Source: Robiginitomaculum sp.
GTDB taxonomy: Bacteria > Pseudomonadota > Alphaproteobacteria > Caulobacterales > Maricaulaceae
Direction: 5' to 3'
Assembly: GCA_015485155.1 (NCBI GenBank)
Contig: WFUF01000015.1
Span: forward strand, 1-57,011
DNA length: 57,011 nucleotides
Part shown: positions 1 through 57,011 of the stretch, piece after piece
Layout: each line of letters starts with the position of its first letter
Numbering within the stretch: the stretch's first letter is position 1
Program-made: the position numbers and the translations under genes
The notes under the pieces: model-generated
Told to the model about the DNA's origin: nothing
Seen by the model: only the letters and a program-made list of their open reading frames with translations
Database searches by the model: none

Positions 1-187
1 GAGCGATAGGAGTAAAGACTCCTCAAGCAGCAAAGCGGTAGGAGAAACAAAAACTCCTCAAGTAGCCGCTAGGCGGTAGGAGAAACAAAAACTCCTCAAG
101 CAGCGAAGCGGTAGGAGGAATAAAGACTCCTCAAGCAGCGAAGCGGTAGGAGGAATAAAGACTCCTCAAGCAGCGAAGCGGTAGGAA
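1..187 (-). repeat. Minisatellite array downstream of tRNA-Leu, about 35 bp unit
   Basis: Tandem units of about 35 bp containing CTCCTCAAG, AGCGAAGCGG and TAGGAG. Read on the minus strand, the array follows the 3' end of tRNA-Leu and probably continues beyond the window edge. Between units AGGAG can pair with CTCCT across about 9 nt. One unit carries the variant core CCGCTAGGCGG in place of GCGAAGCGG. The same family recurs at 4821-4977, 26791-26885, 49929-49970 and 56880-57011. No unique spacers lie between units, so it is not CRISPR-like. Confidence 0.85.
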
Positions 188-194
188 ACAAAAA

Positions 195-281
195 TGGTGC
201 CCCCGGCCAGAATCGAACTGGCACGACCGTTAGGTCAACGGATTTTGAATCCGTCGCGTCTACCAATTCCGCCACGGGGGC
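195..281 (-). tRNA. tRNA-Leu, anticodon CAA
   Basis: Read on the minus strand, the acceptor stem GCCCCCG pairs with CGGGGGC, followed by discriminator A and an encoded CCA end. The anticodon arm ACGGA/TCCGT encloses loop TTCAAAA, giving anticodon CAA (leucine, UUG codons). A long variable arm CGACC-TAAC-GGTCG marks a class II tRNA, and the T arm is GCCAG-TTCGATT-CTGGC. A short T-rich run follows the 3' end and then the minisatellite array begins. The 129 bp between this tRNA and the T2SS gene upstream hold no gene that I can see. Confidence 0.96.
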
Positions 282-410
282 CGCCATAACGGCTGCTGAT
301 CTTTAAGGTTGCGGAGCATAATCGTTGTTGCCACAGGGTCAACGTCTGATTTGTCTTCAGTGAAAAATTTTGCAGGGCTGAAAAAAGGTCTGTATCTGAC
401 GAAGTTTGAC

Positions 411-917
411 TTATTGCTTGGCGCCAATTGGCAATTGCCAGCGATCACCATTTTTGCTTATGATTACATAATCAGTTGTCAAATTTTCCACCCGCCATCC
501 GTCCACTTCGTCTCCGACAAAGGCACGAACTACTTCATTGCGCCCCTTTTTGATTAAAGCCGATCCGCCATCAGGGCGAATGGCTATTCCAGTTATTACA
601 AAGTCTGGTGGAGCATCACTGCTTTGACTGGGCTGGCTTTGTGCATTGGGCAAGTTGCGAACAGGTGGCATTTGCTGAATTGACTTGCGGCTCGGCGAGA
701 ACAAATTGCGTTTGCTGATAGAGCTAAATTGCGTCGCATCAGGCAATAGGGGCTGGCTAGCGGAATTGACGGTATTGGCAGCAAGCGGCTGTGCCCTGCT
801 TTGTGCAAGTGGTGCTGGCTGTATTTTGGCTTTTGGTTTCAGGATTAGCTGATCAACCAGCAAGGCGGTTACCAGAACCGCCAGAATCGTAAGTAGCCAT
901 TTCATTCGCCTTGTCAT
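411..917 (-). CDS. gspC: Type II secretion inner-membrane protein, GspC-like (HR domain)
   Basis: A 168-residue protein with one N-terminal membrane segment (about residues 7-25), a Pro/Gln/Ser-rich periplasmic linker, and a C-terminal beta domain (about residues 103-165) with the pattern FVITGIAI, GGSALI, VGDEVDGW, DYVIISKNGDRWQLPI. That pattern fits the homology region of GspC, which links the inner-membrane platform to the secretin in the periplasm. It is the last T2SS gene of the operon and overlaps gspM by 4 nt. No PDZ or coiled-coil domain follows, so it is a short GspC. A GspN label is the alternative. The family call is good and the subunit letter less certain. Confidence 0.72.
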   Translation of the reverse strand: MTRRMKWLLTILAVLVTALLVDQLILKPKAKIQPAPLAQSRAQPLAANTVNSASQPLLPDATQFSSISKRNLFSPSRKSIQQMPPVRNLPNAQSQPSQSSDAPPDFVITGIAIRPDGGSALIKKGRNEVVRAFVGDEVDGWRVENLTTDYVIISKNGDRWQLPIGAKQ

Positions 918-1399
918 GGATTTGCTCCAGTGGACATCCTGCTAATTACTATCAGATCAAGACTGATATCATTTTGGTCTTCACGATTGAATCTTGCTCT
1001 TTCAATGATCAGGGCCGGAGTCTGGCTTTCAAGTTGATAGATGAATTTGGCAAGCGCCTGTACGGATCCGCTGACCTGGGCGCTGGCTTTGATCATTGCG
1101 GGCTGGTTTAGGTCTTTGGGCTGAATCTCGACCCGTGCCAGCAACACGCCTGTATTGCGCGCAGAGGCTCGCAGCCGGGCCTGCAGGGCGGCGCCGCCTG
1201 CGCCGTGGGAACTGGCAATATCCAGCCATTTGCCCGTGGTGACCGGGGCTGGGGCATCGGTCCTGGTTTGCAGCTGTGAAATTTCATCACTCATGCGCTT
1301 TACCTTGATTAGGGCACTGGCAAATTGCCATAGGGAGAATGTCAGTGCGAACAGGGCAAGTAAAATTGCAATTATCTGAATTGGTGATGATTTGCTCAT
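914..1399 (-). CDS. gspM: Type II secretion inner-membrane protein GspM (type b)
   Basis: A 161-residue protein with a single N-terminal membrane helix (about residues 7-29), a short heptad-like stretch (KVKRMSDEISQLQTR) and a periplasmic ferredoxin-like domain with the motif ASAQVSGSVQALAKFIYQLES. It fits the short GspM subtype, which pairs with GspL in the inner-membrane assembly platform. It overlaps gspL and gspC by 4 nt on either side, so translation of the three is probably coupled. Assignment rests on position and topology as much as on sequence. Confidence 0.8.
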   Translation of the reverse strand: MSKSSPIQIIAILLALFALTFSLWQFASALIKVKRMSDEISQLQTRTDAPAPVTTGKWLDIASSHGAGGAALQARLRASARNTGVLLARVEIQPKDLNQPAMIKASAQVSGSVQALAKFIYQLESQTPALIIERARFNREDQNDISLDLIVISRMSTGANP

Positions 1400-2376
1400 G
1401 GTGCACCTGCAGGGGCAAGAATTGAGGCTTGCAGATCAAAACTCTCACTACCGTCCGATTCCTGAACTGATGCAGCGGCCAGGGCGACATCGCTAAGCAC
1501 CGGACTTGCCTCCAAAAAGCCTACCAGCTCGGCAGCATTGCTGGCATGACCGGCCAGTCGCAATTGCTGCTTGTCAATCACCAGTGATTCAGCCCATGCA
1601 CTATCGGGAAGCGCTTTGCTGACTGCGCTCCAGACCTCGGTAATGGTAAATCGCTGTAGTCGCTCGGTTTTTTGTAAATTTGCCAGATTAAATTCAGCCG
1701 GAGATACTTGTTCGCTCAGCCGCTTTTGCTCAGGGCCAAGCTTCCACATTGCCCAAAAATTAAACGCCAATGCCATAACAAGCAAAGCAGCACATGCCAG
1801 CGCCAATACGCCAGATGGTGAGATACGGGCGGTTGCCGCCTGTCCCGAAACAAGATCAATCACCGGATCAGTGTCAAGTGCCTGTGGATCGCCAACATCA
1901 ATTGCAGCGAACTTCAGCCCCAGGCTTTGTCCGTTACGCAGTAATTCCTCCATTTTGGACTTGCTGGTAAGGGCAATTTGTGCCTCGAACATGTCAGTTC
2001 CCTCAATGGGAGTTGTTGACTGTACTGCAAAGGCTGTTTCCTCTGGTGCAAGTGGCGAGAGTGTATCCAGACTTAAACGAACAGCGCTGGTCGGATCGTT
2101 CAGGGCAGCATTAGGCAGGCGTATGCTTCGCAACTGACCGATACCAGCGCCAAGCCGTAAACAGTTTCTCCCTTTGATATGGTCAGGAATAATCTGTTGT
2201 GGGATTTGCTTTGTTCCTTGTCCGGTAACCAGTAAATACCCGTCATTGCGATCACAAACAATGATGTTCCAGCTTGATGAAAACAATGAGCCAAGCACCG
2301 GCAATTGTGCAATTTGCTGGTCAAATGCCCGGCGCAATTGACTAAGCAATTTGCGAATTTGTTGCAGGGCGCTCAT
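1396..2376 (-). CDS. gspL: Type II secretion protein GspL-like (PilN-like periplasmic domain)
   Basis: A 326-residue protein. The N-terminal 180 residues look like a reduced cytoplasmic domain of the actin-like GspL/PilM fold. A membrane helix follows (ISPSGVLALACAALLVMALAFN region, about residues 185-207), then a periplasmic helical segment and a PilN-type ferredoxin-like domain containing LRLAGHASNAAELVGFLEAS. GspL recruits the GspE ATPase to the membrane and contacts GspM. It overlaps gspK by 4 nt and gspM by 4 nt. It is shorter than enterobacterial GspL (about 400 residues), with the cytoplasmic part trimmed. Confidence 0.78.
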   Translation of the reverse strand: MSALQQIRKLLSQLRRAFDQQIAQLPVLGSLFSSSWNIIVCDRNDGYLLVTGQGTKQIPQQIIPDHIKGRNCLRLGAGIGQLRSIRLPNAALNDPTSAVRLSLDTLSPLAPEETAFAVQSTTPIEGTDMFEAQIALTSKSKMEELLRNGQSLGLKFAAIDVGDPQALDTDPVIDLVSGQAATARISPSGVLALACAALLVMALAFNFWAMWKLGPEQKRLSEQVSPAEFNLANLQKTERLQRFTITEVWSAVSKALPDSAWAESLVIDKQQLRLAGHASNAAELVGFLEASPVLSDVALAAASVQESDGSESFDLQASILAPAGAP

Positions 2377-3338
2377 AGGCCATCTCTTTCTTCAAACCAT
2401 TTATCGAAGCTACCGTAATCAATCACTTGCCTTCCGTACAGATCAAGCTCGCCTGTTTGTGAATTTATCCGTACCTGTAATCGTTCAGCGCGTCTGGCCT
2501 TGTTTTGGCTTTGTACTTCCACAAAAGCGTGAAATATCTGCTCCGTGGCCTGGGATTCCGGGGCAGGGCTATCGGTTTGCTGGTTGGCAGTATCTTGTAT
2601 TCCGGTCTCTGGCGATGACATATTAGCGGATTTTCCAAATTCTCGGGCATCCATAATGCGGCCCTGCTCGGCAGGGGGTATATCCAGAAGCTGTAATACT
2701 GCAAAAGGAGCAAATTGCTTTTCTGGCTGGATTGTGGTGGAACTGGCGCTTAGCAAGGGAGAAACTGCAAAGAATATCTCATCTGTCATTCCGGCCACCC
2801 GCCGCAATTCTGTCGTATGAACAAAAGCCCTGTTTCCCGGTTCCGGCAGGCCAAGGTTGGAATAAGCAATGGATTCTGCACCAAAGGGCCTGGGGTCGCT
2901 ATCGGCATCACGCCAGTCCAAAATGGCATCAACAATGGCTTTTGTATCAATATCATGTGGCCCATAGGTTCTGATCAATTGTTCAAGCAAATTGGCATCA
3001 GCGGTGTTCAAACCAACAAGTCCGCGATCATCAACAAGCCGTATTCGATAAGACATATCATCCAGCTCAAACTCCAATACCCGGCCATCGGCTACAAAAC
3101 TATCGTCTTCACCCAGCAAAAATACGGCTCTGGCAATTGCTGTGGTTATGCCAATACGTAATCTGGAGCTATCAATGTCGGCACGTACCGTTTTAGCTTC
3201 CAGACGAGCCGAAGAAACCGCAATGGCTGCAATCATTGCTGTTAGCGTCAATATGCTGATGACCGCCAGCAAAACATAGCCTCTGTTTGAACCATCTGCC
3301 AAACCATTTGTTGTTTCCTTGCTAACCGGCATCGGCAT
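2373..3338 (-). CDS. gspK: Type II secretion minor pseudopilin GspK
   Basis: The start was set at ATG 3338, behind a GGGGG run, giving 321 residues and a 17-nt overlap with gspJ. The leader ends in SNRG, followed by YVLLAVISILTLTAMIAA, a type III prepilin-like hydrophobic segment that lacks the Glu at +5, as is usual for GspK. The large C-terminal domain contains the GspK features VDDRGLVGLNTAD, AIVDAILDWRDADSDPRPFG and ELRRVAGMTDE. GspK caps the pseudopilus tip with GspI and GspJ. A longer reading from 3407 is possible but runs deep into gspJ. Confidence 0.88.
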   Translation of the reverse strand: MPMPVSKETTNGLADGSNRGYVLLAVISILTLTAMIAAIAVSSARLEAKTVRADIDSSRLRIGITTAIARAVFLLGEDDSFVADGRVLEFELDDMSYRIRLVDDRGLVGLNTADANLLEQLIRTYGPHDIDTKAIVDAILDWRDADSDPRPFGAESIAYSNLGLPEPGNRAFVHTTELRRVAGMTDEIFFAVSPLLSASSTTIQPEKQFAPFAVLQLLDIPPAEQGRIMDAREFGKSANMSSPETGIQDTANQQTDSPAPESQATEQIFHAFVEVQSQNKARRAERLQVRINSQTGELDLYGRQVIDYGSFDKWFEERDGL

Positions 3339-3966
3339 TTGCCCCCTGTGCCCCAGTATCGTTATTTGCGGGAACTGCATCACTAACCATTGCAGGAATT
3401 GAGACAATTACTTCCGGCAAGCCTTCCAGCGAGAAACTGATTTGCTTTGGCAGGGATTGTGGCGTTTCCCATTGTTCCTGCCAGTTATTATCTCCCATAA
3501 AGCTGAACTTTGGTCTTGCAACTCCGTCATATAAAACCAATGGCTGCTGTTCCTGGGTTAGTCCAAATTCATCAAGATTGAGCAATTGTTTGCGTAAAAA
3601 CAATATCTGCCAGTTCTGCTCTGATCCTTTTACAATCTGCAAGGATTGCTCATACAGGCCAGGTCTTGATGGATATGCAGTTTCAGCAATTACAAAGCTT
3701 ATTTGATCGTCGCTTCCGGTAAATAGTGCCTGTGGCCCTAAATCTGTTTCTATTTGTAATGGTTCTATTCTGATCAGCCTTTCATGCATAAACCGGAACA
3801 GGCTGTTGGTTTGTTCGCTTTCTTCTTGAAGTATGCGCAAATGCCCGGACCATTTTGATAATATGGTTATGCCCTGCACTAATACCACCAGCACCAGAGC
3901 GCTTATCGTCATTGCTATTAGTAGCTCCACAAGGGTAAGCCCGTTTTGTCCTGACCTGTTTATCAT
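3322..3966 (-). CDS. gspJ: Type II secretion minor pseudopilin GspJ
   Basis: A 214-residue pseudopilin with a short leader and the prepilin peptidase site NG/LTLVELLIAM, with Glu at +5, followed by the hydrophobic spine LIAMTISALVLVVLVQGI. The globular part has the GspJ-like stretch EQTNSLFRFMHERLIRIEP and a C-terminal small-residue tail. It forms the tip complex with GspI and GspK. It starts 4 nt inside the end of gspI and its own end overlaps gspK, in keeping with the compact operon. Confidence 0.88.
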   Translation of the reverse strand: MINRSGQNGLTLVELLIAMTISALVLVVLVQGITILSKWSGHLRILQEESEQTNSLFRFMHERLIRIEPLQIETDLGPQALFTGSDDQISFVIAETAYPSRPGLYEQSLQIVKGSEQNWQILFLRKQLLNLDEFGLTQEQQPLVLYDGVARPKFSFMGDNNWQEQWETPQSLPKQISFSLEGLPEVIVSIPAMVSDAVPANNDTGAQGANADAG

Positions 3967-4313
3967 GGGCTGCGGATGGTTTCAGTTACCAAAAGCACCT
4001 GCCTTCCCGACGACGCCGAAGCTGCAACCCTGATTCTGATTAACTCAGCTCCTGACCTGTTGCGGGCTATTGGCGAACTTGTCACTGTCCATGCGATGCC
4101 GTCAGTTATGCCACTATTGTTTTGTATGCTGGGGTCGGCTGTGATCAATATGTTATGTGCGACAATATTGGTTCTATTCAGTTCCTTGGCTGCCCCTTGC
4201 AGCTTTGTTGCTGCACCGATGCCTTGAAAAACCAGTGCCATGCCACTGGCAGCCAAAACCATTGAGACAATGGCTTCGAGTAAAGTAAATCCCCGCTTGT
4301 TATTGGTTTTCAA
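3963..4313 (-). CDS. gspI: Type II secretion minor pseudopilin GspI (TTG start)
   Basis: A 116-residue pseudopilin with leader MKTNNKRG and mature sequence FTLLEAIVSMVLAASGMALV, with Glu at +5. The conserved NRTNIVAHN segment sits where GspI usually has its ALLLAENL-type helix. The start codon is TTG at 4313, preceded by a very good ribosome site (GGAGG, 6 nt spacer), which decides the start. It overlaps gspH by 14 nt. GspI nucleates the pseudopilus tip with GspJ and GspK. Confidence 0.87.
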   Translation of the reverse strand: MKTNNKRGFTLLEAIVSMVLAASGMALVFQGIGAATKLQGAAKELNRTNIVAHNILITADPSIQNNSGITDGIAWTVTSSPIARNRSGAELIRIRVAASASSGRQVLLVTETIRSP

Positions 4314-5046
4314 GGCTAACCTCCGCAGTCGCCCACAGAACAGAAACTACATAAACAGCAGTATCAGATGAAATTTTTACTTCACCACCAGTTGAAGTTC
4401 CATCGGGGAAAAACCTAATTACAGCCAGATCCGCACCGGATTCAAACTCAGCAGTTTTAGCTTCTATTTCAATATCTTCGGCAAATTTGATTTTATCCTG
4501 GCCTCCCAGCCAGGCGGTTTTTGTTGATGTGTCAATGGTAACGGCCTGCGAAACACCGGTATAAATGGCCAAATTCCTACCCTTTTTGTACAAGGATACC
4601 ATTTGCATGGAATTGTTCTTTGCCTGCTTGTTGGCATTTACAGTAATCAACCGAGGCGCAATTATCGCTGTGGTCAGAGCGACAATTGCCAGAACCACTA
4701 ATAACTCAACCAAAGTGTAACCACTTAAATGAGTTTGAGCTCTAGGGCATTTACGGGTCAAAACGAACCAGAATTTGCTTTCTGATTTTTTATCTGCCGC
4801 ATTTTTTACCGCAAAACCCGTCCTCAAATAGCGAAGCGATAGGACAGACAGAGTCCTCAAGTAGCGAGGCGGTAGGACAGACAGAGTCCTCAAGTAGCGA
4901 AGCGATAGGACAGACAGAGTCCTCAAGTAGCGAAGCGATAGGACAGACAGAGTCCTCAAGTAGCGAAGCGGTAGGACATTAAAAAAGCTTCCCACTTTTG
5001 CTAAAAATGCTCTAGCTACCTGAAATGTGGTCTTGGTTTTGGCCAT
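4300..5046 (-). CDS. gspH: Type II secretion pseudopilin GspH with a repeat-derived leader
   Basis: The prepilin site is SG/YTLVELLVVLAIVALTTAI (Gly109/Tyr110, Glu at +5), followed by a small pseudopilin domain of normal size. What is odd is the leader. From ATG 5046 (AAGGTAGG upstream) it is about 109 residues long instead of the usual 6 to 20, and residues about 25-78 are five near-identical copies of an 11-residue unit (RYLRTLSVLSL). The DNA is the dispersed composite repeat also seen between other genes, here with an exact 33 bp period. No ATG lies in frame after the array. Alternatives are a weak TTG or GTG start after the repeats. The gene overlaps the end of gspG by 35 nt and gspI by 14 nt. 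Confidence 0.8.
   Translation of the reverse strand: MAKTKTTFQVARAFLAKVGSFFNVLPLRYLRTLSVLSLRYLRTLSVLSLRYLRTLSVLPPRYLRTLSVLSLRYLRTGFAVKNAADKKSESKFWFVLTRKCPRAQTHLSGYTLVELLVVLAIVALTTAIIAPRLITVNANKQAKNNSMQMVSLYKKGRNLAIYTGVSQAVTIDTSTKTAWLGGQDKIKFAEDIEIEAKTAEFESGADLAVIRFFPDGTSTGGEVKISSDTAVYVVSVLWATAEVSLENQ
4790..5015 (-). repeat. Composite palindrome plus minisatellite inside the gspH reading frame
   Basis: Read on the minus strand: a left palindrome arm starting at the gspG stop codon (TAGAGCATTTTT, then AGCAAAAGTGGGAAGC, 4988-5015), then five tandem units starting every 33 bp exactly (forward positions 4821, 4854, 4887, 4920, 4953), then a right arm (GGGTTTTGCGGT, AAAAAATGCGGCAGATAA, 4790-4820). 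The arms match the left and right halves of the uninterrupted copies at 26635-26690. The whole element has an open frame as the start of gspH. Confidence 0.92.
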
Positions 5047-5479
5047 CGCCACCTACCTTGTTATCTGCTCCAAGGCTCTTGATTGTAAACTGTCCACTGT
5101 TTGGTGATTCGTAAATATAGGGATTTTTCCACGGATCATTAGGTAATCTGCCCTGTCTAAGATATGGCCCGTTCCAGCCTTCAATGCCCGCAGGCGGGCT
5201 TACCAGAGCGGATAAACCTTCGGCAGTGGTTGGGTAGCGCCCTGTATCAAGGTAAAAGCGTTCTACAACGGAGGATAGCATAACCACATCAGCCGCCGCT
5301 GCCTTGGATTTTGCACCGCCAAATATGCTGGAATAATTCATCGCAACTCCGGCAGTAATTACCGCAATAATTGCCATTACCACCAGCAATTCCATCAATG
5401 TGTACCCGGCCTGGGTATGGGCTAATGGTTCCGGAATGTCTGTTTCGTCAACAACAGGTGTTTTGGGTTTAGCTTTCAT
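5012..5479 (-). CDS. gspG: Type II secretion major pseudopilin GspG
   Basis: A 155-residue major pseudopilin. The prepilin site is AG/YTLMELLVVMAIIAVITAG (Gly24/Tyr25, Glu at +5). The leader of 24 residues is on the long side. The domain carries the GspG signature YPTTAEGLSALV, GWNGPYLRQGRLPNDPW and the calcium-loop region SLGADNKVGGDGQNQD. GspG polymerises into the pseudopilus that pushes folded substrates through the secretin. It starts just after the gspF stop (TGATATG). Its stop codon TAG is the first triplet of the composite repeat element. Confidence 0.95.
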   Translation of the reverse strand: MKAKPKTPVVDETDIPEPLAHTQAGYTLMELLVVMAIIAVITAGVAMNYSSIFGGAKSKAAAADVVMLSSVVERFYLDTGRYPTTAEGLSALVSPPAGIEGWNGPYLRQGRLPNDPWKNPYIYESPNSGQFTIKSLGADNKVGGDGQNQDHISGS

Positions 5480-5480
5480 A

Positions 5481-6674
5481 TCAGTACTCTATTTGATTTA
5501 TGCTGACCATTGCCATCATTATGGACAGTATTATAGCACCGATCACCAGACCAACAAAGCCAATCAATAAGGGTTCGGCAATTTTAACCAATTGCTTGGC
5601 ACCACGCTCCAATTGTTCTTCATACATCAATGCCAACCGGCTGGCCGCCGAGCCAATATCGCCAGTTTCTTCACCAACCCGCAAAATTTCACTGGCCAGA
5701 GATGGCAGCACTTGTGCCCGGTTTATATGCTCTGGTAAAGATCCGCCTCGGCGCACCTCCTGCAGGGCATTTTGCAATTGTTGTTGTGCAAATAAATCAG
5801 TCAGGCTGGCGCTGGCCAGTCGAAAAGCCGGGGCGGCCGACAGACCGTTTTGCAATAAAACCGCCAATACCCGGCAAAATCGGGCAGCAAGCATGGTTTT
5901 GGCAACGGGGGCGATTATAGGAATTTTATGCACGGTACGATACAGGCGCAAACGTGAGCTTTCCCGGCGTAGCCAAAGACCCAGCAAAAACCCGATGGCA
6001 ATGAAAACTATCAGGATCGGTGGCCCCCAAAGCCCAAGTCCATTTGATAGATTAAATACAAATTGCGTAAATGCCGGAGGCGTTGCCTGCATATCGATGA
6101 ATATTTTTTCAAAAACGGGTACAATAAACACCAAAATACCTATCACAGCCAATGCGGAAAAGATTAGTAATATCAACGGGTACAACAAGGAGCCGCGAAT
6201 ATCGGACTCAAATTTTTGCCGTTTTTCATGCCAGTCAGCCAGATCAGCCAGAGCTTCGGCCAATGAGCTTGAAGCTTCTCCGGACTCGGCAATCTGGGGA
6301 AATGGAGGAGGAAAAAAGTCGGGCATATTGGAAAATGCCTGACTAAGGGAATTACCGGCCCGCACCTGTGCCAACAGGTCTTTTGCCACCTGTCCTGTCA
6401 TGGATGCATCTGAAAATTTTTCCAGCGAAACCAAGGCTCTTTCCACTGATAAACCAGCGCTGATCAAAGCGGATAATTCGCGAATAAGACGGGTTGCGGC
6501 AATGCTGGCACCGCGAATTTTCTTTCTTGTGGGTTCTTTGCCGGGGCTAATGGCTACGGGTGTAAAGCCAAGGGCGCGGGTTTGGCGAGCGGCCAAGACT
6601 TCACTTTCGGCGGTTATGAAAATTTCTTCTACTGCTCCATCAGCACGCACAGCCTGTACTTTCCAGTGTTTCAT
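5481..6674 (-). CDS. gspF: Type II secretion inner-membrane platform protein GspF
   Basis: A 397-residue protein with the two GspF/PilC cytoplasmic helical domains (about residues 60-180 and 265-385) and three membrane helices, including LLYPLILLIFSALAVIGILVFIVPVFEKIF and the C-terminal LLIGFVGLVIGAIILSIMMAMVSINQI. Family motifs seen are RELSALISAGLSVERAL, FPQIAESGEASSSL and EILRVGEETGDI. The ATG overlaps the gspE stop (TGATG). A TTG one codon earlier is less likely. GspF bridges the ATPase GspE and the growing pseudopilus. Confidence 0.95.
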   Translation of the reverse strand: MKHWKVQAVRADGAVEEIFITAESEVLAARQTRALGFTPVAISPGKEPTRKKIRGASIAATRLIRELSALISAGLSVERALVSLEKFSDASMTGQVAKDLLAQVRAGNSLSQAFSNMPDFFPPPFPQIAESGEASSSLAEALADLADWHEKRQKFESDIRGSLLYPLILLIFSALAVIGILVFIVPVFEKIFIDMQATPPAFTQFVFNLSNGLGLWGPPILIVFIAIGFLLGLWLRRESSRLRLYRTVHKIPIIAPVAKTMLAARFCRVLAVLLQNGLSAAPAFRLASASLTDLFAQQQLQNALQEVRRGGSLPEHINRAQVLPSLASEILRVGEETGDIGSAASRLALMYEEQLERGAKQLVKIAEPLLIGFVGLVIGAIILSIMMAMVSINQIEY

Positions 6675-8296
6675 CAATCCAGCTCAATCCTGTGTCCCAG
6701 CACCCGCCATAATTCTTCAGCATCGGTCTGTCCGGCTTTTAATCTGGCTTTGGCATCATCGTGTAATGAAGCAAATCCTGCATTTGCAGCAGCTCGGGCA
6801 AATTCCGGGGCAGCGGCACCGGTACGTATCAGGCTTAATAAATCTTCCCTCATGTCTATCATCTCAAACAGGCCGGAGCGCCCACAATACCCAGTACCGT
6901 TACAATTGGAGCATTTGAGCTTTTGTGGCTCGGCTCCTTTGCACACCTTGCAGGTAAGTCTAATTAGACGTTGAGCAATCACCAGCTTTAGTGTTGACCG
7001 TAACAGGGCAGGATCCACCCCCATATCGACCAGACGCGCCGGTGCTGAGGCTGCAGTATTTGCATGTAATGTTGCCAGTACCAAATGCCCGGTCAAGGCG
7101 GCATTAACTGCAATTTCTGCTGTTTCTGCGTCACGTAATTCACCAACCACTATCACATCCGGGTCGTGGCGCAATACAGAGCGTAAGGCATTGGCAAAGC
7201 TAAGGCCAATGGCTGAATTAACCGCGATCTGGGTAACCCCGTCGATCTGATATTCTACAGGGTCTTCAATGGATATGACCTTTTTTCCCGGCTGATTTAG
7301 CTGTCCTATGGCTCCTGCCAAAGTTGTGGTTTTACCGCCACCGGTCGGGCCGACCACCAAAATAAGCCCATAGGGTTCCGCCAGCCGATCCAGCAATAAT
7401 TTCTCATTTTCCGGTGACAGGCCCAGATCATGTAAAGACACGTCCGTATCACGGTCTTCGAGTAAGCGTATGACCACGCTCTCACCGTGAACATTGGGCG
7501 AAGTGGCCACGCGAAGATCAAGGGATTGTCCATCAATGGTGACTCTTGCCCGCCCGTCCTGTGGTCGCCTGCGCTCTGCTATGTCCAGACCGGCAATAAT
7601 TTTAACCCGCGACACCATAAGTTTGGCCATATTAAGTGCCGGAGCGTCAGTTTCATGTAATACACCGTCAATACGAAGGCGAATTCGAAGGTGTTCCCGA
7701 AACGGCTCAATATGAATATCAGAAGCACGGGCGCGGGCGGCTTTGGCAATTACATCATTAACCAGACGAACTACCGGTGCTTCAGAAGCCATGTCCCGCA
7801 AATGATCCGCATCAGAATCAGAGGCCAGTATCTCGTTTGTATAATCATCGGGCTTGTCGATTTCGCCAAAATACCGAACCAGAGCGCTCTCAATATCACC
7901 AAGGCTGGCAATACAAACCTCAATGCTTTTCATCGTGGTCATGGCAATGCCGTCAATGGCGGCCTTATTATCAGGATCTGCCATTGCTATGCGAATACTT
8001 TTGCCGCAATCGTCCACCGGGCATGCCTGATTTGCCTGTAGGAAATTACGTGGCAATACACCATCAAGCGGATCGGTTTCACAAAAGTCAGACAGGCTGA
8101 CTAATGGCAATTTGTATGCCAAAGCCAGCTTTTGCGCCAAGGCTTCGTCGCTTAACAGCCCAAGGCGGCGTATGATTGTCACCGCAGATTCTCCAGTGGA
8201 CATAACGGCAGCACGAATACGAGCCAGATCAGCTGGTTTTAATCCGGTCTGGTTCAGCCAGTCATTATCGGTAATATCCGTGCCAGGCTCGGTCAT
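6674..8296 (-). CDS. gspE: Type II secretion assembly ATPase GspE
   Basis: A 540-residue hexameric secretion ATPase that drives pseudopilus assembly on the cytoplasmic face. The N-terminal domain binds GspL. The N2/CTD core has SEAPVVRLVNDVIAKAA, ASDIHIEPF, Walker A GPTGGGKTTT (about residues 316-325), the Asp box and Walker B DVIVVGELRDAETAE, and the His box TGHLVLATLHANTA. A zinc-finger-like CKVC/CSNC pair follows, shorter than in classical GspE. The ATG at 8296 overlaps the preceding stop (TGATG) behind an AGGAAAG ribosome site. Its upstream neighbour is a glycan gene, not gspD. Confidence 0.95.
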   Translation of the reverse strand: MTEPGTDITDNDWLNQTGLKPADLARIRAAVMSTGESAVTIIRRLGLLSDEALAQKLALAYKLPLVSLSDFCETDPLDGVLPRNFLQANQACPVDDCGKSIRIAMADPDNKAAIDGIAMTTMKSIEVCIASLGDIESALVRYFGEIDKPDDYTNEILASDSDADHLRDMASEAPVVRLVNDVIAKAARARASDIHIEPFREHLRIRLRIDGVLHETDAPALNMAKLMVSRVKIIAGLDIAERRRPQDGRARVTIDGQSLDLRVATSPNVHGESVVIRLLEDRDTDVSLHDLGLSPENEKLLLDRLAEPYGLILVVGPTGGGKTTTLAGAIGQLNQPGKKVISIEDPVEYQIDGVTQIAVNSAIGLSFANALRSVLRHDPDVIVVGELRDAETAEIAVNAALTGHLVLATLHANTAASAPARLVDMGVDPALLRSTLKLVIAQRLIRLTCKVCKGAEPQKLKCSNCNGTGYCGRSGLFEMIDMREDLLSLIRTGAAAPEFARAAANAGFASLHDDAKARLKAGQTDAEELWRVLGHRIELD

Positions 8297-9342
8297 CACA
8301 TAAACTTTCCTCGCATCACAGTTTCCAGATGATCATTAATAAGCTCGGTGTCATATCCTGAGGATGACTTTACCAGTTGCGCCCATTTATACAAAGAAGG
8401 CAAATTCATCGGATTACCCTGCAGCACTTCGCGCTTGATAAACGGATAGCCCGACAAGATCAGTTGATCCCAGAAAAAATGGGAGGCATTTAGCGGGCTT
8501 CCATTTTCTGCATGTTCAAAAATTTGCTGCAGTACCGCTTTGTGTTTTGGAGAAAGTTTTTTATCCTCCAGAACTGTTGCATCGCCAACTGATTCAATAA
8601 AATCTGCTAATTGATCACGATAACGAAATAAGGATCTGCATCGCAAACCGGATTTGCGGGCTTCACGGCTCAATCCTATTTCGTGCTTGCGGATTACCCA
8701 TGACTTTGATGGCACATGCACATAGTTTTGCCAGCGCTCAGCAAAAAAGGGATGGCTAATGGCTGATTTGTGAAACAGTAAAAAGTAACTTTGTAAATGA
8801 TATTTTGTATCCCAGCTATCGGTCATAGCCCATATATCAGCCTGTTTTGATGTCATCTTATCCAATAACGGGCCAAGGGGAAATAGCGGGCCATAAACAC
8901 TGTCATTGCATAACAATATGCTGTTGATATCATCAAGGTTTCCTAAGGACTTTATCCCGTCAGCATATGCGCCAAAGTCATAGCCTTTATTGTGCCGCCA
9001 TAAGATTTTATCTACATGACCCTGTAATTTATCTCGTTCTGCTTGCGGGAATTTTGGAGAATTGCTGACGAAAATTATCCGTCGGTTGGCCTTGGCCAAA
9101 GCCAATAAATATTCCAGTACAAAGCCGTGAACAACGCCATTCTTGTCAAAGTGTACAAAAATTGCGATGTCCCTGCTGTTGGTTTCTTGTTTGCCTTTCC
9201 AGGCTTCTTTTATCCAGGATTTGCGCCCAAAGAGCTTAGCCCAGACAAATTTCGCATACTGGGTCACATAATCAGAGCGTTCCCGTTCGCCAACAAACAA
9301 CATCCACACTCTGCGAGCCAGCGCCCGTAATCGTTTTATCAT
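8296..9342 (-). CDS. Rhamnan synthesis F (RgpF)-family protein
   Basis: A 348-residue protein of the RgpF/rhamnan-synthesis family, seen from AIFVHFDKNGVVHGFVLEYLLAL, IIFVSNSP, WRHNKGYDFGAYADGI, ILLCNDSVYGPL, DIWAMTDSW and a C-terminal HFFWDQLILSGYPFIKREVL. Members are glycosyltransferase-like enzymes in rhamnose-containing polysaccharide synthesis. No signal peptide is seen, so it is probably cytoplasmic or membrane-associated. It is locked into the operon by an ATGA overlap with the methyltransferase upstream and a TGATG overlap with gspE downstream. The exact sugar cannot be told from the sequence. Confidence 0.8.
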   Translation of the reverse strand: MIKRLRALARRVWMLFVGERERSDYVTQYAKFVWAKLFGRKSWIKEAWKGKQETNSRDIAIFVHFDKNGVVHGFVLEYLLALAKANRRIIFVSNSPKFPQAERDKLQGHVDKILWRHNKGYDFGAYADGIKSLGNLDDINSILLCNDSVYGPLFPLGPLLDKMTSKQADIWAMTDSWDTKYHLQSYFLLFHKSAISHPFFAERWQNYVHVPSKSWVIRKHEIGLSREARKSGLRCRSLFRYRDQLADFIESVGDATVLEDKKLSPKHKAVLQQIFEHAENGSPLNASHFFWDQLILSGYPFIKREVLQGNPMNLPSLYKWAQLVKSSSGYDTELINDHLETVMRGKFM

Positions 9343-11879
9343 GTCCTGATTTTACCTCTGATTTCAGCATCCAGTTCATTGCGCCTTGATGATAATATTG
9401 ATGTTATCGTCCGGTTTTCATCATCAAACAGGCGATTTGCAACCTGTTTGGCCTGGGCGCTCTTTCCTGAACGGGCAAGGGATAATGACTGGTGAAACAG
9501 GGCCTGATCACGCAATTTATCATCTCTTGTCAATTGTGCAGCTTGCGCAAATTTCTCCACCGCCAATTCGGGCTGGTTTTTATGATTCAAATAATACATA
9601 GCCAGCGCATAAAGCACTTGCGGGTCTTTGTTGTCAGGATCAATTGACTTTTGCAATTTACCAATTTTTGAATATTTCCCCCGGTTGGAGGCATCAACAA
9701 GTTGATCCCGGATTTGCTGCCGGGCTATTTTTAACGCATTTGATGCTTCCTGGCGCAATTCTTCATCAGAACCCTCATTTGCCAGTTTCAGCCATTTTGA
9801 TGCTGTTACCGGGTCCTTCATACGGTTCAAGTAGTCGATGCCAAGGGCAAATAACAGGCTTTGTGGTGTTTGATTGCCTTTGGCTACATCTTCCATTTGT
9901 TCACGGAATTTGCCAATAGTATTGACATCCCTGTCATTGACAGCTTGCAAAAATATCTGAATTTCAGTGTCAGTAATCTGCTGCTTTAAATCAACGGCAG
10001 TTTTGCCACTTGTCACCCGCAATGCCCGCTTTAGAAGCTGTAAGCATTTGCCGTTATCAGTGTCCTTGTGTAACCGGGCCAGTGCAATCAAGACGCTTGC
10101 ATCTGTTTTTTTTGCAGGCCGGGCTAATAATCCTGCTCTGATTTGTTCAATATCTTTGGCCAATTCCTGTTGTCCGCCTTTGGCCAGCAATTCGGCACCG
10201 CGCGCTGCGGCATGATCCCCCCAAACAGCGCGCAAGGCTGTCCATGGTGGTTTTTTAGGTGCGTCGCTCAAAGCCATCTGCAACCAGAATATACCGGATT
10301 TACGGTCAAAATCATCATTTAAGGCCAGCATGGCCAGACCGGTGGCCGCAGATCGTTCCCGCTCGCTTTTTATGCCGTCACGCTGTAATGCCTGTGCGAT
10401 ATTATCGGCAAAGGGGCGGGCTGTTTCCCACTTTCCGGTATTGGCAGCGGCAGAAAAAACATCCAGCTCAGCATTAAAATATGCAGCTTTACATTGATCA
10501 TGGATTGGAGACTCTTGAGCAATACGCAAACGCTTTGCTGCCAGTTCAGGCTTATCATTGGCGCTAAGCCCAATGGCAAGGGCATCGGCCAAGCCAGACA
10601 ATAACCGGTTTTCCATATCAACGACATTTACCTTGTGCAGGGCTTTGTGCAAAATGTCGGCACTGTGGCGACAGGATTCAAAAAACTTCAGGGCTTTGTC
10701 CATATCCTTTCCGTGGTTTAATGCCAGCACTCCTGAATGATACAATGTGGAGCAGATATTGAACGGAATAAGGTTTGCGAATTTTTCAAAACTCATGGCT
10801 TCCGGGTCGGGAAAAACCAACTGATCCGGCCGGTTCAGGTCTATATTAAATACAGAGCGCCAGTGAGTTGTTAGCTTTTCCAGACTTTTTGCAGCTTTTT
10901 GGTACTGGGCTGCATTTACTTGTTCTTTTATCAAGCGGCCGCAAAATCCGGTGAAAAGCTGATTATGTCCTTTAAAATCAGTAATTTGCTTGTTTAGATA
11001 TTTTGAATAAAGAGCAAGTCCATCACTGGTGTTGTTTTGCAGGTTCAACGGCTTATTTGATCCATAGGCAATAAGCGTATCACCATTGCAATGTACCTTT
11101 ACATGCTTAAAACCAGAACGCCTTAAGGTTTTTTGTAAGCCAGTTTTGGAAAACAGCACAATATGAGAACCCGGCGAGACCAGAGGTATCATACTGTCCA
11201 GTTCCCGACCCATCTTTATGCCCGCAATGTCCGGTGTTGTTAGAACCAGAACTCCATCAGATTTTAGACTTTGGCGCAAGGGTGCCAAAAAGCCATCGGG
11301 ATCAGCAACATGTTCTATTACTTCTGATGAGTAAACCACGTCCACAGGTTCAGTTTGCAGTGCAGTATTTTCATCCAGATAAATCGGCAATACGGGTATG
11401 TTTAACTCTTTGGCACCGACCCGTGCCAGTGATGAAGGATCACATCCGGATACATCCCAGTGCAGGGCTTCATGGGCAAAGTGCAAGCCCAATCCATAAC
11501 CGCAGCCAATTTCAAGCAGGGACTTTTTGCTGCCATCGGCTAAGGGCAAAAACGGCTCAATCATTGAAAGTTGCCCGGCGCCTTGCTCCAGATAGTATTT
11601 TAAGGCAGCAGTTTCACGAATTCCTTCCCCATCTTTGGTTTTTTTGCCCTCATAGGCCGGAGGTTTTAAGTCCGGGAAATGCCCGGTTCCACAAGCCGGA
11701 CATTCATAAAGGGCAAAGCGGTGAAACCTGTGTGCCGGGCTGGCGGTATCGAGCCGCGATGTCATGGACGTATTTTCTCTGCAGGCGGGACAGGTTAATT
11801 TGCGGGCACGGGATTTGTGCCAGCGCAGCCACCCTTTTTTGCGGGCAAAGATATCAATTCCCTGCAGTACTGGTTTCAT
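9339..11879 (-). CDS. Zinc-ribbon SAM methyltransferase fused to a long TPR-like helical domain
   Basis: An 846-residue cytoplasmic protein. Residues 30-63 carry two CPAC pairs (Cys30/33 and Cys60/63) forming a zinc ribbon. Residues about 118-260 are a class I methyltransferase with motif I LLEIGCGYGLG, VVYSSEVIEHVADP and DGVLVLTTPDI. The remaining roughly 500 residues are helical repeats resembling TPR or Sel1-like solenoids, for example QVLYALAMYYLNHKNQPELAVEKF. Similar ribbon-methyltransferases modify sugars in polysaccharide clusters. The solenoid may bind a partner. It overlaps wzt by 26 nt and rgpF by 4 nt. Substrate unknown. Confidence 0.72.
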   Translation of the reverse strand: MKPVLQGIDIFARKKGWLRWHKSRARKLTCPACRENTSMTSRLDTASPAHRFHRFALYECPACGTGHFPDLKPPAYEGKKTKDGEGIRETAALKYYLEQGAGQLSMIEPFLPLADGSKKSLLEIGCGYGLGLHFAHEALHWDVSGCDPSSLARVGAKELNIPVLPIYLDENTALQTEPVDVVYSSEVIEHVADPDGFLAPLRQSLKSDGVLVLTTPDIAGIKMGRELDSMIPLVSPGSHIVLFSKTGLQKTLRRSGFKHVKVHCNGDTLIAYGSNKPLNLQNNTSDGLALYSKYLNKQITDFKGHNQLFTGFCGRLIKEQVNAAQYQKAAKSLEKLTTHWRSVFNIDLNRPDQLVFPDPEAMSFEKFANLIPFNICSTLYHSGVLALNHGKDMDKALKFFESCRHSADILHKALHKVNVVDMENRLLSGLADALAIGLSANDKPELAAKRLRIAQESPIHDQCKAAYFNAELDVFSAAANTGKWETARPFADNIAQALQRDGIKSERERSAATGLAMLALNDDFDRKSGIFWLQMALSDAPKKPPWTALRAVWGDHAAARGAELLAKGGQQELAKDIEQIRAGLLARPAKKTDASVLIALARLHKDTDNGKCLQLLKRALRVTSGKTAVDLKQQITDTEIQIFLQAVNDRDVNTIGKFREQMEDVAKGNQTPQSLLFALGIDYLNRMKDPVTASKWLKLANEGSDEELRQEASNALKIARQQIRDQLVDASNRGKYSKIGKLQKSIDPDNKDPQVLYALAMYYLNHKNQPELAVEKFAQAAQLTRDDKLRDQALFHQSLSLARSGKSAQAKQVANRLFDDENRTITSILSSRRNELDAEIRGKIRT

Positions 11880-12591
11880 AATAGCTAACTGCTTTTTCTA
11901 TGGTTCCGTTATAAAGCGCTTTTCCTTCGTGTAATACCAGTCCTTTTTCGCAAAGATCCCGCAAAACTGGCAAGGCATGGGAGACAAATACAAAAGAACG
12001 GCCTTGAGCCTTGGCCGCGTAGAAAAAATCAAAACATTTTAGTTGAAATCTCATATCCCCGGCGGCCAGTGCTTCGTCAATCAGCAATATATCTGTTGGT
12101 GCCATTGCTGCCATTGCAAAGCCGAGCCGGGCAAATTGCCCCGAAGAATACCAGCGGGTTGGCTCGGACAATTTTGAGCCGAGTTCACAAAATCTGGCAA
12201 CTTTTTCATAATATGAATCGCGCTCAGACTTGGGAACGCCAAGCAGCCGGGCCGCCATGCGCATGTTTTCCCAGCCAGAAAGATCGGGGTGTGCTCCGGA
12301 TCCCACTTCAAGCAAAGAGCCAATTCTGCCCTTTAGTACAGCAGTGCCACAACTTGGCTCAATGATTCCGGCCAGCACCTTTAACAAGGTGCTTTTCCCC
12401 GAGCCATTTCTTCCCATAACCCCCAACGCTTCACCTTTTGCTAGATCAAAGTTGATATTTTTGAGGGCGTATCTTTGTTTTGCGGGCTCTCCACCCAAAG
12501 CCTGATAAAGTGGGCGGGCAGCACCCACATTTGCAAGGGAAAAGACCTTATCCAGTTTTGATACGGTAATTACAGTTTCATCAGAGGGCAT
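11854..12591 (-). CDS. Polysaccharide ABC exporter ATP-binding protein (Wzt/KpsT-like)
   Basis: About 245 residues with Walker A GRNGSGKST, the signature region WYSSGQFARLGFAMAAM in the degenerate form usual for Wzt/KpsT/TagH, and Walker B DILLIDEALAAGD. It energises export of a finished glycan through the neighbouring permease. It ends shortly after the nucleotide-binding domain, so it lacks the C-terminal carbohydrate-binding domain of O-antigen Wzt proteins. The ATG at 12591 has AAGGA about 10 nt upstream. A GTG at 12600 has poorer spacing. It overlaps the permease by 11 nt. Confidence 0.87.
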   Translation of the reverse strand: MPSDETVITVSKLDKVFSLANVGAARPLYQALGGEPAKQRYALKNINFDLAKGEALGVMGRNGSGKSTLLKVLAGIIEPSCGTAVLKGRIGSLLEVGSGAHPDLSGWENMRMAARLLGVPKSERDSYYEKVARFCELGSKLSEPTRWYSSGQFARLGFAMAAMAPTDILLIDEALAAGDMRFQLKCFDFFYAAKAQGRSFVFVSHALPVLRDLCEKGLVLHEGKALYNGTIEKAVSYYETSTAGN

Positions 12592-13396
12592 CTGCAGCAC
12601 GTCCTTCTAATTTAGTAAATAACCATACCCCCCCGACCAGCAATATTATCGAACTGCCTGTGGATATCAGTAAAAGGCCAATGTCTGGCATCGACCCTCC
12701 CAGTAAAGACCAGCGCAGTCCTTCGATAATGCCTGAATATGGATTGATAGCGTAAAGAACAGCATATTCTTGCGGGATCAGGCTTGCTGGATAAATGATC
12801 GGGGATGCAAACATCAATACTTGCAGCCCCAAAGCAATGGTCTGGCGTAAATCACGCCAGGCTCCGCAAACTCCGCCAAGTGCTGCCGCCAGTCCGGTTG
12901 TGGCCAAAAATGCCAGCAGTAAAAACAGCGGAGCAAACACCAGTTTCAAGGTTAGCGGGATGGCAAACAGCAATCCTACGAAAACTGCAACCGTTAAGGA
13001 TATTATTACATCAATACTGGCACCGGCTACATTGGCCAGCACCGGAGCCAGTCGCGGCAATGAGGTTTGTCGTAACATTGGTGCGGCGCTTTCAAATACA
13101 TTGGCGCTTTCGCTCAAAGCTCGTTGTACACCCTGCCACAAGGCAACGCCGACAAACACGAATGCCGGATAAGGAATATTACCAGAGGGAACCCGAACCA
13201 GTGCGCCAAAAAACACCGCAAATAACAGGGCGAGAATAATTGGCTGTAGCAGCATCCATGACAGACCAACCAGAGGTTTTTCAAATCTGGCCCTGAACTG
13301 GCGCTCAACCAGAGCAGATACAGCCTCACGGTTTTGCCATAGTCGTTTGATATGACCCTTTGCGTTAGCCTTGCGAATGGAAATAATTTCTTTCAT
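12581..13396 (-). CDS. Polysaccharide ABC exporter permease (Wzm/KpsM-like, ABC-2)
   Basis: From ATG 13396 a 271-residue ABC-2 permease with about six membrane helices. The N-terminal amphipathic part includes LVERQFRARFEKPLVGLSWMLLQP, typical of Wzm/KpsM, and the C-terminal part has the family stretch ASPIIYPASLIPQEYAVLYAINPYSGIIEGLRW. It forms the channel for glycan export across the inner membrane with the ATPase downstream. An upstream in-frame extension to 13468 would overlap gspO and is disfavoured. It lies 26 nt after the gspO stop. Confidence 0.87.
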   Translation of the reverse strand: MKEIISIRKANAKGHIKRLWQNREAVSALVERQFRARFEKPLVGLSWMLLQPIILALLFAVFFGALVRVPSGNIPYPAFVFVGVALWQGVQRALSESANVFESAAPMLRQTSLPRLAPVLANVAGASIDVIISLTVAVFVGLLFAIPLTLKLVFAPLFLLLAFLATTGLAAALGGVCGAWRDLRQTIALGLQVLMFASPIIYPASLIPQEYAVLYAINPYSGIIEGLRWSLLGGSMPDIGLLLISTGSSIILLVGGVWLFTKLEGRAADAL

Positions 13397-13422
13397 CAGA
13401 TTGTTTTGCCTGAAGGGTTTAA

Positions 13423-14190
13423 TTACAGCAAGTGTATTGTGACCCCATCGCGGCCACTCCATAACCACAAAATAAAAATGGCCAGAGACAAAGCCGGGCC
13501 GAAACTAAGCGCCGTGTCCGATTTTATCGGTTTTTGTTGCACAAGCCTAAGAATTAGCAATGAGGTAATAGCAAAAAAACATGCAAGTAACACAACCCAG
13601 CTAAGTGCGAATGGCCCAAGCCATGCGCCTCCGGCAGCCAGCAATTTTGCATCACCAAGACCAAGACCTTCGCGTCCGCGCAGTAACTGATAGAGTTTGG
13701 CAAGCAGATAAAACGCACCAAAGCCAATTATGGTGCCAAATAGCCCAAGCCAGAAAAATTCCAGCCCTCCAATCCAGCTAATAATTATCAAGCCAGCTAT
13801 GATCAAACCGATGGTAATACCATCTGGCAAAATTCGTAACCGCAAATCCACCAGTGAACCGAACAACAATGTCCAGCCAAACAATGCGCAAACAACCTGC
13901 AACCATCCTGAAAACACAAAAACAGATGCAAGGGCAATCAGCATTGCCATGAGTTCTGTAAACAAATGAGCCTGTGCAATATGGGCTTTGCATTTTCGGC
14001 ACTTTCCACCCAATAGCAAAAAACTAAATACCGGAATGATGTCGATCAGTATCAATTCTGTCTGGCAATTCTTGCACCTTGATCTGGTTTGTAAAATTGC
14101 CCGTCTGTTGGGCCATTCCATGGCACTTGCACTTATGAAGCTGCCTATAAAAGGGCTTGATAACAACAAAAAGAACCCGAACACAGACAA
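13423..14190 (-). CDS. gspO: Prepilin peptidase GspO (PilD-like)
   Basis: A 255-residue polytopic aspartic peptidase that cleaves and N-methylates the pseudopilins of this operon. It has the paired zinc motifs CKNC and CRKC in the N-terminal cytoplasmic loop (with LILIDIIPVFSFLLLGGKC between them), and the two catalytic Asp sites in GSLVDLRLRILPD and GLGLGDAKLLAAGGAWLG. About eight membrane helices are expected. The start is unclear: TTG at 14190 or GTG at 14184, with no ATG nearby. It lies 4 nt after the gspD stop. Confidence 0.92.
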   Translation of the reverse strand: MSVFGFFLLLSSPFIGSFISASAMEWPNRRAILQTRSRCKNCQTELILIDIIPVFSFLLLGGKCRKCKAHIAQAHLFTELMAMLIALASVFVFSGWLQVVCALFGWTLLFGSLVDLRLRILPDGITIGLIIAGLIIISWIGGLEFFWLGLFGTIIGFGAFYLLAKLYQLLRGREGLGLGDAKLLAAGGAWLGPFALSWVVLLACFFAITSLLILRLVQQKPIKSDTALSFGPALSLAIFILWLWSGRDGVTIHLL

Positions 14191-14194
14191 GGCG

Positions 14195-16312
14195 CTATTC
14201 GTCTTTATTTTCCTGAGAGGATTCGCGGCCTATCAGCACCATGCGCTGCCGTATTTCATCCAGTATTTTTGACATGTCTCTATCCACATTCAACACCCGT
14301 GGTGTCAAAAACACGATCAGTTCGGTGCGCTTGCCGGTGATATTATGCCCGCCAAACAGGTTTTTCACCCCCGGAATATCAGACAATACCGGCAAACCTG
14401 ATACAGCATTTTGTTTTTCATCTGAAATAAGTCCGCCCAGCAAAACAGTCTGACCAGACCTAGCCGCAACAGTGCTTTCAAGCAGGCGTTTGGAAATAGT
14501 CGGGGTCAAAGGCCCGGCAGAAGCCGTAGCAGAAACATTGGACACTTCCTGACGAATTTCCATGGTTACCAGACCAGTAGACGAGATACGCGGAGTTACA
14601 TCTAAAATTACCCCGGTGTCTCGAAACTCCACAGTATTTACCTGCGGAGCATTGGTGTTGACTACTCCTTGGCTCTGGCGGGTAATTACCGGCACCTGAT
14701 CGCCGACCTGCAAGTGGGCCTTCTTGTTATCAAGGGCTACAATATGCGGAGATGATACAATTTTAAGCTCGGTAACATTATCCAGAACATCAAGTGCAAA
14801 TCTGGCATCAGTGCCCTGATCAAGAATGAAGTTAAATCCCGGAAATACGCCATCTGCATCAAGGCCGGCTCCGTTGGAAAATCCACCACGGCCGCTGTCG
14901 GCAATTCTGCCCAGTCCGCGAGTGGTGAAGAAATACTGCACCCCATAGCGCAAGGTATCGTTTAAGGTTACTTCGGCTATTACCATATCAATCAGCACCT
15001 GCGCCGGTGGCTGGTCAATTTCGCGTAAGGTTTTAGCTACAAGTTTCTGCCCCTGCTGGGTAGCAAGCACCACGAGTGTATTATTGATAGGATCACCAAT
15101 AATTCTGGGCGCTCCGGTTTTATTGTGCAAAACTGCATTACTGTTAACGGGTCGTGTGGTGGGCGCACGGCGGCTGGTATTGGTTGTTTGTCTTTGATCC
15201 GGGGTGACGTTGGAAGAGCGGCTTGCTGCTGCTCCTCCAAACAACTGGTTTAACAAATCAGCAGTTTCCAGCGCCTTGCCATTTTCAACCTTATAGGTGC
15301 GCAGCATAACGTCTGACGGCCCACCCATATCGAGCCGTTCTATCCATAATTGGGCTTTTTTAAGCATTTCATTGCTGGGTGCCAGAACCAAAATGGCGTT
15401 AATGCGCTGGATGGCCTGTAATTTGATGGCCCCCTCCATTCCGCCATCTGTACCGCTTTGTAGCAGCATTTCCAGCTCGATGATTAAATCTGCTGCCGAA
15501 GCATTTTTTAAGGGGAAGATACCAGTGGCCATGCCGGCCATCCAGTCCACATCAAAGGCCTTTACTGCCGCCAGAGCATTAGCCCGTTCAGTGCTGTTTC
15601 CGGTTACCAGTAACAGGTTTCGTACCGGATCAGGTTTTATGGCTCCGGTGCGTGTGACTGTGCTTTCCAGTAAGGAAATCATATTCTTCGCCGAGACATA
15701 ACGTAACGGAATTAGAGTGACGCCAAAGCCGGGGGCTTGAGCATTGCTAAATCTGGTTTGGCCACCAGCAAAAATCTCACCGGCAGGTGCAATGCGCCAA
15801 GTCTGATCGGTTTGCACCATGGCTGCAGAGTTCATTGACAATACAGTTTCCAGCAAAGCAAGCAGTCCGTCACGACTAACCGAGCCGCCGGTGGCAGCGG
15901 TGACCTTGCCTTGCACCCTTGGGTCCAGAATGAATGGTTGATCAAGCAGGTCGCCCAGAATTGTTTGCACTACTTCTTGCAGATCAGCTTCGGAAAAATT
16001 GACGTTGAACCCACCTTGGGCAGTTTTGTCAGCCTGATACCTAGCAGGGCCAACCCGTACGCCTTGTGCCGGGTATATTTGTGGCTCAACGGACTGTGTC
16101 TCTGGGTTGTTTTTGGAATTGTCTTCAGCATTTGCAGGTTGCATATCAGCTTCGGAATTATTGGCAACAATGGCAAACGGGTTTCCTGTATTAACGCCAC
16201 CTCCCTGCTGACTAAGGGTTTCACAGGCCCCCAGCAGCAATATTGAACCCAGAGCAAAAGTAAGGGAAATACTTATTTTTCTCTGCGATAACTTGTTATT
16301 TTTTTCCAACAT
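14195..16312 (-). CDS. gspD: Type II secretion secretin GspD with a lipoprotein signal
   Basis: An outer-membrane secretin of about 705 residues. After the signal ISLTFALGSILLLGAC, the Cys30 lipobox (LGAC) followed by Glu suggests a lipoprotein sorted to the outer membrane. N0 (residues about 105-175) and N1-N3 domains with FPLKNASAADLIIELEMLL follow. The secretin core includes ALLDNKKAHLQVGDQVPV-like sequence, VEFRDTGVILDVTPRIS and the C-terminal GGLISDEKQNAVSGLPVLSDIPGVKNLFG. GspD forms the exit channel. The start is ambiguous among GTG 16321, TTG 16318 and ATG 16312 behind AAAGGGG. No pilotin gene is visible nearby. Confidence 0.94.
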   Translation of the reverse strand: MLEKNNKLSQRKISISLTFALGSILLLGACETLSQQGGGVNTGNPFAIVANNSEADMQPANAEDNSKNNPETQSVEPQIYPAQGVRVGPARYQADKTAQGGFNVNFSEADLQEVVQTILGDLLDQPFILDPRVQGKVTAATGGSVSRDGLLALLETVLSMNSAAMVQTDQTWRIAPAGEIFAGGQTRFSNAQAPGFGVTLIPLRYVSAKNMISLLESTVTRTGAIKPDPVRNLLLVTGNSTERANALAAVKAFDVDWMAGMATGIFPLKNASAADLIIELEMLLQSGTDGGMEGAIKLQAIQRINAILVLAPSNEMLKKAQLWIERLDMGGPSDVMLRTYKVENGKALETADLLNQLFGGAAASRSSNVTPDQRQTTNTSRRAPTTRPVNSNAVLHNKTGAPRIIGDPINNTLVVLATQQGQKLVAKTLREIDQPPAQVLIDMVIAEVTLNDTLRYGVQYFFTTRGLGRIADSGRGGFSNGAGLDADGVFPGFNFILDQGTDARFALDVLDNVTELKIVSSPHIVALDNKKAHLQVGDQVPVITRQSQGVVNTNAPQVNTVEFRDTGVILDVTPRISSTGLVTMEIRQEVSNVSATASAGPLTPTISKRLLESTVAARSGQTVLLGGLISDEKQNAVSGLPVLSDIPGVKNLFGGHNITGKRTELIVFLTPRVLNVDRDMSKILDEIRQRMVLIGRESSQENKDE

Positions 16313-16335
16313 TTGCAACACATACCCCTTTATTA

Positions 16336-16391
16336 GCCCCTTTCCTAGCAGAAGCTGTGCTTCGGCCCAAGTGGGATTTTATGATAGGGGC
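16336..16391 (-). other. Intergenic hairpin between the GT39 gene and gspD
   Basis: The 75-nt intergenic stretch has inverted arms AGGGGC and GCCCCT at its ends and an inner hairpin GAAGC-ACA-GCTTC. No T run follows on the coding strand, so it is not a typical terminator. It could be a processing or attenuation site ahead of gspD. The structure is seen in the sequence and the role is a guess. Confidence 0.45.
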
Positions 16392-16395
16392 CTCA

Positions 16396-17961
16396 TTAGT
16401 CCGAAATATTATCCAGATACTGCCAGCGATCTTCATAACCCTGATCACGCTTTTGCGGGTTAAAGCCGCTCGCCTTGAATATCCCGGCTCGGCGGATTTG
16501 GCCGCCACCAAGCTCAATCTGAATGGTCTTTATATATCTGGATTGCTTGAAGTCAGCCAACACTCTTGGTTGAAATCTTGGTCGCGAAATCACCAGCAAA
16601 ACTTCATCGTCCTGTTTTAGCAAAAGTGGCTGCATCAATTCACGGTGTGAATGAGGGTTTGCATATCTTGACCACATTCGTAATGGCGGATGGGGAGTGT
16701 TACGTAATTGCCATGCAAGGGAATAGTGAAACAAGCGGGTATCGGTAACGATTGCCACAAGATTATCTTTTTCACTGGCGTGGACAGCGCTCATAACTTT
16801 ATCTGCGGTTTCCGGCCATCCTGTAAGTGGTTCCAGGGCAGGGCCAGCACCAGTATCCATAAATTTCTGGGGAAAAGCCAAAGCATACATACCAATGCCG
16901 CCGATCACTAGCTGTAAAGACAGTGCCAGGGCTAATATTTTGGCCCTTAGGTAAGTGCTGATAAAGCCTGCCAGCACCAAAGTGCCAGGCACATAGGCAA
17001 TAACCGCCCAATTGGCATGGGCGCGGCTAAGTAGGGCCTGAGTGGAAATAATTGCAAAAACCACAAGGCAAAGGATTACAAGCTGAAAAAGCGCCCTGTT
17101 ATTTTGTCGAGAAGCGATGCCGGAAATTATCGCAGCCACCAGCAACAGCAGGCTTATTGGGCCAAACACTGCTAGCTGATCAAGTAAAAATGAGGTCAGT
17201 TCAATGATTTGCGGCCAGATAGCATCAAGACTAAACTCCGCTTGCAGCTTTATATTGTCTGCTGTGTGGGAAAAGGTGGCAAATCCATGGGTCTGATTCC
17301 ACCAGATATTTGGCGCCACCATGAAAACAGGCAATAAAAATACCAGCCAGCGCCCGTGACCAAAAAAAACCTGACGCACTTGCTTGTCAAATACCATTAT
17401 CAGGATAAATCCGGCGATTAAAAACAACATTGCATATTTGGCCAGCAATCCAAGCCCTAAGGTAAAGGCAAGTAAAAGCAACCATATAACAGGGTTTGGG
17501 GCGTTATTTGCCCGAAGAAATGCGTAAACTGCAATTGCGGCCAAAGGCAATAACAAGGCATCGGTCGTCATCAGGAAGGACGACAGGAAAACTCCCGGCA
17601 TCAACAAATATATCACTACCGCCCAGATAGCTGTTGCGCGGGTTTGTGGCCATAAATGTCTTGCTGATAGCCAAAGAAACCATGCGGTTATCCCGTGTAA
17701 AAACGGAAGCGCCACCCGAACCCCAAATTCCGAATCGCCAAAAACAGCCGTTGTGAGTGCAATTAGCCATGCAATCAAAGGCGGCTTGGAAAAATATCCC
17801 CAGTCCGGTGTGGTGCTCCATTGCCAGTATTGGGCCTCATCGCCGCCTAAGGCAAGTGGTGAGACAGCAATGAGCATGACCCGCAGCAAGATAAGCGCCA
17901 CGAACAGGCTGAACCAAAAGTATGGGCTCTTATATATTGAATAAGCAGGTGTTTTTAGCAC
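16396..17961 (-). CDS. Membrane glycosyltransferase, GT39/ArnT (PMT) family
   Basis: A 521-residue integral membrane protein with about eleven helices. The first periplasmic loop has the family pattern GGDEAQYWQWSTTPDWGYFS, with the acidic residues expected in PMT/ArnT enzymes that transfer a sugar from a polyprenyl phosphate to a lipid or protein. The soluble C-terminal domain contains TDTRLFHYSLAWQLRN. The GTG start at 17961 has GGAGGCAGGA just upstream. It is the first gene of the minus-strand run leading into gspD, so it probably shares the operon promoter. Acceptor unknown; a lipid or secreted protein substrate are both possible. Confidence 0.83.
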   Translation of the reverse strand: MLKTPAYSIYKSPYFWFSLFVALILLRVMLIAVSPLALGGDEAQYWQWSTTPDWGYFSKPPLIAWLIALTTAVFGDSEFGVRVALPFLHGITAWFLWLSARHLWPQTRATAIWAVVIYLLMPGVFLSSFLMTTDALLLPLAAIAVYAFLRANNAPNPVIWLLLLAFTLGLGLLAKYAMLFLIAGFILIMVFDKQVRQVFFGHGRWLVFLLPVFMVAPNIWWNQTHGFATFSHTADNIKLQAEFSLDAIWPQIIELTSFLLDQLAVFGPISLLLLVAAIISGIASRQNNRALFQLVILCLVVFAIISTQALLSRAHANWAVIAYVPGTLVLAGFISTYLRAKILALALSLQLVIGGIGMYALAFPQKFMDTGAGPALEPLTGWPETADKVMSAVHASEKDNLVAIVTDTRLFHYSLAWQLRNTPHPPLRMWSRYANPHSHRELMQPLLLKQDDEVLLVISRPRFQPRVLADFKQSRYIKTIQIELGGGQIRRAGIFKASGFNPQKRDQGYEDRWQYLDNISD

Positions 17962-18098
17962 AAAATCCTGCCTCCATGAGTTGATTATTGTGTCGCATGA
18001 AACTGTTTTTGCATGCTAGCGTCTAACCCTGATTTATAAACGCAAGTTTTTTATCTGGCAAAAATAAAACAATTTTGAAATGTCACATATCTGTAACA

Positions 18099-18126
18099 TT
18101 GTGTTGTTGTTAATATCGTCTATAAT
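18099..18126 (+). promoter_or_regulatory. Candidate housekeeping-type promoter for the TonB receptor
   Basis: A perfect TATAAT at 18121-18126 is preceded at 16 bp spacing by TTGTGT (18099-18104). It lies 100 bp upstream of the receptor start in the intergenic region shared with the divergent GT39-T2SS operon. The -35 box is weak. Confidence 0.45.
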
Positions 18127-18225
18127 CCCGTATGCAGAAATCCTGAGGGAAGCCTTGGTATTCTGCACTCGAATGGCGCGGGGTGCGTAATACATTCGAT
18201 TTGTTTTTTTTGAGGGGCATCATTC

Positions 18226-21200
18226 ATGATCAGCTTGAGACAACTGGCCGGCGGCGTCGCCGTAGCGGCAATTTCCATTACTATCGCCGGTGGTGCGATG
18301 GCACAACAAACCTCATCGTCAATCAGTGGTTCTGTCACGAACAGCAATGGCGATGCAATTTCCGGGGCAAGTGTTACTGTTATTCACGTTCCTACGGGTA
18401 AAGCGGCTCGTTTGACCACGAATTCATCAGGCCGGTTTTTTGATTCTGGTATGCGCGTTGGTGGACCATACACCATCACGATTACCGCTCCTGGCATGCA
18501 GCCTGAAACCATTGATGATGTTTATTTGCGTCTCGGTGAAATAGAATCATTAAATGCACAATTGCGTGCTGTTGGTGACGATAGTGACGTAATCGTGGTT
18601 AGCGGTTCTGCCATCAATAGCGGTATTAGCCTAAACAATGGCATGGGTTCGATTTTCACGTCCGAAGATCTGGCTAATCAACCTTCAATTGCCCGTGATG
18701 TAACAGGCGCTTTGCTGCGCGACCCATTCGTATCCATCAGTACGGATCTGAATGAACGTGCTGCTGCCTCTGGAACATTTGCCATTGCTGGTTCTGATCC
18801 CAGATTAAACGGTTTCGTTATTGACGGGTTGCCACAGGGAAATGATTTTGGTCTTGATAGCGGGCTGTTCCCGACATTGCGGCAGCCGGTCTCCATTGAC
18901 ACAATTGAGTCAATTTCGGTTTCTGCCTCGGATTATTCGGTTCTTGCTACCGGCTTTCAGGGCGGTCTGGTAAATGTGGTGACCAAATCCGGTACCAATG
19001 AGTTAACAGGTGGCGCTTATTATTACTATCGCGATGCCGGATTTGTCGGTGACCGGGCCTTTGGTTCTCCGGTTAATACATCTGCCTTTAGCGAAAAGGA
19101 ATATGGTGCATTTGCTGGTGGCGCCCTTGTCAAGGACAAGCTGTTCTTCTTTGGTAATTATGAAAAATTTACCAATACCAATCCGCAGATATTTGATTTT
19201 GGCGGTGTTGATCCCGAAATGTTCAACATTATTCGCGGCATTACCCAGTCCGTCTATGGATATGATCCTGGCGTAAAGGGTGACACAGCAGTTGTTGAAG
19301 GATCAGAAAAATATCTTGGTAAAATCGACTGGAATATTAATGAATCGCATCGTGCTGTTTTCAAATATCAGCGTTCGGATGACTTGATTCTGTCCAATGT
19401 GCGCACTTTTAACTTCCCGACCAATTATTATGAGCTTACCAGTGTTCAGGATGTATATACTGGTGAGTTGTTTTCTGATTGGAATGAAAACTTCTCAAGC
19501 ATTTTCCGGGTGTCTCGCAAGGAGTTGACCAGAGGTCAAAATTCTTTGGGTGACACTTCGGCAACCGGTGTGGGTTTTGGTACGTTCCTGGTGGAAGTTG
19601 ATGCTTCTGATCCGTATTTTGCTGCCAATGGTCTGGACGGCAATGCCCTGCTTGGCACCAATTCGATCGAATTTGAGCTTGGCCCGGATGTGTTCCGTCA
19701 TGCCAACGCCTTTAATGATAGTCGTGATCAGGTGTACTTCCAGGGCGATTATATCGCAGGGGATCATGTGGCCACATTCGGTTTTGCTTGGGATCAGTAT
19801 GAATTAACCAATTTGTTTGGCATGTTCTCGGCAGGTCAGTTTAATTTCTCCAGCCTGCAGGCCCTAGCAGATCAGGACGCATTTGTGGTTTACTCCAACA
19901 CCCAGAGCAATAATGCACTGGATGGTCTTGTGAATTGGGGCTACAGCAAATTATCACTTTTTGCACAGGATGAGTGGAGCGTATCTCCACAGCTTACCCT
20001 AAATGCTGGTTTGCGTTATGAGCGGTTCTCGCAAAGTGATCGCCCACCAACACCGGAACTGGTCTCAAATGCAGCAGGAACAGCATTGAATACATTCCAG
20101 GATGTTTACGGATTTTCCGGAACAGACAATCTGGATGGCCTCGACATTATTCAACCGCGTGTCGGGTTTAGCTTTGATCAAAGTGATCGTTTGACTATCT
20201 CTGGTGGTTTTGGCCGGTTCTCCGGATCAAATCCTGAAGTGTGGATTTCCAATAACTTTACACCATTGCAATTGTTCACTGTGGGCTTTGATACTAATGT
20301 AACTGGTACGGAGGTTCCTTTATCCTTGCAAAACAGTGTGGCTGCCGGCGTGCAGCCTGGCGGTGCCGTACAAAATGTTGACATTATTGATCCGAACTTC
20401 AAAATTCCTTCAACCTGGCGCGCCAGCTTGAAAGCGGATTACCAATTGGATCTGTCAAAATTTGGCATGGGTGACGATTATTTTGTCAGCGCCGGTATTT
20501 TGTACAGTCGCGGCGACAGCCCGATAAGCTGGCGCAATCTGGCATTTGAGCGTGCAGATTTACAGCAATTTGTTGGTGTTGCCCCAGATGGTCGGCCTAT
20601 TTATCCTGATCTTGGTGATATTCCTGTACCAACTGATCCTGATAATCTGGATAATGACCCGGCAACCAATGGTTCCGAAATCAGCCTTCCTGATGCCTTT
20701 ATGATCACCAATGGTCAGGGCGGAGAAACACTTTCACTGGTAGCTGGCGTTGCCAAGGAATATGAGTCAGGTTTTGGTTTTAATGTGAACTATACCTTCA
20801 CTGACGCAGAGGATTTGCTTGAGTTCAGTAGCTCCCGGGCTATTTCCTCATGGCGTGGTATTGTTGGTACTGATCGTAATAATCCAATTCTTGGACGCTC
20901 CTCCAATGAGATTGCTCACAAGTTCGGCATCAGCCTTAACTATGAGAAATCATATTGGGAAGACCTGATGACAAGGATTGATGTGTTTGGCCTTGTTCAG
21001 TCCGGTCGTCCTTATTCGTTTGGTTATAATGTAGGCAGCAGAAATCCTCTGTTTGGACGGGCCAATGGCGGCTCCCCTCGTGATGGTGCTGATCTGCTCT
21101 ATATCCCAAGCATGTCCAATGGTGCGTTTAACGATCCAAGAGTAACATTTGCTACTCCGGCTGATGAGACGGCCTTTCTTGATTTTGTGAACGCTAATGG

Positions 21201-21609
21201 TCTGGCAAAATATGCCGGTTCAATTGTACCAAGGAACTCAAACACAAGCCCATGGAGCAGCCGCTGGGATATGCGCTTCCAGCAGGAACTTCCAGGCGGC
21301 TTTGGTCAGGGGGCACTGGCGGGCAATCGCTTTAAGTTCATTCTGGATATTCAGAACTTCCTGAACCTGATTGATAGCGACTGGGGTCAACAAACTGCCG
21401 GGCCTAGATTTGGCAGGGTTAGCGCTGTTGGTGCTGATCTGGTGCATGTTGCTTCTGGTGAAATCCTGTCTGACAATGAACCAGGCGAATTCTGTAAAGT
21501 GGCAACTGATTGTGTGTATCGTTACCGCAATGTTACCAGTTCAATTGAACGTCAATTGAACTTCCAGTCTGTCTACCGGATCCGTGTTGGTATTCGTTAC
21601 GAATTCTGA
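18226..21609 (+). CDS. Oar-type TonB-dependent outer-membrane receptor
   Basis: A 1127-residue outer-membrane protein. A signal peptide (residues 1-27, cut near AMAQ) is followed by a carboxypeptidase-regulatory-like domain (about 30-110, SGSVTNSNGDAISGASVTV) and a plug (about 130-250, with NGFVIDGLPQGNDFG and GGLVNVVTKSGTNELTGGAYYYYR). A large 22-strand barrel with many aromatic girdle residues ends in RIRVGIRYEF, the expected C-terminal Phe. Oar-like receptors import large substrates or take part in surface functions. The substrate cannot be told. The ribosome site GAGGGG sits 9 nt before ATG. It is a single-gene unit closed by a strong terminator. Confidence 0.92.
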   Translation: MISLRQLAGGVAVAAISITIAGGAMAQQTSSSISGSVTNSNGDAISGASVTVIHVPTGKAARLTTNSSGRFFDSGMRVGGPYTITITAPGMQPETIDDVYLRLGEIESLNAQLRAVGDDSDVIVVSGSAINSGISLNNGMGSIFTSEDLANQPSIARDVTGALLRDPFVSISTDLNERAAASGTFAIAGSDPRLNGFVIDGLPQGNDFGLDSGLFPTLRQPVSIDTIESISVSASDYSVLATGFQGGLVNVVTKSGTNELTGGAYYYYRDAGFVGDRAFGSPVNTSAFSEKEYGAFAGGALVKDKLFFFGNYEKFTNTNPQIFDFGGVDPEMFNIIRGITQSVYGYDPGVKGDTAVVEGSEKYLGKIDWNINESHRAVFKYQRSDDLILSNVRTFNFPTNYYELTSVQDVYTGELFSDWNENFSSIFRVSRKELTRGQNSLGDTSATGVGFGTFLVEVDASDPYFAANGLDGNALLGTNSIEFELGPDVFRHANAFNDSRDQVYFQGDYIAGDHVATFGFAWDQYELTNLFGMFSAGQFNFSSLQALADQDAFVVYSNTQSNNALDGLVNWGYSKLSLFAQDEWSVSPQLTLNAGLRYERFSQSDRPPTPELVSNAAGTALNTFQDVYGFSGTDNLDGLDIIQPRVGFSFDQSDRLTISGGFGRFSGSNPEVWISNNFTPLQLFTVGFDTNVTGTEVPLSLQNSVAAGVQPGGAVQNVDIIDPNFKIPSTWRASLKADYQLDLSKFGMGDDYFVSAGILYSRGDSPISWRNLAFERADLQQFVGVAPDGRPIYPDLGDIPVPTDPDNLDNDPATNGSEISLPDAFMITNGQGGETLSLVAGVAKEYESGFGFNVNYTFTDAEDLLEFSSSRAISSWRGIVGTDRNNPILGRSSNEIAHKFGISLNYEKSYWEDLMTRIDVFGLVQSGRPYSFGYNVGSRNPLFGRANGGSPRDGADLLYIPSMSNGAFNDPRVTFATPADETAFLDFVNANGLAKYAGSIVPRNSNTSPWSSRWDMRFQQELPGGFGQGALAGNRFKFILDIQNFLNLIDSDWGQQTAGPRFGRVSAVGADLVHVASGEILSDNEPGEFCKVATDCVYRYRNVTSSIERQLNFQSVYRIRVGIRYEF

Positions 21610-21630
21610 TTTATGACTTTTAACACTTTA

Positions 21631-21659
21631 AAGGGCGGCTTTAACCAGCCGCCCTTTTT
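21631..21659 (+). terminator. Rho-independent terminator after the TonB receptor
   Basis: A perfect 10-bp stem AAGGGCGGCT / AGCCGCCCTT with loop TTAACC, followed by a T run, 22 nt after the stop codon. Confidence 0.93.
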
Positions 21660-21821
21660 ATGTCTGTTTTTATGAATATTACAGATTCTGGGGATCGTAA
21701 AACACTTGCTCTTATGTGTGAAGCAGTCACAATGACTCCCCGAATCGTACTGTGTCGGACATGGCGCTGGCGGCAATAATCGGCATTTTTCCGATTGGGG
21801 ATTTTGGGGAAGACGGAAATT

Positions 21822-22628
21822 ATGGCAAAAATGATGACGGACGCACCGGCTTTGCGGGTGCAGGATACCAGCGTCAAATTTGGTGATTTCACCGCGCTTT
21901 ATAATGTGGACCTAGAGGTAAAAGCCGGAGAGATGGTAGCGCTGATTGGTGCTTCTGGCTCTGGCAAGTCCACACTTTTGCGCACTATTGATGGTTTGCA
22001 GGTTGCGGCCAAAGGTTCGGGGCGCATTTTGGTATTTGGCCGAAAAGTGCAGCGTGATGGTCGCTTGGCTAAGGGTCTTTATTACCGGCGGCGGGATATT
22101 GGGATGATTTTCCAGTCATTTAATCTGGTTGGCCGGTTAAGCCTGTTTACCAATGTGCTGATCGGGGTTTTGGGCCGTATTCCAACATGGCGCGGCGCAC
22201 TGGGATTGTTTCCTGCCAAAGATCGGCAGCGCGCTATGGATGCCTTAAAACGTGTGGGGGTGGACGAATTTGCAGGCCGGCGGGCTTCAAAGCTTTCCGG
22301 GGGTCAAAAACAGCGCGGGGCCATTGCCAGAACTCTGGCGCAGGGGGCCAAAATGATTCTGGCTGATGAACCTATTGCTTCACTGGATCCGGTTTCAGCA
22401 CGGCATGTGATGGAACAGTTACAGGAATTAAACGAACGGGATGGAATTACCGTTATTGTATCCTTGCATCAGGTTGATTTTGCCATTCGATATTGCCAAA
22501 GGGTGGTGGCATTAAAGGATGGTCGGGTGATTTATGACGGCCCGGCAAACAAAATGACCAAAGACGACATGATCGCAGTTTATGGCGATGAGTATGAAGA
22601 TGCATTCTGGTCTATGGAAGCTGCATAA
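21822..22628 (+). CDS. phnC: Phosphonate-type ABC transporter ATP-binding protein PhnC
   Basis: A 268-residue cytoplasmic ATPase with Walker A GASGSGKST, Q-loop FQSFNLVGRLSLFTNVLIG, signature LSGGQKQRGAIARTLAQ and Walker B MILADEPIASLDP, closest in pattern to PhnC. It powers uptake of phosphonate or a related oxyanion through the fused protein encoded next. The ATG at 21822 has GGAAATT upstream. Earlier in-frame codons lack a ribosome site. It ends 1 nt before the next start, so the two are translationally linked. No C-P lyase genes are in view, so the substrate may be phosphonate, phosphite or phosphate ester. Confidence 0.9.
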   Translation: MAKMMTDAPALRVQDTSVKFGDFTALYNVDLEVKAGEMVALIGASGSGKSTLLRTIDGLQVAAKGSGRILVFGRKVQRDGRLAKGLYYRRRDIGMIFQSFNLVGRLSLFTNVLIGVLGRIPTWRGALGLFPAKDRQRAMDALKRVGVDEFAGRRASKLSGGQKQRGAIARTLAQGAKMILADEPIASLDPVSARHVMEQLQELNERDGITVIVSLHQVDFAIRYCQRVVALKDGRVIYDGPANKMTKDDMIAVYGDEYEDAFWSMEAA

Positions 22629-22629
22629 A

Positions 22630-24570
22630 ATGACAAGTACCCGTATTTCTCTTAAGCTTGCAACCTTATTACTTGCACTTATTTTTATTATCAGCATTCC
22701 GTCTTCCGCTCAGGAAGAGCAACAAGAACGAGAGCTGAAATTCGGTATTATTACAACCGAGAGCTCTGATAATCTTTCTACCTTGTGGACTCCATTTCTG
22801 GAAGACATGGGCAAGATGACCGGGATGAAAATCAATGCGTTTTTTGCTGCGGATTATTCCGGGATTATTGAGGCCATGCGCTTCGGTGAGGTTGAAGCTG
22901 CCTGGTTTTCCAACAAGTCAGGACTTGAGGCCTTACGCCGGTCAAATGCTGAAGTATTTGCCAAAGCAACTTATCCTGATGGTGCGCCGGGTTATCGTTC
23001 GGTTTTACTGGTTCCAAAAGACAGCCCGTTTAAAACTGTCGAGGACATTTTAACGTGTGACAAGACCATCAATTTTGGCATGGGTGATCCTAATTCAACT
23101 TCGGGCACATTAATGCCGATGGCATATATTTTTGCTCCTAATGGAATTGTGCCTACTGAATGCTTTCGCAATGTGCGAAACGCCACCCACGAAGCCAACG
23201 GACTGGCTGTTGCGAATAATTTATTGGATGTGGCAACAAATAATACCACAAACTTAAAACGGCTGGCTCGCACCCGGCCGGAAATCCTTGAGCGGGTTCG
23301 GGTGATATGGGAATCGCCGCTGATTCAGACCGATCCGATCATGTGGCGCAAGGATATGCCCCAAGAGGCCAAGGAAAAACTTTTGTATTTCTTTATGACC
23401 TATGGGCGTAGAGCTGAAAACGAAGAAGAGCTACAGCGGCAGCGTAAGGTGCTGGGCGAGCTGGATTTTGGTATGTTTTTGCCATCCAATGATCAGCATT
23501 TGGATCCTATAATACGGCTGGAAATTTTACGGGACATGGCTTTTGTGAAGTCAGATCAGAATCTGACAGATGCAGAGCGAGCCTTAAAAACCAAGAAACT
23601 TGAGGATAAGCTGCAAGCCATGCAGCGGGCCGATGAAGCAGCATTTATAAAGCCCAAGGGCATACCGGAGTATAAGGGTAAGGGTTCAAGAGGGCCGCAG
23701 GGTTTGGATCTGCCATGGTCGCGGATAATATTCACGCTTAGTATTGGATTGGTTTCCTTTGGGTTCTTTTTCTGGTCATCGGCAACTCGCGGGGCTGGCC
23801 CGAAAACGCCTCTAAAAGATCGTTTGTTTAATGCAAGTGTCTGGGCGGTGTTTATCTCATCTTTGGTCTGGGCCTATGTGGCGGCAGAAATTTTCAAAGC
23901 GCCATTACTGATTGATAACGGTGATCGTATGGGAGAATATGCCAGCGGGTTTTTGAAGCTCGACTGGAAAGAAGGCTGGCTTTATTTGCAACAAATGTCG
24001 GTCACTATTCAGATCGCATTATGGGGGACATTCCTTTCCGTAATTGCGGCAGTTCCATTTGGCTTGCTTTCGGCCAGAAATGTCGCCCCGGCATGGATTG
24101 TATTTCCAATCCGGCGGTTAATGGATGCGTTTCGTTCCATAAATGAGCTGGTTATCGGCACCATGTTTGTGGTTACTGTAGGGCTTGGGCCATTTGCCGG
24201 TGTCATGGCGCTGGCTGTTCACACGACAGGTGTATTGGCTAAATTATTCTCTGAGGCAGTTGAGGCTATGGATCCGGGCCCGGTAGAAGGGGTTCGGGCA
24301 ACTGGAGCCAGATCTATTCATGAAGTAGTCTGGGGTGTTATTCCGCAAGTAGCTCCATTGTGGACGTCTTATGCGTTGTATCGCTTTGAGTCCAACACCC
24401 GTTCTGCAACTATTTTGGGTCTGATCGGGGCCGGGGGTATCGGACAGTTGTTATTCGAGCAAATCCGCTCATTCCAATATGGAAAAACCGCCGCTATTTT
24501 ACTGATTATCATTGTAGCGGTTACCCTGGTCGACTTTTTAAGTCAGGTATTACGCAAACGTCTGATGTAA
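22630..24570 (+). CDS. Fused phosphonate-binding protein and permease (PhnD-PhnE)
   Basis: One 646-residue frame holds both transporter parts. Residues 1-27 are a signal peptide or anchor. Residues about 35-350 are a PhnD-type periplasmic binding protein (LKFGIITTESSDNLSTLW, FFAADYSGIIEAMRFGEVEAAWF, MGDPNSTSGTLMPMAY). A linker helix (IIFTLSIGLVSFGFFFWSS, about 365-383) leads into a PhnE permease with RRLMDAFRSINELVIGT, the ATPase-docking EAA-like loop EAMDPGPVEGVRATGARS (about 540-560) and GLIGAGGIGQLLF. No stop, start or frameshift lies between the parts. The extra helix gives a sensible topology, returning the chain from periplasm to cytoplasm. Usually these are separate genes. Confidence 0.9.
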   Translation: MTSTRISLKLATLLLALIFIISIPSSAQEEQQERELKFGIITTESSDNLSTLWTPFLEDMGKMTGMKINAFFAADYSGIIEAMRFGEVEAAWFSNKSGLEALRRSNAEVFAKATYPDGAPGYRSVLLVPKDSPFKTVEDILTCDKTINFGMGDPNSTSGTLMPMAYIFAPNGIVPTECFRNVRNATHEANGLAVANNLLDVATNNTTNLKRLARTRPEILERVRVIWESPLIQTDPIMWRKDMPQEAKEKLLYFFMTYGRRAENEEELQRQRKVLGELDFGMFLPSNDQHLDPIIRLEILRDMAFVKSDQNLTDAERALKTKKLEDKLQAMQRADEAAFIKPKGIPEYKGKGSRGPQGLDLPWSRIIFTLSIGLVSFGFFFWSSATRGAGPKTPLKDRLFNASVWAVFISSLVWAYVAAEIFKAPLLIDNGDRMGEYASGFLKLDWKEGWLYLQQMSVTIQIALWGTFLSVIAAVPFGLLSARNVAPAWIVFPIRRLMDAFRSINELVIGTMFVVTVGLGPFAGVMALAVHTTGVLAKLFSEAVEAMDPGPVEGVRATGARSIHEVVWGVIPQVAPLWTSYALYRFESNTRSATILGLIGAGGIGQLLFEQIRSFQYGKTAAILLIIIVAVTLVDFLSQVLRKRLM

Positions 24571-24590
24571 AAGTATTCATGTTTCAAAGG

Positions 24591-24630
24591 AACATATCTG
24601 GATAAGCTCCCTAGTTTATCCAGATATGTT
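24591..24630. terminator. Perfect inverted repeat between convergent genes
   Basis: A 15-bp perfect stem (AACATATCTGGATAA and its reverse complement) around a 10-nt loop, with outer TTCAT/ATGAA also complementary. It sits between the stops of phnDE and the nitroreductase pseudogene. It is AT-rich and lacks a clear T run, so a bidirectional terminator is the likely but unproven role; an operator is possible. Confidence 0.55.
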
Positions 24631-24639
24631 ACGTATGAA

Positions 24640-25245
24640 TTAAAAGCTTGCAGGCTCACCCCATGTTCCAGAAAACAGGGTTTCCTCCAACTCTCGGCGT
24701 TGCCTCGGGCTAGCATCCCTTTCTTGCAGATGGGCAGGAAATCCGGCAAGTTTTTCTGCATACCCAATAACCAAAGCAGTTAACGGCTGAACACCGTCTG
24801 GTACCTGATATATATCGCGTACTTTTTCCGGTAAAATGCCGATCATCTGATGCACGCTGATACCACGCATCTGGGCCTCAAAGGTAAGATTGGCTGCCGC
24901 TATGCCCAGATCATGTTCCGCCGCCTTGTTTGGTTCTCCTGATTTTGACAAAGCCTCAACGGTGCAGGCAAAAACCAAAACCGGAGCATTTGCAGCCCAG
25001 ACCTGATTGGCTTCTAACAGGCAAGACAGCGCTGTATCATGATCTTTCTTACCATCAGCTTTGCGGACCATGATAAATCGCTATGGTTGCTCATTATATG
25101 ATGAGGCAGCCCAGCGAGCTGCCTCAAACAGTGCTCGCAAGTCAGTATCCTCTATTGGGCGTTGCGAAAGGCCATAGGGGCTCCAGCGCTCAGCCAGAGG
25201 CTTGGCTATATTTGCTGATGCTGGTGCAAATTTGTGATCAAACAT
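24640..25245 (-). pseudogene. Nitroreductase family gene split by one in-frame TAG
   Basis: Reading from ATG 25245 gives a nitroreductase N-terminus (ERWSPYGLSQRPIED, LRALFEAARWAASSYNEQP), then TAG at 25081-25083, then in the same frame RFIMVRKADGKKDHDTALSC through to EETLFSGTWGEPASF. The family motif here is NEQPWRF, so the stop stands exactly where Trp (TGG) is expected, a single G to A change. Everything else is intact. Nitroreductases bind FMN and reduce quinones or nitro compounds. The gene overlaps doxX by 8 nt. It may be a recent pseudogene, a sequencing error or, less likely, a suppressed codon. Confidence 0.85.
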
Positions 25246-25636
25246 TATTCGCTCCAGATTTTGCCAGCCTGGCGTCAATGCTGAAAGCTCCGGCACCATA
25301 AATCGACAGGATCAAGAACCCGCCGGCAATGGTGAAGTTTTTCATGAATTGAATTGATTGTGCCTGATCTGCAAAATCAAAGTGAAATAATAAGGCGCTT
25401 AAAACACAAAACCCGGCTAAGGACAAAGCGGCAATACGGGTTTGAAAACCTGCTAAAACGGCCAATCCTGCGACAATTTCAAATAACATTACCGCCGGGG
25501 CCAACACGGATGGCACTCCGGCAGAACTCATGTAGGCGCCAAGCCCTTCCAGATTATCAATTTTGCCAATTCCTGATACAATAAACATGCCGCTTAATAA
25601 GGCGCGGCCTCCTAAGTCAGCGATATTATTCATCAT
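25238..25636 (-). CDS. DoxX-family membrane protein
   Basis: A 132-residue protein with four membrane helices and the DoxX pattern GRALLSGMFIVSGIGKI, followed by PAVMLFEIVAGLAVLAGFQTR and LLFHFDFADQAQSIQFMKNFTIAGGFLIL. DoxX proteins are linked to quinone or thiol redox chemistry and oxidative stress in several bacteria; the exact role here is unknown. ATG 25636 has TTAGGAG at good spacing, which decides the start. It overlaps the nitroreductase relic and is divergent from a LysR regulator, a common pairing. Confidence 0.88.
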   Translation of the reverse strand: MMNNIADLGGRALLSGMFIVSGIGKIDNLEGLGAYMSSAGVPSVLAPAVMLFEIVAGLAVLAGFQTRIAALSLAGFCVLSALLFHFDFADQAQSIQFMKNFTIAGGFLILSIYGAGAFSIDARLAKSGANNV

Positions 25637-25767
25637 AATTCTCCTAATAATGGTTTGCCCCAGGTGGAGCTTGTTTGGCTGTTGTGCCAATATTTGTAAA
25701 TTAATGCTTACAATTCTGTGATAAAGTGGGTAAATATGGATTATTTATCCACGATTTGGAAACAATA

Positions 25768-26646
25768 ATGGACAAAATAACCAGTATGAAGGCGTTTGTG
25801 GCGGTGATTGATCGCGGAAGTTTTACTAATGCCAGCGAGCACTTGGGGATTTCCAGGGCAGCCGTCAGCAAATATGTTATGCAGCTTGAAGACAGTTTGG
25901 GGGTGCGTTTGCTCAATCGAACTACCCGGCATCATTCTCTTACTGATACTGGGCGTGAATATCTGCCGCGATGCCGCGCGATTTTGGCGGATCTGAACGA
26001 GGCAGAAGCCAATGCCAGTAAATCCAATACGGCACTGCGAGGGCTTTTGCGTATAAATGCGCCGGTATCGCTTGGGGTGCGCAAAATGGGTGAAGTTATC
26101 GCCGGGTTTTGTAAAAAGCATCCGATGATTGAAGTAGAGCTGGAGTTAAATGACAGGTTTATTGACGTGGTCGCCGAAGCCTTTGATGTTGTATTGCGTA
26201 TCGGGAAATTGAATGACTCTTCGCTTATTGCTAGAAAAATCGCTTCTATTCCAATGGTTACCTGTGCATCTCCGGGATATCTTGATGCTATGGGGATACC
26301 AGATCATCCAGAGCAATTAAAGCAATATGCCTGTCTTACCTATGACAATGCCGGTCGCAATTCCCTGTGGGAGTTCTTAAAGCAAGGGGCAAGGCAGCAA
26401 ATACGCATTAGCGGGCCGTTGACTTCCAATAATGGGGATGTGCTGGCAGATGCTGCCCGCGCTGGCTTGGGCCTGGTGCGCTCGCCATTGTTTATAGTAG
26501 CTGATGATTTGCGGGCAGGTTCTTTGCAAGCGGTGCTTGGCGATTGGCAGCCTCCAGACATTACCATGTCAGCCCTTTATCCATCACGCAGGTTTCTTTC
26601 GGCCCGCGCCCGGGCCTTTGTTGATTATGCACTGGAGCATTTTTAG
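25768..26646 (+). CDS. LysR-family transcriptional regulator
   Basis: A 292-residue regulator. The N-terminal winged helix-turn-helix reads MKAFVAVIDRGSFTNASEHLGISRAAVSKYVMQLEDSLGVRLLNRTTR, cited here only by its span (about residues 7-54), and the effector domain follows (LRINAPVSLGVRKMGEVIAGF, DVVLRIGKLNDSSLIARKI). It is divergent from doxX-nitroreductase across about 130 bp and so probably controls them. The last codons GAG CAT TTT TAG are themselves the first bases of the downstream palindromic repeat, so the repeat supplies the stop codon and the final His-Phe. Confidence 0.92.
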   Translation: MDKITSMKAFVAVIDRGSFTNASEHLGISRAAVSKYVMQLEDSLGVRLLNRTTRHHSLTDTGREYLPRCRAILADLNEAEANASKSNTALRGLLRINAPVSLGVRKMGEVIAGFCKKHPMIEVELELNDRFIDVVAEAFDVVLRIGKLNDSSLIARKIASIPMVTCASPGYLDAMGIPDHPEQLKQYACLTYDNAGRNSLWEFLKQGARQQIRISGPLTSNNGDVLADAARAGLGLVRSPLFIVADDLRAGSLQAVLGDWQPPDITMSALYPSRRFLSARARAFVDYALEHF

Positions 26647-26905
26647 CAAAAGTGGGAACCGGTTTTGCGGTTCAAAAATGCGACAGATAAGAGATTTGCA
26701 TTTTTAGCAAAAGTGGGAACCGGTTTTGCGGTTCAAAAATGCGACAGATAAAGATTTGCATTTTTAGCAAAAGTGGGAAGGTTTTTGTGTCCTATCGCTT
26801 CGCTACTTGAGGAGTCTTTGATGCCCTATCGCCTAGCGGCTACTTGAGGGAGTCTTTTAATGTCCTATCGCTTCGCTATTTGAGGACGGGGTTTCGCAAA
26901 ATAAA
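26635..26905 (+). repeat. Two full palindromes and one split copy holding a minisatellite
   Basis: Two nearly identical palindromes (26635-26690 and 26698-26751) fold with outer GCATTTTT/AAAAATGC and inner GCAAAA/TTTTGC pairs. A third copy starts at 26758 but breaks after GTGGGAAGG, holds three minisatellite units starting at 26791, 26825 and 26864 (34 and 39 bp), and resumes as a degraded right half from about 26887. The element begins inside the lysR gene end and stops just before the gatB stop codon. It fills the whole 260 bp between these convergent genes. Confidence 0.9.
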
Positions 26906-26906
26906 A

Positions 26907-28382
26907 TTACAGCAATTTAGATCGCAGCAATTGATTGACCGCCTGCGGATTGGCTTTGCCGCCGGATTTTTGCATTACCTGGCCAACAAACCAGCCAAGG
27001 GTTTTTGGCTTGTCTTTTACCTTGGCAGCCTGTTCGGGGTTTGCGGCAATTATTTCATCAATCATTGCTTCGATTGCGCCAGTATCGGTTACTTGCTTTA
27101 AGCCGCGTTCATCAACTATTTTGACCGGGTCACCACCTTCATTCCAGCAAATCTCAAACACCTGTTTGGCGATTTTGCCAGAAATGGTCTTATCAGTGAT
27201 CATCTTGACAATACTGTTATTGGCCTTAGCTGAAACAGGACTGTTTTCAATTTCGATATTCTCTTTATTCAGCTTGCCAAATACTTCGTTGATTACCCAG
27301 TTGGCGGCTAGTTTCTTGTCATTGCCTTTGGCAACTGCTTCATAATAAGCCGACTTTTCACGATCCGACACCAGCACGCCGGCATCATAAGCCGACAGCC
27401 CGTATTCAGCAACAAATCTGGCTCGTTTTGCATCGGGCAATTCGGGCAGAGCAGCTTTGATACTGTTCACATATTCCTGGCTTAACTTTACCGGTAACAG
27501 ATCGGGGCACGGGAAATAGCGATAATCGTGCGCGTCCTCCTTTGAGCGCATGGTACGGGTTTTTCCGGTATCGGCATTAAATAGTCTGGTTTCCTGATCT
27601 ATTTTACCGCCGCTCTCGATAATATCTATCTGGCGGCGGGCTTCATACTCAATCGCCTGAGCGATAAAGCGCATGGAGTTTACGTTCTTTATTTCGCAGC
27701 GTGTGCCTAATTCCCCACCGGGTTTGCGTACAGATATGTTGACATCGGCGCGCAGATTGCCTTTTTCCATATCGCCATCACAGGTTTCCAGATAACGCAC
27801 TAATGACCGGATTTTTTTCACATAGCCTGCGGCCTCAGCAGAGGATCTCATATCAGGTTTTGAGACAATTTCCATCAAGGCGACACCGCAACGGTTCAAA
27901 TCAACATAAGTCGAATTTGGATCAAGATCATGAATGGATTTACCTGCATCTTGCTCCAGATGCAGCCGTTCAATACCTACCTTGATGGTATCTGCTCCAT
28001 CAACATCAACCTCGATTTCACCCTCTCCAACTATCGGGTGATAAAGCTGGCTGATCTGGTAGCCTTGGGGAAGATCTGGGTAAAAATAATTTTTCCGGTC
28101 AAATCGAGAAAACAGGTTTATTTCGGCATTAAGCCCAAATCCGGTACGGATTGCCTGTTCGACACAAAATTCGTTCAATACTGGCAACATGCCCGGCATT
28201 GCCGCATCAACCAGAGAAACCTGGCTGTTTGGCTCAGAGCCAAATTCGGTGGACGACCCGGAAAACAGTTTGGCCTTTGATGCTACCTGCGCATGGATTT
28301 CCAAACCAATAATGATCTCCCAATCACCAGTTGCGCCACTGATCCAGTCTTTTTTGTCTGCTATTCTTGTTGCTGTAAACAT
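26907..28382 (-). CDS. gatB: Asp-tRNA(Asn)/Glu-tRNA(Gln) amidotransferase subunit B
   Basis: A 491-residue subunit that recognises misacylated tRNA and phosphorylates its side chain. The GatB hallmarks are seen: [97 protein letters not shown] and the C-terminal tail domain with [18 protein letters not shown]. Length is normal. It is separated from gatA by a small membrane gene and a 360-bp stretch with a DUF559 relic, so it may need its own promoter. Confidence 0.97.
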
Positions 28383-28459
28383 TGTCTTTTCTCTTTTGTC
28401 TGCCCTCTTACCACCATCCTTTCCCCGCCAGGATAGGAGGCAAAAAGCGTCTTGTTTTC

Positions 28460-28495
28460 TCCCTCTCCCTACGAGGGACAGGGCCGGGGTGAGGG
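28460..28495. repeat. GC-rich inverted repeat, left flank of the DUF559 relic
   Basis: CCCTCTCCCTACGAGGGA and CAGGGCCGGGGTGAGGG: the second part is repeated almost exactly at 28720-28738 on the other side of the relic. Repeats of this type (CCCTCACCCCGGCCCT-like) are, from memory, common next to DUF559 genes in many bacteria. Confidence 0.7.
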
Positions 28496-28497
28496 TT

Positions 28498-28687
28498 CTA
28501 CCTCCTATTCATATGCCGCTCCAGATCCTGCATTACACCTTCGATGTTTTGTACTACATCATTGTTCCAATACCGGATGACTTGATAGCCGAGCTTCTGT
28601 AATTCATTAGTTCGCAACTGGTCTTTTCCTTTCCGCTTTGGTTTGGTTTTGACGTAAACCTCGGGCGAGTTGGGTTTTTATATTCAT
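28498..28687 (-). pseudogene. DUF559 (endonuclease-like) gene remnant, internally deleted
   Basis: On the minus strand an ATG at 28687 opens MNIKTQLARGLRQNQTKAERK, which matches the start of DUF559 proteins (Arg-rich, NQT-AE motif). After about 20 codons the family match jumps to another frame: ELQKLGYQVIRYWNNDVVQN then [15 protein letters not shown], the conserved C-terminal strand-helix of the same family, ending at TAG 28498-28500. The catalytic middle is missing, and only about 60 codons of an expected 115 or so remain. DUF559 has a Vsr/MutH-like nuclease fold. It is clearly nonfunctional. GC-rich repeats flank both ends. Confidence 0.78.
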
Positions 28688-28688
28688 G

Positions 28689-28739
28689 CCCCCTCACCTC
28701 GATCCTCTCCCCAGCGGGGACAGGGCCGGGGTGAGGGGG
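28689..28739. repeat. GC-rich inverted repeat, right flank of the DUF559 relic
   Basis: CCCCCTCACCTCGATCCTCT at one end and CAGGGCCGGGGTGAGGGGG at the other, with CCCCAGCGGGG at the centre, form an imperfect palindrome that begins directly before the relic start codon. It shares ACAGGGCCGGGGTGAGGG with the left-flank copy. Confidence 0.75.
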
Positions 28740-28745
28740 TGATAC

Positions 28746-29042
28746 CTAACGCCTTGTATCATTTGTATTGTTCCCAGTCCGTTCTAACACCAACACAATC
28801 CGATATAGATACTCGATCACAAAGGCGATTCCTGCCACAAACACTGGCTCAATAAGTGCCTTACTGATCATGGTAATAAGAAAATACGCAGATTTGCCTT
28901 GCGCGACCAAGGATCCGGACAGCGGTTTCCATGCACTTGCTATACCAAGCAATGAAATTACCAAAAAAACAAACGCTACAATAATAAAGACAAAAGCTAT
29001 TTTGCTTTTGAAATAATTATAAAAACTCCAAAAAACATTCAT
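28746..29042 (-). CDS. Small membrane protein of unknown function between gatA and gatB
   Basis: From ATG 29042, one nucleotide after the gatA stop, a 98-residue protein with two clear membrane helices (about residues 14-37, FVFIIVAFVFLVISLLGIA, and 66-85, IEPVFVAGIAFVIEYLYRI) and a charged C-terminal tail. I do not recognise the family. The tight junction with gatA suggests it is co-translated with it. It may be a real gene or a recent addition along with the relic next door. Confidence 0.6.
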   Translation of the reverse strand: MNVFWSFYNYFKSKIAFVFIIVAFVFLVISLLGIASAWKPLSGSLVAQGKSAYFLITMISKALIEPVFVAGIAFVIEYLYRIVLVLERTGNNTNDTRR

Positions 29043-29043
29043 C

Positions 29044-30516
29044 TCACCACCATCTCGTTGCCTTGGCATTAAATCTGGCGGCGCGTTCCAATGCTCCGCC
29101 GACCGCGAAACAGGTTTCTTCGTCCAGAGCTTTGCCGATTACCTGTAAACCCAATGGCAAGCCTTGGCTGTCCAAGGCAGCCGGCACCGATATTCCCGGC
29201 AATCCAGCCAAATTTGCGGTGACCGTAAACACGTCATTTAGATACATTTGCACCGGATCGTCTGATACTTCGCCAATACCAAAGGCCGCACTTGGTGTGG
29301 TTGGGGTCAGCAGTGCATCGCACTTTTCCCATGCTTTCTTAAAATCTTCGGCAATTTTTGCACGGACTTTTTGCGCGCGGATGTAATAGGCATCATAAAA
29401 CCCGGCCGATAACACATAGGTGCCGATCATGATCCGGCGGCGCACTTCTTCACCAAAGCCTTGCGCCCGGGTGCGTTCATAGGTGGAGTTTAGATCATCG
29501 CCATCAATACGTGCCCCATAACGCATGCCATCATATCGTGCCAAATTCGACGAGGCCTCGGCTGGTGCTACAATATAATAGGCCGGAAGTGCGTATTTTG
29601 TATGGGGCAGACTAACGTCAACAATCTCACAGCCAGCATCACGCAGCCATTGGGTTCCCTGTTGCCAGAGCTTTTCTATCTCTTCCGGCATGCCATCCAT
29701 GCGATATTCCTTGGGAATACCAATGCGCATGCCTTTTAGTGATTTGGTGCAGGCAGATACAAAATCCGGCACATCACGGCTTAAGGAAGTGCTGTCCTTT
29801 TCATCAAATCCGGACATACTACCCAGCATTAGGGCTGCATCTTCTACTGTTTTGGTTATTGGTCCTGCCTGATCGAGCGAGGACGCAAAGGCGACAATAC
29901 CATAACGCGAGCAACGACCATAAGTAGGCTTCATTCCGACCAGTCCGGTAAAAGCCGCAGGCTGGCGGATTGAACCTCCAGTATCAGTGCCGGTTGCTGC
30001 CAAACACAAATCCGCAGCCACAGCCGCGGCCGAGCCACCAGAGGAGCCACCGGGAACTATTGCTGCATTGGAACCTGCGCGTTGCCAGGGACTGATAACA
30101 TTGCCATAAGCGCTGTTTTCATTGCTTGAACCCATGGCAAACTCATCCATGTTGAGCTTGCCAAGCATTACCGCGCCATCTTTCCAGAGTTTTGCCGTTA
30201 CCGTACTTTCATAAGGCGGGGTAAACTCGCCTAAGATTTTGCTGCCCGCACAGGTTTTAACGCCGTCAACGCAAAACAAATCTTTAATGCCGATGGGCGC
30301 ACCTTCTAAGATGCCGCCTTCACCTTTGGCAATTTTGGCATCAGACGCATCAGCCATTTCATAAGCCTTGTCCGGGGTTTCGGTCAAATAGGCATTGAGG
30401 CCGCGTGCCTGTTCCATTGCCTCCAGATGAGCTTGCGTGATTTCACGAGATGAAAATTCCTTATTACGCAAACCGGAAACAGCTTCGCTTAAACTAAGTT
30501 TTGTAAGGTCACTCAT
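29044..30516 (-). CDS. gatA: Asp-tRNA(Asn)/Glu-tRNA(Gln) amidotransferase subunit A
   Basis: A 490-residue amidase-signature enzyme that releases ammonia from glutamine for the GatB reaction. The catalytic Ser-cisSer-Lys set is visible: Lys in [13 protein letters not shown], and both Ser in [20 protein letters not shown] followed by [19 protein letters not shown]. The C-terminal [20 protein letters not shown] is also typical. Length is normal. It follows gatC by 12 nt. Together with gatB it forms the indirect pathway for Asn-tRNA and/or Gln-tRNA, usual in alphaproteobacteria. Confidence 0.97.
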
Positions 30517-30528
30517 TATTTAACTGGC

Positions 30529-30816
30529 CTATTCAACTGATTTGGGCACAACAAAAAAGCCCTCTTCGGATTTTGGCGCATTGGCCAATACCTTGTCCCG
30601 GATATTGCCGTCGGTCACTTCATCACTGCGCAAGTGTATTTGTGTTTCTACCGCCGAGGTCATTGGCTCCACCCCGCCCACATCAACTTCATTGAGCTGT
30701 TCAATCCAGCCCAACAAGTCATTTAGCTCCTTGGCCAATGGCTCCAGTCGTTCTTCTGGCACGTCTAAACGCGCCAGCCTTGCAATTTTTTTGACATTCT
30801 CAGCATCAACTGACAT
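30529..30816 (-). CDS. gatC: Asp-tRNA(Asn)/Glu-tRNA(Gln) amidotransferase subunit C
   Basis: From ATG 30816 a 95-residue protein with the GatC pattern KKIARLARLDVPEERLEPLA, LNDLLGWIEQLNEVDV and VEPMTSAV, then RSDEVTDGNIRDKVLANAPK and the tail FFVVPKSVE. GatC wraps around the GatA-GatB interface and stabilises the complex. A longer reading to 30870 has no ribosome site and is not conserved in type. First gene of the gatCA unit; the promoter probably lies in the 110 bp shared with divergent ruvX. Confidence 0.95.
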   Translation of the reverse strand: MSVDAENVKKIARLARLDVPEERLEPLAKELNDLLGWIEQLNEVDVGGVEPMTSAVETQIHLRSDEVTDGNIRDKVLANAPKSEEGFFVVPKSVE

Positions 30817-30926
30817 CGGTTTTCTTTCGTAATCCTTGAGCAAAACGAAGCGGTACCAAGAGTGCCGCAAGCGCGCAAGGGCAATACAGGGTTTTGCTTG
30901 GGTTTTAACATAAATACGGCTACAGA

Positions 30927-31391
30927 ATGATCATGCCGATTGTTACTTCATCCGAATTGCCTGCTAACGGTGCCTTGCTTGGTATTGATCCTGGAACCAA
31001 AACCATAGGGCTGGCGGTTTCTGATAGCCGCCGCAGTATTGCTACCGGTATCACTACCATAAACAGAAGCAAATTTGCCAAGGATGCAGCCGGTATTTTC
31101 GACCTTTACGATGTGCGTGATTGTGTTGGCATTGTGTTGGGGCTTCCCATTCAAATGGATGGCAGGGAAGGCTCCAGGGCTCAGTCGGTGCGCGCCTTTG
31201 CCCGTAATTTACTAAGTTTACGGGATATTCCCATATTGCTATGGGATGAGCGCTTATCCAGTTCGGCTGTTGAGCGCACCCTGATTGAGGCCGGAACCCG
31301 TCGCAATAAACGCAAAACCGTAATCGACAAATTAGCTGCTGTTTATATTTTACAAGGAGCTTTGGATTTTCTGCGAAGTAACAGGCCCTGA
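30927..31391 (+). CDS. ruvX: Holliday junction resolvase-like protein RuvX (YqgF)
   Basis: A 154-residue RNase H-fold protein with LLGIDPGTKTIGLAVSDSRR (catalytic Asp), VLGLPIQMDGREGSRAQSVR, LLWDERLSSSAVERTL and a terminal IDKLAAVYILQGALD. The family is implicated in pre-16S rRNA 5' maturation and was named as a putative resolvase. Starts at 30927 and 30933 are both possible; neither has a clear ribosome site. It is divergent from gatCA, an arrangement common in alphaproteobacteria. The 184 bp that follow (to 31575) hold nothing I can identify. Confidence 0.95.
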   Translation: MIMPIVTSSELPANGALLGIDPGTKTIGLAVSDSRRSIATGITTINRSKFAKDAAGIFDLYDVRDCVGIVLGLPIQMDGREGSRAQSVRAFARNLLSLRDIPILLWDERLSSSAVERTLIEAGTRRNKRKTVIDKLAAVYILQGALDFLRSNRP

Positions 31392-31575
31392 GCCTTGCGG
31401 CCTCACTTTAGGTGACCTGTTTTCTAGCGTTACGGCCTTGATACGTCCGGGATACAATCCGGTAATTGCCGCCAGCCGTGGCACGCGCGCCAAGACCGAC
31501 CGCTTGAAAAATACAATTGTTAAAAAAGATTCTAAAAATATCTATTATCGCAACGACTTATCATTGCGAGTAGAT

Positions 31576-31899
31576 TCAACCAGATTTTCCGGTAATGGAC
31601 TGGTAGATCCATCTGGCTTTTTCGAGGTTTTTGGTACGGGTTCGATTGCCGATCAAAAAATAATCAACCAGCACCCAAAGACCCATGCTGCCCATGGTAA
31701 GAAGTTTTAATATGCCAAGCAAAATGTCGCCAACAATAAACCGATCAATACCCAGCCAGCCAAGCCAGACATTCCAGCCATAAAGTGCTACCGGGTTTTG
31801 CTCAACCTGGGAAAATTCTGACAGGAAACGCTCACGCTCTGTGCCCTCAAGTGAAAGCACCATGTTTAGAATTTCTCTTTGATATATAAACCTGTCCAT
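31576..31899 (-). CDS. TM2-domain membrane protein
   Basis: A 107-residue protein with a cytoplasmic N-terminus and a TM2 module: NVWLGWLGIDRFIVGDILLG then ILKLLTMGSMGLWVLVDYFLIG, the paired helices joined by the G-DRF motif. A basic tail follows. The ribosome site AGGGGA lies 6 nt before the ATG. TM2 proteins have no agreed bacterial role. It is a single gene between ruvX and the divergent mdh. Confidence 0.83.
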   Translation of the reverse strand: MDRFIYQREILNMVLSLEGTERERFLSEFSQVEQNPVALYGWNVWLGWLGIDRFIVGDILLGILKLLTMGSMGLWVLVDYFLIGNRTRTKNLEKARWIYQSITGKSG

Positions 31900-31983
31900 A
31901 AATATCCCCTATATGCTTTAATACAGTTAAAACATCGCATTGCGAACCTGCGTGTGCAAGGCTAAACACAATAAAACACCTGA

Positions 31984-32991
<1,008 letters not shown>

Positions 32992-32993
32992 GT

Positions 32994-33764
32994 TTGGGAG
33001 AAAGAAAAAGAAAATTAAAAGCTTTCTTGACGGAGAATCCGGATTGCTGCTTTTGTGGAGACGCAAGAGCAAAAACACGAGACCATGTTCCACCAAGTGC
33101 TATGTTTTTTGATAAAGCAGGCCCCAAAGATTGGGTTTTTCCGGCTTGTTGTGATTGCAATAATGGAAGCTCTAACGATGATCGTATCTTTTCAGTGTTC
33201 GCGATTATGTTTTGTATGAAGGATGCTGATGAATTGTCGCAAAAAGATATAAAGCGAACAATTAGATCTGTATCCAATGGAGTTCCTTCTGATTTTCGTA
33301 ATAGAGTTGAACAATTCCTCTCAAGGGAAGATATACCTTTTGAAGATTACCCAAGTTTCGATTTACTAGATTCAGATAAAAAAATCTGTCATCTGGTAGC
33401 AAGAAAAATTGCAAAAGCAATCTATTATAAGAAGCATAAAAAATCACTCCCCAAAGCGGCTACTCTTTCTGTCCATTGGATAGTAAATGTGGATTGGAAT
33501 GAGAAAACTATAGGTCCATTGAGCCAATTTATTCCGGAAACGCCTGCTCCAACCATTAAGGATGAAGATTCGGTGTCTGATGGTGAGCAATTTATCTATT
33601 CTATTAATAACGTAGAAGAGTATATATTTATTTTTTTCAAGATTCATATGTGTGCCATTTATTGTTGCTTAATATCTCCATCAGGTGCGGTCAGGTCTGC
33701 CAATCCTGCGTTTTCTGATTGGTATGATATGAAAGATAACAAGGTTTCACAGGAGCCAGCATGA
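32994..33764 (+). CDS. HNH-like zinc-binding nuclease candidate, AT-rich
   Basis: A 256-residue protein whose N-terminal 65 residues carry a treble-clef pattern: CCFCGDARAKTRDHVPPSAM (CxxC and DH) and CCDCNNGSSNDD (CxxCN), typical of HNH endonucleases. The rest is unrecognised. The start is TTG at 32994, two bases after the mdh stop, and there is no good ATG near the conserved part. Base composition is visibly more AT-rich than the genes around it, suggesting recent transfer. Its stop overlaps the next ATG (ATGA). A nuclease activity is inferred from the motif alone. Confidence 0.65.
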   Translation: MGERKRKLKAFLTENPDCCFCGDARAKTRDHVPPSAMFFDKAGPKDWVFPACCDCNNGSSNDDRIFSVFAIMFCMKDADELSQKDIKRTIRSVSNGVPSDFRNRVEQFLSREDIPFEDYPSFDLLDSDKKICHLVARKIAKAIYYKKHKKSLPKAATLSVHWIVNVDWNEKTIGPLSQFIPETPAPTIKDEDSVSDGEQFIYSINNVEEYIFIFFKIHMCAIYCCLISPSGAVRSANPAFSDWYDMKDNKVSQEPA

Positions 33765-34369
33765 CCAGACACGATCATTGGCAAAAATCCTGGGGCAATG
33801 ACCCGTCGCAAAAAAGCTGGGTACAGGAACGCCCCGACCTGTCATTGGCTATGATTGCGGAATGTGGTTTGAACAAAGATGCCGCCATATTGGATATGGG
33901 CGGCGGGGCCAGCACTTTGGTGGATTTTTTGCTGGCAGATGGGCTGGCCAACATAACCGTCGCTGATATTTCCGAAACCGCGCTTGAGCTGGCTAAAAAC
34001 CGTCTAGGCGAGCGGGCGGATAAAGTAAACTGGATTGTTGCCGATGCCTGTAATTGGCAGCCGCCACACAAATTTGATCTGTGGCACGACCGGGCGGTGT
34101 TTCACTTTTTAACCGAGGTTAAAGACCGCACAGCCTATAAACAGCATTTGTATGAGTCTGTGCCCATTGGCGGCTTTTTGGTGATGGCGACCTTTGCGCT
34201 GGATGGCCCGACCAAATGCTCTGGCCTGCCGATTGTGCAATATGACGCGCAATCTTTGGCCGATGAGATCGGGCCGGGGTTTTGCTTATTAGATGATCAG
34301 CTTGAAATCCACATCACACCCGGCGGCGGCAAACAAAACTTCCAATATGTACGAATGGTTCGGGTTTGA
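33761..34369 (+). CDS. Class I SAM-dependent methyltransferase
   Basis: A 202-residue cytoplasmic methyltransferase with motif I AAILDMGGGASTLVDFLL, motif II ITVADISETALELAKNRL, VNWIVADACNW and post-motif LWHDRAVFHFLTE. The closest look is to small-molecule (trans-aconitate or thiopurine-like) methyltransferases. Base composition is like the rest of the chromosome, unlike the HNH-like gene with which it overlaps by 4 nt, so the pair is probably not a restriction-modification unit. Substrate unknown. Confidence 0.85.
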   Translation: MTRHDHWQKSWGNDPSQKSWVQERPDLSLAMIAECGLNKDAAILDMGGGASTLVDFLLADGLANITVADISETALELAKNRLGERADKVNWIVADACNWQPPHKFDLWHDRAVFHFLTEVKDRTAYKQHLYESVPIGGFLVMATFALDGPTKCSGLPIVQYDAQSLADEIGPGFCLLDDQLEIHITPGGGKQNFQYVRMVRV

Positions 34370-34385
34370 CCCTTAGGGGTAAAGC

Positions 34386-35699
34386 CTAATCTTCATTCTT
34401 GTGGATTTTAGCGCCCTTCATCACAAAATCTACATCCAGCAATTCTTCTATATTATCCAAAGGATTGCCGCTTACTGCGATGATATCAGCCTGTTTTCCG
34501 GGTTCCAGTGTTCCTACTTGGTCGGATATTTGCAAATGATCAGAGGCGATAACCGTAGCGGATTTAATTGCCTGCATTGGGGTGAAACCGGCTTCGACCA
34601 TCAGCGCAAACTCTTTGGCATTTTCACCATGTTTGGAAACACCGCTGTCAGTGCCAAAGGCGATTTTGACACCCTCCTCATTGGCGATACGCAACATGTT
34701 GATCATTTGCGGCCCCACTTGTTTTGCTTTGTCCCTTGATGGTTTTGGTAAAAAACTGTTCGGATCATTGGCCATTTCAACCACAGTAGCCCCGGCCAGA
34801 ACCGTAGGTACAAGATAGGCATCATGTTTTTTGAACAAGGCTGCGGTTTTTTTATCCAGATAGGTGCCGTGTTCAATGCTGTCTATTCCGGCGCGAAGCG
34901 CTGCCTCAATCCCGCCTTTGCCGTGAGCATGGGCAGTGACTTTGCGCCCCATAAAATGTGCAGCGCGGACAATGTCACGCATTTCATCATCAAAAAACTG
35001 TTGTTCAGTACCGGCAGCAGTGTTCGACAACACCCCGCCCGTTGCAGTGATTTTAATTACATCGGCACCTTTGCGGATATTTTCGCGTACCGCCCGGCGG
35101 CAATCATCTGCGCCGTCACAAATCGCAGGAGAAGCCAGAGCCTTGGCAATCGCCTCGGAATAACCGTGCCGACCATCGCCATGACCCCCGGAAATGGATA
35201 CGGTTTTACCCGCAGCCAATATCCGTGGCCCGGCAATATCACCACGGTTTATGGCATCACGCACCGCATAAATGGCATCATCGCCTCTGGCACCTACATC
35301 TTGCACAGTGGTAAATCCGGCCATCAGGGTGCGTCTGGAATACAAAACCGCATCCATTGCATAATCGGCATCGGATTTGGTTACTGTCTCCAGCCTCTGT
35401 TTGGGGCCAAGTTGCGAGGTTAGATGAACATGGCTGTCAATTAGGCCTGGCAGGCAAAATTTATCTTTTAGGTCAACGACGGTAACATCTTTGTCGTTTG
35501 TAAAGCCCTTGTTGATTTTGGTGATAGTGCCATCATGATCAATAATGATTGTTGATGCTCCAAGGGGCTTTGATCCTGGCAGATTAAGTACCGCACCGCA
35601 TTGCAGGGCCTGGGTATGGGCCGTGGCCGAGCTGGTCATCGCTAACACCGCAAAACCGGCGGTAATTGTCACAAGGGTTTTCAAAACATCTGATTTCAT
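34386..35699 (-). CDS. Exported metal-dependent amidohydrolase
   Basis: A 437-residue enzyme with a Sec signal peptide (residues 1-28, ending TSSATAHT). The metal-binding HxH is in CLPGLIDSHVHLTS, a carboxylated Lys candidate lies in GADVIKITATGGVLS, and later metal ligands are in VTAHAHGKGGIEAAL, SIEHGTYLD and KIAFGTDSGV. It belongs to the imidazolonepropionase-like amidohydrolases that often cleave Xaa-Pro dipeptides or similar amides in the periplasm. It converges with the methyltransferase gene 16 nt away. Confidence 0.9.
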   Translation of the reverse strand: MKSDVLKTLVTITAGFAVLAMTSSATAHTQALQCGAVLNLPGSKPLGASTIIIDHDGTITKINKGFTNDKDVTVVDLKDKFCLPGLIDSHVHLTSQLGPKQRLETVTKSDADYAMDAVLYSRRTLMAGFTTVQDVGARGDDAIYAVRDAINRGDIAGPRILAAGKTVSISGGHGDGRHGYSEAIAKALASPAICDGADDCRRAVRENIRKGADVIKITATGGVLSNTAAGTEQQFFDDEMRDIVRAAHFMGRKVTAHAHGKGGIEAALRAGIDSIEHGTYLDKKTAALFKKHDAYLVPTVLAGATVVEMANDPNSFLPKPSRDKAKQVGPQMINMLRIANEEGVKIAFGTDSGVSKHGENAKEFALMVEAGFTPMQAIKSATVIASDHLQISDQVGTLEPGKQADIIAVSGNPLDNIEELLDVDFVMKGAKIHKNED

Positions 35700-35902
35700 T
35701 TCTGGTTCTCTTCAAAAGGGAATGGCACTTGAGGAACCCTAAAGCCTTAGCTGAGCCTGAGCAAGCTGCATGGTGTAATTCACGCTTCGTCAAATGCATA
35801 ACCCGGCTTTTGGCGCATAAAACATACACATTGGCGCAAACGTGCTGGAACACAGGAGAAAAATACTTTTCTTCGGACAAAACTCTGCAAGGAAAGAAAA
35901 TC

Positions 35903-36430
35903 ATGTCTGATAATTATGATGATCAATACATAAAAGTGAGTGATGGCAATAATGGCTTTCAAAAGGCTCTGGCCTTGTTTGCCGGAACTGCGCTGCTCCT
36001 GTTACTGGCAGCTTTGCTAACAGGTCAGGCGCAAATGGACTTGTCAGTTGTGCATAAAATGCCGACGGCAGTTAAAATTCATGCAGCAAGTGCTGTGTTT
36101 GCACTTGTATTGGGTGCGGTGCAACTTGTCCTTCCTAAGGGCCGAGCCTTGCATATTATACTTGGAAGCCTCTGGGTCATTGCCATGATAGTGGTGGCTA
36201 TAAGTTCATTATTTATCAAACAGGTTTTTGCCGGATATTTTTCGCCCATTCACCTGTTCGTGCCTTTTACAGCCGCAGGACTTTATTTTGGGCTAAAGCC
36301 CCTATTTGGCAAAACCCGTGGCCAACACGGTAAACAAATGCGCGGGGTTTATTTTGGTGCGTTGGTTCTTGCTGGCTTGTTTACATTTGTTCCGGGGCGG
36401 ACAATGTGGCAATTATTTCTTGGCGGCTAA
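35903..36430 (+). CDS. DUF2306 membrane protein
   Basis: A 175-residue protein from ATG 35903 (GCAAGGAAAG upstream) with about five membrane helices. The DUF2306 look comes from KIHAASAVFALVLGAVQLVL, HIILGSLWVIAMIVVAISSLF, then GYFSPIHLFVPFTAAGLY, and the paired His residues that may bind a metal or heme. Function is unknown. It stands alone between the amidohydrolase (divergent) and the flagellar block. Confidence 0.8.
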   Translation: MSDNYDDQYIKVSDGNNGFQKALALFAGTALLLLLAALLTGQAQMDLSVVHKMPTAVKIHAASAVFALVLGAVQLVLPKGRALHIILGSLWVIAMIVVAISSLFIKQVFAGYFSPIHLFVPFTAAGLYFGLKPLFGKTRGQHGKQMRGVYFGALVLAGLFTFVPGRTMWQLFLGG

Positions 36431-36546
36431 AATCAGCTCCCGGCAAAATTGATGCAAGCGGCAAAAACCGCCGGGCAAAAGCAGAGCTCTATAAAATTAT
36501 TTCAACAAAGTTCCATAAAAAACAATGAGATACACATAGGAGAAAG

Positions 36547-36564
36547 TTGGCGCAGTTTTTGCTT
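36547..36564 (+). promoter_or_regulatory. Sigma-54 promoter of the hook operon
   Basis: TTGGCGCAGTTTTTGCTTT-like sequence with GG (36549-36550) and GC (36561-36562) exactly 10 nt apart, matching the -24/-12 consensus TGGCAC-N5-TTGC with one change. It lies about 35 bp before fliK, and FlbD, a sigma-54 activator, is encoded downstream, as expected for late flagellar genes in this group. Confidence 0.78.
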
Positions 36565-36597
36565 TTTCACTGCTAAAGCGCCCGTGATGAGGTGCAG

Positions 36598-38106
36598 ATG
36601 GGTGAAATAATGAGCGTAACCGCATTTTTTACAAACACAAACAATCAGCCAGGCGTGCTGTCTGTGCAAGGAGCGGCTAGTTCTGTTCAAGGCGGGATTA
36701 ACTCTGGTGCCGAACTGGCAGACCCGTCCCGTCCTGCCCTTGGCAGAGCCACATTCAAGATGCTGTTACAGCAGGCAAGCACCTCTGAAACTGACGGTTC
36801 GATTGTTGATGGGGCAGATGCTAATATTTTACAACAGAACACCGTCATTACATCAGATGGCGCAGCAGAGAGCGCACTGCAACCCAGCCTTTACATACAG
36901 CCGGAAAATGCTGCCGTTCCCAGAACCGCAAACCTGACACTGGCTCCGGCCAAAGTGGGCACAGCAGAAACAAGTCTTGCTCCCAAGAATACGGATTTAA
37001 CACTGATACCGACCGCGACTGGCGTAGTTGAATCAACTCTTGCTCCCGAAAATCAGGAGCTGCCAATTACACCGGCAAAGACAGTAATATCATCCGGGAC
37101 TTTAATACCGGCAGCAGGGGCTGAGCCAGCAGCACAGCCTGCGGCAACAGGACAAAATACTGCAACAGGACAAAATAATGCCGTAACAGTAACTCCAGTG
37201 ACTGCTCAGCAACCCGCACAAGCTTCTGCACCATATTTTGAGTCGGCAATAGCGCAAGTGCAAGCATCCGGCCCGGCTGCTGTTCGGGCAGCATTAGGCA
37301 ATGGACAGGTTATGCCACAGCTTGTGGCAGCAGCCTCATCAACGGCAGGTACAGTTTTAACAGCCATGCTTCCGGCATCGGCAAATGGTACAGCGCCAAC
37401 ATCAGCAAATGGCAATAAAACAGTGAGCGCAGCTTCTACTGCATTAAAGGGCGTGAGCTTGAATAATGCGCAGGTGCCAAGCGGTATTCTTAATACACCG
37501 GCAATCGCTTTGCCTGGCACTGAAACTATAGACCTTGAGAGTGGTGAGTTCCTTGATGCTATGGAAGAAGGTGCTGTTTCAGGAAATAACAGGCTACCGG
37601 CAAAAGCCGGGGGCGGAACATCTGTACAGCAAGTTACAGCAAATACCCAGCTTGCTGCCTCAAGAATAGGCGCAGAAGCGGTAAGCAAATTTGCCGCACG
37701 CCTTGCATCGCGCGCCGCTGGCGGGGCCAGTAAATTTGAAATGCGCCTTGATCCACCGCAATTAGGGCGCATTGAGGTAAAAATGCAGGTCAGTGCCGAC
37801 AATCGGGTGCATGCGATTTTAACTACGGAAAACCCCGAAGTAATGCAGGATCTGCAACGATCCGCTGACAGCCTGCGCAGAGCCTTGATTCAAGAGGGGT
37901 TTGATCTGGGTTCAAATGACCTGGAATTTCAAATGGAACAGCAGGGATATCAGCACAATAATCCAGATGCTCAGCAGGAACAATCACCCAATTCGCAATT
38001 AGCAGCAAAACTGCTGGGCGAGGCCGTAAACCAGGCACAGGCTGAAATAGATACCGGAAACGGCTATTGGCTGCTGCCGGATCAACGTATCGATATCAGG
38101 GCTTAA
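36598..38106 (+). CDS. fliK: Flagellar hook-length control protein FliK
   Basis: About 502 residues. The first 370 are low-complexity, rich in Ala, Thr, Pro and Gln with imperfect repeats around TLAPAKVGTAETSLAPKN and LTLIPTATGVVESTLAPEN, as usual in FliK ruler regions. The C-terminal Flg_hook domain (about 375-455) has KFEMRLDPPQLGRIEVKM, VHAILTTENPEVMQDLQ and LRRALIQEGFDL. FliK measures the hook and switches export specificity. ATG 36598 has GAGG at good spacing; 36610 is an alternative. It leads the hook operon. Confidence 0.88.
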   Translation: MGEIMSVTAFFTNTNNQPGVLSVQGAASSVQGGINSGAELADPSRPALGRATFKMLLQQASTSETDGSIVDGADANILQQNTVITSDGAAESALQPSLYIQPENAAVPRTANLTLAPAKVGTAETSLAPKNTDLTLIPTATGVVESTLAPENQELPITPAKTVISSGTLIPAAGAEPAAQPAATGQNTATGQNNAVTVTPVTAQQPAQASAPYFESAIAQVQASGPAAVRAALGNGQVMPQLVAAASSTAGTVLTAMLPASANGTAPTSANGNKTVSAASTALKGVSLNNAQVPSGILNTPAIALPGTETIDLESGEFLDAMEEGAVSGNNRLPAKAGGGTSVQQVTANTQLAASRIGAEAVSKFAARLASRAAGGASKFEMRLDPPQLGRIEVKMQVSADNRVHAILTTENPEVMQDLQRSADSLRRALIQEGFDLGSNDLEFQMEQQGYQHNNPDAQQEQSPNSQLAAKLLGEAVNQAQAEIDTGNGYWLLPDQRIDIRA

Positions 38107-38116
38107 GGAGAGTAAA

Positions 38117-38788
38117 ATGGCTGCAATTACAGCAATTGGTCAACTACAGAATGTGAATACGAACTCACCGCAAGCTGCCACCGGACTTGCAGATAATTTT
38201 GACACTTTTTTGACACTGCTTACGACGCAATTACAAAATCAGGATCCACTAAGTCCACTTGATTCAACAGAATTTGTTGGGCAATTGGTGCAGTTTTCCA
38301 GTGTGGAACAGCAAATTGCCCAAAATAAAAACCTAGAGAGTATTGTTGCCCTAAATCAGGTCAGCTCCTCAACCTCTGCAGTTTCTTTTATTGGCAAAGA
38401 GGTTTCGCTCTCTACTGCCACAGCGCCACTTACAGAAGGACAAGCCAGATGGAGTTACGCACTGGATCGGGCGGCAACGGAATCAACTATCGTAATCTCT
38501 GATGCCTCAGGCAAAGTTGTCTATGAAGGCGCAGGTGCAACTTCCACCGGGTTACAGGAATTTGTCTGGGATGGCCGTGACAATGCCCAAGAGCAACTAC
38601 CCGATGGCGCCTATACCATTCAGGTTTCCGCTACAGATAGTGCGGGCAATGCCGTAGGCGCTTCCACTTCGGTCACGGGAATTATTACCGGCGTTGATTT
38701 TGCCGGATCTGAACCAGCCCTGCTCATGGGCAATATACGAGCGTCCTTTATGGACATTTTATCAGTACGTCAGGTGGGTGGCGTATAA
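38117..38788 (+). CDS. flgD: Flagellar hook assembly scaffold FlgD
   Basis: A 223-residue hook-capping protein. The N-terminal export/cap segment has FDTFLTLLTTQLQNQDPLSP then LDSTEFVGQLVQFSSVEQQI, the family signature. A middle FlgD Ig-like (FlgD_ig) domain spans GKVVYEGAGATSTGLQEFVWDGRD and the PDGAYTIQV strand. The ribosome site AAGGAG is strong, 7 nt before the ATG. It guides polymerisation of FlgE and is lost when the hook is complete. Follows fliK by 10 nt. Confidence 0.96.
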   Translation: MAAITAIGQLQNVNTNSPQAATGLADNFDTFLTLLTTQLQNQDPLSPLDSTEFVGQLVQFSSVEQQIAQNKNLESIVALNQVSSSTSAVSFIGKEVSLSTATAPLTEGQARWSYALDRAATESTIVISDASGKVVYEGAGATSTGLQEFVWDGRDNAQEQLPDGAYTIQVSATDSAGNAVGASTSVTGIITGVDFAGSEPALLMGNIRASFMDILSVRQVGGV

Positions 38789-38876
38789 ACACTAAATGAC
38801 GGGCGCAGAAAAGCCGCCTTTGATCTTAACAGCAGAAGCTCCTCAACAATAAGCGTGAAACAAAAAGGAGCGCAAC

Positions 38877-40262
38877 ATGTCATTATATACAGCCTTAAAC
38901 ATAGGCGTGCAGGGATTACGGGCAAATTCAAATGCCTTGTCCGGCATTTCGAATAATATCGCCAATATCAATACGGTGGGCTATAAACGCACCCGGACTG
39001 ATTTTTCGGCGCTGGTATCTTCACAAACCCAGAATGTCCTGAATGCGGGAGGTGGAGTTTCAGCAGAAGGTCGCAGGCAGATTTCGCAGCAGGGATTGGT
39101 GCAGGCAGCTTCCTCCACCACTGACCTTGCCATTACCGGCAACGGATTTTTCGCCGTAACCGAACAACCAAACCGGGCAGGATCTGCTCCTAACCTGCTT
39201 TATACACGTGCCGGGGCATTCGCACCGGACGAAAATGGTGATCTTCGCAATGCAGCCGGGTATTTCTTACAAGGCTGGCAGGCTGAGAGCGATGGCAGTT
39301 TTATAACCAATTCCACAGATACTTCGGCGCTTTCCACGGTTAATGTAAGCAGTATCAGCGGCGTTGCCTCGGCTAGCTCATCCATCAGCCTAAACGGTAA
39401 TTTACAATCCAGTCAGGAAATATCTGCAAGCGCCGCCACTTATGACGGAACTGTCAGTGCCACCAATATGGCATCAGGAGCGATAACTCCGGATTTTGAG
39501 CGTTCCATGCAGATTTTTGACTCATTGGGCGGCGTTCGCAATCTGAAAATAGCCTTCTTGAAAGATGCAACTGCAGCTAATACCTGGAATGTGGAAGTTT
39601 ATGCCTCTCCGGCTTCTGATGTGGTAAGTGGTTCCGGGCTGGTCGATGGGCAGTTGGCAACAGGAACTGTGGTTTTTAATGCCGATGGCACCATCAATGT
39701 CGCCAACTCAACCATACCGGCATCTCTTGAAATACTGGCCTCGGATTCAGGAACCCCTGCTGCAGGTGAAGTTCGCTGGGATGCCGGTGCCGGAATTGCG
39801 GCGCAGACCCTTACCCTGGACATTGATGGCACTAATGGGGTTGGTGGCCTTACCCAGTTTGATGCAGCTTCCGGATTTAACTCGGTAGCAGTAGATGGCT
39901 CAGCCTTTGGCAATCTGGTCGGGGTAAATATTGACCGTGACGGTTTTGTGCTGGCCAACTTTACCAATGGCGTGACTCGCAAGATATACAAGCTGCCAAT
40001 AGCAACCTTTGCCAATGCCAATGGCCTAATTGCTGCCGATGGTGGAGCATACAAGGAAACAAATCAGTCTGGCGCTCTTTCCTTGCGCGAGGCCGGAAAA
40101 TTATCCGGCAGTATTTCCAGTCAGGCCCTGGAAGGCTCGAATGTGGATCTGGCTGAAGAGTTTGCCGATATGATCTCGGTTCAGCGCGCTTATTCTGCTT
40201 CGTCAAAGATTATTACGACCGCAGATGAAATGCTTGATGAGCTGATCAGGATCAAACGCTAG
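38877..40262 (+). CDS. flgE: Flagellar hook protein FlgE
   Basis: A 461-residue rod/hook-family protein. The N-terminal FlgE/FlgB rod motif is in LYTALNIGVQGLRANSNALS then GISNNIANINTVGYKRTRTDF; the F/G-like core has DLAITGNGFFAV and AFAPDENGDLRNAAGYFLQG; the C-terminal D0 helix is ALEGSNVDLAEEFADMISVQ and RAYSASSKIITTADEMLDEL. It polymerises into the hook. Ribosome site AAGGAG precedes the ATG. In Caulobacter relatives flgE lies next to sciP, as here. Confidence 0.97.
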   Translation: MSLYTALNIGVQGLRANSNALSGISNNIANINTVGYKRTRTDFSALVSSQTQNVLNAGGGVSAEGRRQISQQGLVQAASSTTDLAITGNGFFAVTEQPNRAGSAPNLLYTRAGAFAPDENGDLRNAAGYFLQGWQAESDGSFITNSTDTSALSTVNVSSISGVASASSSISLNGNLQSSQEISASAATYDGTVSATNMASGAITPDFERSMQIFDSLGGVRNLKIAFLKDATAANTWNVEVYASPASDVVSGSGLVDGQLATGTVVFNADGTINVANSTIPASLEILASDSGTPAAGEVRWDAGAGIAAQTLTLDIDGTNGVGGLTQFDAASGFNSVAVDGSAFGNLVGVNIDRDGFVLANFTNGVTRKIYKLPIATFANANGLIAADGGAYKETNQSGALSLREAGKLSGSISSQALEGSNVDLAEEFADMISVQRAYSASSKIITTADEMLDELIRIKR

Positions 40263-40306
40263 TTAAGAGGATAGGAAATCCGCTCATTTCTTAAACGCAA
40301 TGGGCG

Positions 40307-40413
40307 GCAATTTCTTAAAATTGCATTGAAATTGTACTGGGTAATTTTACCAGCTTCCTTTGTCGGATGTTCAAACCTTGGAGCTATTGTTGGAGCTCCA
40401 AGGGGCAATTGCC
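40307..40413 (+). promoter_or_regulatory. Stacked palindromes in the flgE-sciP intergenic region
   Basis: Three inverted repeats occur in 107 bp: GCAATTT-CTTA-AAATTGC (40307-40324), a perfect 10-bp stem CCTTGGAGCT/AGCTCCAAGG with an 8-nt loop (40376-40403), and the palindrome GGGCAATTGCCC (40402-40413). None is followed by a T run. They could be transcript hairpins (3' end of flgE mRNA or sciP leader) or operators. Confidence 0.55.
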
Positions 40414-40446
40414 CAATAATAAAAACAACAACTGGAAATAGGTGAT

Positions 40447-40719
40447 ATGGCAACTGGACATAAAGAACGAGAAACAATGGTGTTGGGCCCAGATGGCAGC
40501 CCGCTGACTTTGGCTGATCTTCCCAAACCCAGCACAAGACGCTGGGTTATACGGCGCAAGGCCGAAGTGGTAGCTGCTGTACGTGGCGGGTTACTGACTT
40601 TGGAGGATGCCTGCTCCAGATACTGTTTAACAGTCGAGGAGTTTTTGGGTTGGCAACAATCCATTGATCGTTATGGCCTTGCTGGTTTGCGGGCTACACG
40701 AGTACAGGAATACCGATAA
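40447..40719 (+). CDS. sciP: CtrA inhibitor SciP (DUF1153)
   Basis: A 90-residue helix-turn-helix protein. The family core is seen as MVLGPDGSPLTLADLPKPST, RRWVIRRKAEVVAAVRGGLL, TLEDACSRYCLTVEEFLGWQ and GLAGLRATRVQEYR, matching SciP over nearly its whole length. In Caulobacter SciP binds the master regulator CtrA and blocks its activation of target promoters early in the cell cycle. Its position beside flgE and before the fliF operon is the same as in Caulobacter. Confidence 0.94.
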   Translation: MATGHKERETMVLGPDGSPLTLADLPKPSTRRWVIRRKAEVVAAVRGGLLTLEDACSRYCLTVEEFLGWQQSIDRYGLAGLRATRVQEYR

Positions 40720-40867
40720 ACCGGGCAAATCCCCCAGACTCAAAAGCAACAGCGATCCGGGTTATATTAAATTATGATCCGGATTGCGGCGTTTGACAAA
40801 TATTCATTTTTATCCATGTACTCTTGTGCAGGATTTTACTCCTGAATCCAACAGCGGGATGCATATT

Positions 40868-41686
40868 ATGGATATTACGGATTTTATTGCCAGACGGGAG
40901 CAGGAACGCGAATGGCATTATGCCAACGGGTTTGGCAATGGTGATCCTGATACCAATGGTGAATATCTATGCGTGGATTATTTTTTGGACCTGGATCCAT
41001 CGCTTTTTTTGGACGTTGGGGCAAATAGCGGTATTTTTTGCGAGCGTGCGCTGGCACACAGTCCTGATCTGCATGTGCATGCATTTGAACCCAATCAGCA
41101 AATTATACCCGAATTGCAATCGCGCCTGAATATAGGTGCCAATGCCCATTTGCATCAAATCGCACTTGATGAAGCCCCCTCAGGTGAAGTGTCTTTTTAT
41201 GTACACCCCACTCATCATGAGACTTCATCTCTGTCACCACGACGCCTGATGACCAGCCGCTTTCAGGCAGCAATGCAAAAAATTACCGTACCCTTGAGCA
41301 ATCTTGATACAGTTCTGGCCGGCTCTGATCATAATATCAGCAATGTATTTCTGAAAATAGATACCGAAGGCCATGAAGCTGGCGTTATGCGCGGCGGCCA
41401 GCACATTTTAAGCAAGAGCGATAATTGTGCAGTTTTGTTCGAATACTCTTTTGCCTGGGCTGAAACTGGCGAAAAAATTGAAGACTCTTATCAATTCCTG
41501 GACGGGATGGGGTTTGATATTTATCGGGTGCTGCCGGTGGGGTTGGAGCATTTGCGCTTCATTACCCGTGACATGGAACAGATTCAGTATTGCAATTATC
41601 TGGCAGTTAAGGGCTATGACCTTTCAAAAAGCAAACAAATGGATATTGCCAGCCCATTTGGCTCCAATAGGCTGATTTTATTATAA
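40868..41686 (+). CDS. FkbM-family methyltransferase
   Basis: About 272 residues from ATG 40868 (GCGGGA upstream). The SAM-binding region has SLFLDVGANSGIFCERALAH and VHAFEPNQQIIPELQSRL, then ISNVFLKIDTEGHEAGVMRG, the FkbM acid motif. FkbM proteins O-methylate sugars and other hydroxyls. Placed between sciP and fliF it could modify a flagellar or surface glycan, but the context is the only hint. Earlier starts (ATG 40859, TTG 40784) are weaker. Confidence 0.85.
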   Translation: MDITDFIARREQEREWHYANGFGNGDPDTNGEYLCVDYFLDLDPSLFLDVGANSGIFCERALAHSPDLHVHAFEPNQQIIPELQSRLNIGANAHLHQIALDEAPSGEVSFYVHPTHHETSSLSPRRLMTSRFQAAMQKITVPLSNLDTVLAGSDHNISNVFLKIDTEGHEAGVMRGGQHILSKSDNCAVLFEYSFAWAETGEKIEDSYQFLDGMGFDIYRVLPVGLEHLRFITRDMEQIQYCNYLAVKGYDLSKSKQMDIASPFGSNRLILL

Positions 41687-41794
41687 AAAATACGCCTGCA
41701 CCAATTTTCTTTCTTACAAAATGGTTAATGTAAATCTGCTCGTTTACGTTAATGCTACTTTTTCCTGTAAATTCAGGCATCTGTCGCAGGTTTA

Positions 41795-41809
41795 TTAAGC
41801 ACTCGTTTA
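41795..41809 (+). promoter_or_regulatory. Possible CtrA box upstream of fliF
   Basis: TTAA-GCACTCG-TTTA: first half perfect and second half one base off the TTAA-N7-TTAA consensus, 68 bp before the fliF start. In Caulobacter the fliF promoter is a CtrA class II promoter, so position and biology agree, but the match is imperfect. Confidence 0.4.
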
Positions 41810-41876
41810 CAATGAAGTGGGAAAAACCTGCCTAGTGGGTCGATTATTCCGACTGATTAGATTGTAGGGAATTCCA

Positions 41877-43538
41877 TTGGATAGTTTTTTTCAAAGTCTT
41901 GCCAGATTAGGCCCGTTACGGCTGGCTGCAATACTGGGTATCACTGCTGGAGTTACCATCGCCCTTATTTTGATGGCCAGCGGGATGGGAAAGGCGCAAA
42001 AATCTCTATTGTACACCGAGCTTAGCTTAAAAGAAGCCGGCGAGATTACCAGCAGGCTGGATCAAATGAATGTGGCCTATGAGTTGCGAAATGGTGGCAC
42101 TGCGATTTTTGTCGAGCGCGATAAAATCCAAACCACCAAAATGACTTTGGCTGCGGACAATTTACCAAGCTCTGCAAGTATTGGCTATGATATTTTTGAT
42201 CAGAGCACTTCTATGGGGCAAACCTCATTTAGCCAGAATATCAGCAAATTACGCGCTTTGCAGGGGGAGCTGGAACGCACTATTTCCACGATTAAGGGAG
42301 TGGAGGCTGCCAGGGTTTTACTGGTTCTGCCCGAACGGCAATTATTTCAAACCAGTGTTGAACAGGCAAAAGCCTCGGTCACTATCAAGCTTGGGGCAAA
42401 TTCAATAGGCTTTCGCCAGACCAATGCCATTAGGCATCTGGTTGCCTCTGCTGTTCCAGGATTGATGACTTCCGGAGTCACTGTTGTTGATGATACCGGG
42501 CGGGTGCTGGCTGGCGGCAATGATGATGACGGACAGTCGGCAGATCCAATTCAGCACCGGGCCGGAGTGGAAGACAGCCTGCGGCTTAAAATTGAGCGGG
42601 TTTTAAGCACGATTGTCGGCCCCGGAGGGGTCAGTGTACAGCTAAATGCTGAAATGGATCAGAACCGTGTTACTGAACGCTCAACCATTTATGATCCTGA
42701 CGGGCAGGTGGTAATTTCCTCAGATACTTCAATACAAAGCAGTAATGAACAAGACGCAAGCAATAATGGTTCGGTTACTGTGGGTGAAAATATGCCAGGA
42801 GCGACAGGAACTTCCGGGGACAATCCAGGTTCATCAAATGTGGCCTCAACGGAAAAAGAAATTCTGAACTATGGTGTGTCCAAAACTGAAACCACCAAGG
42901 TTTATCAGGTTGGCACCATTAAGCGTCTGTCGATTGCGGTAAATGTCGATGGCATTACTACTATAGATGCTGATGGCAATTCCACATGGGCGGCACGCTC
43001 TGCCGAAGAAATGGCCCAGATTGAAGCATTGGTAAAATCTGCGGTGGGGTTTGATGCCAGTCGCGGCGATATACTGCAAGTTACCAATCTAAAGTTTTCA
43101 AAACCGGAACCACTTAGCGTTGATGAAGCAGTTGCAAAACCAGGTTTTAACAAGAATGATATTATGCGGATAATTGAGCTTTTTATACTTGGTCTGGTCT
43201 CGGTGGTAATGATTTTCTTCTTAGGTCGCCCCTTGATCAGCGCATTGATTGCAGGTGGCGGCTCTGGTGCTGTAATTGGTGGAAATCCGGCTTTGGCAGT
43301 TGCTGGTGATACCGGAGCCAGTGTCATGCCGCAATTGCCCGGAAGTTCCGGCGGCGCCAATGGTCAGGTGGCTTTGCCTTCACCTGATGGAACGCTTGAT
43401 GTTGAAGAACAGGGCTTTGATATCAGTAAAATTGACGGACAGGTAAAAGCCTCATCTATCAAGCAGGTGGCCGGAATTGTTGATAGTCACCCCGAAGAAT
43501 CTGTCTCTATTCTTCGTAATTGGCTGCACGAGGCATAA
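41877..43538 (+). CDS. fliF: Flagellar MS-ring protein FliF
   Basis: A 553-residue ring protein with an N-terminal membrane helix (about 17-34, [18 protein letters not shown]), the YscJ/FliF domain with [40 protein letters not shown] and ASVTIKLG, a second ring domain, and a C-terminal helix (about 421-441) before the FliG-binding tail [17 protein letters not shown]. The start is TTG at 41877 behind TAGGGA with correct spacing. It opens the fliF-fliG-fliH-fliN-flbD operon. Confidence 0.96.
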
Positions 43539-43540
43539 TA

Positions 43541-44572
43541 ATGGCACGAGCAGCAAAAAAACCGGTTGTTGATGATATCACCAAGTTATTGGGCGCAGAA
43601 AAGGCTGCAATAATCCTGCTTGCCCTGGGTGAGGAAGATCACAAACTCTGGGAGATGATGGACGATGAGGAAATAAAGGAAGTTTCTCAGGCTATGTCCA
43701 ATCTGGGCTCGGTAACCGCATCGGCAGTAGAAAAACTTATTGTGGATTTTGTCGGGCAGATGTCATCTACCGGCTCGCTTATGGGTTCCTTTGATGCAAC
43801 CCAGCGCCTGCTCAATTCGTTTTTGCCTGATGACAAGGTAGAAAGCGTGATGGAGGAAATACGCGGCCCGGCAGGGCGCACAATCTGGGACAAGCTAGGC
43901 AATGTTAACGAAGCAGTACTGGCCAATTATCTGAAAAACGAATACCCGCAAACGGTGGCGGTTGTGCTGTCCAAGGTGAAGGCCGAACATGCCGCACGGG
44001 TTTTAAGCGCCTTGCCTGAGGATTTTGCCTTAGAAGTGGTGATGCGCATGCTGCGAATGGAACCGGTGCAGCGGGACATACTGGCAGAAATAGAATCCAC
44101 TCTGCGCCGGGAGTTCATGTCAAACCTTGCCCGCACAAACAAACGGGACAGTCATGAAGTCATGGCCGACATTTTTAATAATTTTGATCGCCAGACTGAA
44201 AACCGTTTTCTGGCTTCGCTTGAGGAACAAAACCGTGATGCCTCTGAGCGCATTCGTTCATTAATGTTTGTGTTTGAAGACCTGCAAAAACTGGATCCGG
44301 GTGGAGTGCAGACATTGATGCGGGCTGTGGACAAGGAAAAGCTTGGGCTGGCGATGAAGGGTGCTTCTGAAGCTCTGCGGGACTTGTTTTTTTCAAACAT
44401 GTCCGAACGGGCTGCAAAAATATTGCGTGAAGATATGGAATCCATGGGGCCGGTTCGGCTGAAGGATGTGGAAGGGGCACAACAGGAAATGGTGAACACG
44501 GCTAAGGACTTGGCAGCCAAAGGCGAAATTCTTCTGTCCGATGGTGGATCAGATGATGAGTTGATTTATTAA
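43541..44572 (+). CDS. fliG: Flagellar motor switch protein FliG
   Basis: A 343-residue rotor protein. N-domain: [20 protein letters not shown]; middle domain [20 protein letters not shown] with the [14 protein letters not shown] stretch (the EHPQ-type motif); C-domain: [40 protein letters not shown] and [20 protein letters not shown], where the torque-generating charged residues lie. ATG 43541 follows the fliF stop by 2 nt. A few upstream in-frame codons overlap fliF and are not used. Confidence 0.97.
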
Positions 44573-44573
44573 A

Positions 44574-45236
44574 ATGACAGGCGCAACCGTAAAAAAGTTT
44601 GATTTTGATACAGTTTTCGATGCCGGGGGCAATGTGTTGCGCAAGGGAAGCTGGCAGGAGAGGCTGGATGCTTCTGAGGTAGATCGCCGAATTGCCGCAG
44701 CTTATGAACAGGGAAAAAAAGACGAGCTGGTATTAGTTGAAAAAGCAACTGACCAGGCGATAAAAGCCTTGGCAGAACAGGCTTCTTTATTGCTAAAATC
44801 AGTTGAGGACAATTGCAATAATGTTCAGCAGCAGGCCGTGTCACTGGCCCTTGCTATTGGCAAAAAGATAGCTGGTGCGGCGCTGGATCATTATGAAATT
44901 GATCAGGTTCGATGGCTGGTGCAAAAAACCCTGTCAGAGTTCAAAGGCACACCAAAAATTATAATTACTGTAAGCCAAAAGGTTGCTGAGCAATTACAGG
45001 GTGAGTTGGACAATTTAGACGAAACAGCCTCTTTTGGCGGCAGGATACGTGTCGAAATTGATGAACAGGCCCGCAGTGGAGCAGTTCGCATTTGCTGGGG
45101 CGAAGGAGCTGTGCAAATCGACCCTGATGAGTTGGAAGCACGTATTGAACAGGATGTTTCAAACTGGTTTGCTGACACAGCTAATATGATGCCAGCAACC
45201 AACCAACAAGTGGATAAGGAAATCAGCAATGTCTGA
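44574..45236 (+). CDS. fliH: Flagellar export protein FliH (FlbE)
   Basis: A 220-residue protein in the position of Caulobacter flbE. The N-terminal FDFDTVFDAGGNVLRKGSWQ and a long helix (about 45-110) precede a globular V-ATPase E-like domain with PKIIITVSQKVAEQLQGEL and GAVRICWGEGAVQIDPDELE. FliH regulates the export ATPase and docks it at the base. fliI is not in the window. It begins 1 nt after fliG and overlaps fliN by 8 nt. Confidence 0.85.
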   Translation: MTGATVKKFDFDTVFDAGGNVLRKGSWQERLDASEVDRRIAAAYEQGKKDELVLVEKATDQAIKALAEQASLLLKSVEDNCNNVQQQAVSLALAIGKKIAGAALDHYEIDQVRWLVQKTLSEFKGTPKIIITVSQKVAEQLQGELDNLDETASFGGRIRVEIDEQARSGAVRICWGEGAVQIDPDELEARIEQDVSNWFADTANMMPATNQQVDKEISNV

Positions 45237-45621
45237 GGAAGAAAAAAGTTTGGAATTGGAAGAGCTTGCGCCGGAAACCGAAGATTCTGCAAGCCAGGAA
45301 ACGCCTTCGGCGCCAGATATTGCTGCCCAGACAGCTCCACCAGCTGCTATTGAGGGTGAAGAAACAAAGGTCGCGTCTGATCTTGAGCCGGTATTTGATG
45401 TGCCGGTGAATATCTCGGCGGTGCTTGGAAAAACCCAGTTGAACGTCAATGAGTTATTGAAACTTACACCCGGTTCCGTGTTGGAGCTTGATCGCAAGGT
45501 TGGCGAAGCCATTGATATTCTGGTCAATCGCCGATTGGTGGCACGGGGTGAGGTAGTGGTGGTTGATGAGCGACTTGGCGTAACCATGACGGAAATTATT
45601 AAAGCAGATGACCGTAGCTAA
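45229..45621 (+). CDS. fliN: Flagellar motor switch protein FliN
   Basis: A 130-residue C-ring protein. An acidic, Glu/Pro/Ala-rich N-terminal tail of about 50 residues precedes the SpoA domain: PVNISAVLGKTQLNVNELLK, LTPGSVLELDRKVGEAIDIL, VNRRLVARGEVVVVDERLGV and TMTEIIKAD. FliN forms the lower C-ring and receives cargo from FliH. It overlaps fliH and lies 27 nt before flbD. Confidence 0.95.
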   Translation: MSEEEKSLELEELAPETEDSASQETPSAPDIAAQTAPPAAIEGEETKVASDLEPVFDVPVNISAVLGKTQLNVNELLKLTPGSVLELDRKVGEAIDILVNRRLVARGEVVVVDERLGVTMTEIIKADDRS

Positions 45622-45648
45622 ACCCGAATTTAGAAACAGGAACGTATT

Positions 45649-47031
45649 ATGAGAGTACTAATAGCAGGAAGTTTAAGCGGCCAGTTAACCGAAGCCACTA
45701 AAATTGCCATGGATAATGGTGCCAAGGTGACCCAGGTAGACACCGCCGCCGCCGCATTGCAGGCCTTGCGAGGTGGTCAGGGCGCGGATTTGCTACTGGT
45801 CGAAGTGGCGGTTGATATTGCCAAATTATGCAAGGATCTAAAGTCAGAGCGTATTCATATCCCGGTTGTGGCCTGTGGGATTAGTGCAACTCCTGATGAG
45901 GCGGCCTCCTCCATTCGTGCTGGTGCCCGTGAATACATACCCTTGCCTCCTGATGCTGAATTGATAGCAGCCGTTTTAGCTGCGGTTGCTGATGATGACC
46001 AAACTATGATGGCCCGTGATCCTGCCATGCGCACTGTGGTTGCTTTTGCTGAACAGGTAGCTCCTTCAAATGCTTCGGTTTTAATTACCGGAGAATCAGG
46101 ATCCGGCAAGGAGGTGATGGCTCGTCATGTACATCAAAAATCCAAACGTTCGGCAAAGCCGTTTATCTCGGTGAATTGTGCAGCAATCCCAGATAATTTG
46201 CTGGAATCAGAATTGTTTGGTCATGAGAAAGGTGCCTTTACCGGGGCCGTGGCCCGCCGGATTGGTAAATTTGAAGAAGCCAATGGTGGCACCTTATTGC
46301 TAGACGAAATTTCTGAAATGGACAGCCGCCTGCAGGCAAAATTATTACGCGCCATTCAAGAGCGTGAAATAGACCGTGTCGGCGGAGCAAAACCGGTCAA
46401 GGTTGATATTCGTATTCTAGCCACTTCAAACCGGGATCTGGTCAAGGCTGTTCAAAATGGTGACTTTCGCGAAGACCTGATGTTTCGCTTAAATGTAGTC
46501 AATCTGAAATTACCGCCTTTGCGTGAGCGCCCTGCTGATATAGTGCCGCTGGCCGAGCATTTCATTACCAAATACTCTGCCTCCAATGGACTGCAGCCAT
46601 TGCCGCTTTCAGAAGCTGCGCGGCATTGTATTTTGAACCGCGAATGGCCCGGAAACGTGCGTGAGCTGGAAAATGCCATGCACCGGGCGGTATTGCTTGC
46701 TACTGGCGATGTCATAGACGCCGAAGCATTGCGAGCACCCGACGGCTCCAAATTTGCCGATAACTCTGGTTCAACCTTAGGTTCCGGGCTCTCTGATACG
46801 GCAGCTCAGGCCTCATTACAGGCAGCAATGCCCCATGTGGGACAAACGGTCGCCAGCGTGGAGCAGGGTTTGATACTGGATACATTGGAACATTGTCTGG
46901 GCAACCGAACCCATGCCGCCAATATTCTGGGTATTTCAATCCGCACCTTGCGCAATAAACTAAAGCTATATGCCCAAAACGGGGTTGAAGTACCCATGCC
47001 CGGCGATAACCGCCATGCCGGCGCAGCCTAG
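45649..47031 (+). CDS. flbD: Sigma-54-dependent flagellar activator FlbD
   Basis: A 460-residue bacterial enhancer-binding protein. The N-terminal receiver-like domain (1-115) lacks the usual phospho-acceptor context ([10 protein letters not shown]), as in Caulobacter FlbD. The AAA+ domain (about 125-355) has Walker A GESGSGKE, the sigma-54 contact loop GAFTGA in [13 protein letters not shown], and arginine-finger region [11 protein letters not shown]. The C-terminal Fis-type helix-turn-helix has [20 protein letters not shown]. It activates late flagellar promoters such as the one at 36547. Confidence 0.94.
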
Positions 47032-47044
47032 GGCTTAAATAATA

Positions 47045-49156
47045 ATGGCAGAAACCACTCCACCGGCAGCAGCAAAAACAGACGGTACAGGCATTGGCCT
47101 GTCCTGGCGGTCGTTTGCGCGTGGTGATGTAGCCTTTGCAATCGGCATTATTGCCATTTTGATGATGCTGATCCTGCCAATGCCAAAATGGTTGCTGGAT
47201 ATTGCGCTGGCGGTGTCCATTTCGTTCTCGGTTCTGGTTCTGATGACGGCGCTGTTTATTAAAAAACCCCTGGAGTTTAGCGCATTTCCCACCGTATTGT
47301 TGATTGCCACCATGCTGCGGCTGGGTCTTAATCTGGCTTCAACCAGACTGATCCTTTCTGATGGCGCGCAAGGAGTTGGCGCTGCTGGTGAAATCATCAA
47401 GGCCTTTGGAGCACTGATTACCCAGGGCAATTATGTTATTGGAATCATTGTTTTTATCATTTTGGTAATCGTAAATTTCATTGTTATTACCAAAGGCTCA
47501 GGAAGAATTGCCGAAGTTGCAGCCCGCTTTTCATTGGATGCCATGCCGGGCAAGCAAATGGCCATTGATGCCGATTTATCCGCTGGCCTGCTTAATGAAG
47601 ATGAGGCCCGCCAAAAGCGTTCTGAGCTGGAGGCAGAGTCTAACTTCTTTGGCGCTATGGACGGTGCATCAAAATTTGTCCGTGGCGATGCCATGGCCGG
47701 GTTGCTCATTACAGCAATCAACATTATCGGAGGCATGATTATTGGTGTCGGCCAGCAGGGCATGGCTTTTTCCGATGCCGCTACCAATTACACCATGCTG
47801 ACTATTGGTGATGGTCTGGTCAGTCAAATTCCGGCTCTTGTTATTTCAATTGCTGCCGGCCTGCTGGTATCAAAGGCCGGGGTTGCCGGAGCAACCGATC
47901 AGGCTCTGGTTGGGCAGTTATCCGGATATCCACAAGGTCTGGTGCTGGTTGGGGGTATTAGCAGTATTGCTGCTCTGGTTCCCGGAATGCCGTTTATTCC
48001 CTTTGCACTGATGGCTTTTGCCTCTGGCGGAGCTGCCTGGCTGGTTTATCAGAAAACCCAGCAGGCAAAAGTCACTGCCAAAGAGGTGATAACCGATAAG
48101 GAAGCCCAAGAGTCGCAAACTGAGGCACCAATTTCAGAAAGCCTGCATATTGATGAGCTGAAAATTGAACTTGGATATGAATTACTGGCCCTGATCAATG
48201 AGATGGACGGAAGAAAATTAACTGACCAGATTAAAGCCTTACGCAAACAAATGGCTCAGGAAATGGGTTTTGTTACTCCCGCTGTCCGGATACTGGATAA
48301 TTTACAACTGGATGCAGACGCCTATACAATCCGGGTCAAGGAAATGGATGCTGGAAGCGGCGTCTTAAAACTGGGCCACTTACTGGTTATGGATCCAACC
48401 GGACAACAGGTGGATTTGCCTGGCACTCATGTAAAAGAACCTACATTTGGCCTTCCTGCCACCTGGATCGAAGATGATTTGCGTGAAGAAGCGGTATTTC
48501 GCGGATTAACCGTGGTGGACCCGGCAACTGTTCTGGCTACCCATTTAACTGAGATTTTACGCTCCAACATGCCAGAATTATTGTCCTTCTCGCAGACCGA
48601 TCAATTACTTGAAGGCCTGCCTAAAGAGGTTAGAAAACTTCTTGATGACATCTGCCCAAGCCAGATCAGCCGCTCAAGCATTCAGCACGTATTGCAAAAC
48701 CTGCTTAAAGAGCGAGTTTCAATTCGTGATCTTCCCACTATTTTGGAAGGAATAGCCGAAGCCTCCTCCTCAACCACCAATCCCGGAGCCATTACCGAGC
48801 ATGTGCGCTCCCGGCTGGCCAGGCAATTATGCCATGCAGCACAAACTGCAGATGGGGTTTTTCCAATACTTACCTTGTCTCCTATGTGGGAACAGGCGTT
48901 TGCTGAAAGCCTTACCGGAGAGGGAGATGAGCGGCAATTGGCTCTGCCGCCTTCAAAACTGCATGAATTTATATCCAGCGTCCGCACCGGGTTTGATGAA
49001 GCCGCGCAAAGCGGCATTACTCCGGTATTGCTGACTTCGCCGGCGATAAGGCCCTATGTTCGCTCCATTATTGAGCGCTTTCGTGGCCAGACCAATGTCA
49101 TGTCACAAAATGAGGTTCATCCGGCCGCACGGCTAAAAGTGATAGGGCAGGTATAA
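47045..49156 (+). CDS. flhA: Flagellar export gate protein FlhA
   Basis: A 703-residue export-gate protein. The N-terminal half has about eight membrane helices and the FHIPEP-type signature region LRLGLNLASTRLILSDG, with RFSLDAMPGKQMAIDADLSA and the FHIPEP loop. The C-terminal cytoplasmic domain (about 350-700) binds chaperone-substrate complexes and has VRILDNLQLDADAYTIRVKE, PTFGLPATWI and ARLKVIGQV at the end. It follows flbD by 13 nt, as in Caulobacter (flbF). Confidence 0.97.
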   Translation: MAETTPPAAAKTDGTGIGLSWRSFARGDVAFAIGIIAILMMLILPMPKWLLDIALAVSISFSVLVLMTALFIKKPLEFSAFPTVLLIATMLRLGLNLASTRLILSDGAQGVGAAGEIIKAFGALITQGNYVIGIIVFIILVIVNFIVITKGSGRIAEVAARFSLDAMPGKQMAIDADLSAGLLNEDEARQKRSELEAESNFFGAMDGASKFVRGDAMAGLLITAINIIGGMIIGVGQQGMAFSDAATNYTMLTIGDGLVSQIPALVISIAAGLLVSKAGVAGATDQALVGQLSGYPQGLVLVGGISSIAALVPGMPFIPFALMAFASGGAAWLVYQKTQQAKVTAKEVITDKEAQESQTEAPISESLHIDELKIELGYELLALINEMDGRKLTDQIKALRKQMAQEMGFVTPAVRILDNLQLDADAYTIRVKEMDAGSGVLKLGHLLVMDPTGQQVDLPGTHVKEPTFGLPATWIEDDLREEAVFRGLTVVDPATVLATHLTEILRSNMPELLSFSQTDQLLEGLPKEVRKLLDDICPSQISRSSIQHVLQNLLKERVSIRDLPTILEGIAEASSSTTNPGAITEHVRSRLARQLCHAAQTADGVFPILTLSPMWEQAFAESLTGEGDERQLALPPSKLHEFISSVRTGFDEAAQSGITPVLLTSPAIRPYVRSIIERFRGQTNVMSQNEVHPAARLKVIGQV

Positions 49157-49252
49157 AGCCCGAATTTTAACTAGCAAGTATCATGAAAACACCGGCGGCA
49201 TTGCTCTTGCAAGGTTGGCTGCAACTGTTTCGGTTTAGAACAGGGGACAATT

Positions 49253-49573
49253 ATGGAAACCTTTTCAACCATATTGCAGCTCGCTTTCGAGCCTGGGGAC
49301 GGTAGTGTTTTCCTGTTCACCAGCATGTTCTTCGGGCTGGCAACCGGCAGATTGTCATATTTATGGCTGGCGGTATTATTGGCGGCAGGTGTTGATGTGC
49401 TGACCCCTGGGGTATTACAGATTGTCGATGGCTACAGCCTGCAACAGGCCAAAATTGAAATCATTAGCCGAACCTCTGAGTCCGGTGGTATTGGAATTTT
49501 GATAAGAACAATTGGATATTTTGCCAGCATTTCAATAATTGTCCTGCTTAAAAAAGGCTTGGGTACGGAATAG
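49253..49573 (+). CDS. Small membrane protein downstream of flhA
   Basis: A 106-residue protein with three membrane helices (about residues 19-32, 35-55 and 84-100) and AGGGGA 4 nt before the ATG. I do not recognise a family. It starts 96 bp after flhA, so it may be the last gene of the flagellar run or independent. Composition matches the chromosome. Confidence 0.6.
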   Translation: METFSTILQLAFEPGDGSVFLFTSMFFGLATGRLSYLWLAVLLAAGVDVLTPGVLQIVDGYSLQQAKIEIISRTSESGGIGILIRTIGYFASISIIVLLKKGLGTE

Positions 49574-49589
49574 ACCAAACCATCATCTG

Positions 49590-49910
49590 CACCCGGCGAC
49601 CAACCTTAAAACAAGGGGAACGTGCATCTTGCCTCCCGGGCTGAGTAGAAACCACAAGGGGTGATGCGTGTTTCAGCTGCGTCAGAAGCATAAGGAACAG
49701 CAGGTAATAAGGCTATTCTGGCGAAGTAGAAGCGGGGGTGGTTCGAGGCTGAACGACTTAAACCAAGGATTTAACTCGCAGCTACCACCTAGCCGTAGCG
49801 GCCCGCTTCTCACAGGCCAGCATAATGGGCTATCGGACAATATCAACCTATTTGGAAATATGTCGACTGGCGTCCGTGATGTCCATGAAGCTGTGGGCGG
49901 GGCGCATTTT
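49590..49910 (+). ncRNA. Structured RNA remnant, possibly group II intron domain I
   Basis: This 320-bp stretch has no gene but can fold into nested helices: GAAGCGGG (49729-49736) with CCCGCTTC (49802-49809), inside it GGTGGT with ACCACC (49784-49789), GCTG with CAGC (49779-49782) and TTAAA with TTTAA. Outside it, TGGC pairs with GCCA. Upstream pieces such as GAAGCATAAGGAACAGCAGG look, from memory, like domain I of group II introns. There is no intron-encoded protein and no domain V, so it would be a fragment. It is cut off by the composite repeat at 49912. Confidence 0.42.
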
Positions 49911-49911
49911 G

Positions 49912-50055
49912 GCCGCAAAACCGCGCTCAAGTAGCGAGGCTTGCTGTCGCGGTAGCGCAAGCAAAGAGCTTCCCACTTTTGCTAAAAATGCAAATCCTTG
50001 TCTATCGCATTTTTGGCCGCAAAACCGGTTCCCACTTTTGCTAAAAATGCTCTAG
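49912..50055 (-). repeat. Full palindrome plus split copy with one minisatellite unit
   Basis: Read on the minus strand away from rluD: a full palindrome (50000-50055, beginning CTAGAGCATTTTTAGC 2 nt after the rluD stop), then a left half (49970-49991), a single degenerate minisatellite unit (49929-49970, GCTTGCGCTACCGCG and CCTCGCTACTTGAG), then a right half (GCGGTTTTGCGGCC, AAAATGCG, to 49912). It shows the same order as at 26635-26905. Confidence 0.85.
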
Positions 50056-50056
50056 T

Positions 50057-51067
50057 CTAAAGGCCTCGCATAAAGTCCAGTAATTCCTGCATGTCATCGG
50101 GCAGGGGGCTTTCAAAATACAAGTTTTCCTTGGTAATTGGATGCACAAACCCTAATTTGCAGGCGTGCAGAGCCTGACGGCCAATTGTCGGGGCCGCTTC
50201 GCCATCTGGGCGGCGCAGTTTGCGATAACCGCGATGTTTGCCATAAACCGGGTCGTCAAGAACCGGGCATCCAATATGGGCCAGATGCACCCTTATCTGG
50301 TGAGTGCGTCCGGTTTCCAGTCGACATTCCACCAGCGCTGCCGCCGGAGTACCGATGGGGCTGGATTTTTGTTGTCCAAAATGGGCCAGGCATTTGTAAT
50401 TGGTAATCGCATGGCGGCCGGCCTTGCTCTTTGGGTCTCTTACCACTGCTTGTTTTTTACGATCATGAGGTGATCTGGCGATGCGGGTTTCAATGCGACC
50501 CTCCCGTGGCAGTGGGGCGCCGCGTGTTAATGCCAGATATGCACGCTCTACGCTGTGGGCAGCAAATTGTTTTGATAATCCCTGATGGGCAGCATCTGAC
50601 TTTGCCGCTACCAAAATACCTGAGGTATCCTTGTCAAGCCTGTGCACAATGCCGGGTCTTTCAACTCCGCCAATGCCTGAGAGGGAACCGGCACAATGGA
50701 ACAATAACGCATTTACCAGAGTTCCGCTCCAATTCCCGGCAGCAGGGTGCACTGTTAATCCTGCGGGCTTGATAAGAACGATCAAATGTTCATCTTCGTG
50801 TAAAATCTGCAAAGGAATGTTTTGTGCTATTGGATCGGCAGCGATTGGTGGCGGAACCTGAAGGGTAAAACAGTCCTTGGCTTGAACCTTGGTTTTGGCA
50901 CTGGTTGTTATCTGATCGTTTATGCGAAGTTTGCCATCAGCCAGAAGCGCCTGGATTCTGGCTCTGGACAAATCAGACCATTGACTTGCCAAATATCTGT
51001 CCACTCGCTCACCAGTGGCGTATTCAATGGCGCTTAGTGTTCTAATATTTGTGGTTTTGTTTGCCAT
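50057..51067 (-). CDS. rluD: 23S rRNA pseudouridine synthase RluD
   Basis: A 336-residue enzyme. The N-terminal S4 RNA-binding domain (about 17-60) has GERVDRYLASQWSDLSRARI. The catalytic domain has IPLQILHEDEHLIVLIKPAG, the catalytic Asp in GIVHRLDKDTSGILVAAKS, then RTHQIRVHLAHIGCPVLDDP. It makes the pseudouridines of helix 69 in 23S rRNA. Length and motifs are normal. It is divergent from the PhoD-like gene, and its stop is followed directly by the composite repeat. Confidence 0.95.
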   Translation of the reverse strand: MANKTTNIRTLSAIEYATGERVDRYLASQWSDLSRARIQALLADGKLRINDQITTSAKTKVQAKDCFTLQVPPPIAADPIAQNIPLQILHEDEHLIVLIKPAGLTVHPAAGNWSGTLVNALLFHCAGSLSGIGGVERPGIVHRLDKDTSGILVAAKSDAAHQGLSKQFAAHSVERAYLALTRGAPLPREGRIETRIARSPHDRKKQAVVRDPKSKAGRHAITNYKCLAHFGQQKSSPIGTPAAALVECRLETGRTHQIRVHLAHIGCPVLDDPVYGKHRGYRKLRRPDGEAAPTIGRQALHACKLGFVHPITKENLYFESPLPDDMQELLDFMRGL

Positions 51068-51118
51068 GGCTCTGCAATAGAATGAAGGTGAATGTAGCGC
51101 AATGGGCAGGATGGTTTG

Positions 51119-52801
51119 ATGATGAAGAAAAATATCTCCAATGGCTATACACGTCGTGCTGCATTAGGGGTTGGCATGCTTGGAATTGCTGCATGCGGCC
51201 GCAAGGAAGAACTTCAAAAATCAGCCGATAACAGTGAAGTGTTTGGACACGGAATTGCTTCTGGAGACCCCTTGGTGGATCGGGTTATCCTGTGGACATG
51301 TGTAGCAAAAGGCGGCGGGGAATTGCGGTGGGAGATTGCTGAAAACCAGCAGTTTTCATCTCTGGTTTTATCAGGAGAGCTTATGGTTCCTTCCGGGGAA
51401 AACCGGCCAGTAAAAGTTGATGCAATTGGATTGCAGGCCGGCACGGAGTATTTTTACCGGTTTTTATATGATGGAGCCACCTCAGATGTGGGCCGAACCA
51501 AAACCCTTGCCTTGGGGCCAGTGGAAAAAATTTCACTGGCAGTGGTGTCGTGTTCCAACCATCCGGCGGGATATTTTCATTCCTATGCCCATATTGCCAA
51601 GTCTGATCCGGTAGATGCAGTGCTGGCGCTGGGCGATTATATTTATGAATATGGGCTTGGAGGTTACGCAACTGAAGATGCGGTGGCTCTGGGCCGGATT
51701 CCGGAGCCGGAGCATGAATGTGTAACCTATGAGGATTACGCCATGCGCTATGCCCAATATCACCGCGATCCCGATCTGCAGGCAGCACATAAGGTAGCGC
51801 CATGGATAATGAGCTGGGACGACCATGAAACAGCTAATGATAGCTGGCGCGGCGGGGCTGAGAATCACAATCCTGAAACTCAAGGAGACTGGGCAAGCCG
51901 TGAGGCTGCTTCCCTACAGGCATTTTATGATTGGACTGCGACCCGTGAGCCGGCTTTGGGTCTGCCGCGAACTGCTAATTACCGGCAATTTGATTTTGGC
52001 AATCTGGCTCGGCTTATTATGCTTGAAACCAGGCTTTCCGGGCGCTCAAAGCCTGTTGACTTTACGCAATTTCCGGTAGCTGTAAATGCTGATCCGGACG
52101 ATCCGGAGGTGCAGGAAAAATTACGGATATTTGAAACTGAGTTATTGGGTGATGTTAAACGCCGGATGCTAGGAGATGCTCAGGCTGACTTTGTTGAGAC
52201 GGCTTTGCAAGCCTCGGTGGCAAATGGCCAGTCATGGCAGATTATTGGCAATCAAACCTTATTTACTGAATTGCGCTCTCCTGACTATATGAAGGAACTG
52301 CCCCGATGGTTGAAATGGCTGTCAAAGCGAAAATATCCAGCATATTTTGAGTATTTTCAGCGCTCCCGTTTTCGTCCTTTACTAAATCTGGATAGCTGGG
52401 ATGGATACCGGGCAGCACGTGAGCGTTTTTACGACAAGATAAAACGGGCTGGGGCCAATATGCTGGTGGTCACGGGCGATACGCATGATTTTGTTGCTTC
52501 TACTTTGCGTGATCAGAATGGCAAAAGGGTTGGAGCAGAACTTGGCACGTCAGGAGTTTCCAGTCCGGGAAATTTTTCCGCTGTAAATGCTCCGGGAGTG
52601 GATTTTGGCAAACTTACTGAACAGGCCAATCCTGATATGTTGCTTCATGATGCCTATAATACCGGTTATATCAGGATGCAGGTGACAGCGGATCAGGTGC
52701 AGGCCGATTTCATTAGCACGTCAGATGTAAAAAAGTCTGAATGGAGTGCAAAAATCGCTCATCAATTTGTAGTCACCCCTGATAGAATAGAAAAAGTTTA
52801 A
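51119..52801 (+). CDS. PhoD-family alkaline phosphatase, lipoprotein or Tat-exported
   Basis: About 560 residues. The N-terminus YTRRAALGVGMLGIAAC combines a twin Arg with a lipobox-like GIAAC, so it is probably exported by Tat and may be lipid-anchored. The PhoD N-terminal domain begins FGHGIASGDPLVDRVILWTC. Metal ligands appear in VVSCSNHPAG, AVLALGDYIYEYG, SWDDHETANDSW and VVTGDTHDF. PhoD enzymes are calcium/iron phosphodiesterase-phosphomonoesterases used in phosphate acquisition. The start at 51119 or 51122 cannot be told apart. Confidence 0.9.
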   Translation: MMKKNISNGYTRRAALGVGMLGIAACGRKEELQKSADNSEVFGHGIASGDPLVDRVILWTCVAKGGGELRWEIAENQQFSSLVLSGELMVPSGENRPVKVDAIGLQAGTEYFYRFLYDGATSDVGRTKTLALGPVEKISLAVVSCSNHPAGYFHSYAHIAKSDPVDAVLALGDYIYEYGLGGYATEDAVALGRIPEPEHECVTYEDYAMRYAQYHRDPDLQAAHKVAPWIMSWDDHETANDSWRGGAENHNPETQGDWASREAASLQAFYDWTATREPALGLPRTANYRQFDFGNLARLIMLETRLSGRSKPVDFTQFPVAVNADPDDPEVQEKLRIFETELLGDVKRRMLGDAQADFVETALQASVANGQSWQIIGNQTLFTELRSPDYMKELPRWLKWLSKRKYPAYFEYFQRSRFRPLLNLDSWDGYRAARERFYDKIKRAGANMLVVTGDTHDFVASTLRDQNGKRVGAELGTSGVSSPGNFSAVNAPGVDFGKLTEQANPDMLLHDAYNTGYIRMQVTADQVQADFISTSDVKKSEWSAKIAHQFVVTPDRIEKV

Positions 52802-52837
52802 CCTTGGGCTGTAATGTTATGGCTCAAACTTGGTTCT

Positions 52838-53509
52838 CTACTCTATGAATACGGATATCTGATCTAAAGGCTTGCGGCTGATATCGGGAACTTGTGCATT
52901 CTCATCGGCAAAACCGGCAACTACAATCATTACGGCCCGTTCGGATTTTGGCCGCTTTAGCAGATCGCGCAAAAAACCCATAGGAGACGGTGTATGGGTC
53001 AAAGTGGACAGACCCGCCTTGTGCAGAGCGGCAATTAATAGGCCGCTGGCCAGACCGACGCTTTCTTGTATGTAATAGTGTTTGGATCGCTCGCCGGTAT
53101 CTTCGTTGATCCCGTAATTTTGCTGGAACACCACAATCAGCCACGGCGCAGTTTCTAAAAATGGTTTGTGCTCATCGGTTCCCAAATGGGCCAGATCCTT
53201 TAGCCATTGCTTGCCTGCTTTACCGGCATAGAAGTTTTTTTCTTCTTTTTCTGCGGCAATTCTGATTTGTTTTTTTATTTTAGGATTGGATACAGCCACA
53301 AATGTCCATGGTTGTTTATTGGCTCCTGATGGTGCGGTTCCTGCTGCGGATATCGCCCATTTGATTGTTGATCCGGGAACCGGTCTTTTTGAAAAGTCAC
53401 GAACGGTTCGGCGCTGGTTCATTTGTAAATAAAATTCCCTGGCACGTTCAATGGTTTGTTCCGGTGTTGTGTGTGGTTGCTTGGGCAGGGCAATTGTCCG
53501 GAATTTCAT
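52838..53509 (-). CDS. Nitroreductase-family flavoprotein
   Basis: A 223-residue FMN enzyme with NQRRTVRDFSKRPVPGSTIK, GTAPSGANKQPWTFVAVSNP (the PSG-x-QPW motif is intact here, unlike the broken nitroreductase at 24640), then YYIQESVGLASGLLIAALHK and GLSTLTHTPSPMGFLRDLL. The pattern is closest to iodotyrosine-deiodinase/BluB-like members. ATG 53509 has AAGG 6 nt upstream. It is divergent from podJ and converges with the PhoD-like gene. Confidence 0.88.
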   Translation of the reverse strand: MKFRTIALPKQPHTTPEQTIERAREFYLQMNQRRTVRDFSKRPVPGSTIKWAISAAGTAPSGANKQPWTFVAVSNPKIKKQIRIAAEKEEKNFYAGKAGKQWLKDLAHLGTDEHKPFLETAPWLIVVFQQNYGINEDTGERSKHYYIQESVGLASGLLIAALHKAGLSTLTHTPSPMGFLRDLLKRPKSERAVMIVVAGFADENAQVPDISRKPLDQISVFIE

Positions 53510-53547
53510 GGCAGCCTTCAAGTTTGGTTAATGATATTTACCCGATG

Positions 53548-53694
53548 TTAACGCAAACACATGTTTTGTTAACCTCAATTAACATGGGATTACCGACAAT
53601 GCCTGAAGATAAGCTAGATGTAGTGTGGTGTCATCAGGTTTACACCATATATGATGATGCTAGTGTGGTGTCATATCCGGTAGGGGAGTGATTC
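53548..53694. promoter_or_regulatory. Repeat-rich regulatory region upstream of podJ
   Basis: Contains an imperfect palindrome with GTTAAC-GCAAA and TTTTG-TTAAC arms (about 53548-53572), a TTAA-N6-TTAA pair just after it, and a 14-bp direct repeat TAGTGTGGTGTCAT at 53621 and 53661 (40 bp apart). TGGTGT and ACACCA also form inverted pairs. A GATTC (GANTC, the CcrM methylation site) lies at 53690, between the ribosome site and the ATG. Operator function is inferred. Confidence 0.5.
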
Positions 53695-53696
53695 GG

Positions 53697-56600
53697 ATGG
53701 CCGGAAGCGGTCCTTGGAGTGTAAAGGGAATTGACCCAAAAGCCCGTGCTGCTGCAAAGGAGGCTGCGCAGCGCCATGGTATGACTTTGGGGGAATGGCT
53801 AAGTAATAAAATGCTGGAGCCAGATAGAGGTTTTGCTGCGCCGACATCACTTAACAGGGAAAATGCACCCACAGGCAATAACCTTTCCAGCCTGTCTGTA
53901 TTATCCTCTGACCCCAGATCATCTGAGCGCCCCGCTGCAGGAGAGCATCATGATTCTGGCAATGATCATTTATTGACGGAAATTGAAATCCTAACCAGCA
54001 GGCTGGAGGCAATGGAGCACCGCTCCACACTGGCCATAACCGGAATTGACCAGACGGTATTGGGTCTGCGGGCGCTTCTGGAAGGTGTTGAGGGCGGACA
54101 GCGGGACGTCGCCAAACAGTTGGAAAACTCATTGCAGGATTTTGAGAACCGTTTGAGCCAAAGCAACAAAATGACAGAGGATCTGGCTGTCAAACTGTCA
54201 AGAGAACTAAAAGATACGGCCCGGCGCATTGACACTATTGGTGAGCAAAGCGACACCCATGCCAGTAAATTGCGCCATGAAGTCGGCAAGGATGTCGAGC
54301 TTATTAACAATCGTTCTGATGAAATCAGTCAGCGTCTGGCCCAGGCTGAAAAGCAGACCGATGCTGCAATTCGCACACTGGAAGCCAGTTTCGTCAGCAT
54401 TGATAGCAGATTAAAACAAGTGGAAAAATCCATCAGTGAAAATTCTGATGAGGGTCTTTCCAAAAAATTTGAGGATCAGTTTTCTGTAATAAGCCGCGAG
54501 CTGGTTCGGGTCGTTGCGGAAACCCGTGGACAATTGGCCGCGCAGATCGAGGCGCAGGCTGCCAATCCCAGGCTGGATCAGATGGATGATGCTTTGCGTG
54601 AAATGCGTGAAAAATTTGCCAATACCGAAAGTCGTCATGCCAGCACTCTGGAACAAATTGCCGTGGCTGTATCAAAGCTCGGAGGCGCAGTTGAGAGCAG
54701 GTTGCAAGAATCTGAAGAACGCTCAGAGGTCAGATTAAGAGAATTTCAAAGCGAGCAGGCGCAAGCGCTGGATAGCGTCGGTCAGTCCATGGCGGATGTT
54801 GTGCAGCGTCTGGAATCCCGGTTTGACAAGATTGACAAGGCTGAACAGGAAAAGGCCCTTGAAAATGAGCTTGAAGAACGCTTGCGTGCTTCGGAGGCTC
54901 GTACCGCCCAATTGGTCGAAGAGGCCTTACAGCGTGTGCATGATCGTCTGGACGAAAATGCCCAGGACAAAGATTCTGAGCTTTCTCCGGTACAGCAGGC
55001 TTTGCAAAAACTAACTGATCGCTTAACAGCGATTGAAGAGCGCTCTACTCCGCCATTTGCAAATATGCAAGGTGATGATCCTTCAGGTCATGATGGCAGT
55101 GCGGATACTAACCCCGCAACTGGATTTAGCGAAACCAAGATTACAAATCATCCTGGCGAATTGGTCGCACCGCCAGATGCTGATCCTGATGCCGGTTATG
55201 TAGGTGTTTCAGGAGACTTTGATCAGCCACCTTTGCCGCCTCTGGATGGAGCAGGCGTTTCGGATATGTATCCTGAGCATGGTGCTGATGACTTTTCGTA
55301 TGGTGGGGCTGAAAGCACGCCCATTGCTGGTGCGACTGCAGATCATGACTTTATAAGTTCTGCCAGACGTTCGGTGTTACAGGCTTCACAAGCCCCTCAA
55401 AACCCGGGCTATCCTACAGGGCCTTTGGCCCCGGAGGCGGCAGATGTTCCAGGTGCTGCTTATGGTGGTGGCAATAAAAAACTGTTGGTGGCTGCAAGTG
55501 TATTTGCAATTTTGGCCATTGGAGCTGCAGCAAGTGTTGCCATGATTGATTTTGGCAATGGATCAGGGTCAATGCCACAGCAGTTCGCAGCACAACAGCC
55601 AGAAGCAAGATATTATCAACCTGATCCGGTATTGGATGGTAGTATAACTGAATCCGAGCCAGTATCACCGGTCATAGATGAACCTGAGGCTGAGATTAGC
55701 GCTCCGGTTAAAATTGCTGAGGTCAAGACACCACCTCCGTCCGAGCAGAAATTACCAAAGAAAAAAACTACCTCAGTTGCCGAGCCAGTGAAAACTGCCC
55801 GTAGCGTATCGCCTTCCGTTTCATCGACTGCCAAACAAAAGCCCGCCAAACCTTCAGTGAGCGATGACAGCTCATTTGCCAGAAATGGTACAGAGCCTGA
55901 AAATATGTATAAGCCTGAGGTGCAAACAGCTTCTAATCCGGTATTGGTGCAGCAGCGCTCTCCACAAATTGAGCGGGCTGTTGTTCAGGATCCTGATGCG
56001 CCGATTTCACTGGTTAGAGGCAATACGCAGACAAGTCGCCCAAGCTTGCAACAAGCTGCGCGGGCTGGTGACCCGATAGCGCAATATCAGTATGCAGTCT
56101 CGCTTGTTGATAGTGGACAGGCGGCACTGGGAGCCAGCTTTATGAAGCAGGCCGCTGAGCGTGGTTTGCCTGCCGCTCAATATCAATTGGCCAAATATTA
56201 TGAGAATGGTACCGGATTGGGCTCCGATGAAAATGAGGCCCGACGCTGGACTGAACGTTCGGCTAATGGCGGCAATCGCCGGGCCATGCACAATCTGGCC
56301 ATGTTTTACGCTGAAGGGCGCACCGTTCCTCAAAGCTATGAAACAGCAGCCAAATGGTTTGAAGAGGCGGCCCTGCTTGGCCTGGCAAACTCGCAGTTTA
56401 ATCTGGCTTTGCTCTATGAACAGGGCTTGGGAGTACCCAAAAGCCTTCCAGACGCTTATGCCTGGTATTCAATCGCCGGTAAGGCCGGAGACAGAGGTGC
56501 AGCGCAAAAAATGAAGGAATTACAGCAGGCACTACCAGAACAGGCCATTTCGGAAGCCAAGACCATTACCGCCCGTTTTCAGCCCCGTCCTCTTGATTTG

Positions 56601-56843
56601 GAGGCTAATGGCGTGTTTCGCAATGTAAACTGGGCCAGACCACAAATCGGGGATCCGGCATCAGTGAGCAGGGCACAGGTATTATTGGCACGAATGGGGT
56701 ATGATCCGGGCCCGGCAGATGGAGCTTTGGGTGAAAAAACCCGCCTGGCTGTCATCGCCTATGAGAAGGATAATGGTCTGGCTGGAACCGGGCGCATTGA
56801 TCAGGCTCTGTTATCCAGACTTGAGCGAGATGTTATCAACTAG
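53697..56843 (+). CDS. podJ: PodJ-like polar localisation protein with Sel1 repeats and PG-binding domain
   Basis: A 1048-residue protein. The conserved N-terminus is GPWSVKGIDPKARAAAKEAA then RHGMTLGEWLSNKML. Residues about 85-460 are a long heptad-rich coiled coil, followed by an acidic, Pro-rich linker. One membrane helix lies at about 596-618 (LLVAASVFAILAIGAAASVA). The periplasmic part has four or so Sel1-like repeats (about 784-940, e.g. AAQYQLAKYYENGTGLGSDE) and a C-terminal peptidoglycan-binding domain (about 985-1048, LLARMGYDPGPADGALGEKT). This is the PodJ order. PodJ organises the flagellar/pilus pole. ATG 53697 follows GGGGAG. Confidence 0.85.
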   Translation: MAGSGPWSVKGIDPKARAAAKEAAQRHGMTLGEWLSNKMLEPDRGFAAPTSLNRENAPTGNNLSSLSVLSSDPRSSERPAAGEHHDSGNDHLLTEIEILTSRLEAMEHRSTLAITGIDQTVLGLRALLEGVEGGQRDVAKQLENSLQDFENRLSQSNKMTEDLAVKLSRELKDTARRIDTIGEQSDTHASKLRHEVGKDVELINNRSDEISQRLAQAEKQTDAAIRTLEASFVSIDSRLKQVEKSISENSDEGLSKKFEDQFSVISRELVRVVAETRGQLAAQIEAQAANPRLDQMDDALREMREKFANTESRHASTLEQIAVAVSKLGGAVESRLQESEERSEVRLREFQSEQAQALDSVGQSMADVVQRLESRFDKIDKAEQEKALENELEERLRASEARTAQLVEEALQRVHDRLDENAQDKDSELSPVQQALQKLTDRLTAIEERSTPPFANMQGDDPSGHDGSADTNPATGFSETKITNHPGELVAPPDADPDAGYVGVSGDFDQPPLPPLDGAGVSDMYPEHGADDFSYGGAESTPIAGATADHDFISSARRSVLQASQAPQNPGYPTGPLAPEAADVPGAAYGGGNKKLLVAASVFAILAIGAAASVAMIDFGNGSGSMPQQFAAQQPEARYYQPDPVLDGSITESEPVSPVIDEPEAEISAPVKIAEVKTPPPSEQKLPKKKTTSVAEPVKTARSVSPSVSSTAKQKPAKPSVSDDSSFARNGTEPENMYKPEVQTASNPVLVQQRSPQIERAVVQDPDAPISLVRGNTQTSRPSLQQAARAGDPIAQYQYAVSLVDSGQAALGASFMKQAAERGLPAAQYQLAKYYENGTGLGSDENEARRWTERSANGGNRRAMHNLAMFYAEGRTVPQSYETAAKWFEEAALLGLANSQFNLALLYEQGLGVPKSLPDAYAWYSIAGKAGDRGAAQKMKELQQALPEQAISEAKTITARFQPRPLDLEANGVFRNVNWARPQIGDPASVSRAQVLLARMGYDPGPADGALGEKTRLAVIAYEKDNGLAGTGRIDQALLSRLERDVIN

Positions 56844-57011
56844 AGCATTTTCAGCAAAAGTGGGAAGGTTTTTGCTTGCGCTACCGCCTAGCGGCTACTT
56901 GAGGACTCTTTATCTGTCCTACCGCCTAGCGGCTACTTGAGGACTCTTTATCTGTCCTACCGCCTAGCGGCTACTTGAGGACTCTTTATCTGTCCTACCG
57001 CCTAGCGGCTA
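56841..57011 (+). repeat. Left palindrome arm plus 38-bp minisatellite array, running off the window
   Basis: The podJ stop TAG is the first triplet of the left arm TAGAGCATTTTC, AGCAAAAGTGGGAAGG. From about 56880 the array has an exact 38-bp period with core CCGCCTAGCGG, TACTTGAGGAC and TCTTTATCTGTCCT. AGGAC pairs with GTCCT between units. No right arm is reached before the window ends. Confidence 0.92.

Follow-up and report, generated by a model that had tools for sequence, protein, structure and literature searches.

The gspH gene of a marine-type Robiginitomaculum bacterium carries a real in-frame insertion in its leader, a variant of palindromic insertions like the Rickettsia palindromic elements (RPE), which is explained by the stop-codon preference of a dispersed repeat element together with the overlap of gspG and gspH. 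From the comparisons described below it appears fairly probable that this element inserted at the gspG stop codon, and that translation of gspH continues from the original ATG with a 109-residue leader, which would then be cleaved off. The source genome (G000) comprises 2.39 Mb in 27 contigs, and the window is the whole analysed stretch of 57,011 nucleotides, positions 1 to 57011 of contig C15. The anatomy of the locus was read directly from the DNA, and its features are as follows.

5012..5479, minus strand: gspG, the major pseudopilin, with its stop TAG at 5014-5012 (ORF; Pfam T2SSG 1.3e-30 and N_methyl)
5050..5059, minus strand: Shine-Dalgarno-like sequence of gspH, AAGGTAGGTG (duplex -10.7 kcal/mol)
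5044..5046, minus strand: gspH ATG inside gspG, common to the genus relatives (junctions of 15 relatives)
4300..5046, minus strand: gspH ORF, 248 aa, including the 109-aa leader (translation, N_methyl, and relatives in 15 other genus genomes)
4742..5013, minus strand: inserted dispersed element, its left end adjoining the gspG stop and its right end approximate (273 nt extra from start to glycine relative to G014 and G009; left end as in other copies)
4978..5013, minus strand: left arm, AGAGCATTTTTAGCAAAAGTGGGAA... (alike, allowing up to 3 edits, across the 36 sites compared)
4820..4977, minus strand: five 26-nt cores at 33-bp spacing (TRF and core search)
4781..4819, minus strand: right arm, GGGTTTTGCGGT...ATGCGGCAGATAAA (similar arm in several other copies)
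4759..4761, minus strand: alternative in-frame TTG start, giving a 14-aa leader (duplex -2.7 kcal/mol)
4720..4722, minus strand: glycine preceding the predicted prepilin peptidase cut, SG/YTLVE (translation; N_methyl match at residues 108-129)

The gspH frame and its leader

A single open gspH frame runs on the minus strand from the ATG at 5046 to 4300 and crosses all five repeat cores. The preliminary description had this frame open within the repeat, which is wrong: the ATG at 5046 sits in the 3' end of gspG, and the overlap from the gspH start to the gspG stop is about 35 nt. Its estimate of a leader of about 109 residues, well above the usual length, agrees with the 109 codons counted from this ATG to the cleavage glycine inclusive, against 13-22 residues in the genus relatives. 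It was also right that no in-frame ATG occurs 3' of the array before the cleavage motif, though a TTG at 4761 is in frame there and is the sole standard gspH start codon between array and motif. Further in-frame start candidates, a GTG at 4995 and several TTG codons, lie in the left arm and array, and a GTG at 5052, like the ATG at 5046, falls within the gspG 3' end.

The prepilin cleavage and N-methylation motif is present in the gspH product (Pfam N_methyl, 22.5 bits against a cut-off of 21.2). The GspH domain PF12019 was matched at 18.5 bits (E 0.003), or 19.9 bits with the leader removed, against a cut-off of 21. The leader contains 21 K+R and 2 D+E residues without a TM-like stretch, and its maximum 19-residue hydropathy is 1.03, compared with 2.72 in the N-terminal segment that follows it; such charge and hydropathy are consistent with a cytoplasmic location. 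In the mature domain, 82 of 152 differences from G014 and 84 of 152 from G009 fall at third codon positions. As judged from these alignments a third-position bias is retained, a pairwise constraint that is no proof of activity after the insertion. An amphipathic helix of 11-mers was rejected as the function of the leader, with 844 of 2000 permutations reaching the hydrophobic moment of the repeat unit, and a single-sequence structure model (mean pLDDT 48.1) was too weak for use.

The gene lies after gspG in a gsp operon with the minus-strand order E-F-G-H-(I)-J-K-L-M. The products of E, F, G, K and M scored above their Pfam cut-offs and J slightly under its own; gspL was recognised via PilN, and gspI is named from position and N_methyl alone. 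The GspG C-terminus, ...DHISGS, has an identical ending in G014. The gspI start is apparently a TTG at 4313 with a strong Shine-Dalgarno sequence, while those of gspG and gspJ are weak.

The gspG/gspH junction in genus relatives

A gspH gene was detected in 16 of 18 genus genomes, G000 included, and the gspG/gspH junction was readable in 15 of the 17 relatives, G006 and G010 having yielded no gspG/gspH. The alignment of gspH and its upstream region across related genomes that had been proposed as a check was carried out at genus level. In all 15 relatives gspH begins within gspG, the leader measures 13-22 residues (nine lengths obtained by script, six read from the junction sequences) and the insertion is missing, leaving G000 as the only one of the 16 genus junctions to have it. 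The gspH ATG lies at or near the homologous codon in 14 of the 15, mostly in a MAKT-type start; the exception, G016, has a GTG at the homologous start codon and an ATG a few codons further on.

The distance from start to glycine is 324 nt here versus 51 nt in G014 and G009, whose GspG proteins are 68% and 64% identical, respectively, to that of this genome. The added 273 nt (91 codons) are a multiple of 3 and contain no stop, and the gspH frame is therefore preserved across the insertion. By this comparison the insertion probably lengthens the gspH leader from about 18 to 109 aa; given its absence from G014 and G009, it probably postdates the split from them. The shared start also corrects the earlier view that an intergenic repeat had been recruited as the start region. 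Owing to the overlap of about 35 nt between the gspH start and the gspG stop, which makes the element coding, the insertion fell inside a leader that was already there, after the start codon and ahead of the cleavage site.

The closest relative is G006 (GspE 96%), an assembly 77% complete in which the relevant contig ends in gspF. Searches of it for gspG, gspH and gspJ gave no match, and a DNA query of window positions 3400-5700 matched in its repeat part alone. Among 26 GspG loci in named genomes, the best two belonged to the MAGs Robiginitomaculum sp. NORP327 (66%) and NORP30 (59%).

A dispersed element at stop codons

The element at gspH is about 270 bp long with the array nested within it, and the repeat unit consists of a 26-nt core and a linker. 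The left end reads AGAGCATTTTTAGCAAAAGTGGGAA, and the right arm of the dispersed element runs GGGTTTTGCGGT...AATGC. The array at 4820-4977 of the minus strand has a TRF period of 33 with 95% matches. Core spacings of 33, 33, 33 and 33 bear out the five in-frame units of exactly 33 bp (11 codons) described at the outset, as four full units and a fifth core that continues into the right arm; the translation is VLPLRYLRTLS, VLSLRYLRTLS, VLSLRYLRTLS, VLPPRYLRTLS and VLSLRYLRTGF.

At least 73 BLAST matches of the repeat stretch were found in G000 (40 of 112 candidates scored), and 19 of the 61 genomes searched, G000 counted, match it. A pattern search for the core with at most 2 mismatches returned 102 matches in G000 and 106 in G006, 1 to 12 in each of 15 of the other 16 genus genomes, and zero in G010. 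The core is thus dense in two genomes and sparse in the other 16, perhaps through a recent expansion. The copies studied are a subset, 36 fetched stretches and the window, and the pattern search shows further sites. Copy totals vary with the pattern (36 left ends, 35 primary starts, 42 arrays), and a narrower pattern gave other spacings.

These copies show a preference for stop codons. At 30 of the 36 left ends, the gspH copy included, an ORF of 100 aa or more on the same strand ends between -60 and +15 of the element start. Such an end lies within 15 nt at 28 of 36, compared with 2.1% of random positions, and within 3 nt at 23 of 36, compared with 0.46%; the control comprised 20,000 positions in the same stretches. 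No opposite-strand ORF ended within 15 nt of any of the 36 left ends. Some stretches start close to the left end, and the missing upstream ORF of one of them, L079, is consequently not a true miss. The left ends, at window positions 5013, 26634, 56843 and 50053 and in L078-L112, mostly adjoin same-strand stop codons, in one orientation. The placement of the gspG stop TAG conforms to this stop-adjoining pattern of the family.

No real gene other than gspH was seen to be entered by a copy at the 36 places examined. L110 was considered as a second coding insertion and rejected, since the 119-aa frame that spans it runs antisense across the 3' end of a 197-aa ORF. Array copies of the family also occur at both window ends (8-194 and 56881-57011), and the assembly may therefore break at the repeats. 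Mobilisation of a REP/RAYT kind was rejected: the RAYT domain Y1_Tnp (PF01797) has 0 matches in G000 and none in G006, and 6 of the 18 genus genomes have one. The RNA structure of the element did not stand out, with a stability of -3.9 kcal/mol (z -0.73) for the core and z -0.84 for the whole element, and no Rfam family matched region 4200-5600 at gathering score.

Significance of the open frame and the 33-bp period

The 79 spacings in the 34 other multi-unit arrays were 33 (1), 34 (9), 35 (27), 36 (7), 37 (8), 38 (24) and 39 bp (3). The lengths of 34, 35, 38 and 39 bp given earlier for copies elsewhere do occur, but that list was incomplete, as 33, 36 and 37 bp are found too. Only 11 of the 79 spacings are multiples of 3, and 2 of the 34 arrays hold such spacings exclusively.

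In the gspH phase, three of the other 34 multi-unit arrays can be read through without a stop, and seven can when any phase is accepted. Counting single cores as well, 8 of 41 are open in the gspH phase, or 4 of 41 when 40 nt are added to the array; an open stretch of 250 nt follows 2 of the 34 other primary element starts in the gspH phase and 3 of 34 in any phase. A copy that stays open in the gspH phase is uncommon, with the looser counts less favourable. Taking one third for frame restoration, a copy both open and frame-restoring would arise by chance at roughly 2-6%.

Open frames do arise accidentally in this family. In L081, positions 1193-1753 hold a copy flanked by convergent ORFs, with spacings of 36, 36, 36 and 34, and the 186-aa frame that it opens, very probably no gene, is an annotation trap; L079 (spacings 36 and 36) is probably an accidental frame of the same kind. 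With an intergenic array opening a spurious frame in this way, the 33-bp period counts for little by itself. Moreover, the four 33-bp spacings may have been fixed by one tandem-duplication event rather than by four. The earlier interpretation of the period as a mark of selection is weakened on both counts.

Start codon of gspH

Duplex energies were calculated against the 16S tail. The Shine-Dalgarno duplex is -10.7 kcal/mol at the ATG at 5046 versus -2.7 at the TTG at 4761. In the relatives it ranges from -4.8 to -11.1 kcal/mol (eight examined, start found and value measured in seven), with -4.8 at the ATG of both G014 and G009. This contrast favours the ATG over the TTG but is not decisive. 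Retention of the ATG is no proof of its use, because it lies in gspG codons.

It might instead be proposed that the element severed gspH from its old start, that the TTG at 4761 is now used with a 14-residue leader (MTRKCPRAQTHLSG), and that the open array is accidental. This reading is unlikely, though a sizeable minority chance should be granted to it. Its leader would be within the 13-22 residues of the relatives, accidental open arrays exist in the family (the 186-aa frame of L081), and the operon offers a precedent in the apparent TTG start of gspI, with a Shine-Dalgarno duplex of -10.7 kcal/mol. The weak site at the TTG excludes nothing, since weak sites are common in the operon (gspG ATG -2.4, gspJ -0.9; gspF TTG -4.9). 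Against it, a duplex of -2.7 is combined there with a TTG codon, the old start remains intact and in frame with its stronger site, and open, frame-restoring copies are uncommon. A further proposal, that gspH is under loss and that the insertion cuts or abolishes GspH function in a frame that has yet to decay, is improbable. The insertion does lie in the start region and PF12019 is under its cut-off, but gspH keeps an intact reading frame and N_methyl motif, and the scanned neighbours resemble a gsp operon. With the shared start codon, its strong Shine-Dalgarno sequence and a frame both open and restored, the repeat is probably read as the gspH leader.

Discussion

The preferred account is that a dispersed palindromic element with a tandem array, oriented like the upstream gene, would have inserted at the gspG stop codon. 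Translation of gspH from the old ATG would continue because the added 273 nt contain no stop. The leader would be kept in the cytoplasm by its charge and then removed by the prepilin peptidase, with mature GspH unchanged; as a general mechanism, class III prepilin leaders are described as being removed in the cytoplasm by this peptidase (PMC10191384). The anatomy, the start codon common to the relatives, the insertion, the open frame and the family's preference for stop codons are shown by the sequence comparisons, and from this arrangement we infer translation from the ATG at 5046, cleavage and near-neutrality of the insertion.

Rickettsia are alphaproteobacteria. RPE are dispersed palindromic elements inserted in frame in coding genes, the product likely being kept (PMC10969869, PMC3733652). 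By description, the gspH element is like RPE in being dispersed, palindromic, alphaproteobacterial and in frame in a coding gene. Unlike RPE, it contains a nested array, gspH is the only real gene entered among the 36 places examined here, and the added residues are in a leader expected to be cut off. GTAG/CGTC REP sequences, according to one account, are short palindromes mostly downstream of coding regions and sometimes inside ORFs; they often supply a TAG stop, their clusters code for 43-82 aa in Thauera and R. conorii, and those in N-terminal coding regions may in truth be extragenic through misannotation (PMC3733652). The gspH element resembles these, so far as they are described there, as a short palindromic repeat near coding ends with a TAG stop and an intragenic case. 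It differs in the lack of a RAYT (PF01797) match in G000, the 91 codons added and the 26-nt core with linker. Class III prepilin leaders vary in length and are removed on the cytoplasmic side by a cut that follows Gly or Ala, and the major pilins of Streptococcus sanguinis have very long ones (PMC10191384). The gspH leader is comparable as a variable-length leader before a predicted Gly cleavage site. Unlike those of S. sanguinis, it owes its length to a repeat insertion, belongs to a minor pseudopilin and has relatives of 13-22 residues. A literature search found no published title on the insertion described here; several results were off topic, which makes this weak evidence of absence.

A hypothetical rheostat, in which 33-bp units would be added or dropped without ever breaking the frame and would thereby alter the rate of GspH translation, insertion or processing, is very improbable. 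If true, a stop-codon-aimed repeat family would have given a secretion system a disposable leader of variable length while leaving the mature protein unaltered. For annotation, an element insertion can lie behind a long repetitive prepilin start region, and the start codons of relatives decide. The locus also illustrates a route by which repeat DNA can turn coding: gene overlap brings an element directed to stop codons into coding sequence, where a leader that is cleaved off may allow the inserted repeat to persist.
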